From: an uncultured Eubacteriales bacterium
Lineage (GTDB): Bacteria; Bacillota; Clostridia; Christensenellales; Aristaeellaceae
Direction of reading: 5' to 3'
Assembly (NCBI GenBank): GCA_902793325.1
Contig: CADBCY010000037.1
Location: forward strand, 1-35,517
Length of the DNA: 35,517 bases
Both the position numbers and the translations under genes were made by a program. A model generated the notes under the pieces. That model made no database searches. It worked only from the letters and a program-made list of their open reading frames with translations, and was not told the origin of the DNA. Every line of letters begins with the position of its first letter. Position 1 is the first letter of the stretch. This document shows, piece after piece, positions 1 through 35,517 of the stretch.

Positions 1-859
1 ACCGACCCCAAGCGCCTGCTGATCGGCGACGACGAGCACGGCTGGGACGACAACGGCGTGTTCAACTTCGAGGGCGGCTGCTACGCGAAGGTCATCAACC
101 TGGACAAGGAGTCCGAGCCCGACATCTACAACGCCATCAAGCGCAACGCGCTGCTGGAGAACGTGACCGTGGACAAGGACGGCAAGATCGACTTCGCCGA
201 CAAGTCCGTCACCGAGAACACCCGCGTGTCCTATCCGATCGAGCACATCGAGAAGATCGTCAAGAACGTGCGGCCCATCTCCTCCGGCCCCGCCGCGAAG
301 AACGTGATCTTCCTGTCCGCGGACGCCTTCGGCGTGCTGCCCCCGGTCAGCATCCTGACCCCCGAGCAGACCAAGTACTACTTCCTGTCCGGCTTCACCG
401 CCAAGCTGGCGGGCACCGAGCGCGGCATCACCGAGCCCACCCCCACCTTCTCCGCCTGCTTCGGCCAGGCCTTCCTGGGAGCTGCATCCCACCAAGTACG
501 CCGAGGAGCTGGTGAAGCGCATGGAGATGTCCGGCGCAAAGGCCTACCTGGTGAACACCGGCTGGAACGGCACCGGCAAGCGCATCTCCATCAAGGATAC
601 CCGCGGCATCATCGACGCCATCCTGAACGGCGATATCCTGGGCGCGCCCACCAAGAAGATCCCCTACTTCAACTTCGAAGTGCCCACCGAGCTGAAGGGC
701 GTGGACACCGGCATCCTGGATCCCCGCGACACCTACGCCGATCCCGCCGTGTGGGACGAGAAGGCCCGTGACCTGGCCGGCCGCTTCATCAAGAACTTCG
801 TCAAGTACGAGTCCAACGAAGCCGGCAAGGCGCTGGTCGCCGCCGGCCCGCAGCTCTAA
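1..859 (+). pseudogene. pckA: Phosphoenolpyruvate carboxykinase (ATP), 3' part, frameshifted
   Basis: Cytosolic enzyme that interconverts oxaloacetate plus ATP with PEP, CO2 and ADP at the gluconeogenic/anaplerotic node. The gene enters from the left edge already in frame 1, reading [20 protein letters not shown], the conserved nucleotide/metal-binding segment of ATP-type PckA. Conserved sequence continues to [12 protein letters not shown] near 474. There the frame breaks: one extra G in the GGG at 477-479 moves the correct continuation ([15 protein letters not shown]) to frame 2. It then runs, well conserved, through [17 protein letters not shown] to the usual C-terminus AAGPQL and TAA at 857-859. 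Both halves align end to end with the family, so only one base is wrong. Either this is a recent inactivating frameshift or a homopolymer sequencing/assembly error. Family identity is very secure; pseudogene status is not. Confidence 0.93.
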
Positions 860-885
860 GCGGAACCGTCGAACCACAAAACCAC

Positions 886-917
886 AACCGCCGCGCTTTA
901 TTGCGCGGCGGTTTTTC
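886..917 (+). terminator. Rho-independent terminator of pckA
   Basis: Perfect stem AACCGCCGCGC (886-896) / GCGCGGCGGTT (903-913) with a 6-nt loop, followed by a T-run at 912-916. It lies 27 bases after the pckA stop. Confidence 0.93.
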
Positions 918-946
918 TTGACAGGCGCAGCGGCGAACATTATAAT
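918..946 (+). promoter_or_regulatory. Sigma-A-type promoter for the small exported protein
   Basis: Exact consensus TTGACA (918-923), a 17-base spacer and TATAAT (941-946). It begins immediately after the pckA terminator T-run and lies 68 bases before the next start codon. It is the best consensus promoter in the window. Confidence 0.88.
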
Positions 947-1013
947 GGGGTTAATCGGCGGGGCTGCGCCCGCAGCACACCGACAGACCGCAGACAGACA
1001 GGAGGTCGACCCC

Positions 1014-1637
1014 ATGAAGAAAGCCGTCGCCCTGATGCTCGCCCTCGCGCTGCTCCTCGGCTGCGCCGCGCTGGCGGAAGCCGGAAATGCCCCCATACTG
1101 TTCCGGGATATCCCCTGGGGATCGTCCTGAACCGAGATCAACGAGATCCTCCCGCTGAAGGATTTGCTCGCAGTCTCCGATGAATTCGGCGTCGCCTTCA
1201 GGGTATACCGCGGCGAAAAGCAGGAATGGGGCTCCGAAGTCAGCCGCTTTTGTACCTGCGAATCCCCCGAAAGGATCGAAGTGGCCGGATACATGCTGAG
1301 CGACATGAAACTGAATTTTGCCCGCCTGCCCGGGCCTGACGGCCTCCTGACCGACGATCCCGCGGACACGGCGCTGTTCTTCGCGAGTTACACCTTTGAC
1401 TACACAGAGGACGCCCTCGAGGATCTGACGGACAAAATGACCCGGATCTACGGCGAAGCCGATCCCTCCCACGAGGGCCGCCTGCTGTGGCGCGGCGCGG
1501 AGGGCACGATGGTTTCACTGAGCGCGAGTCACCCTTACATTTTCATCAGCTATGGCGTCGAGGACGCTGAACAGTTCTTCCGGAACGCCCAGGCGGCCCT
1601 CAAGTACGAACTGTCCCAGAAGATCGACGGCCTTTGA
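1014..1637 (+). pseudogene. Exported or lipoprotein-like hypothetical protein, interrupted by an in-frame TGA
   Basis: I do not recognise the family. The start at 1014 has a strong ribosome site (AGGAGGT, 1000-1006) and opens with a signal peptide: MKK, then a hydrophobic stretch ending LLLGC-AALAEA. This could be a lipobox (Cys17) or a signal peptidase I site after ALAEA. The mature part begins ILFRDIPWGSS and meets TGA at 1128-1130. The same frame then continues without a break for 168 codons to TGA at 1637, with ordinary acidic/aromatic protein composition (FRVYRGEKQEW, FDYTEDALEDLTDKM, IYGEADPSHEG). The frame is identical on both sides, so the lesion is a substitution rather than an indel. 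TGA is a normal stop elsewhere here (spo0A, yitT), so routine read-through is unlikely. A product of about 207 aa would result if the stop were a sense codon. Confidence 0.7.
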
Positions 1638-1655
1638 TCGATCAACCGACGCGAA

Positions 1656-1692
1656 AGCCCGGCCTCCTCGCGGAGACCGGGCTCGCTTTTTC
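1656..1692 (+). terminator. Rho-independent terminator
   Basis: Stem AGCCCGG (1656-1662) / CCGGGCT (1677-1683), followed by CGC and T5 at 1687-1691. It sits between the plus-strand exported-protein gene and the converging uracil permease. The T-run is on the plus side, so it mainly serves the plus-strand gene. Confidence 0.82.
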
Positions 1693-1708
1693 ATGATTGA
1701 GGTTAGTA

Positions 1709-3106
1709 TCAGTGCTTCTTCTTCGTCGTGGGGCGGTCGATGCCCTGCTGGAAGTTGACGGCGGTGTCGCCCTGCAGGTCCTTGCCGAACTCGTAATCGT
1801 TGCCGGGCAGTATGGCGTTGATGATGATGCCCACCAGCGCGCCGACGGCCAGGCCGGACAGCTTGACGGTGACCGCGCCGATGGAGAAGCTGACGGCGCC
1901 GTTGATGGACATGGCCGGAACCGCGCCCAGCTTGCCGGAGAAGTGGATGCCCAGCGTCAGGCCCAGGATCATGGCTGCCACGATGATGTTGCGGCTCTTG
2001 GTGAAGTCCACCTGGTTCTCGACGACGTTGCGCACGCCGACGGCGGAGATCATGCCGTACAGGATCAGGCTGACGCCGCCGATGGTGGCCGCGGGCATGG
2101 CGTGGACCAGCGCCTCAAACTTGGGGCAGAAGGCGAACAGCACGGCCAGCACCGCCGCGATGCGGATGACCTTGGGATCGTAGACCTTCGTCATGGCGAG
2201 CACGCCGGTGTTCTCGCCGTAGGTGGTGTTGGCGGGCGCGCCGAACATCGCGGCCAGCGCGGTGGCCAAGCCGTCGCCCAGCAGGGTGCGGTGCAGGCCG
2301 GGGGCGGCCACGAAGTTCTCGCCCACGGTGGAGGAGATGGCGCACACGTCGCCGATGTGCTCCACCATCGTCGCCAGCGCGACGGGCATCATGATGGCGA
2401 TGGCGCTGATCAGCCGGCCGCCGTCGCAGCCCCGGAACAGGTTGAACACCGTGTTCTCGAAGCGGACGGGGAAGCCGATCCACTTGGCGGTGGCCACGGC
2501 GGAGAAGTCCACCTGGCCGCAGACGGCCGCCACGATGTAGCTGCCGACCACGCCCAGCAGGATGGGGACGATCTTAATCATGCCCCTGCCCCAGATGTTC
2601 GCCACGATGACGATGGCAATGGCCAGCAGCGCGATCCACCAGTTGGTGGCGCAGTTGTCGATGGCGGTATAGGCCAGCGTCAGGCCGATGCAGATGATGA
2701 CCGGGCCGGTGACGATGGGCGGGAAGAAGCGCATCACGCGCGTGGCCCCGAAGGACTTCACCAGCGCCGAGAGCACCGCGTACAGCAGGCCCGCGCAGAG
2801 CACGCCCACGCCCGCGTAGGGAATCCAGTTGATGGCCTCGTCGTTCCCGAACAGCGCCGCCACCGCCGCGTAGCCGCTGATGAAGGCAAATGAAGAACCC
2901 AGGAACGCGGGCACCTTGCCCTTCGTGAGAACGTGGAACAACAGCGTGCCGAGGCCGGCGAACAGCAGCGTGGTCGCCACGGGCAGGCCGGTCAACACCG
3001 GCACCAGCACCGTCGCGCCGAACATGGCGAACATGTGCTGGAAGCCCAGCAGCAGCATCTTGGGCATGCCCAAGCTCCTCGCGTCACGGATTCCCTGATC
3101 AGACAT
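1709..3106 (-). CDS. uraA: Uracil permease, NCS2 (UraA/PyrP) family
   Basis: Integral membrane symporter that imports uracil for pyrimidine salvage; 465 aa, slightly longer than E. coli UraA. The protein is almost entirely hydrophobic helices after a short N-terminal cytosolic segment. Family signatures are visible: AMFGATVLVPVLTG near the N-terminus, GSSFAFISGY, the substrate-site stretch MVEHIGDVCAIS, and TTYGENTGVLAMTKVYD carrying the second conserved Glu. A hydrophilic tail (NDYEFGKDLQGD and a Lys-rich end) follows the last helix. The start is supported by GAGGGGG upstream. It lies 87 bases downstream of pyrR on the same strand with no terminator between, so it is probably co-transcribed and controlled by the PyrR attenuator. 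Xanthine transport is possible within NCS2, but the pyrR context favours uracil. Confidence 0.93.
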   Translation of the reverse strand: MSDQGIRDARSLGMPKMLLLGFQHMFAMFGATVLVPVLTGLPVATTLLFAGLGTLLFHVLTKGKVPAFLGSSFAFISGYAAVAALFGNDEAINWIPYAGVGVLCAGLLYAVLSALVKSFGATRVMRFFPPIVTGPVIICIGLTLAYTAIDNCATNWWIALLAIAIVIVANIWGRGMIKIVPILLGVVGSYIVAAVCGQVDFSAVATAKWIGFPVRFENTVFNLFRGCDGGRLISAIAIMMPVALATMVEHIGDVCAISSTVGENFVAAPGLHRTLLGDGLATALAAMFGAPANTTYGENTGVLAMTKVYDPKVIRIAAVLAVLFAFCPKFEALVHAMPAATIGGVSLILYGMISAVGVRNVVENQVDFTKSRNIIVAAMILGLTLGIHFSGKLGAVPAMSINGAVSFSIGAVTVKLSGLAVGALVGIIINAILPGNDYEFGKDLQGDTAVNFQQGIDRPTTKKKH

Positions 3107-3193
3107 GAAAAATCCCCCTCGTGTAATGTAATGATTTCCAATATGATTGACGGCTCTTCGCCGAGAATCGCTTGAAGGCGTCGCCGGGCGAAC

Positions 3194-3754
<561 letters not shown>

Positions 3755-3763
3755 TCACCCCAT

Positions 3764-3796
3764 AAAAAACGCGCCCCGCCGGCAAGGCAGGGCGCA
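3764..3796 (-). terminator. Attenuator terminator in the pyrR leader
   Basis: Read on the minus strand: TGCGCCCTGCC, loop TTGCC, then GGCGGGGCGCG followed by T6 (plus 3769-3764). It lies inside the pyrR leader, 33 bases before the start codon. Its 5' arm contains CCTTGCC (plus 3781-3787), exactly complementary to GGCAAGG in the upstream PyrR-site segment. This gives mutually exclusive antiterminator and terminator folds, the classic pyr design. Confidence 0.88.
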
Positions 3797-3840
3797 TCGA
3801 CAGGCGCGCGGGCGCACCCGTTCCATACGACGCATCGTCA

Positions 3841-3871
3841 CCTTGCCGACCTCACGGGATCGACTTAAAGG
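3841..3871 (-). promoter_or_regulatory. PyrR-binding (anti-antiterminator) RNA element
   Basis: The minus-strand RNA reads CCTTTAAGTCGA and then TCCCGTGAGGTCGGCAAGG. This closely resembles the conserved Firmicute PyrR recognition hairpin, with its TTTAA segment, GUGAGG-type loop and GCAAGG tail. It sits between the -10 box (3892-3887) and the attenuator terminator. I infer that PyrR with UMP stabilises this hairpin, frees the CCTTGCC arm and allows termination. Confidence 0.87.
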
Positions 3872-3886
3872 ATCCTGACAGCGATT

Positions 3887-3892
3887 ATTATA
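3887..3892 (-). promoter_or_regulatory. -10 box of the pyrR-uraA transcript
   Basis: TATAAT on the minus strand, about 16 bases upstream of the PyrR-binding element. I see no convincing -35 at 16-18 bases, so the promoter may depend on an activator or simply have a poor -35. Confidence 0.6.
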
Positions 3893-3968
3893 GCCACATT
3901 GGCGTCGTTTTCCTAGTCGAATTCTGTAAAGATTGGATTGACGGACGGACAATTCGACGCGCCGCGGG

Positions 3969-4616
3969 TCAGCCGATCCTTTTGATCTGCTCCGCGAACG
4001 CCACGGGGTCCTTCGCGCCGTAGAAGGCGCTGCCGGCCACCAGCAGGTCCGCGCCGGCGCGCGCGATGGCGGGGGCGGTCTCCAGGTTCACGCCGCCGTC
4101 CACCTCCACGATGGCCTCCAGCCCGGCGGCGTTCAGCATGCCGCGCACCTCGGTCACCTTGTCCACGCAGGCGGGGATCAGCTTCTGGCCGCCGTAGCCC
4201 GGGTTCACGCTCATCACCAGCGCCAGGTCGAAATCGCCCAGCACGTAGCGCAGGCACTCCGGCGAGGTGGCCGGATTCAGCGCCACGCCCGCCAGGCAGC
4301 CCGCGTCGCGGATCTGCTGCAGCGCGCGGTGCAGGTGGGTCACCGCCTCGGCGTGCACGGTGATGATCCGCGCGCCCGCCCGGGCAAAGGTCTCGATGTG
4401 CCGTTCCGCGTGCTCGATCATCAGGTGCACGTCCACCGGCAGGCCGACGGTCGCCACGCGCTTCACCAGGTCCGCGCCGAAGGTGATCGGCGGCACGAAG
4501 CTGCCGTCCATCACGTCGAAGTGCAGGTAGTCCGCCCCGGCATCCCTGGCGAGGCGAACCTCGTCGCCGATGCGCAGGTAATCCGCCGCCAGCAGGGACG
4601 GCGCGAGCTTAATCAT
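3969..4616 (-). CDS. rpe: Ribulose-phosphate 3-epimerase
   Basis: Cytosolic TIM-barrel metalloenzyme that interconverts ribulose 5-phosphate and xylulose 5-phosphate in the pentose phosphate pathway; 215 aa, typical. Conserved segments appear in order: KLAPSLLAAD at the N-terminus, LHFDVMDGSFVPPITFG with metal-ligand His and catalytic Asp, VDVHLMIEH, VMSVNPGYGGQ with the flexible loop, and IVEVDGGVN with the second catalytic Asp. The start MIKLAPS is chosen over an upstream ATG because GGAGGG lies just before it and the family begins here. It overlaps the end of rsgA by 8 bases, so translation is probably coupled. It is the last gene of the cluster. The next gene in Bacillus, thiN, is absent. 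No clear terminator follows, only an inverted repeat GTCGAATT / AATTCGAC (3916-3958). Confidence 0.96.
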   Translation of the reverse strand: MIKLAPSLLAADYLRIGDEVRLARDAGADYLHFDVMDGSFVPPITFGADLVKRVATVGLPVDVHLMIEHAERHIETFARAGARIITVHAEAVTHLHRALQQIRDAGCLAGVALNPATSPECLRYVLGDFDLALVMSVNPGYGGQKLIPACVDKVTEVRGMLNAAGLEAIVEVDGGVNLETAPAIARAGADLLVAGSAFYGAKDPVAFAEQIKRIG

Positions 4617-5487
4617 ATCGATCCCTCCATCTCTGTCGCTGTTCTTCAAGCAATTGCACGTAGCGCCCGTGGCGCCGTTCGTCGATCTCGCCCGCCGCCA
4701 CCGCCGCCCGCACCGCGCAGCGCGGCTCCGTGGCATGGTAACAGGGCTGGAAGAAGCACCGGCCCTCGAAGGATCGGAACTCCGGCCAGCCGTCCTTCAG
4801 CTCCACCGGGTCGAACAGGGCCGTCTCCAGCAGGCTGAAGCCGGGGGTATCCAGCACCATGCCGCCGCCGGGCACGGGAATCAGCCGGCAACTGCGGGTG
4901 GTGTTCTTGCCGCGGTCGATCTTCCGGGACAGGTCGCCGGTCTCGAGATCCAGCCCGTACAGGGCGTTGATGAGCGTGGACTTCCCCGACCCGGACTGCC
5001 CCGCCAGCGCGTGCACACGCCCCGCGAGCGCCGCCCGCAGCGCGTCCAGGCCCTCGCCCGTGTCGGCGCACACCGCCATGGGGCGCGCCTCCGCCCCGCG
5101 GTACTGCCGCAGGATCTCCTCCGCGGCCGCGGGGTCCAGGTCGGACTTGCTGACCACCAGCATGACGTCGATGCCCGCGCGCCGGGCGTTCAGCATCAGC
5201 CGGTCGACCATCAAAAGGTCGGGGTCGGGCGTGGCCGCGGCGGCCACCACCACGATCACGTCGATGTTCGCCACCGGCGGGCGCACCAGCTCGTTCTTGC
5301 GCGGCAGTATGGACAGGATCCAGCCGTGCTCCTCCCCCTCGCCGGGGCTGAGCTCCACGCGGTCCCCGGCCTTGGGCTTCATGCGCTCGCGGCGCAGCTT
5401 GCCCTGGGCGCGCAGCGTGTGCACGGCGCCGGACTCGTCCATGGCGTAGTAGAAGCCGCCGATGCCCTCCAATATGGTTCCCCGCAT
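4609..5487 (-). CDS. rsgA: Ribosome small-subunit-dependent GTPase A
   Basis: Late 30S assembly GTPase; 292 aa. It has an N-terminal OB-like part (about 1-68), then a circularly permuted G domain in which G4 (SKSD, 113-116) precedes G1 (AGQSGSGKST, 162-171) and G3 (DTPG, 213-216). A C-terminal zinc knuckle uses C244, C249, H251 and C257. The RGKNTTRS switch segment, which follows G1 in this family, is present at 192-199. The G4 motif has Ser in place of the usual Asn or Thr, within family tolerance. It is cotranscribed between prkC and rpe, its standard neighbours in Firmicutes; PrkC-type kinases are reported to phosphorylate RsgA (CpgA) in Bacillus, which fits this linkage. Confidence 0.96.
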   Translation of the reverse strand: MRGTILEGIGGFYYAMDESGAVHTLRAQGKLRRERMKPKAGDRVELSPGEGEEHGWILSILPRKNELVRPPVANIDVIVVVAAAATPDPDLLMVDRLMLNARRAGIDVMLVVSKSDLDPAAAEEILRQYRGAEARPMAVCADTGEGLDALRAALAGRVHALAGQSGSGKSTLINALYGLDLETGDLSRKIDRGKNTTRSCRLIPVPGGGMVLDTPGFSLLETALFDPVELKDGWPEFRSFEGRCFFQPCYHATEPRCAVRAAVAAGEIDERRHGRYVQLLEEQRQRWRDRYD

Positions 5488-5517
5488 GCTGCCTCCGTGT
5501 CGGTCGGTCGGGATGGG

Positions 5518-7353
5518 CTACTCAAAGTCGATCTTCACCGTCTCCATGGTCACGCCGTCGATGATGACCCGCACCCGGTGGATGCCCGCCTCCGGGCTGG
5601 ACAGCGCGATGCGGTACGTGCCCGCGTTCAGCGTGCCCAGGGAGATCTCCTGCACGTTCCCGGACGGCGTGCCCACCGCCAGGCTCGCGGCGCTGCCGTT
5701 CAGCGGCACCACCACGGAGAGCTTCGCCGCCGGGTAGTAGCTGGGGCTGTGCGGCTGGTTCACGGTAATGTCCACCGTGGTGCCCGCCAGGACCTGCGAA
5801 TTCGCGCCGACGCTCTGGCCGATGACCGTGCCCGCGCGGGCGTCCGCGGCGTAGCCGTCGGTCACCGTGCCCAGCACCAGGTCCTCGGCGGCCAGTATGG
5901 CCTCCGCGTCCTCCCGGGTCAGGCCCGTCAGGGACGGCATCAGCACGCTCTGCCCACCGGCGGTGATGACCACCGGGTCGGTCTTGGCGCGCATGCCCTC
6001 CTCCAGGTTGACGGAGATCACCGTGCCGGGCGCGCTGTCCGACTGCACGTACTCCACGCTCACGGACTCCACGCCCTCGGCCCGCAGCGCCTCCGCGGTC
6101 TCCTCGGCGCTCTGGCCGATGTAGTTCTGCAGGTAGTACCACTGGCTGCCGCGGCTGACGGTGAGCCCCACCGGTTCGGAGAACGGCGTGCGCACGCCTG
6201 CGTCCACGGACTGGCGGATGACGATGCCTTCCTCGTAGTCCTCGCTGTAGCTGTAGCTGATCTCCACCACGGCGTTCAACTGCTCCATGGCGTCCTGGGC
6301 CAGCATCTGCTCCTGGCCCACCAGGCCGGGCATGATGTACGTGGAGCGCAGCCGCACCAGGTACCACAGCCCCGCGCCCATGCTCATCAGCACCGCGGCG
6401 GCCACCACCACGATCACGGCGATGCGCAGCCTGCGCTTGTCGCGCTCCCTGCGGCGGCGGCGCTCCTGCTTCTCCTGCTCCACCTGCTCCGGCGTCTTGG
6501 GGTACTTCACGAAGCCGCCCTGCGGCTTGGCGATGGCCTTGCGCAGGTCCGCGGCGAACTCCGCGGCGGTCTGGTAGCGCTTGGTGGGGTCCTTGCACAG
6601 CGCGCGCATGACCACCTCGTCCAGCGCCTTGGAGATGCCGTTGTGGTGCTGGCGCATGGACTTGGGCGCTTCCCGGAGGTGCTTCAGCGCCACGGACACC
6701 GAGGTCTCGCCGTCGAAGGGCACCGTGCCGGTGAGCATCTCGTACATGACCACGCCCACGGAATAGAGGTCGCTCTTCTCGTCGGCCACCTCGCCCCGCG
6801 CCTGCTCGGGCGAGAAGTAGTGGACGCTTCCCAGGGCGGTGCCGCCCTCGGTATCGTTGATGATGGTGGTCTGGTCCGCCTTGAGCCGGGCGATGCCGAA
6901 ATCCGCCACCTTCACGGTGCCGGCGCTGTCCACCAGGATGTTCTGGGGCTTGATGTCGCGGTGCACGATGCCGTTTCTGTGGGCGTGGTCCACCGCCGCC
7001 AGGATGCGGATGGTCATGCGGATGGCGATGTCCGGGTGAATGGTGCCGCGCTGGCGGATCAACTCCTTCAGCGTGACGCCGTCCACGTACTCCATCACGA
7101 TGTACCGCAGGTCGCCGTCCGTGCCCACGTCCAGCATGTTCACGATGTTCTCGTGGCTCACCTTGGACGCGGCCTCGGCCTCCCGGGAAAAGCGGCGCAC
7201 GAATTCCTCGTCCGACTCGTACTCCGGACGAAGCACCTTGATGGCAACCACCTTGCCGGTATTCCGGTCGAGGGCGCGATAGACGACGGCCATGCCGCCC
7301 GTTCCGACGATGGCCTGCACGACATATCGGCCCGATATGGTGCGTCCGATCAT
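5518..7353 (-). CDS. prkC: PASTA-domain Ser/Thr protein kinase (PrkC/Stk1 type)
   Basis: Single-pass membrane kinase of 611 aa that senses muropeptides or lipid II outside and phosphorylates cell-wall, translation and division proteins inside. Kinase domain about residues 10-270: glycine loop VGTGGMAVVY (16-25), Lys39 in VAIKV, HRDIKPQN (131-138), DFG (151-153), and activation loop TALGSVHYFSPEQARG. A strongly basic juxtamembrane run (QERRRRRERDKRR, about 296-308) precedes one TM helix (about 309-333). Outside I count three PASTA repeats from about residue 338, the third opening MPSLTGLTREDAEAIL. A non-PASTA beta-rich tail of about 80 residues follows. The start overlaps the prpC stop by 4 bases (ATGA), so kinase and phosphatase are translationally coupled. 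Confidence 0.96.
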   Translation of the reverse strand: MIGRTISGRYVVQAIVGTGGMAVVYRALDRNTGKVVAIKVLRPEYESDEEFVRRFSREAEAASKVSHENIVNMLDVGTDGDLRYIVMEYVDGVTLKELIRQRGTIHPDIAIRMTIRILAAVDHAHRNGIVHRDIKPQNILVDSAGTVKVADFGIARLKADQTTIINDTEGGTALGSVHYFSPEQARGEVADEKSDLYSVGVVMYEMLTGTVPFDGETSVSVALKHLREAPKSMRQHHNGISKALDEVVMRALCKDPTKRYQTAAEFAADLRKAIAKPQGGFVKYPKTPEQVEQEKQERRRRRERDKRRLRIAVIVVVAAAVLMSMGAGLWYLVRLRSTYIMPGLVGQEQMLAQDAMEQLNAVVEISYSYSEDYEEGIVIRQSVDAGVRTPFSEPVGLTVSRGSQWYYLQNYIGQSAEETAEALRAEGVESVSVEYVQSDSAPGTVISVNLEEGMRAKTDPVVITAGGQSVLMPSLTGLTREDAEAILAAEDLVLGTVTDGYAADARAGTVIGQSVGANSQVLAGTTVDITVNQPHSPSYYPAAKLSVVVPLNGSAASLAVGTPSGNVQEISLGTLNAGTYRIALSSPEAGIHRVRVIIDGVTMETVKIDFE

Positions 7354-8075
7354 CGGATGTCCGCCTCCTCGGCTACCGCGAACATGGCGGTGATGTTGTC
7401 CTGTCCGCCGTTTTCAAGGGCCGCGGCCACCAGCCGCCTCAGCTTGTCCGCCCACGCGCCGCCCGCCTGGGCCGCCGCGAGGATGCCCTGGTCCGACACC
7501 ATGTTGCTCATGCCGTCGGAGCACAGGAAGAACACGTCGCCCGCGTGCAGCTCCAGCTGCAGAAGATCCACCTCCACGCCCGGCTCCGTGCCCAGCGCGC
7601 GGGTAATGATGTTGCGCTTGGGATGGACGCGCGCCTCCTTCAGCGTGAGCATGCCTTTGAGGACCATCTCCTCCACCAGCGTGTGGTCCATCGTGATCTG
7701 CATGATGGCCCCGCGGCGGATGAGGTACACGCGGCTGTCGCCCACGTGGGCGATGTACGCCTGCCCTTCCCCCACCGCCAGCGCGGAGAACGTGGTGCCC
7801 ATGCCGCTCTTGGCCGCGTCCTCAACGGCCGCCTTGTACACCGCGCCGTTGGCCCGCAGCACCGCCGCGCGCAGGCTGTCCGGCCCGATGCCCTGCACCT
7901 CGCGCATGCTCCTGGAAAACACCTTGATCGCCAGCGCGCTGGCGACCTCGCCGGCGTTGTGGCCGCCCATGCCGTCCGCTACCGCGCAGAAGCGCTCTCC
8001 CGCGGCGGGCAGGTAGAAGGCGTCCTCGTTGATGGGTCGCACCCTGCCGGTATCGGTCATTGCGTAGAATTTCAT
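7350..8075 (-). CDS. prpC: PP2C-family Ser/Thr phosphatase (PrpC/Stp1)
   Basis: Metal-dependent phosphatase that reverses phosphorylation by the adjacent PASTA kinase; 241 aa and soluble. PP2C motifs appear in order: TDTGRVRPINEDAF near the N-terminus, VADGMGGHNAGE with the metal-binding Asp and Gly, GMGTTFSAL, YIAHVGDSRVYLI, ITRALG, FFLCSDGMSN and GGQDNITAM at the C-terminus. The start is supported by AGGAG at the correct spacing. The ATGA overlap with prkC is the standard arrangement of this pair. A 130-base gap separates it from upstream rlmN, which leaves room for an internal promoter or processing site, though I see no clear consensus. Confidence 0.95.
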   Translation of the reverse strand: MKFYAMTDTGRVRPINEDAFYLPAAGERFCAVADGMGGHNAGEVASALAIKVFSRSMREVQGIGPDSLRAAVLRANGAVYKAAVEDAAKSGMGTTFSALAVGEGQAYIAHVGDSRVYLIRRGAIMQITMDHTLVEEMVLKGMLTLKEARVHPKRNIITRALGTEPGVEVDLLQLELHAGDVFFLCSDGMSNMVSDQGILAAAQAGGAWADKLRRLVAAALENGGQDNITAMFAVAEEADIR

Positions 8076-8122
8076 GGGCGACGCTCCTTTATCTGAGCCG
8101 TTGGCTGTCAGCTTGTAGCTTT

Positions 8123-8142
8123 ACGCCGGACTGTGCCGGCGT
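8123..8142 (-). other. Hairpin in the rlmN-prpC intergenic gap
   Basis: Perfect 7-bp stem ACGCCGG / CCGGCGT with a 6-base loop and no T-run in either direction. It may be an mRNA processing or stabilising hairpin, separating the translation half of the cluster from the signalling half. Function unknown. Confidence 0.4.
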
Positions 8143-8205
8143 CGGGTCCAAAGCGCTGAAACGACGGTTTTGCCGGGCATTGCGCGAATTTCAAGCGGCG
8201 CCCGA

Positions 8206-9276
8206 TCAGGGTTTGCCCGGCCGGTCCCGGTCGGCCAGCACCCGGCGGCGCAACTGGCCGCAGGCGCCCTCGATGTCCGCGCCCATCTCGCGGCGCACCG
8301 TCGCGGAGATGTTCTTGAGCTCCAGCCGCTTCAGGAAGGCCTCCACCGCCTGGCGGGAGGGCGCCTCCAGGTGGCGCTCCTTTACGTCGTTGAGGGGGAT
8401 CAGGTTCACGTGGCACTGGAGCCCCCGCAGCCTGCGGGCCAGCTCCTCGGCGTGCTTCACGTCGCTGTTCAGGTTGCGGATGAGCGCGTACTCGAAGATC
8501 ACCCGCCGCCCGGTCTTTTCCACGTAGTTGCGGCAGGCTTGCAGCACCTCGCCGTAGGGATAGGCGTTGGCCACGGGCATGATCTGCCTGCGGATCACGT
8601 CGTTCGGCGCGTGCAGCGACAGACTCAGCGTCACCGGCAGGCCCTCGTTTGCGAAATCGTACATCCGCGGCACCAGCCCGCAGGTGGACAGGGAGACGTT
8701 CCTGAGCGAGATGTTCAGCCCGTCCTCCGCGTTGACCAGGCGCAGGAAGCGAACCACGTTGTCGTAGTTGTCCAGCGGCTCGCCGCTGCCCATCAGCACG
8801 ATGTTGTGGATGCGCCGCGACGGGTCCTGCGCGCGGATGTGCCGGTTCGCCGCCGCCACCTGGCCCAGGATCTCCCCCGCCGTCAGATCGCGCACCCGGC
8901 CGTCCAGCGTGCTGGCGCAGAAGGCGCAGCCCATGCGGCAGCCCACCTGCGTGGACACGCACAGCGTGTCCCCGTGGTGATAGCGCATCACCACGCCCTC
9001 GATGAGGTTGCCGTCCTCCAGCGCGTAGAGCAGCTTCTCCGTCTCGTCGAGCTTCGATTTGAAGCCCTCCAGCACGCGCACGGGGTTGGCCACGGCAACG
9101 GCCTTCAGCCGCGCCCGAAGCGGCGCGGACAGGTTCGTCATGCCGTCGATGTCCGCGCCGCGGTTCAGCCATTCCCGGATCTGCTTCGCGCGGAACCGGC
9201 TCTCGCCCAGGTCCTGCGTGACGAAGCGCTCCAGCGCCGCGGCGTCCAGTCCCAGAAGCTGTATCCTGTCCTCCAC
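8206..9276 (-). CDS. rlmN: 23S rRNA A2503 / tRNA A37 C2-methyltransferase
   Basis: Radical-SAM enzyme that methylates C2 of adenosine 2503 in 23S rRNA and of A37 in some tRNAs, affecting peptidyl-transferase accuracy and drug sensitivity. The [4Fe-4S] motif is CRMGCAFC (C113, C117, C120). GSGEPLDNYDNV, LSLHAPND and the C-terminal GADIEGACGQLR with the mechanistic Cys are present. The start is GTG at 9276, reading VEDRIQLLGLD; it lies one base after the rsmB stop, with AGGGAGG upstream inside rsmB. The longer in-frame ATG would overlap rsmB by more than 160 bases and has no family homology. This gives 356 aa, a normal length. Confidence 0.95.
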   Translation of the reverse strand: MEDRIQLLGLDAAALERFVTQDLGESRFRAKQIREWLNRGADIDGMTNLSAPLRARLKAVAVANPVRVLEGFKSKLDETEKLLYALEDGNLIEGVVMRYHHGDTLCVSTQVGCRMGCAFCASTLDGRVRDLTAGEILGQVAAANRHIRAQDPSRRIHNIVLMGSGEPLDNYDNVVRFLRLVNAEDGLNISLRNVSLSTCGLVPRMYDFANEGLPVTLSLSLHAPNDVIRRQIMPVANAYPYGEVLQACRNYVEKTGRRVIFEYALIRNLNSDVKHAEELARRLRGLQCHVNLIPLNDVKERHLEAPSRQAVEAFLKRLELKNISATVRREMGADIEGACGQLRRRVLADRDRPGKP

Positions 9277-9277
9277 G

Positions 9278-10789
9278 CTACACGCCCTCCCTGCGCAGCC
9301 GCGCGATGAAGAAGCCCTCCAGCCCGTCCCGGTGGGGCAGCAGCCGCAGCATGCCGTCGCGCCAGCGGTCCCGAAGCGCCTCCGGCAGCCACGCCGCGTC
9401 CCCGTCCCGGCGGAACTCGGGGTGGCGCTCCAGGAACGCGGCAACCTGCTCCTCGTTCTCCGCGGGCAATACGGTACAGGTGGCGTACACCAGCAGCCCG
9501 CCCACCCGCACGGCCTTCGCGCAGGCGTCCAGGATCTCCCGCTGCACGCCGGGCAGGGCCGCGAGGCTCTCCGCGCTCTGGCGGTACTTGATGTCCGGCT
9601 TGTCGGCGATGACGCCCAGGCCGGAACAGGGCGCGTCCACCAGCACGGCGTCCATGGCCAGGGTCAGGCTGTCCAGCGGCCTGCGGGCGTCGTGCTCGCT
9701 GGGGCGCACGTTGTCCAGCCCCAGCCGGCGGGCCGCCGCGCGGATCAGTTCCACCCGGTGGGGATGCACGTCCCAGGCGTACACCCGCCCCGCGCCCTGC
9801 ATGCGCTCGGCCATCAGGCAGGTCTTGCCGCCGGGCGCGGCGCAGGCGTCCAGCACCTGCATGCCGGGCTTCGGCTCCATCGCCTGGGCCGCCAGCATGG
9901 CGCTCTGGCCCTGGATGGAGAATTCGCCCCGGCGGTACCCCTCGCCGGACGCCAGGTTGCCGCCGTTTTCGATCAGGTAGGCGTCCTCGACGATCCCGCG
10001 CTTCCACAGGAGCTTCCTCGCGTCCAGCCAGGCTTCAAAGGAAGCGGCGTCGTGGCGGGCGCGGTTGGGGCGGATGGTCTGCACGCGGCGCTCGGGCTGC
10101 CACGCCGCGAAGCGCTCGGCCTCCTCCGGCCCATAGGCGGCCAGCAGCGCCTCCGCCACCGCCGGGGCCAGCGAGTAGCGCGCGGACAGCCAGCCCGCGG
10201 GGTCCGCCTCCCGGTCGGGCAGGCGGATCTCCCCGCCGTCCCGCGCGCGGATCAGGTTGTGCAGCACCGCGTTCACGAGGCCCGTGAAGCCCTCGCGCCG
10301 CGCCGCGCGCACCTGCTTGACCGCCTCGTCCACGGCGGCGTGGTCGGGAACCCTGTCCATGAACAGAAGCTGCGCCGCGGCGATGTGCAGGATGTCCGTC
10401 ACCAGCGGTTCCGGGCGCTCCTGGAGGAACGGCTTCAGCGCCGCCTCGATGTACAGCCGGTTCTCCACCGCGAAGTAGAACAGGCTCGCGGCCAGGCGGC
10501 GGTCGTCCGAGGACAGCTTCGCCTCGTCCAGCCGCCGATCCAGCGCCTGGGCGGCATAGGCGTCGCCCCGGACCACGTCCTGCAGCGCCTTCAGCGCCAC
10601 GTCCCGGGGCGAGTCTCCCCGCCGCGCCGCGGGCTTTCCGCGGCGGTCCGGCCGCCTGCCCTGATTGTCCCGGGGCCTGAAGCCGCCCTCGCGCGCGCCG
10701 CCGGGCCGCTGCCCGCCGCGCCGCTCCGCGGGGCCGTTCCGCCGCGCTTCCGGCCTCCCGCCGTCCCGGCGGTTCATATCATTGCTCAT
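9278..10789 (-). CDS. rsmB: 16S rRNA C967 m5C methyltransferase, with an Arg/Gly-rich N-terminal extension
   Basis: SAM-dependent enzyme making m5C967 in 16S rRNA; 503 aa, longer than the usual 430-450. An N-terminal NusB-like RNA-binding domain (from about residue 62, SPRDVALKALQDVVRG) is followed by the Rossmann methyltransferase: LDACAAPGGKTCLMAERM (SAM site), VDAPCSGLGVIADKPDIKYR (release Cys) and LLVYATCTVLPAENE (nucleophile Cys). The extra length is the first 60 or so residues, which are low-complexity Arg/Gly/Pro/Asp, for example RRNGPAERRGGQRPGG. This resembles an RG-type RNA-binding tail. The start overlaps the end of fmt by 11 bases, so coupling is likely. A shorter start cannot be excluded, but no internal ATG with a good ribosome site is obvious. 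Confidence 0.94.
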   Translation of the reverse strand: MSNDMNRRDGGRPEARRNGPAERRGGQRPGGAREGGFRPRDNQGRRPDRRGKPAARRGDSPRDVALKALQDVVRGDAYAAQALDRRLDEAKLSSDDRRLAASLFYFAVENRLYIEAALKPFLQERPEPLVTDILHIAAAQLLFMDRVPDHAAVDEAVKQVRAARREGFTGLVNAVLHNLIRARDGGEIRLPDREADPAGWLSARYSLAPAVAEALLAAYGPEEAERFAAWQPERRVQTIRPNRARHDAASFEAWLDARKLLWKRGIVEDAYLIENGGNLASGEGYRRGEFSIQGQSAMLAAQAMEPKPGMQVLDACAAPGGKTCLMAERMQGAGRVYAWDVHPHRVELIRAAARRLGLDNVRPSEHDARRPLDSLTLAMDAVLVDAPCSGLGVIADKPDIKYRQSAESLAALPGVQREILDACAKAVRVGGLLVYATCTVLPAENEEQVAAFLERHPEFRRDGDAAWLPEALRDRWRDGMLRLLPHRDGLEGFFIARLRREGV

Positions 10790-11726
10790 CCGTATTCCTT
10801 CCCAGGCGCGTGCCCTTTTCGATCTTCCTGCCCATCAGGTAGGCCCTGGCCGCCATGCGCTTGCCGCCGGGCGCCTGGAGCTCCAGGATCTCCAGCGCGC
10901 CCTCGCCGCAGGCCACGACCAGCCCTTCCTTCGGCCCGGAGGCCAGCACCGCGCCGGGCTGTCCCGCGCCGTCCACGGCCTTCGCCAGGTAGAGCTTCAG
11001 CCGGCCCTCGGGCATGTCCGTATAGGCACAGGGCCAGGGGTTCAGCCCGCGCACGCGGTTGGCGATCTCCCGCGCGGACAGCGTCCAGTCGATCTCCCCC
11101 ATGGTCTTGTCCAGCATGGGCTGGTAGCTGGCCCTGTCCGGGTCCTGCTTCACCGGGACGATCCGCCCCGCCAGGTAGTCCGGCAGCGTCTCCGCCAGCA
11201 GCGCAGCGCCGAGCGCTGACAGCCGTTCGGTGAGCTCGCCCGCCGTCTCCAGCGCGCCGACGGGCGTGCTGCGGGCGCGCAGGATGTCGCCGGTGTCGAT
11301 GCCCGCGTCCGTGCGCATGATGGTGACGCCCGCCTCCGTCTCGCCGTTCACGAGCGCCCAGTTGATGGGCGCGGGGCCGCGATAGCCCGGCAGCAGCGAG
11401 GCGTGCACGTTCACCACGCCGTGGACGGGGATGTCCAGCAGCTCCTGCGTCAGGATCTGCCCGAACGCCGCCGTGACCGCCACGTCCGGCGCGAGCGCCC
11501 GGAGCTGCGCGACGCCCTCGGGCCGGCGGATCTTCTCAAACTGGAACACCGGCAGGCCCAGCGCCAGCGCCTTTTCCTTCACCGGGCAGGCCGTCAGCTT
11601 CTTGCCGCGGCCCGCGGGCCGGTCGGGCTGGGTGAACACGCCCACGATGTCGTACCCGCCCCGCGCCAGCGCCTCCAGCGAGGGCACCGCGAACTGAGGC
11701 GTGCCCATGAATACCACGCGCGTCAT
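10779..11726 (-). CDS. fmt: Methionyl-tRNA formyltransferase
   Basis: Transfers formyl from 10-formyl-THF to Met-tRNAfMet for initiation; 315 aa, standard. The start [20 protein letters not shown] is the family N-terminus. Its ATG overlaps the TGA of the deformylase gene (ATGA at 11726-11723), while a longer reading frame has no homology. The catalytic region INWAL with [13 protein letters not shown] (conserved Asn/His) and IDTGDIL with the Asp are visible. The C-terminal tRNA-binding domain includes NPWPCAYT. Coupling to def joins formylation with deformylation. Its cofactor need is one link to the folate genes folT/folC elsewhere in the window. Confidence 0.96.
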
Positions 11727-12229
11727 TGTACCTGCCCTCCGTCCTGCGCCCCGCGCTCCGCCTTGCGGTAGCGGTCGGAGACGTCCTCGATCATCTTGTC
11801 GACGTACAGCACGCCGTCCAGGTGATCGATCTCGTGGCACAGGCACACCGCCAGCATGCCCTCGCCCTCGACTTCGATCACCTTCCCGGTCCGGTCCTGC
11901 GCCTGCACGCGCACCTTCTCCGGCCTCACCACCCGGCCCGCGCGGTCCGGCACGGACAGGCAGCCCTCCACCACGGTGACCTCGCCCTGCGTCTCCAGCA
12001 CGCGGGGGTTGACCAGCTCGATCAGCCCTTCGCCCACGTCGATCACCACGGCGCGCTTCAATACGCCCACCTGCGGCGCGGCCAGGCCGGCGCCGTCGTC
12101 GGCGTACATCGTCTCCGCCATGTCGCCCAAGAGCTGCGCCAGGCGGTCGTCAAACTTCGTCACTTCCCGGGCATGGCGGCGCAGCGCGGCGTCGTCCTGG
12201 CCCAGCTTCAATACGTTTCGGATTGCCAT
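11723..12229 (-). CDS. def: Peptide deformylase, downstream copy
   Basis: Metalloenzyme that removes the N-formyl group from nascent proteins; 168 aa. All three motifs are intact: GAGLAAPQ (46-53), EGCLS (88-92, metal Cys) and HEIDH (132-136, metal His pair plus Glu). It is the second of two tandem deformylases, each 168 aa, both opening MAIR and sharing long identical blocks such as [11 protein letters not shown], so a tandem duplication is clear. Its tail ([15 protein letters not shown]) differs from the acidic tail of its twin. No clear Shine-Dalgarno precedes the ATG, unlike most genes here. Its stop overlaps the fmt start (ATGA). Confidence 0.95.
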
Positions 12230-12246
12230 AATGCGTTTGCGAGGAA

Positions 12247-12315
12247 CATACTTCGGTCTGTTTTAGAACTTCTATTCAGACTTTGGTCGGTTATCAAATC
12301 AGACTTCGGTCGGTT
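12247..12315 (-). repeat. Three degenerate 17-base direct repeats between the def paralogues
   Basis: On the plus strand: TCAGACTTCGGTCGGTT (12299-12315, covering the last codons of the upstream def), TCAGACTTTGGTCGGTT (12276-12292, one mismatch) and CATACTTCGGTCTGTTT (12247-12263, several mismatches). Start-to-start spacings are 23 and 29 bases. They occupy most of the gap between the two def genes. They could be duplication scars, a regulator site, or slippage of the 3' end of the gene. Confidence 0.6.
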
Positions 12316-12805
12316 GTTCCTCTGTCTCCTCCTCTTCCTCCACCTTGTCGGTGATGTCCTCGATCATCTTGTCCACGTACATCACGCCGTCCAGGTGGTC
12401 GATCTCGTGGCACAGGCACACGGCCATCAGGCCCTCGCCCTCCACCTCGAACGCCTCGCCCCGGCGGTTCTGGGCGCGGACGCGCACCTTCTCCGGCCGC
12501 GCCACGGTGCCGCGGCGCCCGGGCACGGACAGGCAGCCCTCCGGCCCGACGACCTCGCCCTCGGTCCACACGATCTCCGGGTTCACCAGCTCCAGCAGGC
12601 CGTCGCCCTCGCCCAGGTCGATCACCACCGCGCGCTTGAGCACGCTCACCTGCGGCGCGGCCAGGCCCACGCCGTCGGCCTCGTACATGGTGTCCGCCAT
12701 GTCGTCCAGCAGCACGCCCAGTCGCCGGTCGAACTTCTGTACCTTTCGCGCGTGCTTGCGCAGCACGTCGCCCTTGCCCAGCTCCACGATCTTTCGAATT
12801 GCCAT
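12299..12805 (-). CDS. def: Peptide deformylase, upstream copy with acidic tail
   Basis: Second deformylase, 168 aa, with intact motifs GVGLAAPQ (45-52), EGCLS (89-93) and HEIDH (133-137), so it should be catalytically active. The start at 12805 is chosen because the family begins [10 protein letters not shown] and GGAG lies upstream; longer in-frame starts lack homology. The C-terminus is a run of Glu ([14 protein letters not shown]) not found in the twin. It lies directly after priA in the position that def usually holds in Firmicutes. Either copy may be ancestral. Retention of all catalytic residues in both suggests dosage, different substrates or resistance to natural deformylase inhibitors; none of these can be settled from sequence. 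Confidence 0.95.
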
Positions 12806-12837
12806 CGTATCCACTCCATTGCGGGCCGCACACCCGA

Positions 12838-15063
12838 TTATATCATATTGACGGGGTTGATTTCCAGCTCTGCGCGCACGCCCTCGGGGGCGCGCTCCGC
12901 CAGCCCCTGCATGAACGCAGACACGGCCTCGACGTCCGCCTTGAAGTACATCTTCAGGAACAGTTGCCAGCGGTATTCCCCGCGGAGCTGGCGGATGGGA
13001 GCCTCCAGCGCACGCAGTTGCACCACGTCCTGCCGCGCCTCGCCGTCGTCCAGGAAGCGGTTCATGCGCGCCTCGTCCGCGGTGGCCGCGGCCTTCGCCG
13101 CCTCTTCGCTCCCGGCGCTGTACACGATACGCGCGATGACGGTGAACGGCGGGTACAGCGACGCCCGCCGCGCCGCGCTCTCGCGGGTATAGAAGGCGCG
13201 GTAGTCCTGCATCGCGGCCAGCCGGATGGCGTAGTGCTCCGGGTCGTAGGTCTGCACCACCACGCGGCCCGGCAGGTCCGCGCGGCCCGCCCGGCCCGCC
13301 ACCTGCGTGAGGAGCTGGAACGTGCGCTCCACGCTGCGGTAATCCGGCAGGTTCAGGCTCATGTCCGCCGCCACCACGCCCACCAGCGTGACGTTGGGGA
13401 AGTCCAGCCCCTTGGCGATCATCTGCGTGCCCACCAGCACGTTGCTCTCCCCGCGGCGGAAGCGCTCCAGGATGTGGGCGTGGGCGTCCTTGGCGCGGGT
13501 GGTATCCACGTCCATGCGGGCCACGCTCGCCAGCGGGAACCACCGGCGCACCTCGTCCTCAACCTTCTGGGTGCCCGCGCCGAAGTACTTGATGTACGCG
13601 CTGCCGCACTGAGGGCAGCGCTTCGGCGGCGGCATCGTGCGCCCGCAGTAGTGGCAGCGCAGCGCGTTCTCCGCCTGGTGCCAGGTCATGGAGACGTCGC
13701 ACCGGTCGCACTTCACCACGTAGCCGCAGGCGCGGCAGGACACGAAGGTGGAATGGCCCCGGCGGTTGATGAACAGCATCGCCTGATGCCCGCCCGCGAG
13801 GCATTCCTCCAGCGCCGCCGTCAGCTTCCCGCTGAAGATGCTCTGGTTGCCCTGGCGGAACTCGCGGCGCATGTCCACCACCTCCACCGCGGGGAGGGGG
13901 CGGCGGTTCACGCGCTGGCGCAGCTCGATGAGCTCCAGCCGGTTTTCAGGCCGCACGCCGGGCATGGCGCGCATGTAGGTGGACACCGAGGGCGTTGCGC
14001 TGCCCAGCACCAGCACCGCGCCGTGCTGCGCCGCGCGCTTCCAGGCCACCTCCCGCGCGTCGTACCGCGGGCGATGGTCGGACTGGTAGGTGGATTCGTG
14101 CTCCTCGTCCACCACGATGACGCCGATGTCCCTCAGCGGCGCGAACACGGCGCTGCGCGCGCCGACGACCACCCGCGCCTCGCCCGAGCGGATGCGCCGC
14201 CACTCGTCGTAGCGCTCGCCCGCGGACAGCGCCGAGTGCAGCACCGCCGCGCTCCCGCCGAACCGCCCGTGGAACCAGTCCACCATCTGGGGCGTCAGCG
14301 CGATCTCCGGCACCAGCACGACGGCCGTCCTGCCGAGCTCCAGCGCCCGGCGGATGAGGCGGATGTACACCTCCGTCTTGCCGCTGCCGGTCACGCCGTG
14401 GAGCAGGAACCGCCCGCCGCCGCTCGTCAGCGCGGCCGTCAGCCGGTCCACCGCCGCCCGCTGCCCGGGCGTCAGCTCGGGGTCGGGGTCGCGCCGCGCA
14501 TCCTTCAGCAGCGTCGGCGTGCGGCGCTGCTCGCTCTCGTACACCTCCGCCGCGCCCTTCTTCACCAGCGCGCGCAGGGCGGCGGCGTCCAGGTCGGCGG
14601 TCTCCCGATCCCCTGCGCGAAGCAGCGCGAGCGCCTCCAACTGCCTGGGCGCGCGCCTGTTGGCCGCCTCGAAGGCCTCGACGCCCGCCGCGTCCAGCGT
14701 GAGCCGCGCGAAGCGCTTCGTGCGCGCCCGCACCCTGCCGCCCCGAAGCTCCGAGGGCAGCATCAGCCTGAGGGCGTCCACCAGGTTGCAAAGGCAGCGC
14801 CGGTGCATCCACTCCGCCAGCTCCATCAGGTCCGGCAGCAGCACCGGCTCGGCGTCCCGCACGCGCAGCACGGGCTTCACCCTGCCGGGGTCGAGCGCGC
14901 AGCTCTCCGCCAGCCCGACCACGAAGCCGTCCAGCGTGCGCGGGCCGAAGGGCACCGTCACGAGCTGGCCGGGCCGGATCGCCATGCCCGCCGGCACGGC
15001 GTAGGTGAACACGCGGTCCACCGCCCCAGCGGAGAGGTCGACGATGATCTGCGCGTAGCTCAT
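12838..15063 (-). CDS. priA: Primosomal protein N' (replication restart helicase PriA)
   Basis: SF2 3'-to-5' DNA helicase that reloads the replisome at stalled forks; 741 aa. The N-terminal 3'-BD domain opens [20 protein letters not shown]. Walker [10 protein letters not shown] is near residue 222 and the DEEH box near residue 317. Eight zinc-binding cysteines between about 442 and 488 include [13 protein letters not shown] and [17 protein letters not shown]. Helicase motifs [17 protein letters not shown] and QVAGRAGRA follow. The start at 15063 overlaps the coaBC stop by 4 bases (ATGA) and matches the family N-terminus. Long open frames on the opposite strand here are by-products of GC-rich codon use. 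Confidence 0.96.
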
Positions 15064-16256
15064 GCGCGCGCTCCCAGCAGCTCCGCCACCCGGTCGAGGA
15101 TGCCGTCGGCCACCTCGCGTTTGGACATCAGCGGCAGGGCCCGCGCGTCGTCCCTCGTGATGAGCGTGACGGCGTTGGTGTCCACGCCGAAGCCCGCGTC
15201 CGGGCGGGTGACGTCGTTGGCCACCACCATGTCCGCGTTCTTGCGCGCCAGCTTGCCGCGGGCGTTGGCCAGCACGTCGTCGGTCTCCGCGGCGAATATG
15301 ACGATCACCTGGTCGTCCCGCCTGCGCCTGCCCAGCTCGGCGGCGATGTCGGCGGTGTTCTCGAGCGCGAGCGTCATGCCCGCCCCGGTCTTCTTGATCT
15401 TGTGCGCCGCAACCTGCGCGGGCCTGAAGTCCGCGGGCGCGGCGGCCTGGATCACGACGTCCGCCCATTCGCCCCGCGCCAGCACCGCCTCGCACATCTG
15501 GGCGCTGGATTCCACGCTCACCCGGTCCACGCCGCGCGGCGCGGCCAGCGCCACCGGGCCGGAGACGAGCGCGACCTCGGCCCCGCGGTCCCGCGCGGCC
15601 TCGGCGATGGCGTAGCCCATCTTGCCGGAGGATCGGTTGGTGATGAAGCGCACGGGGTCGATACGCTCCACGGTGGGCCCGGCGGTGACCAGCACCCGCT
15701 TGCCGGCGAAATCCCGCCGGGGGGCGAGCAGCGCGGCCAGCGCCTCGACGATCTCCGCGGGCTCGGCCATGCGGCCCACGTCGTCGTCGCCGCAGGCGAG
15801 GTGCCCGGCGCCGGGGCCGACGGTGCGCGCGCCCCGCGACAGCAGCGCGACGAGGTTCGCCTGCGTGGCCGGGTGCCGCCACATGTTGGCGTTCATCGCC
15901 GGGGCCAGCAGCAGCGGCGCGGTCATGGCCAGCGCCGTGGTGGTGAGGAGGTCGTCGGCGATGCCGCCGGCCAGCTTGGCCAGGCAGTTGGCCGTGGCGG
16001 GCGCGATGACGAAGGCGTCCGCCCACTTCGCGAGCGCGATGTGCTCCAGCTCCCGCCGCGCGGCGAAGGTATCGGTGGAGGCGGGATTCCCGCTGAGGGT
16101 CTCGAAGGTCAGCGGCGGCACGAATTCACAGGCGTGCGCCGTGAGCACCACGCGCACCTCCGCGCCCTGCTTCCTGAGCCGGCTGACCAGCTCGCACGCC
16201 TTGTAGGCCGCGATGCCGCCCGTCACGCCCAGCACGATGTGCCTGTCCCGCAGCAT
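15060..16256 (-). CDS. coaBC: Bifunctional phosphopantothenoylcysteine decarboxylase / synthase
   Basis: Makes 4'-phosphopantetheine for CoA: CoaB ligates cysteine to phosphopantothenate, then the CoaC flavoprotein decarboxylates the product. 398 aa. CoaC half about 1-185: VLGVTGGIAAYKA, EHIALAKWAD with the catalytic His, PAMNANMW and ACGDDDVGRMAEP. CoaB half about 186-398: VLVTAGPTVERIDPVRFITN, RSSGKMGYAIAEAA, AAPADFRP and HKIKK. The start MLRDRHIVLGV at 16256 is preferred over an ATG 17 codons upstream because GGAAGGAGCG lies before it and homology begins there. It is coupled to priA by an ATGA overlap. Confidence 0.96.
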   Translation of the reverse strand: MLRDRHIVLGVTGGIAAYKACELVSRLRKQGAEVRVVLTAHACEFVPPLTFETLSGNPASTDTFAARRELEHIALAKWADAFVIAPATANCLAKLAGGIADDLLTTTALAMTAPLLLAPAMNANMWRHPATQANLVALLSRGARTVGPGAGHLACGDDDVGRMAEPAEIVEALAALLAPRRDFAGKRVLVTAGPTVERIDPVRFITNRSSGKMGYAIAEAARDRGAEVALVSGPVALAAPRGVDRVSVESSAQMCEAVLARGEWADVVIQAAAPADFRPAQVAAHKIKKTGAGMTLALENTADIAAELGRRRRDDQVIVIFAAETDDVLANARGKLARKNADMVVANDVTRPDAGFGVDTNAVTLITRDDARALPLMSKREVADGILDRVAELLGARA

Positions 16257-16283
16257 ATTTCCCACGCTCCTTCCAGCACAACA

Positions 16284-16322
16284 GGCGAAAACCGATCTTT
16301 CCTTCAAAAACCGGGTTTCGCC
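16284..16322 (-). other. Leader hairpin between rpoZ and coaBC
   Basis: Imperfect 11-bp stem GGCGAAACCCG / CGGTTTTCGCC (one mismatch) with a 17-base loop in the 103-base gap before coaBC. It has no adjacent T-run, so it is not an obvious terminator. It could shield mRNA ends or tune coaBC expression. Confidence 0.4.
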
Positions 16323-16359
16323 GTGCGATTCTCTGTTCAGATTTCCTGGAGTTCCAGGC

Positions 16360-16575
16360 CTATTCTTCTTCCTCGGGCTCCTCCGTGCGGCTGTAGGTGA
16401 TCAGCTTGCGGTTGATCTCCTCGATGGCGATGGAGAGGGGCTTGGTCTCCTTGGTATCGATCAGCGGCAGCGCGCCGCCGATGATCTCGCGGGCGCGCTT
16501 GGACGCCTCCACGGCCAGCGTATAGCGGCAGTCCACCTTTTCCAGCAGTTCACCGATGGGGGGTTGGGTCATCAT
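16360..16575 (-). CDS. rpoZ: RNA polymerase omega subunit
   Basis: 71-aa omega subunit that aids assembly and stability of RNA polymerase by clamping the beta' C-terminus. The family pattern is visible: MTQPPIGELLEKVDCRYTLA, then VEASKRAREI (the Arg-containing ARxI-type helix), and KPLSIAIEEINRKLITY. It ends in a short Glu-rich tail. The ribosome site GGAGGT lies 8 bases before the first of two adjacent ATGs. Its position between gmk and coaBC is the conserved Firmicute arrangement. Confidence 0.95.
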   Translation of the reverse strand: MMTQPPIGELLEKVDCRYTLAVEASKRAREIIGGALPLIDTKETKPLSIAIEEINRKLITYSRTEEPEEEE

Positions 16576-16641
16576 GGTCTTTTACCTCCGTGTGGTTGGG
16601 ATGATTGGGATGCTCCGGGGTTCGGATCGGGCGCGGCCCGC

Positions 16642-17280
16642 TCAGCCCCTCAGCGTCGCGCTGAGGTGGTCGAGGAAGTCGCGGCGGCTGTCCAGCTCCA
16701 GGCGCCGGGCGGTGATGATGGCGTAGACCTCGTCCGCGGCGATGTCCAGGGCGTCGGGCACCTCGCTCCAGTCGTTGTGGATGATGATGTAGTGATACTT
16801 GTAGGCCTGGGCCACCTCGCCCGCCACGTTGTTCAGGCGCACGCGGATGGATTCCTCCGTCTCGGTGCCCCGGTCGCGCAGGCGCTTTTCCAGGTTTTCC
16901 CGGCTGGGCGGACACACGAATATGCCCGTGACGCTCGGGTCCTGCGCCATGGCCTGCAGGCAGCCCTGCACGTCGATTTCCAGCACCAGGTCGTGCCCGG
17001 CGTCCAGCTCCTGCTTCACCACCGACTTGAGCGTGCCGTAGCGGTTCTGGTGCACGTGCGCCCACTCGTAGAAGGCGTTCTCGGCGATGAGCTCCTCGAA
17101 GCGCGCCTCGGTGACGAAGTGGTAGCTGACGCCGTCCACCTCGCCGGGGCGCGGCGCGCGCGTGGTGCACGACACGGACAGCTTCACGTCCGGGTGCTTC
17201 CGGAGCAGCTTCTTGACGATTTCGGACTTTCCCGCGCCGGCGGGACCGGAGATGACAAAGAGTCTGCCGCGTTTGGCCAT
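16642..17280 (-). CDS. gmk: Guanylate kinase
   Basis: Phosphorylates GMP to GDP with ATP, feeding GTP and (p)ppGpp pools; 212 aa. P-loop GPAGAGKS (12-19), GMP-binding segment SCTTRAPRPGEVDGVSYHF, EFY-like region AFYEWAHVHQNRYGT, DVQG and the lid RLRDRGTETEESIRVRL are all present. It precedes rpoZ by 66 bases and follows yicC by only 33 bases. In many Firmicutes the small regulator gene remA (extracellular matrix regulator, DUF370) sits in exactly that gap; here there is no room for it. Confidence 0.97.
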   Translation of the reverse strand: MAKRGRLFVISGPAGAGKSEIVKKLLRKHPDVKLSVSCTTRAPRPGEVDGVSYHFVTEARFEELIAENAFYEWAHVHQNRYGTLKSVVKQELDAGHDLVLEIDVQGCLQAMAQDPSVTGIFVCPPSRENLEKRLRDRGTETEESIRVRLNNVAGEVAQAYKYHYIIIHNDWSEVPDALDIAADEVYAIITARRLELDSRRDFLDHLSATLRG

Positions 17281-17313
17281 TTGAAATCGCTCCCTCGTCT
17301 TTTGTTTCAGGGT

Positions 17314-18183
17314 CTATTCGATGTTCTGGACCTGTTCCCGGAGCTTTTCGATCTCCGCCTTCATGTCCACCGTCAGGCGGGTGATGGGGATATCCTGGGA
17401 CTTGGAGGACACGGTGTTGACCTCGCGGTTCAGCTCCTGGATGATGAAATCCACCCGCCGGCCGACGGGCTCGGGCGAATCGAACAGCCCGCGGAGCTGG
17501 CGCACGTGGCTGCCCAGGCGCACGATCTCCTCGGCGATGGCGCTGCGGTCGGCCATCAGGGCGACCTCCATCATCAGCCGCGTCTCGTCCACCTCGCCGC
17601 CGATCAGTTCCCGCACGGCGGCGCGCAGGCGCTCGGTGTACTCGCGCACGGTCTCGGGGTAGCGCGCCTCGATCTCGCCGGTCATGCGCTCGATGGCATC
17701 CACCCGGTCGGAGAGGTCGCGCCGGATGGCCTCGCCCTCCCGCGCCCGCATGGCGGCGAGCTGGTCGAGCGCCCCGTCGAGCGTCTCCCGAAGCAGCGCC
17801 AGCACGGCGTCCTGGTCCTCGTCGGCCTCGGTCACGGTCAGCACGTCGGGCATGCGCGCGACGCCCATCAGCGTGCGGTCGTCCCGCAGCCCCACGTCCG
17901 CCACGCCGTCCAGCGCCGCGGCGTAGGCCTCGAACAGCGCCCGGTCCACCGTCACGCGGCGAGCGTCGGTGCGCAGGTTGCGGTAGGTCAAAAACACGTC
18001 CACGTGGCCGCGGGACAGCCGCGCGCCGATCTGCTTGCGGACGGCGTCCTCCAGGAACATGAGGCTCCTGGGCGCGCGCACGGCCACGTCCAGGAAGCGG
18101 TGGTTTACGCTCTTGAGCTCCACGGTCAGCTGGCGGCCGTCGATCTCCCGAAAAGCCCGGCCGTAGCCGGTCATGCTGTGCAT
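17314..18183 (-). CDS. yicC: YicC/YloC family endoribonuclease
   Basis: 289 aa, typical. The N-terminus MHSMTGYGRAFREIDGRQLTVELKSVNHRFLD is the family hallmark, and the C-terminus with VDFIIQELNREVNTVSSKSQD is the DUF1732-type end. Members have been reported as endoribonucleases acting on small RNA or mRNA; the substrate here is unknown. It is the first gene of the 14-kb cluster, so its upstream region should carry the main promoter. What lies there is GGGGGAT as ribosome site, TATAAC at plus 18228-18223 without a clear -35, and the 79-bp repeat array. Confidence 0.94.
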   Translation of the reverse strand: MHSMTGYGRAFREIDGRQLTVELKSVNHRFLDVAVRAPRSLMFLEDAVRKQIGARLSRGHVDVFLTYRNLRTDARRVTVDRALFEAYAAALDGVADVGLRDDRTLMGVARMPDVLTVTEADEDQDAVLALLRETLDGALDQLAAMRAREGEAIRRDLSDRVDAIERMTGEIEARYPETVREYTERLRAAVRELIGGEVDETRLMMEVALMADRSAIAEEIVRLGSHVRQLRGLFDSPEPVGRRVDFIIQELNREVNTVSSKSQDIPITRLTVDMKAEIEKLREQVQNIE

Positions 18184-18231
18184 AGGCGGTATCCCCCAAA
18201 ACCCGCGCCGCGCGCGGAATGTTATATGATT

Positions 18232-18590
18232 TGATTGTCGGCGTGCGCGCTCTGCGGCCCGCCGACCCGGCCAACCGCGCTTCGCGCCGGTTGCCTAATC
18301 ATTATACGTCTGATTGTCGGCGCGCGCGCTCCGCGGCACGCCGACCCGGCCAACCGCGCTTCGCGCCGGTTGCCTAATCATTATACGTTTGATTGTCGGC
18401 GTGCGCGCTCTGCGGCCCGCCGACCCGGCCAACCGCGCTTCGCGCCGGTTGCCTAATCATTATACGTTTGATTGTCGGCGTGCGCGCTCCGCGGCCCGCC
18501 GACCCGGCCAACCGCGCTTCGCGCCGGTTGCCTAATCATTATACGTCTGATTGTCGGCGCGCCGGCCGGTTGCCTATCTATTATATCACA
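18232..18590. repeat. 79-bp tandem repeat array, four full copies and one degenerate copy
   Basis: Copies start at 18232, 18311, 18390 and 18469, exactly 79 bases apart and differing at only a few positions. A fifth at 18548 has an internal deletion of about 36 bases and a diverged end. Each unit holds an inverted repeat GTCGGCG / CGCCGAC around a 16-base loop. A second hairpin has arms GGC-AACCG-CGC and GCG-CGGTT-GCC, each side with one bulged C, closed by a TTC triloop. An AT-rich spacer, TAATCATTATACGT, contains TATAAT on the minus strand. The unit length is not a multiple of three and no ribosome site is seen, so it is non-coding. It fills the gap between spo0A and the yicC cluster. Confidence 0.95.
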
Positions 18591-18620
18591 TCCCGCGTCC
18601 TTTGCCTATGGCCTAGCAGA

Positions 18621-18675
18621 AATTTAAAGGGGCGCGGAGGACAAGGGGCGCCCTCCCCCGCACCTTTCCGCGCCC
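18621..18675 (-). terminator. Probable spo0A terminator
   Basis: On the minus strand, GGGCGCGGA (plus 18675-18667) pairs with TCCGCGCCC (plus 18638-18630), followed by CTTTAAATTT. The loop is long (28 bases) but GC-rich and may fold on itself. It lies 10 bases after the spo0A stop. Confidence 0.65.
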
Positions 18676-18684
18676 GACCCCGGC

Positions 18685-19458
18685 TCACGCCGTCTTCTTC
18701 ACCGCCAGCTTGTCGGCGACCATGGCGATGAACTCGCCGTTGGTGGGCTTGTCCTCGCGGCTGAAAACCTTGCAGCCGTACATCCGGTTCACGGTATCCA
18801 GCCGCCCCCGCGACCAGGCCACCTCGATGGCGTGGCGCATGGCGCGCTCGACCTTGCTGGCGCTGGTGTCGAAGCGGGCAGCGATGCCGGGGTACAGCTC
18901 CTTGGTGATGCGGTTGATGAGCTCGTGGTTCTCCAGCACCATGTGTACGCCCTCGCGCAGGTACTGGTAGCCCTTGATGTGCGCGGGGATGCCCAGCGTG
19001 AGGAACAGGTTGGTGATGCGCTCGTCCACCGAATCCCCCTCCGGCTCCGCGGGCCGCGCGGCCTCGGCGACGCTGGCGGGCTGCTCGCGGGCGATCTCCA
19101 CGATGCGCGCGTACAGCAGCCCCAGGTCGAAGGGCTTGACCATGTAATAGCTGGCCCCCAGCGCGATGGCCCTGAGGATGAAGTCGTCCCGCGCCAGCCC
19201 CGTGAGCACGATCACCTTGGGGCGGATCGCGGGCTCCAGCCGGTTCAGCCGCTCCAGCGTCATGAAGCCGTCCTGCCGGGGCATGATAATGTCCATCACC
19301 AGCAGCTCCGGCAGCGTGGCGCACACCTTGTCCGGGATCTCCACCCCGTCGCTCACCGCCGCCACCACCTCGATGTCCGGCTGGCGGGAGAGGTAGTCCT
19401 CCAGCAGCCGCAGCAGACTCTGGTTGTCGTCCGCCAGCATCACGCGAATCCTGTCCAT
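18685..19458 (-). CDS. spo0A: Sporulation master response regulator Spo0A
   Basis: 257-aa phosphorelay output regulator that binds Spo0A boxes to start sporulation. Receiver domain 1-120: acidic pocket D10/D11, phospho-acceptor D56 in LVMDIIMP, switch Thr86 and Lys108 in MVKPFD. A hydrophilic linker (about 125-143) leads to the Spo0A C-terminal domain (about 145-257), with ITNLFLTLGIPAHIKGYQYL and the recognition-helix region TSASKVERAMRHAIEVAW. That domain is diagnostic and separates it from generic response regulators. Ribosome site GGAGGG. It is monocistronic here; spoIVB, the usual upstream neighbour, is not adjacent. All phosphorylation residues are intact. Confidence 0.97.
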   Translation of the reverse strand: MDRIRVMLADDNQSLLRLLEDYLSRQPDIEVVAAVSDGVEIPDKVCATLPELLVMDIIMPRQDGFMTLERLNRLEPAIRPKVIVLTGLARDDFILRAIALGASYYMVKPFDLGLLYARIVEIAREQPASVAEAARPAEPEGDSVDERITNLFLTLGIPAHIKGYQYLREGVHMVLENHELINRITKELYPGIAARFDTSASKVERAMRHAIEVAWSRGRLDTVNRMYGCKVFSREDKPTNGEFIAMVADKLAVKKTA

Positions 19459-19545
19459 GTCTGTCCCTCCGTCGTCTGTTTTCTGACAGGATATATGCCC
19501 GTCATCGTCCGATCATGACACCTTGGCGGGAAATAACGCGAAGCA

Positions 19546-19567
19546 GGGCGGACGCGCGCGTCCGCCC
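19546..19567 (-). terminator. Perfect GC palindrome after the Cys/Pro-rich gene
   Basis: GGGCGGACGCG directly joined to CGCGTCCGCCC, a perfect 22-base palindrome, extended after a three-base bulge by CGAA/TTCG. It lies 5 bases beyond the stop of the minus-strand gene ending at 19573 and upstream of spo0A. It lacks a T-run, so it may be a weak terminator or an mRNA 3' stabiliser. Confidence 0.5.
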
Positions 19568-19572
19568 TTCGT

Positions 19573-19905
19573 TCAGTTCTCCCAGTTCCCGTACAGCCTG
19601 CCGCAGCGCCGGGGCCGCGGACAGGGCGGCGGACAGGGCCGGCAGGGCTTCTCCGGCCTCCGGCAGCACTCCGCGGCGCGCCGCACGCAGACCGTGAGGT
19701 TCCCGCAGCCGTCCACCCCCAGCAGCACCTCGGCCCACTCGCCCGGCCGGCAGGGGTTTTCGATCGTCACCCGCTGCACGTCCCCGCAGGGCGACGGGCC
19801 CGGCGGGCCGCCGCGGCCGTCGTCGAACAGGGGCATCGTCACGCAGGCGCTGCCCTCGCCGCCCGGACACAGGGCGGGATACAGCGGCATTCTTCCATAC
19901 GTCAT
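19573..19905 (-). CDS. Small Cys/Pro/Arg-rich hypothetical protein
   Basis: I do not recognise the family. About 110 aa from ATG 19905 (AAAGG upstream); an ATG 6 codons earlier at 19923 is possible but has no ribosome site. It reads like a real protein: an N-terminal stretch TYGRMPLYPALCPGGEGSAC, a beta-like central part (VQRVTIENPCRPGEWAEVLLGVDGCGNLTVCVRR), then a short Cys-Pro-Arg tail with CC, CRPCPPPC and CRR. I count about eleven cysteines. There is no signal peptide or membrane segment. Location beside spo0A and the Cys/Pro-rich tail suggest a spore-coat or morphogenesis role, but that is only inference. The opposite strand is also open; the minus reading is preferred for its regular domain-like composition and the palindrome after its stop. 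Confidence 0.6.
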   Translation of the reverse strand: MTYGRMPLYPALCPGGEGSACVTMPLFDDGRGGPPGPSPCGDVQRVTIENPCRPGEWAEVLLGVDGCGNLTVCVRRAAECCRRPEKPCRPCPPPCPRPRRCGRLYGNWEN

Positions 19906-19982
19906 GTTTCGCACGCCTTTCATTCAGAATCGACCGTTCCCGGTCTGTTATCACTATGCCACTGGAAAGCGTTGCGTTCCGA

Positions 19983-20011
19983 TTGAATTGCCCGGGGGTT
20001 TGTGGTATACT
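19983..20011 (+). promoter_or_regulatory. Promoter of the yitT-type gene
   Basis: TTGAAT (19983-19988), a 17-base spacer and TATACT (20006-20011). Transcription would begin near 20018, giving a leader of about 130 bases with GC-rich inverted repeats before the gene at 20147. I see no known riboswitch class in that leader. Confidence 0.8.
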
Positions 20012-20146
20012 TGCTCTCCGGGGCCGGGCGCATGCGCCGCGATTCGCCCGTCCCCGCCATACCATGGTATTCGGCGGCGGCGACGCCCGTCCCATTTCGC
20101 CATCCAGCCCGCGGCAGGCGGCCGCGGGCGCTTCCGGGAGGTACTC

Positions 20147-20995
20147 ATGAAATCAATGCTGCGCCGCGAGTGGAAGAACGCGCTGTGTATCGTCATCGGG
20201 CTGCTGTGCGCCGCCGCGGGCTACAAGCTGTACCTGATCCCCAACCGCATCGTCTCCGGCGGCTTCACGGGCGTGGGCCAGCTGGTGAACCACTTCCTGC
20301 CCGGGATCACGGTGGGCACGGTGAACGCGGTGCTGAACATCCCGCTGTTCCTGGTGTCGATGCGCTCGATGGGGTGGAGCTTCGGCCTGCGCTCGCTGAT
20401 CGCCATGCTGGGGCTTTCGCTGCTGATCGACTGGCTGCCCCTGCCCCCCGCCACGGACGATATGCTGCTGGCCTCGGTGTACGGCGGCGTGGTCAGCGGC
20501 ATCGGCTTCGGCCTGGTGCTCCGCGGCAACGCCACCACCGGCGGCACGGACATGCTCTCCAGCCTCGTCCACCGGCTGGTGCCGGTGCTGCGGGTCAGCG
20601 TGGGCATCTTCGCCGTGGACGGGCTGATCATCATTGCCTCCGCGATCCTGTTCGAGGCCCAGGCGGCCATGTACGGCCTCATCAGCGCCTTCATACTGAA
20701 CGTGCTGGTGGACGTGGTGCTGGAGGGCCCGAACACCGCCCATTCCTACTTCATCATCTCCGACCGGAGCGAGCGGATCGCCGAGCAGATCCTGCGCGAG
20801 ATGGACCGCGGCGTCACGGCGCTGGACGCCATGGGCATGTACAGCCGCACCAGGAAGCAGGTGCTGCTGTGCGTGGTGAACCGCTTCGAGGCCATGCGGC
20901 TGCGGCGGATCGTATTCTCCGTGGACCCCCGCGCGTTCGTCATCGCCAACAAGGCCCACGAGGTGCTGGGCGAGGGGTTCAAGGACGGGGAATGA
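20147..20995 (+). CDS. YitT family membrane protein (DUF161/DUF2179)
   Basis: 282-aa integral membrane protein. After a short basic N-terminus (MKSMLRREWKN) come about five or six hydrophobic helices with the family signature LYLIPNRIVSGGFTGVGQL and a conserved glycine-rich stretch GNATTGGTDML. The C-terminal cytosolic DUF2179 domain (from about residue 200) includes SYFIISDRSERIAEQIL, DRGVTALDAMGMYSR and VLLCVVNR. The start at 20147 is fixed by GGGAGGT 6 bases upstream. Function of the family is not established; transport of small molecules has been suggested. It is monocistronic, between its own promoter and a strong terminator. Confidence 0.93.
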   Translation: MKSMLRREWKNALCIVIGLLCAAAGYKLYLIPNRIVSGGFTGVGQLVNHFLPGITVGTVNAVLNIPLFLVSMRSMGWSFGLRSLIAMLGLSLLIDWLPLPPATDDMLLASVYGGVVSGIGFGLVLRGNATTGGTDMLSSLVHRLVPVLRVSVGIFAVDGLIIIASAILFEAQAAMYGLISAFILNVLVDVVLEGPNTAHSYFIISDRSERIAEQILREMDRGVTALDAMGMYSRTRKQVLLCVVNRFEAMRLRRIVFSVDPRAFVIANKAHEVLGEGFKDGE

Positions 20996-21005
20996 ATCAA
21001 AGCGA

Positions 21006-21055
21006 AGGGGCTGTCTCATCGCGGCTTACGGCGTCGCGGGAGACAGCCCCTTTTT
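21006..21055 (+). terminator. Strong terminator after the yitT-type gene
   Basis: Stem GGGGCTGTCTC (21007-21017) / GAGACAGCCCC (21040-21050) with a structured 22-base loop, followed by T5 (21051-21055). It lies in the 59-base gap between converging genes. The minus-strand side lacks a good T-run but may still act on the GH94 transcript. Confidence 0.92.
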
Positions 21056-24000
21056 CATGCCTTCCGGGCGGGGAAGCGGGCCTCGTGGGGTTTGCCGTCG
21101 TCGACGAGGCGGATGAAGTCCTCCCCGACCTGCCTGCCGTCCAGCGTGACGGCGCTGCTCCGGCGGTCGGCGACCAAGCGATAGCTCGCGCCGCCGCAGC
21201 GCAGCACGAGCGCCGCCCCGGGCCAGTCGCCCAGCAGCGCGTTGAGCCGCACCCGGTCGCCGCGCCGCTCGTAGCCCAGCAGCGCCAGCACGCACACGCG
21301 CATCCACGCCGCGGACCCGGTGTACCACGTCCAGCCGCCGCGGCCGGGACAGTCCGGGGAGGCGCTCACGTCCGCGGCCACCGCGTAGGGCTCCACCCGG
21401 TAGCGCTCGGCCTCCCCGGGCGTGCCGGCGTGGTTGCAGGGCAGCAGCATCCGGAGCATGCGGTGCGCGCGCGCGGCGTCGCCGCGGTGGATCAGCGCCA
21501 GCAGCAGCCACAGCGCGCCGTGGGTGTACTGGCCGCCGTTCTCCCGCACGCCCGCGGGATAGGCGCGGATGTACCCCGGGTCCGTCCCTTCCTCGCCGAA
21601 GGGCGGCGTCAGCAGCTTCACGATGCCCAGCCGTTCGTCCACGAGGTGCGCCCACGCGGCGTCCAGCGCCAGCCCACAGCGCCGATCGTCCAGCCCGGCG
21701 AGCTCCGCCCACGCCTGGGAGATGGCGTCGATGCGGCAGGCGTCGCAGGCCGAACCGCCCAGCGGATTTCCCCGGTCGTCGTAGGCGCGCAGGTACCAGC
21801 CGCCGTCCCAGCCGCGCTGCTCCACCGCCACCCGCAGCCGCACGATCAGCGACTCCAGCCAGCGCCGGTCCTCCGGGTCGCTCGCAAAGTCGAGGTATCC
21901 CTGCGCGCAGGCCACGGTGAACTCCGACAGCCACACGCTCTCCCCCTTCCCCGCCGCGCCCACGCGGTTCATGCCGTCGTTCCAGTCGCCCACGCCCATC
22001 AGGGACAGCCCGTGGCCGCCCTGCGCCGCGGCGCGGCGAAAGGCGCGCATGCAGTGCTCGTGCAGCGTGGCGGTACCCTCCGTGGGGCGCATCTCGGCGT
22101 ACAGCTCCGACGCGCCCTCGGGGATCGGCGCGTCCTCCAGCCAGGGCACCTGCTCCGCGAACACCGAGGCGTCGCCGGTCTGGCGCGCGTATTCCGCGGC
22201 CACCCAGGGCAGGAACAGCAGATCGTCGGCGATGCGCGTGCGCACGCCCCGATACGGCTCGTGCCACCAGTGCAGTACGTCGCCCGCCTCGAACTGCCGC
22301 GCGGCGCAGCGCAGCAGGTGCGCCCGGACCCGCGCCGGCTCCTCGGGGATCAGGGCCAGCATGTCCTGGAGCTGATCGCGGAAGCCGTAGGCGCCGCCGG
22401 GCTGGTAGAAGCCCGTGCGCCCCAGCACGCGGGACGCCCGCACCTGGTGCAGCAGCCAGTGGTTGAACAGCTCGTCCAGCACGGGATCGGGGGTCTCGAG
22501 GGCGAGCGCGGGCGCTTCCGCCTGCCGCGGCGCGCACCTGCCCGCCCTGCGGAAGGCCTCCGCCCAGGCTTGCGCCGCGTCGGCGTCCTCCGCCCAGGCC
22601 ACGGCGAGGCGCAGCTCCAGCGCGCCGTTCGGCTCCAGCCGCACCGGCGCCTTCAGGCCCCATCCGCCCGGCGCGCCGGGCGCGTCCCCGGGATCGGTCA
22701 CGCCGCCCCGGCCCAGCAGCGCCGCCCGCCCGGCGCAGGGCCGAACGTCCGCCGCGTGCATCGCCAGTATGCCCACGCCCGGCATGGCGCCCGTGGCAAA
22801 GCAGGCGCCGTCCGCGTGCCAGGCGTTCAGCCGCACGCCGTCGCCCGCGTCCGCGCCCATCAGCCAGTCCGCGCAGGCCGCCAGCTCCAGCGCCACGGGC
22901 TTCGCCGTCCGGTTCGCGAGGGACAGCGTGATGATGAGATCGTCCGCGCCGTCCAGCTCGAACCGCGTCTCGCCCGCCAGCTTCTCCCCCGCGAAGGCAT
23001 AGGTCGCCGAGGATGCGTCGTAGCGAACGCGGAAGGGCCGAGCGGGCCGGTCGCCGGGCAACAGCATCAGCCGCGCGCCGGTCTTTGCTTCCGACAGCCA
23101 CAGCATCAGCCCCCAGCCCTCCCGCAGGCTGTCGTTGCCGTAACGCGTCATGCGCCCGCTCCGGCTGCCGCCGTGCCAGAGGAATCCGCCGCCGCGCTCG
23201 GTCAGGAGCGCGCCGCCCCGTTCCCCCGCCAGGATGTTGCACCACGGCGCGGGGGTGGTCCTGCCGGGCAGCACGTCGATCTCGTATCCGCCCCTGCCGT
23301 CGAAGCGCCCGTAGCCGTTCGCCGCGCCCAGGGGAGGCAGCGTCGAAGCGCCGATGTCCAGCGCGGGCGGTTCCGCCGCCGCCGGCACGTCCAGCGCCGA
23401 GAGCAGCGCCCGCACCTGCGCGTAGAAGTCCCGCCCGGCGTCGAAGCAGGCGCTGCTTCCGCGGACCAGCACCGCCCGCTGCGCCGCGCCCATCGAAGCG
23501 CCGTCCAGCAGCCAGACCCCGCCCGGCGCGCCGCGCAGCCCCGCCAGCGCGCTGCTGTCGAGCTGCGCGGAGAGCATGTCCCGCACGGGACGGTCGTAGC
23601 CCGCGGGGCCGTCGTTCACCAGCGCGAGGTCGCAGTCGACGCCCAGCCCGCGGTAGAACTCATGCGCGCGCAGCAGCGCCCGCACCGGCGCGGACTGGCC
23701 GGGATCGGAGGCAAACATCGTCAGCACGGGCCGGTCGCCGGACAGGCCCAGCGCCCATAGCGCTTCCCGCGGCGCGGGACCCGCGTTCGCCGCGCCGCCC
23801 CGCGCCTCCGCGGCGAGGCGTCCGTCCGCCAGCAGCGCCGCCAGGCGCATCAGCAGCATGTGCCTGCCCGCGTCCAGGCCCAGGAAGCGCAGCACGGCGT
23901 CCGCCCGCGCGCGGGAGAGCTCCATGGCGCGGGAAAAGCCCTCCGCCCCGGCGTAGCGGTCCAGCAGCGACCGCGCCGCGCGCCCGTCGTCCGCGAGGCA

Positions 24001-27000
24001 GAGCAGGAAGCGCACCGCCTTCTCCTCCCCCGGCGCGAGGCGCACGCGGACGCGCAAAGCGCTCGCGGGGTTGAGCCCCGCGCCGCACGCGCCGCCCGGC
24101 TCCATCGATATGCCCCCGGGCCTGCCGGTGTTCCCCATGCGCCCGGCGAGGCGGTCGAGGTCCGTCTCCGACTCCACGTCGCCGCCCCACGCCGCGTGCA
24201 GCAGCCGGGGAAAGCGCTCGCCCTCCGCCCTCGGGCGCCGCCGGAAGCACAGTGCGTTCGGCGCGATCCTTTCGGCCTCCACGAACAGGTTCTGGAAGAT
24301 CGCATGCGCCCGCAGCGCACCCTCCGGGGCCAGCGCCACCGGCTCCACGTCGGTGACGGCGAAGCACCGCGGCCTGCGCCCGGTGTTCTTCAGCGCCACG
24401 GTCTTGAGCAGCGCGCCGTCCTCCGGGGACACGCACAGCTTCATCTCCGCCTCCGCGCCGCGCAGCGCCTGCCGGAACCGCGCCGCGCCGGGCAGCAGCA
24501 GCGCCCGCCCGCCCAGCACCGCGTCCTCGCCGGAAGCCACGTCCAGCGCGTGCACGCAGGCGGCGTCGCCGCGGTTGAGAAGGTCCCCGGCAAAGCGCGT
24601 CGCCAGCACGCCGTCCCGCGCGTAGTGCGCCGCGCCGTCCATGGTCACCAGCACCGTCGCGCCCGCGCCGGCCAGCACGTGCGTCTCCGCCAGTCTGCGC
24701 CCGGGCTGGGCATGCCAGGCGGCGGAGCGGTCGCGCGTCCCTGCCTCGCGGACGGCGCCCGGCGTTCCGGCCCGTCGCGGCGCGCGAACCGGCGCGCGTT
24801 CCTCCAGCAGCAGCGCGAGCGCGCGTGCCCTCGGCCGGGCCATGAAGTCCCGCGCGAGGGAATTCCCGGTGAGCGCGTTGCACAGCGCGCACAGCGCCAT
24901 GCCCTGGTGGTGCGCCATGCAGCTCTTCACCAGCGCCGGTTCGCCGCCCTCGCCGCGCAGGTAGTCGGCGGCCTCGTAAAAGCCCCAGCGCCCCGCCCAG
25001 CCGAGGTTTCGCATGGCGCGCAGGTTCTCCGCCGCCGCGCGCGGCGCGAGGCTCGCCGCCAGCGCGCAGGCGTAGGGCGCGACCACGCCGGTGGAAGCGC
25101 TGCCGCTCAACGACAGCGCCGGGAGCCCGTAGGCCTGGTATTGATAGTTGAGCTGCCCGTCGAAGGCGCAGCAGCCCGATTCCGACACGCCCCAGGGCCG
25201 CTTCAGCCTTCGCCCCAGCGCGCGCTGCGCGCGCACCGCGCCGCGGACGCCGACGCCCAACAGGCTGCATGCCGGCGCGGGCATGAACAGCTCCGGCAGC
25301 AGGTATTCGAACATCGTGCCGCTCCAGGAGAGCAGTACCGGCGCGCCCTCCGCGGACGCGCACGCCCGGCCCAGCGCCCGCCAGTGCTCCGGGGGCACCT
25401 GGCCGAGCAGCATCGCCGTGAAGCTCATCAGGCGGGACTCGGAGGCCAGCAGGTCGTAGTGGGACCGGCTGAGCCGCCCGGCGTCCGCTTCCAGCCCGAT
25501 GGCGAACAGGCGGCGCTTCCCATCGTACAGCGCGGAAAAATCCATGCCCTCCGCGAGCGCGCGCATGCGCGACGCCAGCTCCTCTCCGACCTCCGGGGCC
25601 GCGGCGCACAGCAGCAGGCACGCCGCCAGGTTGCCGCTGTCCACGGAGGAGACATACCGCGGCGGCAGCGGCGAAAGGGCGTCCAGGTCGATCCAGTTGT
25701 ACAGATGGCCGCGCCACTTCTCCATCCCCTCCATCGCGGCGACGGCAGCGTCCATCCTGCGCTCCATCTCCCGCGTCCCGACGAACCCCAGCCGCCGGGC
25801 GGCCAGGCAGCTCGCCAGGTACAGGCCGATGTTGGTCGGCGAGGTGCGCCGGGCCGCGCCCACGGGCGGGTCCAACTGCACGTTGTCCGGCGGGAGCGGA
25901 CATGTCGCGGGGTCCACATTGTCCTCGAAGAAGCGCCACGTCTCCCGCGCGAGGCGCTCGAATTCCGCCTCGTCCGCCCGGGACGGCGCTTCTACGTCCG
26001 TCGCGTCCCGCGCCGCGAGGTCCCGCGCCCAGCCCGGCCCGACGCTCCACAGCAAGAGCAGCCCCGCCGCGGCCAGGCGCATCGGCCCCGCCAGCCCCGG
26101 GATCGCCAGCAGCGCGCCGGCGAGCGCGGGCAGCAGCGCGGCGTCCGCCATGCCCTCGGCGTCCGCCGCCGTGGTCCAGTCCAGCAAGTGCCTGCCGGAC
26201 ACCCCCAGCCGCCACAGCGTGCGCAGCACGGCGTCCAGTTGGCTCGCCGCTTCCACCGGCAGCAGCGACAGCTCCAGCGCGGCGCGGCGCCACCCGGCGC
26301 TGTCGCCCCGGCCCAGGCTCAGGATCGGCTCCAGAAAGCACAGCGCGAGCCCCAGCCCGAGCGCCGCGACGTTTCCCGTCCAGAGGCCCGCCAGCAGGAG
26401 CGCCAGCAGCGCCGGGGCCTTCAGGCTGCCGAGCAGGTTGTCCAGCATGCGATAGCGCGCGGCGATGCCCAGCCGGGCGCCGTTGCGCGCCCGGCCCTTC
26501 CACAGCATCCCCAGCAGTTGCCAGTCGCCGCGGGTCCAGCGGTGCCGCCGCTTCCGCGCCGCGGCGGGCGTGGCGGGATGTCCGTCGTAGAAGGACACGT
26601 CGTCCAGGAAGCCCGCGCCGGCCAGCGTGCCCTCGATGAGGTCGTGGCTCAGCACCCTGCCCTCGGGCAGCGCGCCGTCCAGCGCGTCGTGGAACGCCCG
26701 CACGCGATAGACGCCCTTGCCCGCGTAGAGCCCCGTGCCGGTGGCGTCCTGCCATAAATCGGACACCGACGCCGGGTAGGCGCTCACCCCGCCATGGCCC
26801 GCGTACAGCCGCGCGTAGTCGTTCGCACAGGCGGAGGGCAGCGTCTCCATGGCGGGCTGCAGCACCGCGTAGCGCCGGTTCAGCGGGTGCGCCATGGCCC
26901 CGGCCAGCCGGTGCAGCGCGCCGGGCAGCAGGCGGGTGTCGGCATCCAGCGTGACGACCAGCGCGTAGCGGTTCCGCAGCCGGGCGCAGGCCCTCCCCTC

Positions 27001-28617
27001 CACGGAAAACGCCGCCTCCGCGCCGGGTTCGCCCAGCAGCAGCCGGTTCAGGTCCTCCAGCGCGCCGCGCTTGCGGTCGCGGCCCATCCAGCGGCCGTCC
27101 GCCGCCAGCAGCGTCCGGGGGCGGTGCAGGTAGGCGTACTGCTCGCAGCCCGCCGCCCGGTTCATCGCTTCGATGCGCGCCCGCGCCGCGTCCACGATTT
27201 CGCCGTCCGAGGGCGCGTGCTCCGAGGGCCCGTCGGCGAAGTCGCCCAGCAGCAAAAAGCCCAGGTTCCCGTCCGCCTCCATGCAGCCCAGCGCCTCCAA
27301 CTGGTCGCAGAGCGCATCGACCCGCTCCGGGCTGGAGAGCAGCGCGGGGATCACCACGAGCGTCCGCCACTCGTCGGGAATCTGCTCGAACTCCAGCTTC
27401 AACAGCCGGTTCGGCCGGACGAGGCGCGGATAGATCCGCCCCGCCAGCGCCGCGCAGACGAAGCTCCCCGCGGGCAGGGTCGCCGGAAGCAGCCAGGGCG
27501 CGCGGGTCAACGCCGCGAACCCCGCGGCGAGCAGCAGCGTCCCCGCGCCCAGCGCCGCGGCGCACTTCGTCCCCGTCGGGTCGGGCACGAGCCTCGGGAC
27601 CCCGCGCCCACCAAGGCCCGCCGCCAGCGCTTGTCGGCCCTCGTCCGCGGCCAGCCACCAGCAGACCGTGCCGCGCTCGCCCTCCCCGCCCCGCGCGCAT
27701 TCCACGGCGCGGCGGGCCAGCGACAGCTCCTCGATGCCCAGCGCCGCCGCCAGCTCCGCCGTCCGCGCGCGCACCGCGGCGCGGGATTCCTCGTCCATGG
27801 CCGGGTAGACGCCGGAGGGGTCCTCCGCCAGCGCATGCTCCACCCGGGACAGCCGTGCAAAGGCCGCCTCGCCGTCCAGCGCCTCCGCCATGCGCAGGCC
27901 GTCCAACAGCGCGTTCAGCCGCACCAGCGCGCGCGCCTGCGCGTCGTGCGCGAGGCCCGTCACTTCCTCCGGCAGGATGCCCCGGCTCCGCAGGTGTCGC
28001 TCCAGCAGGCGCTGCGCCCCGGGCAGGGAGCGGTCCTCCGCCAGCTTCAGCGCATGGCAGAAGAAGGCCGCGTCCCGGCCCTCGAGCCCGCCCGTCGGGC
28101 GCTCCACCCACGCCGCGGCGCGCGCGCAGGCCCGCGCGCTTCGCGCCGCCTCCGCCGCCGCGTCCGCGAGACCGCGCAACAGCGAGAGGCGCGCCGCCCG
28201 GCCCACGCCCCACAGCTCCGCCATCGTCAGCGGACGCGCCTCGTCGAAGGCGTGCAGCGACGCCAGCAGCCTTTCCTCGTCCAGCGCCGCCTCCCCGCCG
28301 CGAAACAGCCCGTCCATCAGCATCGAAAGCCGCGGCGCGCCGCCGTGGGCCGGAAGGCGCAGACGGGGCTCCGCCGCCTCCCGAACCATGATCGAAAGCA
28401 CCCACGGCCCGGCCTCCGACAGGCGCAGGAGGGCCTCGTCGCCGCCGCAGTCCAAACGCTCCACGGCCCGGAGCAGCGCACCGAAGCGTCGCGGCAGGCC
28501 GCGCTCCGGCCGCAGCCAGGCGCTGCCGTCCGCGTCCAGCGCCTCCGCCAGCGCGCGCACACGCTCCCGCTGCCGGGCGTCCAGGCGTTCAAAGGGTTTG
28601 TCGTCAAATCGGCGCAT
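21055..28617 (-). CDS. Cyclic beta-1,2-glucan synthase-like protein, GT84 plus GH94 (NdvB/Cgs type)
   Basis: 2520-aa multidomain membrane enzyme. Family logic: GT84 polymerises beta-1,2-glucan from UDP-glucose, and the C-terminal GH94 phosphorylase-type domain sets chain length. In order: helical N-terminal region; hydrophobic segments about 352-392; GT84 catalytic domain about 415-730 (VVTLDADTRLLPG, SHDLIEGTL, RRHRWTRGDWQLL near 690); further membrane helices about 735-770 and 832-870; glucoamylase-like region (TSPTNIGLYLASCLAARRLG to CMAHHQGMALCAL); sugar-binding GH94 parts (APWCNILAGERGGALL); and the GH94 barrel with YGFRDQLQD, HWWHEPYRGVRTR and GDWNDGM at 2210-2216, whose Asp2214 is the likely general acid. 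Start MRRFDDKPFERL has GGAGG upstream. Brucella Cgs is about 350 residues longer. It stands alone, without a transporter. Confidence 0.93.
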   Translation of the reverse strand: MRRFDDKPFERLDARQRERVRALAEALDADGSAWLRPERGLPRRFGALLRAVERLDCGGDEALLRLSEAGPWVLSIMVREAAEPRLRLPAHGGAPRLSMLMDGLFRGGEAALDEERLLASLHAFDEARPLTMAELWGVGRAARLSLLRGLADAAAEAARSARACARAAAWVERPTGGLEGRDAAFFCHALKLAEDRSLPGAQRLLERHLRSRGILPEEVTGLAHDAQARALVRLNALLDGLRMAEALDGEAAFARLSRVEHALAEDPSGVYPAMDEESRAAVRARTAELAAALGIEELSLARRAVECARGGEGERGTVCWWLAADEGRQALAAGLGGRGVPRLVPDPTGTKCAAALGAGTLLLAAGFAALTRAPWLLPATLPAGSFVCAALAGRIYPRLVRPNRLLKLEFEQIPDEWRTLVVIPALLSSPERVDALCDQLEALGCMEADGNLGFLLLGDFADGPSEHAPSDGEIVDAARARIEAMNRAAGCEQYAYLHRPRTLLAADGRWMGRDRKRGALEDLNRLLLGEPGAEAAFSVEGRACARLRNRYALVVTLDADTRLLPGALHRLAGAMAHPLNRRYAVLQPAMETLPSACANDYARLYAGHGGVSAYPASVSDLWQDATGTGLYAGKGVYRVRAFHDALDGALPEGRVLSHDLIEGTLAGAGFLDDVSFYDGHPATPAAARKRRHRWTRGDWQLLGMLWKGRARNGARLGIAARYRMLDNLLGSLKAPALLALLLAGLWTGNVAALGLGLALCFLEPILSLGRGDSAGWRRAALELSLLPVEAASQLDAVLRTLWRLGVSGRHLLDWTTAADAEGMADAALLPALAGALLAIPGLAGPMRLAAAGLLLLWSVGPGWARDLAARDATDVEAPSRADEAEFERLARETWRFFEDNVDPATCPLPPDNVQLDPPVGAARRTSPTNIGLYLASCLAARRLGFVGTREMERRMDAAVAAMEGMEKWRGHLYNWIDLDALSPLPPRYVSSVDSGNLAACLLLCAAAPEVGEELASRMRALAEGMDFSALYDGKRRLFAIGLEADAGRLSRSHYDLLASESRLMSFTAMLLGQVPPEHWRALGRACASAEGAPVLLSWSGTMFEYLLPELFMPAPACSLLGVGVRGAVRAQRALGRRLKRPWGVSESGCCAFDGQLNYQYQAYGLPALSLSGSASTGVVAPYACALAASLAPRAAAENLRAMRNLGWAGRWGFYEAADYLRGEGGEPALVKSCMAHHQGMALCALCNALTGNSLARDFMARPRARALALLLEERAPVRAPRRAGTPGAVREAGTRDRSAAWHAQPGRRLAETHVLAGAGATVLVTMDGAAHYARDGVLATRFAGDLLNRGDAACVHALDVASGEDAVLGGRALLLPGAARFRQALRGAEAEMKLCVSPEDGALLKTVALKNTGRRPRCFAVTDVEPVALAPEGALRAHAIFQNLFVEAERIAPNALCFRRRPRAEGERFPRLLHAAWGGDVESETDLDRLAGRMGNTGRPGGISMEPGGACGAGLNPASALRVRVRLAPGEEKAVRFLLCLADDGRAARSLLDRYAGAEGFSRAMELSRARADAVLRFLGLDAGRHMLLMRLAALLADGRLAAEARGGAANAGPAPREALWALGLSGDRPVLTMFASDPGQSAPVRALLRAHEFYRGLGVDCDLALVNDGPAGYDRPVRDMLSAQLDSSALAGLRGAPGGVWLLDGASMGAAQRAVLVRGSSACFDAGRDFYAQVRALLSALDVPAAAEPPALDIGASTLPPLGAANGYGRFDGRGGYEIDVLPGRTTPAPWCNILAGERGGALLTERGGGFLWHGGSRSGRMTRYGNDSLREGWGLMLWLSEAKTGARLMLLPGDRPARPFRVRYDASSATYAFAGEKLAGETRFELDGADDLIITLSLANRTAKPVALELAACADWLMGADAGDGVRLNAWHADGACFATGAMPGVGILAMHAADVRPCAGRAALLGRGGVTDPGDAPGAPGGWGLKAPVRLEPNGALELRLAVAWAEDADAAQAWAEAFRRAGRCAPRQAEAPALALETPDPVLDELFNHWLLHQVRASRVLGRTGFYQPGGAYGFRDQLQDMLALIPEEPARVRAHLLRCAARQFEAGDVLHWWHEPYRGVRTRIADDLLFLPWVAAEYARQTGDASVFAEQVPWLEDAPIPEGASELYAEMRPTEGTATLHEHCMRAFRRAAAQGGHGLSLMGVGDWNDGMNRVGAAGKGESVWLSEFTVACAQGYLDFASDPEDRRWLESLIVRLRVAVEQRGWDGGWYLRAYDDRGNPLGGSACDACRIDAISQAWAELAGLDDRRCGLALDAAWAHLVDERLGIVKLLTPPFGEEGTDPGYIRAYPAGVRENGGQYTHGALWLLLALIHRGDAARAHRMLRMLLPCNHAGTPGEAERYRVEPYAVAADVSASPDCPGRGGWTWYTGSAAWMRVCVLALLGYERRGDRVRLNALLGDWPGAALVLRCGGASYRLVADRRSSAVTLDGRQVGEDFIRLVDDGKPHEARFPARKA

Positions 28618-28635
28618 AGCATAGCCTCCGTCGAA

Positions 28636-28654
28636 GGGAGGATGGCTTCCTCCC
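28636..28654 (-). other. Hairpin just upstream of the GH94 ribosome site
   Basis: Perfect 7-bp stem GGGAGGA / TCCTCCC with a 5-base loop, immediately upstream of the working GGAGG. One arm is itself a Shine-Dalgarno-like sequence and could compete for, or shield, ribosome binding. It is a candidate translational control site for the 7.5-kb gene. Confidence 0.45.
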
Positions 28655-28721
28655 CGGATTTTGAAACTCACTCTAGTATGCGCCGCGGGCTGGGAAATCA
28701 TTCCGGTTCCAAAACGGCAAA

Positions 28722-28749
28722 GCCCGCGCGGTCCGAAGGCCGCGCGGGC
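28722..28749 (-). terminator. GC hairpin beside repeat copy A, terminator-like on the minus strand
   Basis: Arms GCCCGCGCGG (28722-28731) and CCGCGCGGGC (28740-28749). On the minus strand the loop region reads CCTTCGGA, containing a UUCG-type turn, and is followed by TTTGCCGTTTT. It would end the transcript of the 86-aa gene, but now lies 200 bases past its stop because the 122-bp repeat and a second copy of the same stem intervene. Confidence 0.65.
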
Positions 28750-28750
28750 A

Positions 28751-28872
28751 CAGCATGTTGACGAAGTCGACATGCTGCAGAGCGGCGAGAAAGGCCGGCG
28801 CAAAGCTTCGAATTTCAATTCGAACCTTTGCGGTTTTCAGCTTCGCTGAAAACTGGAAATCCCTTCGGGATT
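28751..28872. repeat. 122-bp multi-hairpin dispersed repeat, copy A
   Basis: Matches copy B (35373-35494) at 119 of 122 positions, same orientation. It folds as consecutive hairpins: CAGCATGTTGAC / GTCGACATGCTG with GAA loop (12 bp, one T-G wobble); GCAAAGCTTCGAATT / AATTCGAACCTTTGC (14 of 15 paired); GTTTTCAGC / GCTGAAAAC with TTC loop; and AATCCC / GGGATT with TTC loop. It starts one base after a GC hairpin. No open frame or ribosome site is convincing. Together with flanking hairpins and the GH94 leader it fills the 332-base gap 28618-28949. Confidence 0.95.
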
Positions 28873-28901
28873 CGCGGTTGCGGCCTTTATCGGCGCTCTG
28901 A

Positions 28902-28925
28902 GCCCGCGCGGTAAACCGCGCGGGC
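28902..28925 (-). other. Second GC hairpin with the same stem, on the far side of repeat copy A
   Basis: Arms GCCCGCGCGG (28902-28911) and CCGCGCGGGC (28916-28925) around TAAA. The 10-bp stem is identical to that at 28722-28749; only the loop differs. It lies 24 bases after the stop of the 86-aa gene and has no T-run, so as it stands it is an incomplete terminator. Confidence 0.7.
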
Positions 28926-28949
28926 GGGATGACTCGGTTGCCCTGGGGC

Positions 28950-29210
28950 TCAGGCCGCCTGGGCGTGACGGGGATCGAGCTTGTAGAAGAAGTTCAGCAT
29001 ATGGCCCTCGTCGGAGGGATTCATGCAGAACAGCTCGTAGTCGTCGGCCTCGTCCTTGCACAGCTCGCCGATGGCAATGTAGCGCGCGAGCTCATTCTTC
29101 AGATCGTACTCCTCGCGCCCGTCGGCTGAGCGCAGAATCACATCGCCGCGGCAGCGGTTCACCGCATCCATCAGGTTCTCGATATCGTGGATATTCTTCA
29201 ACAGCTTCAT
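28950..29210 (-). CDS. 86-aa conserved-looking hypothetical protein
   Basis: I do not recognise a named family. Start at 29210 with GAGG upstream. It reads as a compact acidic cytosolic protein: MKLLKNIHDIENLMDAVNRC (amphipathic helix), a beta hairpin RGDVILRSADGREEYDLKNE, then YIAIGELCKDEADDYELFCM and a C-terminal helix SDEGHMLNFFYKLDP. There is no signal peptide or membrane segment. It is divergent from the PucR-type gene across a 143-base region rich in palindromes, so it may be a target or partner of that regulator. Codon use matches its neighbours. An upstream TATACT on the minus strand (plus 29242-29237) is a possible -10, without a clear -35. Confidence 0.78.
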   Translation of the reverse strand: MKLLKNIHDIENLMDAVNRCRGDVILRSADGREEYDLKNELARYIAIGELCKDEADDYELFCMNPSDEGHMLNFFYKLDPRHAQAA

Positions 29211-29281
29211 AATTCTCGCTTCCTCTCTGCGTTGAGTATACCGTTGTTTCCTCGGTACGGTTGATATTATACAACTTTTTC

Positions 29282-29310
29282 TTGCATTTGCACGGTACTT
29301 GCGGTATAAT
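29282..29310 (+). promoter_or_regulatory. Promoter of the PucR-type regulator
   Basis: TTGCAT (29282-29287), 17-base spacer and TATAAT (29305-29310). The -10 box sits inside a perfect 13-base palindrome CGGTATAATACCG (29302-29314), a natural place for a repressor to bind. Confidence 0.85.
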
Positions 29311-29324
29311 ACCGAAAAACCATT

Positions 29325-29341
29325 TTGTGCTCGTCGCACAA
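29325..29341 (+). promoter_or_regulatory. Inverted repeat in the PucR-type leader, candidate operator
   Basis: TTGTGC-TCGTC-GCACAA, perfect 6-base arms, located between the expected transcription start and the ribosome site. Together with CGGTAC-type half-sites at 29253-29258 and 29293-29298 it marks this divergent region as likely regulated, possibly by the PucR-type protein itself. Confidence 0.5.
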
Positions 29342-29353
29342 TTTGAGGTACGC

Positions 29354-30547
29354 ATGGATATTCAGGCATTTCTCGATGATTTCATGAATACGGATGACCT
29401 CCACCTGCTGGTGAAGGACGTCTACGAGCTGTTCCGCTGCCCGGTGATGCTGGTGGACGTGGCCTTCCGCGCGCTGGCGTGGCACGCCCCGGCGGACTTC
29501 CGCGACGTGCCCTTCGACAGCTCGGCGGCGCGCGGCACGCTGACCTATGAGACCAGCTCCCTGCTGGCGGGCGATGCCGGGGCGCACTATGTGACCCTGG
29601 AGGACAGCCCCTACCGGCGGCGCATTTCCCCGCTGGTCACCGGCGGCGCGGTGACGGGCTACCTCATCCTGGTTGATGTTGAGGGGCGGCTGAAGGGGGC
29701 CGATGCGCACGTGCTGGCCTCGGTGGAGGCGGCGCTGGCGAAGCAACTGACGCTGGAGACCGGCCGGGGCGGCCCCGCGCTGAACACCGGCGAGGCGGTG
29801 CTGCAATCGCTGATGGAGGGCCGTTTCGAGGACGAGGCGCTGTTCCGGCTCCAGGCCGACGCCGCGGGCCTGCAGCACTTCGATCCCCAGCGGCTGGTGA
29901 TGGTGAACCTGGAGCTGTACCACAACGCCAACTGGTCGGAAAACGCCCTCCAGAACGCCATACTGAGCGTCTTTCCCGACTCGCGGCCGATGCTCAACGG
30001 CGGGGCGCTGCTGTTCTTCATCAACTCCGCGCCGGACATGGAGCTGTTCCGGACGCTGGCGAAGCAGTTCAGCCTGCGGCTGCTGGTGTCGGAGCCCATG
30101 GGCGGGCTGTTCCACCTGCCGCAGGCCCACGCCGCGGCGCAGCGGATCATGGACTACCTGCTGCCCCGGACGCCCCACCCCTTCGCCGCCGCGGCGGAGG
30201 ACTTCCACGGGCTGATGCTGCTGCGCGGCCTGGCGGAGGGCGGCGCGACGCCGTGCGAGGAGGTTCGCCGGCTGGCGGAGCGGGACGCGGAGGAGCAGTC
30301 CCCCTACTGCCTGACGCTGTACGCCTACCTGTGCTGCCGCCATTCGCTGCAGGAAACCAGCGCGCGGCTGTTCACCCACCGCAACACGGTGCTGTACCGC
30401 GTGCGGCGGATGAAGGAGGACTTTGCCATCCCGCTGGACGCTCCCGACCGCCAGCTCTCGCTGCTGACCTCCTGCGCGATGGTGCTGCTCGCGCAGGGCC
30501 GGGACGAGCTGTTCCTGCCGAAGCTCGAGATCGCGGGCAAGGCGTAG
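29354..30547 (+). CDS. PucR-type helix-turn-helix transcriptional regulator (CdaR/PucR C-terminal domain)
   Basis: 397-aa cytosolic regulator. The N-terminal part (about 1-130) looks like a GAF-like sensor: MDIQAFLDDFMNTDDLHLLVKDVYELF, then CPVMLVDVAFRALAW, ISPLVTGGAVTGYLIL. The middle is a GGDEF-like/CdaR region with no catalytic motif. The C-terminal HTH_30 domain (about residues 332-365) reads LQETSARLFTHRNTVLYRVR, a good match to the PucR-family signature in which NT-x-x-YR-x-x is conserved. Relatives respond to small metabolites such as purine breakdown products or sugar acids; the ligand here is unknown. Start at 29354 follows GAGGT; an ATG 31 codons upstream would lie before the promoter's -10, so it is excluded. 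A stem-loop without a T-run follows the stop. Confidence 0.86.
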   Translation: MDIQAFLDDFMNTDDLHLLVKDVYELFRCPVMLVDVAFRALAWHAPADFRDVPFDSSAARGTLTYETSSLLAGDAGAHYVTLEDSPYRRRISPLVTGGAVTGYLILVDVEGRLKGADAHVLASVEAALAKQLTLETGRGGPALNTGEAVLQSLMEGRFEDEALFRLQADAAGLQHFDPQRLVMVNLELYHNANWSENALQNAILSVFPDSRPMLNGGALLFFINSAPDMELFRTLAKQFSLRLLVSEPMGGLFHLPQAHAAAQRIMDYLLPRTPHPFAAAAEDFHGLMLLRGLAEGGATPCEEVRRLAERDAEEQSPYCLTLYAYLCCRHSLQETSARLFTHRNTVLYRVRRMKEDFAIPLDAPDRQLSLLTSCAMVLLAQGRDELFLPKLEIAGKA

Positions 30548-30552
30548 GCGCT

Positions 30553-30579
30553 CCCGGCCGGGCGTTTGACGCCGCCGGG
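30553..30579 (+). terminator. Weak terminator-like hairpin after the PucR-type gene
   Basis: Outer stem CCCGGC / GCCGGG with inner stem GCGT-TTG-ACGC. No T-run follows, so termination may be factor-dependent or partial. The folT promoter starts 43 bases later. Confidence 0.5.
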
Positions 30580-30621
30580 AAGCCCTCCGGCAGGAAAATC
30601 ATTAAATCTGCCCCGGGGGGA

Positions 30622-30650
30622 TTGCAAACACAGGCAAAATCTACTATAAT
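30622..30650 (+). promoter_or_regulatory. Promoter of the folT-folC transcript
   Basis: TTGCAA (30622-30627), 17-base spacer and TATAAT (30645-30650). Transcription from about 30657 would give a 267-base leader containing the THF riboswitch. About 90 bases precede the aptamer; I see no second known RNA class there. Confidence 0.87.
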
Positions 30651-30746
30651 AACCATGATTGGAGGCTTTTCCGGGTATGGTCGCGGCGCGCGGGAAAAGG
30701 TGCAGATGTCCCGTCAGTTCACAGTCGCGGCGAATGATTTCCGATT

Positions 30747-30840
30747 GTAGAGTAGGAATGGCGCGTCAAGTACCGGCGGATGGGAGGTTGCCGCCGGGCG
30801 AAGGAGCGGTCGCTCCGCGATGCCATTATCGCATCCGCTA
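30747..30840 (+). ncRNA. THF (tetrahydrofolate) riboswitch aptamer
   Basis: Matches the THF-I class upstream of folT genes. Conserved segments in order: AGAGTAG, AATGGC pairing with GCCATT, GCGTCAAGT, a hairpin CCGGCGG / CCGCCGG whose loop carries GATGGGAGG, GCGAAGGAGC with hairpin GGAGC / GCTCC, and a 3' GCATCCGCT that can form the class pseudoknot with the GGATG loop. It lies in the leader of a folate-family ECF transporter gene and folC, the expected targets. Binding of reduced folates should reduce expression. Confidence 0.94.
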
Positions 30841-30893
30841 ACACAATCGCGCGGGAGGAAATGCGTCCGCCCGCAGAACCGTCGCATCGCTTC

Positions 30894-30922
30894 AACCTCC
30901 TCCACTTGAATGGAGGTTTTTT
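30894..30922 (+). terminator. Riboswitch expression platform: terminator that also hides the folT ribosome site
   Basis: AACCTCC (30894-30900) pairs with GGAGGTT (30912-30918), followed by T6 (30917-30922). The GGAGG of the 3' arm is also the ribosome site of folT, 7 bases before its ATG, so one hairpin could control both termination and initiation. An upstream GGGAGG (30853-30858) can pair with the same CCTCC arm and is a candidate antiterminator. Confidence 0.82.
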
Positions 30923-30923
30923 C

Positions 30924-31496
30924 ATGAAGAGATTTACCACCCGAATGCTGGTTTCCATGGCGCTGCTCTCCGCGCTGGAGGTCGTGCTGGCCCGCTTCAT
31001 CGTCCCCATGCCCAATCCCACCATGCGCTTTTCCATCGAGGCGGTGCCCATCGTGCTGGCGGGCTACCTGTTCGGTCCCGTCCCCGGCATGATCGTCGGC
31101 TTCGTGGGCGACTTCGTGGGCACGCTGTTCTCCGGCTACGGCTACAACCCGCTGTTCGCCGTGCCGCCGGTGCTCACCGGGCTGTGCGCGGGGCTGCTGC
31201 GCCACATCGTGGTGAAGAAGGCCAGCTTCCTGCGCATACTGCTCTCCTTCCTGCCCGCGGTGGTGCTGGGGAGCGTGCTCTGGCAGAGCTACTGGCTGTC
31301 CTTCATCTACGGCACGCGCAGCTTCGGCGGCTTCCTGGCCATGCGCAGCGTGCAGTTCGCCGTCACTACCATGGTGAACACGGCGGTGATCTTCGGCCTG
31401 TTCAAGACGAAGGTATTCGAGAGCCTGCGGCTCTGGCCGCCCATCTCCCCCAAGGCGGAGGGCCCGGACGGCCACGCCGTGTCCGCCCCGCACTGA
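30924..31496 (+). CDS. folT: Folate-specific ECF transporter S component FolT
   Basis: 190-aa membrane protein that binds folate and joins the shared ECF energising module (EcfA, EcfA', EcfT, not in this window). About six hydrophobic helices; the N-terminus KRFTTRMLVSMALLSALEVV and the segment VPIVLAGYLFGPVPGMIVGFVGDFVGTL are typical of S components, including the conserved Gly-rich ligand/EcfT-contact region. The substrate assignment rests on the THF riboswitch directly upstream and folC directly downstream. ATG 30924 is chosen because it follows the regulated GGAGG; the longer frame would start inside the riboswitch. It is 22 bases upstream of folC and cotranscribed. Confidence 0.92.
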   Translation: MKRFTTRMLVSMALLSALEVVLARFIVPMPNPTMRFSIEAVPIVLAGYLFGPVPGMIVGFVGDFVGTLFSGYGYNPLFAVPPVLTGLCAGLLRHIVVKKASFLRILLSFLPAVVLGSVLWQSYWLSFIYGTRSFGGFLAMRSVQFAVTTMVNTAVIFGLFKTKVFESLRLWPPISPKAEGPDGHAVSAPH

Positions 31497-31518
31497 TGAA
31501 CGAAAGCGTGATTGTACC

Positions 31519-32805
31519 ATGATGACCATAGAAGAGGCGCTGCAATACATCCACAACGTATCCTGGGTGGGCACGATCCCCGGGCTGGAGCGCGAGATCG
31601 AGCTGCTGGACCGCATCGGCAATCCCCAGGACCATTTGAAGTTCGTGCACATCGCGGGCACCAACGGCAAGGGCTCCACCGCCGCCATGCTCGCCAGCGT
31701 GCTGGCGAAGGCGGGCTACCGCACGGGCCTGTACACCTCGCCCTACATCATCCGCTTCAACGAGCGCATCCAGGTGAACGGGGAGCAGATCCCCGACGAG
31801 GCCGTGTGCGCGCTGACGGAGATGATCCGCCCCCATGCCGAAGCCATGGCGGACCATCCCTCCGAGTTTGAGATCGACACCGCCATCGCCATGGAGTACT
31901 ACCGCCGCGAAAAGTGCGACATCGTGGTGCTGGAGGTGGGCATGGGCGGCGAGTGGGACGCCACCAACGTGGTCCGCAACACCGAGGCCGCGGTGCTGGT
32001 GAACATCGGCCTGGACCACACGCAGGTGCTGGGCGCCACGCTGTGGGAGATCGCCAGGACCAAGTCCGGCATCGTCAAGCCGGGCCGCCCCGTGGTGCTC
32101 TACCAGCAGGCGCAGCGCTCCGTGGAGATGGTGGTCGAGGAGGTCTGCCGCGAGCTGTGCGCGCCGCTGTGCCGCGTGGACTTCTCCGCCCTCAAGCCGC
32201 TCTCCGACGGCCTCGACGGGCAGCGCTTCGACTGGAAGGATCTGAAGGATCTGCGCATCCCGCTGCTCGGCGCGCACCAGCTCCGCAACGCCTGCACCGC
32301 GCTCACCACGCTGGCGGTGCTCCGGGGCCGGGGCTGGAACATCCCGGACGAGGCCATTCGCGAAGGGCTCGCCACGGTGACGTGGCCGGGGCGCTTCCAA
32401 CGGTTGTGCGACGACCCGCTGTTCATCGTGGACGGCGGCCACAACCCCCAATGCCTGGAGGCGCTGCAGGACGCCCTGCGCAGATACCTGCCGGGGCGGC
32501 GCATCGTGTTCCTGAACGGCTGCATGGCCGACAAGGACTACGGCGACATGTTCAACTACCTGCTGCCCTTCTCCGACGAATTCGTCACCGTGACGCCCCG
32601 CAACCCGCGCGCCCTGCCCGCGGCGGACCTGGCCGCCTGGCTGACCGGGCGCGGCGAGCGCGCCGTGGCCTGCGACACGGTGGCGGCGGGCGTGCGCAAG
32701 GCCATCGAGCTGGCCGGCGACGACGGCGTGGTCTGCGCCTGCGGGAGCCTGTACATGATCGGCGACATCGTCGCCGCGCTGGACGAATGGAAGGCGGAGC
32801 GCTGA
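31519..32805 (+). CDS. folC: Bifunctional folylpolyglutamate synthase / dihydrofolate synthase
   Basis: 428-aa ATP-dependent ligase of the Mur ligase superfamily. It adds glutamate to dihydropteroate and then extends the gamma-glutamyl tail of folates, trapping them in the cell. P-loop GTNGKGST (47-54), folate/omega-loop TSPYIIRFNERI, EVGMGGEWDATNV (usually GLGGRLDATN; here a Glu-Trp variant), NIGLDHTQVLG with metal His, GAHQLRNACTAL, WPGRFQ and VDGGHNPQ are all visible. There is no strong ribosome site, so it may depend on reading from folT. Together with FolT it forms a salvage-and-retain unit under THF control, supplying one-carbon units for example to fmt and purine synthesis. Confidence 0.96.
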   Translation: MMTIEEALQYIHNVSWVGTIPGLEREIELLDRIGNPQDHLKFVHIAGTNGKGSTAAMLASVLAKAGYRTGLYTSPYIIRFNERIQVNGEQIPDEAVCALTEMIRPHAEAMADHPSEFEIDTAIAMEYYRREKCDIVVLEVGMGGEWDATNVVRNTEAAVLVNIGLDHTQVLGATLWEIARTKSGIVKPGRPVVLYQQAQRSVEMVVEEVCRELCAPLCRVDFSALKPLSDGLDGQRFDWKDLKDLRIPLLGAHQLRNACTALTTLAVLRGRGWNIPDEAIREGLATVTWPGRFQRLCDDPLFIVDGGHNPQCLEALQDALRRYLPGRRIVFLNGCMADKDYGDMFNYLLPFSDEFVTVTPRNPRALPAADLAAWLTGRGERAVACDTVAAGVRKAIELAGDDGVVCACGSLYMIGDIVAALDEWKAER

Positions 32806-32819
32806 CGCCCGCCGCGATC

Positions 32820-32854
32820 GCATCCCATGCCCTCGGGCATGGGATGCGCTTTTT
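32820..32854 (+). terminator. Terminator of the folT-folC transcript
   Basis: Perfect 13-bp stem GCATCCCATGCCC (32820-32832) / GGGCATGGGATGC (32835-32847), two-base loop, then GC and T5 (32850-32854). It starts 14 bases after the folC stop. Confidence 0.95.
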
Positions 32855-32902
32855 CCGCCCCCGGCCGAATGCCCCGGGGCGCAGTTTGTTGTAGTCTTTG
32901 TA

Positions 32903-32919
32903 AATCCGGCGGCCGGATT
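32903..32919 (+). promoter_or_regulatory. Palindrome abutting the nfnAB promoter, candidate operator
   Basis: AATCCGG-CGG-CCGGATT, perfect 7-base arms, ending two bases before the -35 box. The position suits an activator or repressor of nfnAB. It may also be a remnant hairpin; no T-run follows. Confidence 0.5.
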
Positions 32920-32920
32920 G

Positions 32921-32949
32921 TTGATTTTAACCGTCGATTATGCTATGAT
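32921..32949 (+). promoter_or_regulatory. Promoter of nfnA-nfnB
   Basis: TTGATT (32921-32926), 17-base spacer and TATGAT (32944-32949). The leader runs about 95 bases and includes a small hairpin ACAGGT / ACCTGT; no known riboswitch class is recognised. Confidence 0.78.
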
Positions 32950-33051
32950 ACCGGGGAAACAGGTCTGCGCACCTGTGCTTTTGCATGGAACGCAGTCCCC
33001 CCGCAGCGCGTCCAAGTCGCGTTGCCGAATCCATCAGAGAAGAGGGAAAGC

Positions 33052-33894
33052 ATGTTTAAGATCGTCAAGAAGCAGCCTTTGAACCCGACCGTCACGAAGA
33101 TGGTCGTCGAGGCGCCGCTGGTCGCCCGCAAGGCCAAGGCCGGGCAGTTCATCATCCTGCGCGCCAGCGACGACGGCGAGCGCATCCCGCTGACCATCGC
33201 GGGCTATGACCGCGAAGCCGGCACCGTGGACATCATCTTCCAGATCGTCGGCGGAACCACCATGGAGCTGAACGCGCTGAACGAGGGCGATTACCTGCCC
33301 GACTTCGTCGGCCCGCTCGGCAACGCCTCCGAGGTAGAGGGCTTCAAGAAGGTCGCCGTGGTCGGCGGCGGCGTCGGATGCGCCATCGCGCTGCCCGTGG
33401 CGCAGGCCCTGCACGCCAACGGCTGCGAGGTGCACAGCATCGTGGGCTTCCGCACCAGGGACCTGGTCATCCTGGAGGACGAGTTCAACGCCTGCTCCTC
33501 GAAGGTCTGCATGATGACCGACGACGGCACCTACGGCACCAAGGGCCTGGTCACCAACGCCCTGGAGCAGCTCATCAACGAGGGCAACGAGTACGACGAA
33601 GTCATCGCCATCGGCCCGGTCATCATGATGAAGTTCGTGTGCATGCTCACCAAGAAGTACAACATCAAGACCGTCATCTCGATGAACCCCATCATGATCG
33701 ACGGCACCGGCATGTGCGGCGGCTGCCGCCTGACCGTGGGCGGCCAGACCAAGTTCGCCTGCGTGGACGGCCCCGACTTCGACGGCCACGAGGTGGACTT
33801 CGACGAAGCCATGTCCCGCGGCGCGATGTACCGCGATTTCGAGCAGCACAAGCGCGATGAATTCTGCAACCTGCTCAAGAAGGAGGCCGAATAA
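33052..33894 (+). CDS. nfnA: Ferredoxin-NADP+ reductase subunit alpha (NfnA/SudB type, FAD and 2Fe-2S)
   Basis: 280-aa small subunit of an electron-bifurcating NADH-dependent ferredoxin:NADP+ oxidoreductase. An N-terminal FAD-binding beta barrel (KAGQFIILRASDDGERIPLTIAGYD) is followed by an NAD-binding domain (KKVAVVGGGVGCAIALPVAQAL). Near the C-terminus is a 2Fe-2S site read as D217-x4-C222-x2-C225-x11-C237; an Asp plus three Cys is the ligand set known for Nfn small subunits. The start at 33052 follows AGAGGGAAAG. The next gene begins two bases after its stop. Older annotations call this sulfide dehydrogenase SudB or DHODH electron-transfer subunit; the paired flavoprotein downstream favours Nfn. 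Confidence 0.88.
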   Translation: MFKIVKKQPLNPTVTKMVVEAPLVARKAKAGQFIILRASDDGERIPLTIAGYDREAGTVDIIFQIVGGTTMELNALNEGDYLPDFVGPLGNASEVEGFKKVAVVGGGVGCAIALPVAQALHANGCEVHSIVGFRTRDLVILEDEFNACSSKVCMMTDDGTYGTKGLVTNALEQLINEGNEYDEVIAIGPVIMMKFVCMLTKKYNIKTVISMNPIMIDGTGMCGGCRLTVGGQTKFACVDGPDFDGHEVDFDEAMSRGAMYRDFEQHKRDEFCNLLKKEAE

Positions 33895-33895
33895 T

Positions 33896-35326
33896 ATGGC
33901 GACCCAGAAGAACATGAGCCCGACCAAGTGCCCCATGCCCTCCCTCGACCCGAACTACCGTAACAAGGTGTTCGAGGAAGTGGCCACCGGCTACACCTAT
34001 GAAATGGCCATCGACGAGGCGCGGCGCTGCATGCACTGCAAGAACAAGCCCTGCGTCTCCAAGTGCCCCGTGCAGATCGACATTCCCGCCTTCATCGAGC
34101 GGCTGGCGAACGAGGACATCGAGGGCGCCTACGCCGTCATCCACCAGTCCTCCACCCTGCCCGCCGTGTGCGGCCGCGTGTGCCCCCAGGAGACCCAGTG
34201 CGAATCCGCGTGCATCCGCGGCATCAAGGGCGAGCCCGTGGGCATCGGCCGCCTGGAGCGCTTCGTGGCCGACTGGCACCGCGAGCACTCCGCTGAAAAG
34301 CCCGCCGTGCCCGCCCCCAACGGCCATAAGGTAGCCATCATCGGCGCCGGCCCCGCGGGCCTGACCTGCGCGGGCGACCTGGCGAAGCTGGGCTACAAGG
34401 TCACCGTGTACGAGGCGCTGCACGTGGCCGGCGGCGTGCTGAGCTACGGCATCCCCGAGTTCCGCCTGCCCAAGGCCATCGTGAACAAGGAAGTGGACAC
34501 GCTGAAGGAGATGGGCGTGGACATCGAGACGGACATGGTCATCGGCAAGGTGCTGACCATCGACGAGCTGTTCGAGATGGGCAACGAGGCCGTGTTCATC
34601 GGCTCCGGCGCGGGCCTGCCCCGGTTCATGAACATCCCCGGCGAGAGCCTGAAGGGCGTGTATTCCGCCAACGAGTTCCTGACCCGCATTAACCTGATGA
34701 AGGCCTACAGGGACGGCAGCAAGACCCCCATCCGCCACGGTAAGAAGGTCGCGGTGGTCGGCGGCGGCAACGTGGCCATGGACGCCGCGCGCTGCGCCAA
34801 GCGCCTGGGCGCGGACGAGGTGTACATCGTCTACCGCCGCTCCATGAACGAGCTGCCCGCCCGTAAGGAAGAGGTCGAGCACGCCCAGGAGGAGGGCATC
34901 ATCTTCAAGACCCTCACCAACCCCGTGGAGGTGCTGGGCTACAACAATCCCGACGACAAGCGCGATCCCCGCAACGGCGAGGTCATCGGCATGCGCTGCG
35001 TGGAGATGGAGCTGGGCGAGCCGGACGCCTCCGGCCGCCGTCGCCCCGTGGTGAAGGAAGGCAGCGAGTTCACGCTGGACATCGACACCATGATTATGGC
35101 CATCGGCACGTCCCCGAACCCGCTGATCCGCTCCACCACCCCCGGCCTCGAGGCCAACAAGCACGGCTGCATCGTCACCGAGGACGAGTCCGGCCTGACC
35201 ACCCGCGAGGGCGTGTTCGCCGGCGGCGACGCCGTCACCGGCGCGGCCACCGTCATACTGGCCATGGGCGCGGGCAAGAAAGCCGCCGCGGCCATCGACG
35301 AGTATATCAAGAGCAAGAAGGCGTAA
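33896..35326 (+). CDS. nfnB: NfnB / glutamate-synthase small-subunit-like FAD:NADPH oxidoreductase
   Basis: 476-aa large subunit holding the bifurcating FAD, two 4Fe-4S clusters and the NADP(H) site. N-terminal cysteines: C45, C48, C53, C57 (RRCMHCKNKPCVSKCP) and C92, C96, C102, C106 (VCGRVCPQETQCESAC). FAD site KVAIIGAGPAGLTCAGDLAK, then GGVLSYGIPEFRLPK, NADPH site KVAVVGGGNVAMDAARCAKR, and GVFAGGDAVTGAATVILAMG near the end. This fold is shared with GltD, so it is often annotated gltA/gltD; direct linkage to nfnA, with no GOGAT large subunit, supports Nfn. Ribosome site AAGGAGG overlaps the nfnA end. The likely role is making NADPH from NADH plus reduced ferredoxin in an anaerobe. Confidence 0.9.
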   Translation: MATQKNMSPTKCPMPSLDPNYRNKVFEEVATGYTYEMAIDEARRCMHCKNKPCVSKCPVQIDIPAFIERLANEDIEGAYAVIHQSSTLPAVCGRVCPQETQCESACIRGIKGEPVGIGRLERFVADWHREHSAEKPAVPAPNGHKVAIIGAGPAGLTCAGDLAKLGYKVTVYEALHVAGGVLSYGIPEFRLPKAIVNKEVDTLKEMGVDIETDMVIGKVLTIDELFEMGNEAVFIGSGAGLPRFMNIPGESLKGVYSANEFLTRINLMKAYRDGSKTPIRHGKKVAVVGGGNVAMDAARCAKRLGADEVYIVYRRSMNELPARKEEVEHAQEEGIIFKTLTNPVEVLGYNNPDDKRDPRNGEVIGMRCVEMELGEPDASGRRRPVVKEGSEFTLDIDTMIMAIGTSPNPLIRSTTPGLEANKHGCIVTEDESGLTTREGVFAGGDAVTGAATVILAMGAGKKAAAAIDEYIKSKKA

Positions 35327-35341
35327 TCGCCTCCGCACAAC

Positions 35342-35371
35342 GCGGGCGGCCTCCCCAGGGAGGCCGCCCGC
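35342..35371 (+). terminator. GC hairpin after nfnB, T-run missing
   Basis: Perfect 14-bp stem GCGGGCGGCCTCCC (35342-35355) / GGGAGGCCGCCCGC (35358-35371) with a two-base loop, 15 bases after the stop. This is a terminator-grade stem, but the expected T-run is absent: one base later the 122-bp repeat begins. Confidence 0.72.
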
Positions 35372-35372
35372 T

Positions 35373-35494
35373 CAGCATGTTGACGAAGTCGACATGCTGC
35401 AGAGCGATGAGAAAGGCGGGCGCAAAGCTTCGAATTTCAATTCGAACCTTTGCGGTTTTCAGCTTCGCTGAAAACTGGAAATCCCTTCGGGATT
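35373..35494. repeat. 122-bp multi-hairpin dispersed repeat, copy B
   Basis: Same element as at 28751-28872, three mismatches, all in the short segment between the first and second hairpins (about 35407-35417), so every stem is conserved. The last stem is longer here: GGAAATCCC / GGGATTTCC with TTC loop (9 bp). It starts one base after the nfnB GC hairpin, as copy A does after its own, different, GC hairpin. The remaining 23 bases to the window end show nothing further. Confidence 0.95.
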
Positions 35495-35517
35495 TCCACC
35501 TCTGCAAGGCAAGGAAG

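Follow-up and report, generated by a model that had tools for sequence, protein, structure and literature searches.

The window, i.e., the whole stretch of 35,517 nucleotides analyzed here, is contig C37 of a 3.23-Mb draft genome (G000, 95% complete) and contains two copies of a palindromic repeat, at positions 28751-28872 and 35373-35494. Realignment of the two segments confirmed that they are identical at 119 of 122 bases, as given in the original prediction, with the differences located at positions 28785, 28786, and 28796. The hairpins described there fold as stated, with the plus-strand RNA of the 122-bp segment yielding a z-score of -6.4 in comparison to 200 shuffled sequences, none of which was as stable, and the DNA fold of 35373-35497 yielding a z-score of -8.7. 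No gene was found within the element, which bears out the earlier view that it contains no credible one, and it can be described as a dispersed, non-coding structured element. Unrelated to it, the window also harbors a THF riboswitch (RF01831, 69.7 bits) at 30746-30843 on the plus strand, overlapping the start of an open reading frame (30780-31496) with an ECF-transporter S-component domain, the true start of which probably lies later. The next gene (31519-32805) encodes Mur-ligase domains and its product is perhaps a folate synthase.

The 122 bp had been taken as the unit of this repeat, but they turned out to be only the left part of a larger element, which in copy 1 extends to its right end at position 28900 (Table 1). 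The supposedly single-stranded link between the first two stems, in which all three differences fall, is actually an inner copy of the terminal repeat. When the 150 bp are folded, it pairs with the right end, a segment not included in the 122 bp, to whose reverse complement it is identical at 18 of 20 positions. Copy 2 runs off the contig. An exact duplicate of the hairpin preceding it is located near the start of another contig of the same genome (G000:C6), following a right half-element that is probably the missing half of copy 2.

Table 1. Features of the two element copies and of the hairpins flanking them (positions refer to the window).
Feature	Position	Strand	Basis or remark
Left one of the two target hairpin copies, 29 bp, resembling an intrinsic terminator	28721..28749		Aligned with 28901-28925; stem arms alike, loops differ
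Whole element, copy 1 (L272), internally deleted MITE form of 150 bp	28751..28900	+	Tips alike at 10 of 18: left CAGCATGTTGACGAAGTC, right CAGAGCGCCGATAAAGGC (as reverse complement)
H1, left-end palindrome, its left arm being the left terminal repeat	28751..28777	+	Same kind of palindrome at IS1182-type left ends
Inner terminal-repeat copy, base-paired to 28881-28900	28778..28797	+	Fold of 28751-28900
Internal hairpin A	28798..28832	+	Fold
Internal hairpin B	28833..28853	+	Fold
Internal hairpin C, truncated in its 3′ arm by the deletion inside copy 1	28855..28872	+	L001 compared with L003 and L009
Right terminal inverted repeat	28881..28900	-	
Right one of the two target hairpin copies, 25 bp	28901..28925		
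Left target hairpin of copy 2, 33 bp	35340..35372		Same 33 bp behind the right half-element at the start of G000:C6 (L050)
Copy 2 (L003/L273), truncated to its left part by the contig end at 35517	35373..35517	+	

The repeat is also not confined to two copies. A BLAST search of the own genome with the 122 bp yielded 29 matches and a search with the 3′ part of another copy 44 matches, which together mark 52 distinct places with pieces of the element, many of them fragments and one of them probably the other half of copy 2. When a nearly complete copy was used as the query against 60 genomes, with at most 12 candidates scored per genome, 15 matched, namely the own genome, 13 of its own genus, and one of another genus with a weak match. 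An exact-pattern scan of genome contigs retrieved three contigs of uncultured Clostridiales MAGs, in keeping with contigs of three of the matching genomes (G004, G018, and G026); going by their RUG names, these MAGs are presumably from the rumen. Searches of phages and plasmids with positions 163-460 of one locus (L009) gave no match, and neither did an exact-pattern scan of viral contigs. All genomes used in this study are drafts, some of them incomplete.

Of 85 copies of the element, 41 have a length of 199 bp and 13 of 200 bp, so that 54 represent the usual full-length form. Its left tip sits inside the 27-bp palindrome H1, followed by the second copy of the repeat, and its terminal inverted repeats of approximately 18 bp are imperfect, with the consensus of the relatives (left CAGGATGTTGACAAAGTC, right CAGACCGCTGACAAAGCC; counted by eye) being alike at 13 of 18 positions and the window copy at 10 of 18. 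A longer form of 282 bp, represented by five copies in two relatives, has the extra A-B-C hairpins that are seen in the window. Shorter forms with deletions occur as well, among them copy 1 of the window with its 150 bp. This A-B-C block of about 83 bp is present or absent at one internal point in three species (G000, G015, and G023; loci L196, L198, L199, L208, and L263 as well as the long forms of the own genome), and since it is the same point in all three, two subfamilies appear to coexist. BOX elements are modular as well. Additionally, one genome (G019) contains 41 right-end matches without any left-end H1 match at one mismatch, and a locus therein (L068) carries a diverged H1; this genome may possess a separate subfamily. 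By its short length, its many copies, the lack of a transposase gene, its terminal inverted repeats, and the target-site duplication described below, the element is a MITE.

Insertion sites were analyzed in ten genomes picked for having matches, in which 104 left ends were listed with at most one mismatch, a threshold by which old copies are under-represented. For 100 of these the sequence was fetched (left out were G015:C95, G023:C20, G023:C34, and G000:C34). A right end was present in 85 and missing in 15, and after two more had been dropped on account of short flanks or length, 83 copies were testable. Among them, 71 showed a direct repeat with a score of at least 14 in both flanks, in comparison to 8 of 1170 pairings of flanks taken from different copies of the same genome. 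Such duplications were present in eight of nine genomes (10/12 in G000, 2/5 in G002, 1/1 in G004, 23/24 in G008, 15/17 in G015, 0/3 in G018, 12/13 in G023, 6/6 in G024, and 2/2 in G026). The repeats are 15 to 41 bp long, with a median of 27 bp, and begin exactly at the right boundary of the element in 58 and end exactly at the left boundary in 43 of the 71 cases; the remaining boundaries are off by 1-2 nt, except for two that are off by 6-7 nt on the left. Twelve of the 83 copies lacked a duplication, and some of these are chance matches of the right end (e.g., L213, L266, and L274).

In 66 of the 71 cases the repeat consists of a single hairpin closing at most 2 nt from both of its ends, as opposed to 16 of 71 after shuffling of the letters. 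One copy counted among the 71 (L243) is flanked by an AT-rich repeat without a hairpin. The two flanking hairpins are identical in 39 of the 71 copies, and in pairs of equal length differences occur at 26 of 1394 stem positions versus 34 of 394 other positions. Fewer differences in the stems are expected if both flanking copies stay under selection as hairpins; in copy 1, too, the stem arms are alike and the loops differ. Two MITE copies (L208 and L250) have unlike hairpins on their two sides. That the target is a hairpin, and that this hairpin is duplicated, can be read directly from the sequences of the flanks.

In the original prediction the repeat was likened to the REP/BIME family, i.e., to palindromic repeats moved by a RAYT (IS200/IS605-type Y1) transposase, and it is indeed short, intergenic, palindromic, and dispersed. 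However, its ends are defined and carry terminal inverted repeats, most of the testable copies are flanked by long target duplications, and the tips of the element resemble those of an IS1182-type DDE element (see below). Neither Y1 elements nor REP/BIME sequences are known to duplicate their target. A REP/BIME-type origin is hence extremely unlikely.

Forty-two copies with at least 700 bp on each side were inspected for their gene context. According to heuristic gene calls, 20 of them lie between convergent genes, 20 between genes of the same direction, and one between divergent genes, with one case being undetermined. The prevalence of convergent and same-direction contexts fits the interpretation of the target hairpins as intrinsic terminators. 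The orientation of the element relative to its neighboring genes showed no clear bias (7 versus 13 of the 20 codirectional sites).

An occupied site could be compared with its empty counterparts behind rnpB. In the own genome, one copy (L005) is located 3′ of this gene in the arrangement hairpin-element-hairpin. An rnpB search gave matches in 27 of 28 genomes of the genus, 26 of which were readable (the one in G015 is cut), and the region behind the gene was read over 330 bp per genome, or 267 bp in G007. The element was found behind rnpB in the own genome only, with the 25 other readable genomes being free of it. At these 25 sites a strict script detected an uninterrupted stem in 18, located at most 14 nt away in 15; the remaining sites show interrupted hairpins when inspected by eye.

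Conservation of the structure was examined on an alignment (A1) of 58 out of 64 copies of 190-205 bp from nine genomes, with six left out by hand (L192, L195, L210, L234, L239, and L251). RNAalifold predicted 56 consensus pairs, 24 of which show changes on both sides that keep the pair, so that compensatory changes of the kind proposed as a check in the original prediction do occur. This covariation supports conserved stems, and it would be compatible with selection on an RNA, with selection on folded DNA, and with repair that restores inverted repeats. In 57 of the 58 copies the plus strand is predicted to fold more stably, by 16.6 kcal/mol on average, whereas the wobbles in the 42 pairs common to the folds of both strands are nearly even (36 versus 29). 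The earlier hint at a transcribed orientation, which had been based on a wobble pair, is weakly supported, with the plus strand being more stable but no clear wobble bias being seen. At gathering score, no Rfam family was assigned to the element in the window and in four loci with copies, in agreement with the failure to match it to a named family before. A relaxed Rfam scan of six loci gave only a sub-threshold rli61 match in L221 (26.6 bits, cut-off 50).

The covarying pairs, the more stable plus strand, and the position of the copies directly behind genes would also be compatible with a structured non-coding RNA or a 3′-UTR regulatory module that is kept for a host function, with its mobility being old or incidental. 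Several observations speak against this explanation: more than half of the duplications, spread over many different sites, are still identical, only 1 of 26 genomes carries the element at the rnpB site, and many copies are truncated. Furthermore, template-switch repair of inverted repeats is an established mechanism that can itself yield covariation and could explain the one seen here. We therefore regard a retained host RNA as unlikely.

A candidate for the mobilizing enzyme emerged from a right-end pattern match outside the MITEs (L122 in G024), which adjoins an IS1182-family transposase gene. The encoded protein (L303, G024:C20) scored 432 bits against the IS1182 model NF033551 (cut-off 270) and contains the Pfam domain DDE_Tnp_1_6. 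A second copy was found in G023 (L304, G023:C52), its protein being alike at 428 of 466 positions (92% identity). The insertion sequences measure 1545 and 1543 bp, respectively. On the left, both end in a palindrome similar to H1 and agree with the right tip of the MITE at 16 of 18 positions; on the right, the agreement with this tip is 15 and 14 of 18. In 15 other loci obtained with transposase queries, the best 18-mer matched at 12-14 of 18 positions; since this background reaches 14, the matches of the right ends alone are weak. A more distant IS1182-type relative with the same kind of left end exists in G015. Hairpins abut both ends of the two insertion sequences, but in each case the two hairpins differ from each other, so that neither copy shows a duplication. 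These unlike hairpins, and those around the MITE copies L208 and L250, could be due to recombination between copies or to a bridging insertion.

A protein search of the own genome revealed no such transposase. At the start of one of its contigs (G000:C12:1-246; L333, L353) a fragment resembling an IS1182 transposase was detected with 30 bits, and this contig may break inside a repeated insertion sequence. The 99% complete genome G019, despite its 41 right-end matches, contained no IS1182 match, 20 other orphan right-end regions contained no autonomous copy, and no resemblance was noticed between the interior of the MITE and that of the insertion sequence. Other IS1182-family genes of the genus (L322-L324) were dismissed as candidates, as they have different ends, with a GGGGCTGTCTCA-like sequence downstream. 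A left and a right end located 2.2 kb apart on G008:C54 were considered as a single element but belong to two different ones, with a gene between them that is presumably glnS. Based on the similarity of the ends, the 1.54-kb IS1182-family insertion sequences are the likely source of the MITE. The tips of the element hence come close to a known type of insertion-sequence end, a match that had been named as evidence against a new family, although the insertion sequence in question was detected in this analysis and is not among the named ones; an Rfam counterpart was not found.

Besides IS1182, the genus was searched for transposases of the IS30 family, another group of DDE enzymes from which a MITE with hairpin-duplicating targets could derive. 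The precedent is IS1630 of Mycoplasma fermentans, which reportedly encodes an IS30-type transposase, targets inverted repeats, and duplicates them at variable length. With the IS30 model, 6 of 28 genomes of the genus gave matches, four of which exceeded the cut-off, and the own genome gave none. At the best two loci (L177 and L178) no MITE-like tips were present, the closest 18-mer matching the MITE tip at 12 of 18 positions. An IS30 transposase was consequently rejected as mobilizer, and an origin from this or another DDE family with such targets is considered very unlikely in comparison to one from the IS1182 family.

Some members of the IS1182 family are known to recognize stem-loops. IS1272 and TnSha1 of staphylococci are reported to target stem-loops that differ in sequence and include several confirmed terminators; part or all of the stem-loop is lost upon insertion and no target duplication arises, with some older copies of IS1272 having been assigned to non-palindromic targets (PMC4923244, PMC5678879). 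The MITE shares the stem-loop targets with these elements, which possess an IS1182-family transposase and terminal repeats of approximately 16 bp (PMC5678879, PMC4923244). In contrast to them, it is 200 bp long and the whole hairpin is duplicated instead of deleted, as far as the latter are described in the passages available (PMC5678879). One of these reports draws, solely as a hypothetical pathway b, a joining at the 5′ feet by which the stem-loop would be duplicated in full (PMC5678879), and the flanks of the MITE copies show the outcome of this pathway as it is set out there.

Other small or related elements resemble the MITE in part. ISCaa15 of Amoebophilus, also of the IS1182 family, has terminal repeats of 18 bp as well, but two of its copies have direct repeats of 4 bp and the consulted part of the report does not mention hairpin duplication (PMC3196728). 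MITEAba12, to judge from the part of its description that was available, is likewise small, non-autonomous, and tied to an insertion sequence by common terminal repeats and target duplications, yet it differs in its 9-bp duplications, AT-rich sites, and weak secondary structure (PMC6382973). The pneumococcal BOX, RUP, and SPRITE repeats, compared by description, are small and intergenic too, with no mention of terminator-hairpin duplication in the passages at hand (PMC10969869). In the literature covered, i.e., titles, beginnings of abstracts, and passages, with subscription journals mostly outside, no hairpin duplication by an IS1182-type element or its MITE was found. For the IS1182 family, ISfinder gives duplications of 0-60 bp, which is why long duplications as such may already be known.

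Taken together, the element is very probably a MITE that is moved by an IS1182-family transposase and targets terminator-like hairpins, usually duplicating them as a whole. The hairpin target and its duplication are visible in the flanks; for the enzyme and the cutting steps we infer the following course from the similar ends. An IS1182-family DDE transposase would move the MITE in trans and would recognize the stem-loop by its shape, probably extruded from the DNA. The ends of the element would then be joined at the two feet of the target stem, on opposite strands, and repair would copy the stem-loop onto both sides. Such an insertion would be nearly harmless, because genes on both sides would retain a terminator hairpin, and copies could accumulate behind genes. 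A possible, albeit doubtful, extension is a structure-for-structure transposition, in which an IS1182-type enzyme would handle its own palindromic left end and the target alike as folded hairpins and would join the two foot to foot, irrespective of the target sequence, and thereby copy the stem-loop. If this holds true, the covarying stems would be kept because the folded single strand or cruciform is the substrate, and a single family would span both hairpin replacement, as in IS1272, and hairpin duplication, as in the MITE.

Eight of nine draft genomes together provide 71 natural insertions with a duplicated target that is nearly always a whole hairpin of variable length and sequence, and such a set can show how a DDE transposase recognizes the shape of DNA rather than its sequence, and whether one family both destroys and duplicates its target. 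For the annotation of these genomes, the element explains tandem terminators and some of the contig breaks. It also suggests a safe route by which a repeat can spread, namely by landing on terminators and leaving a hairpin on each side.
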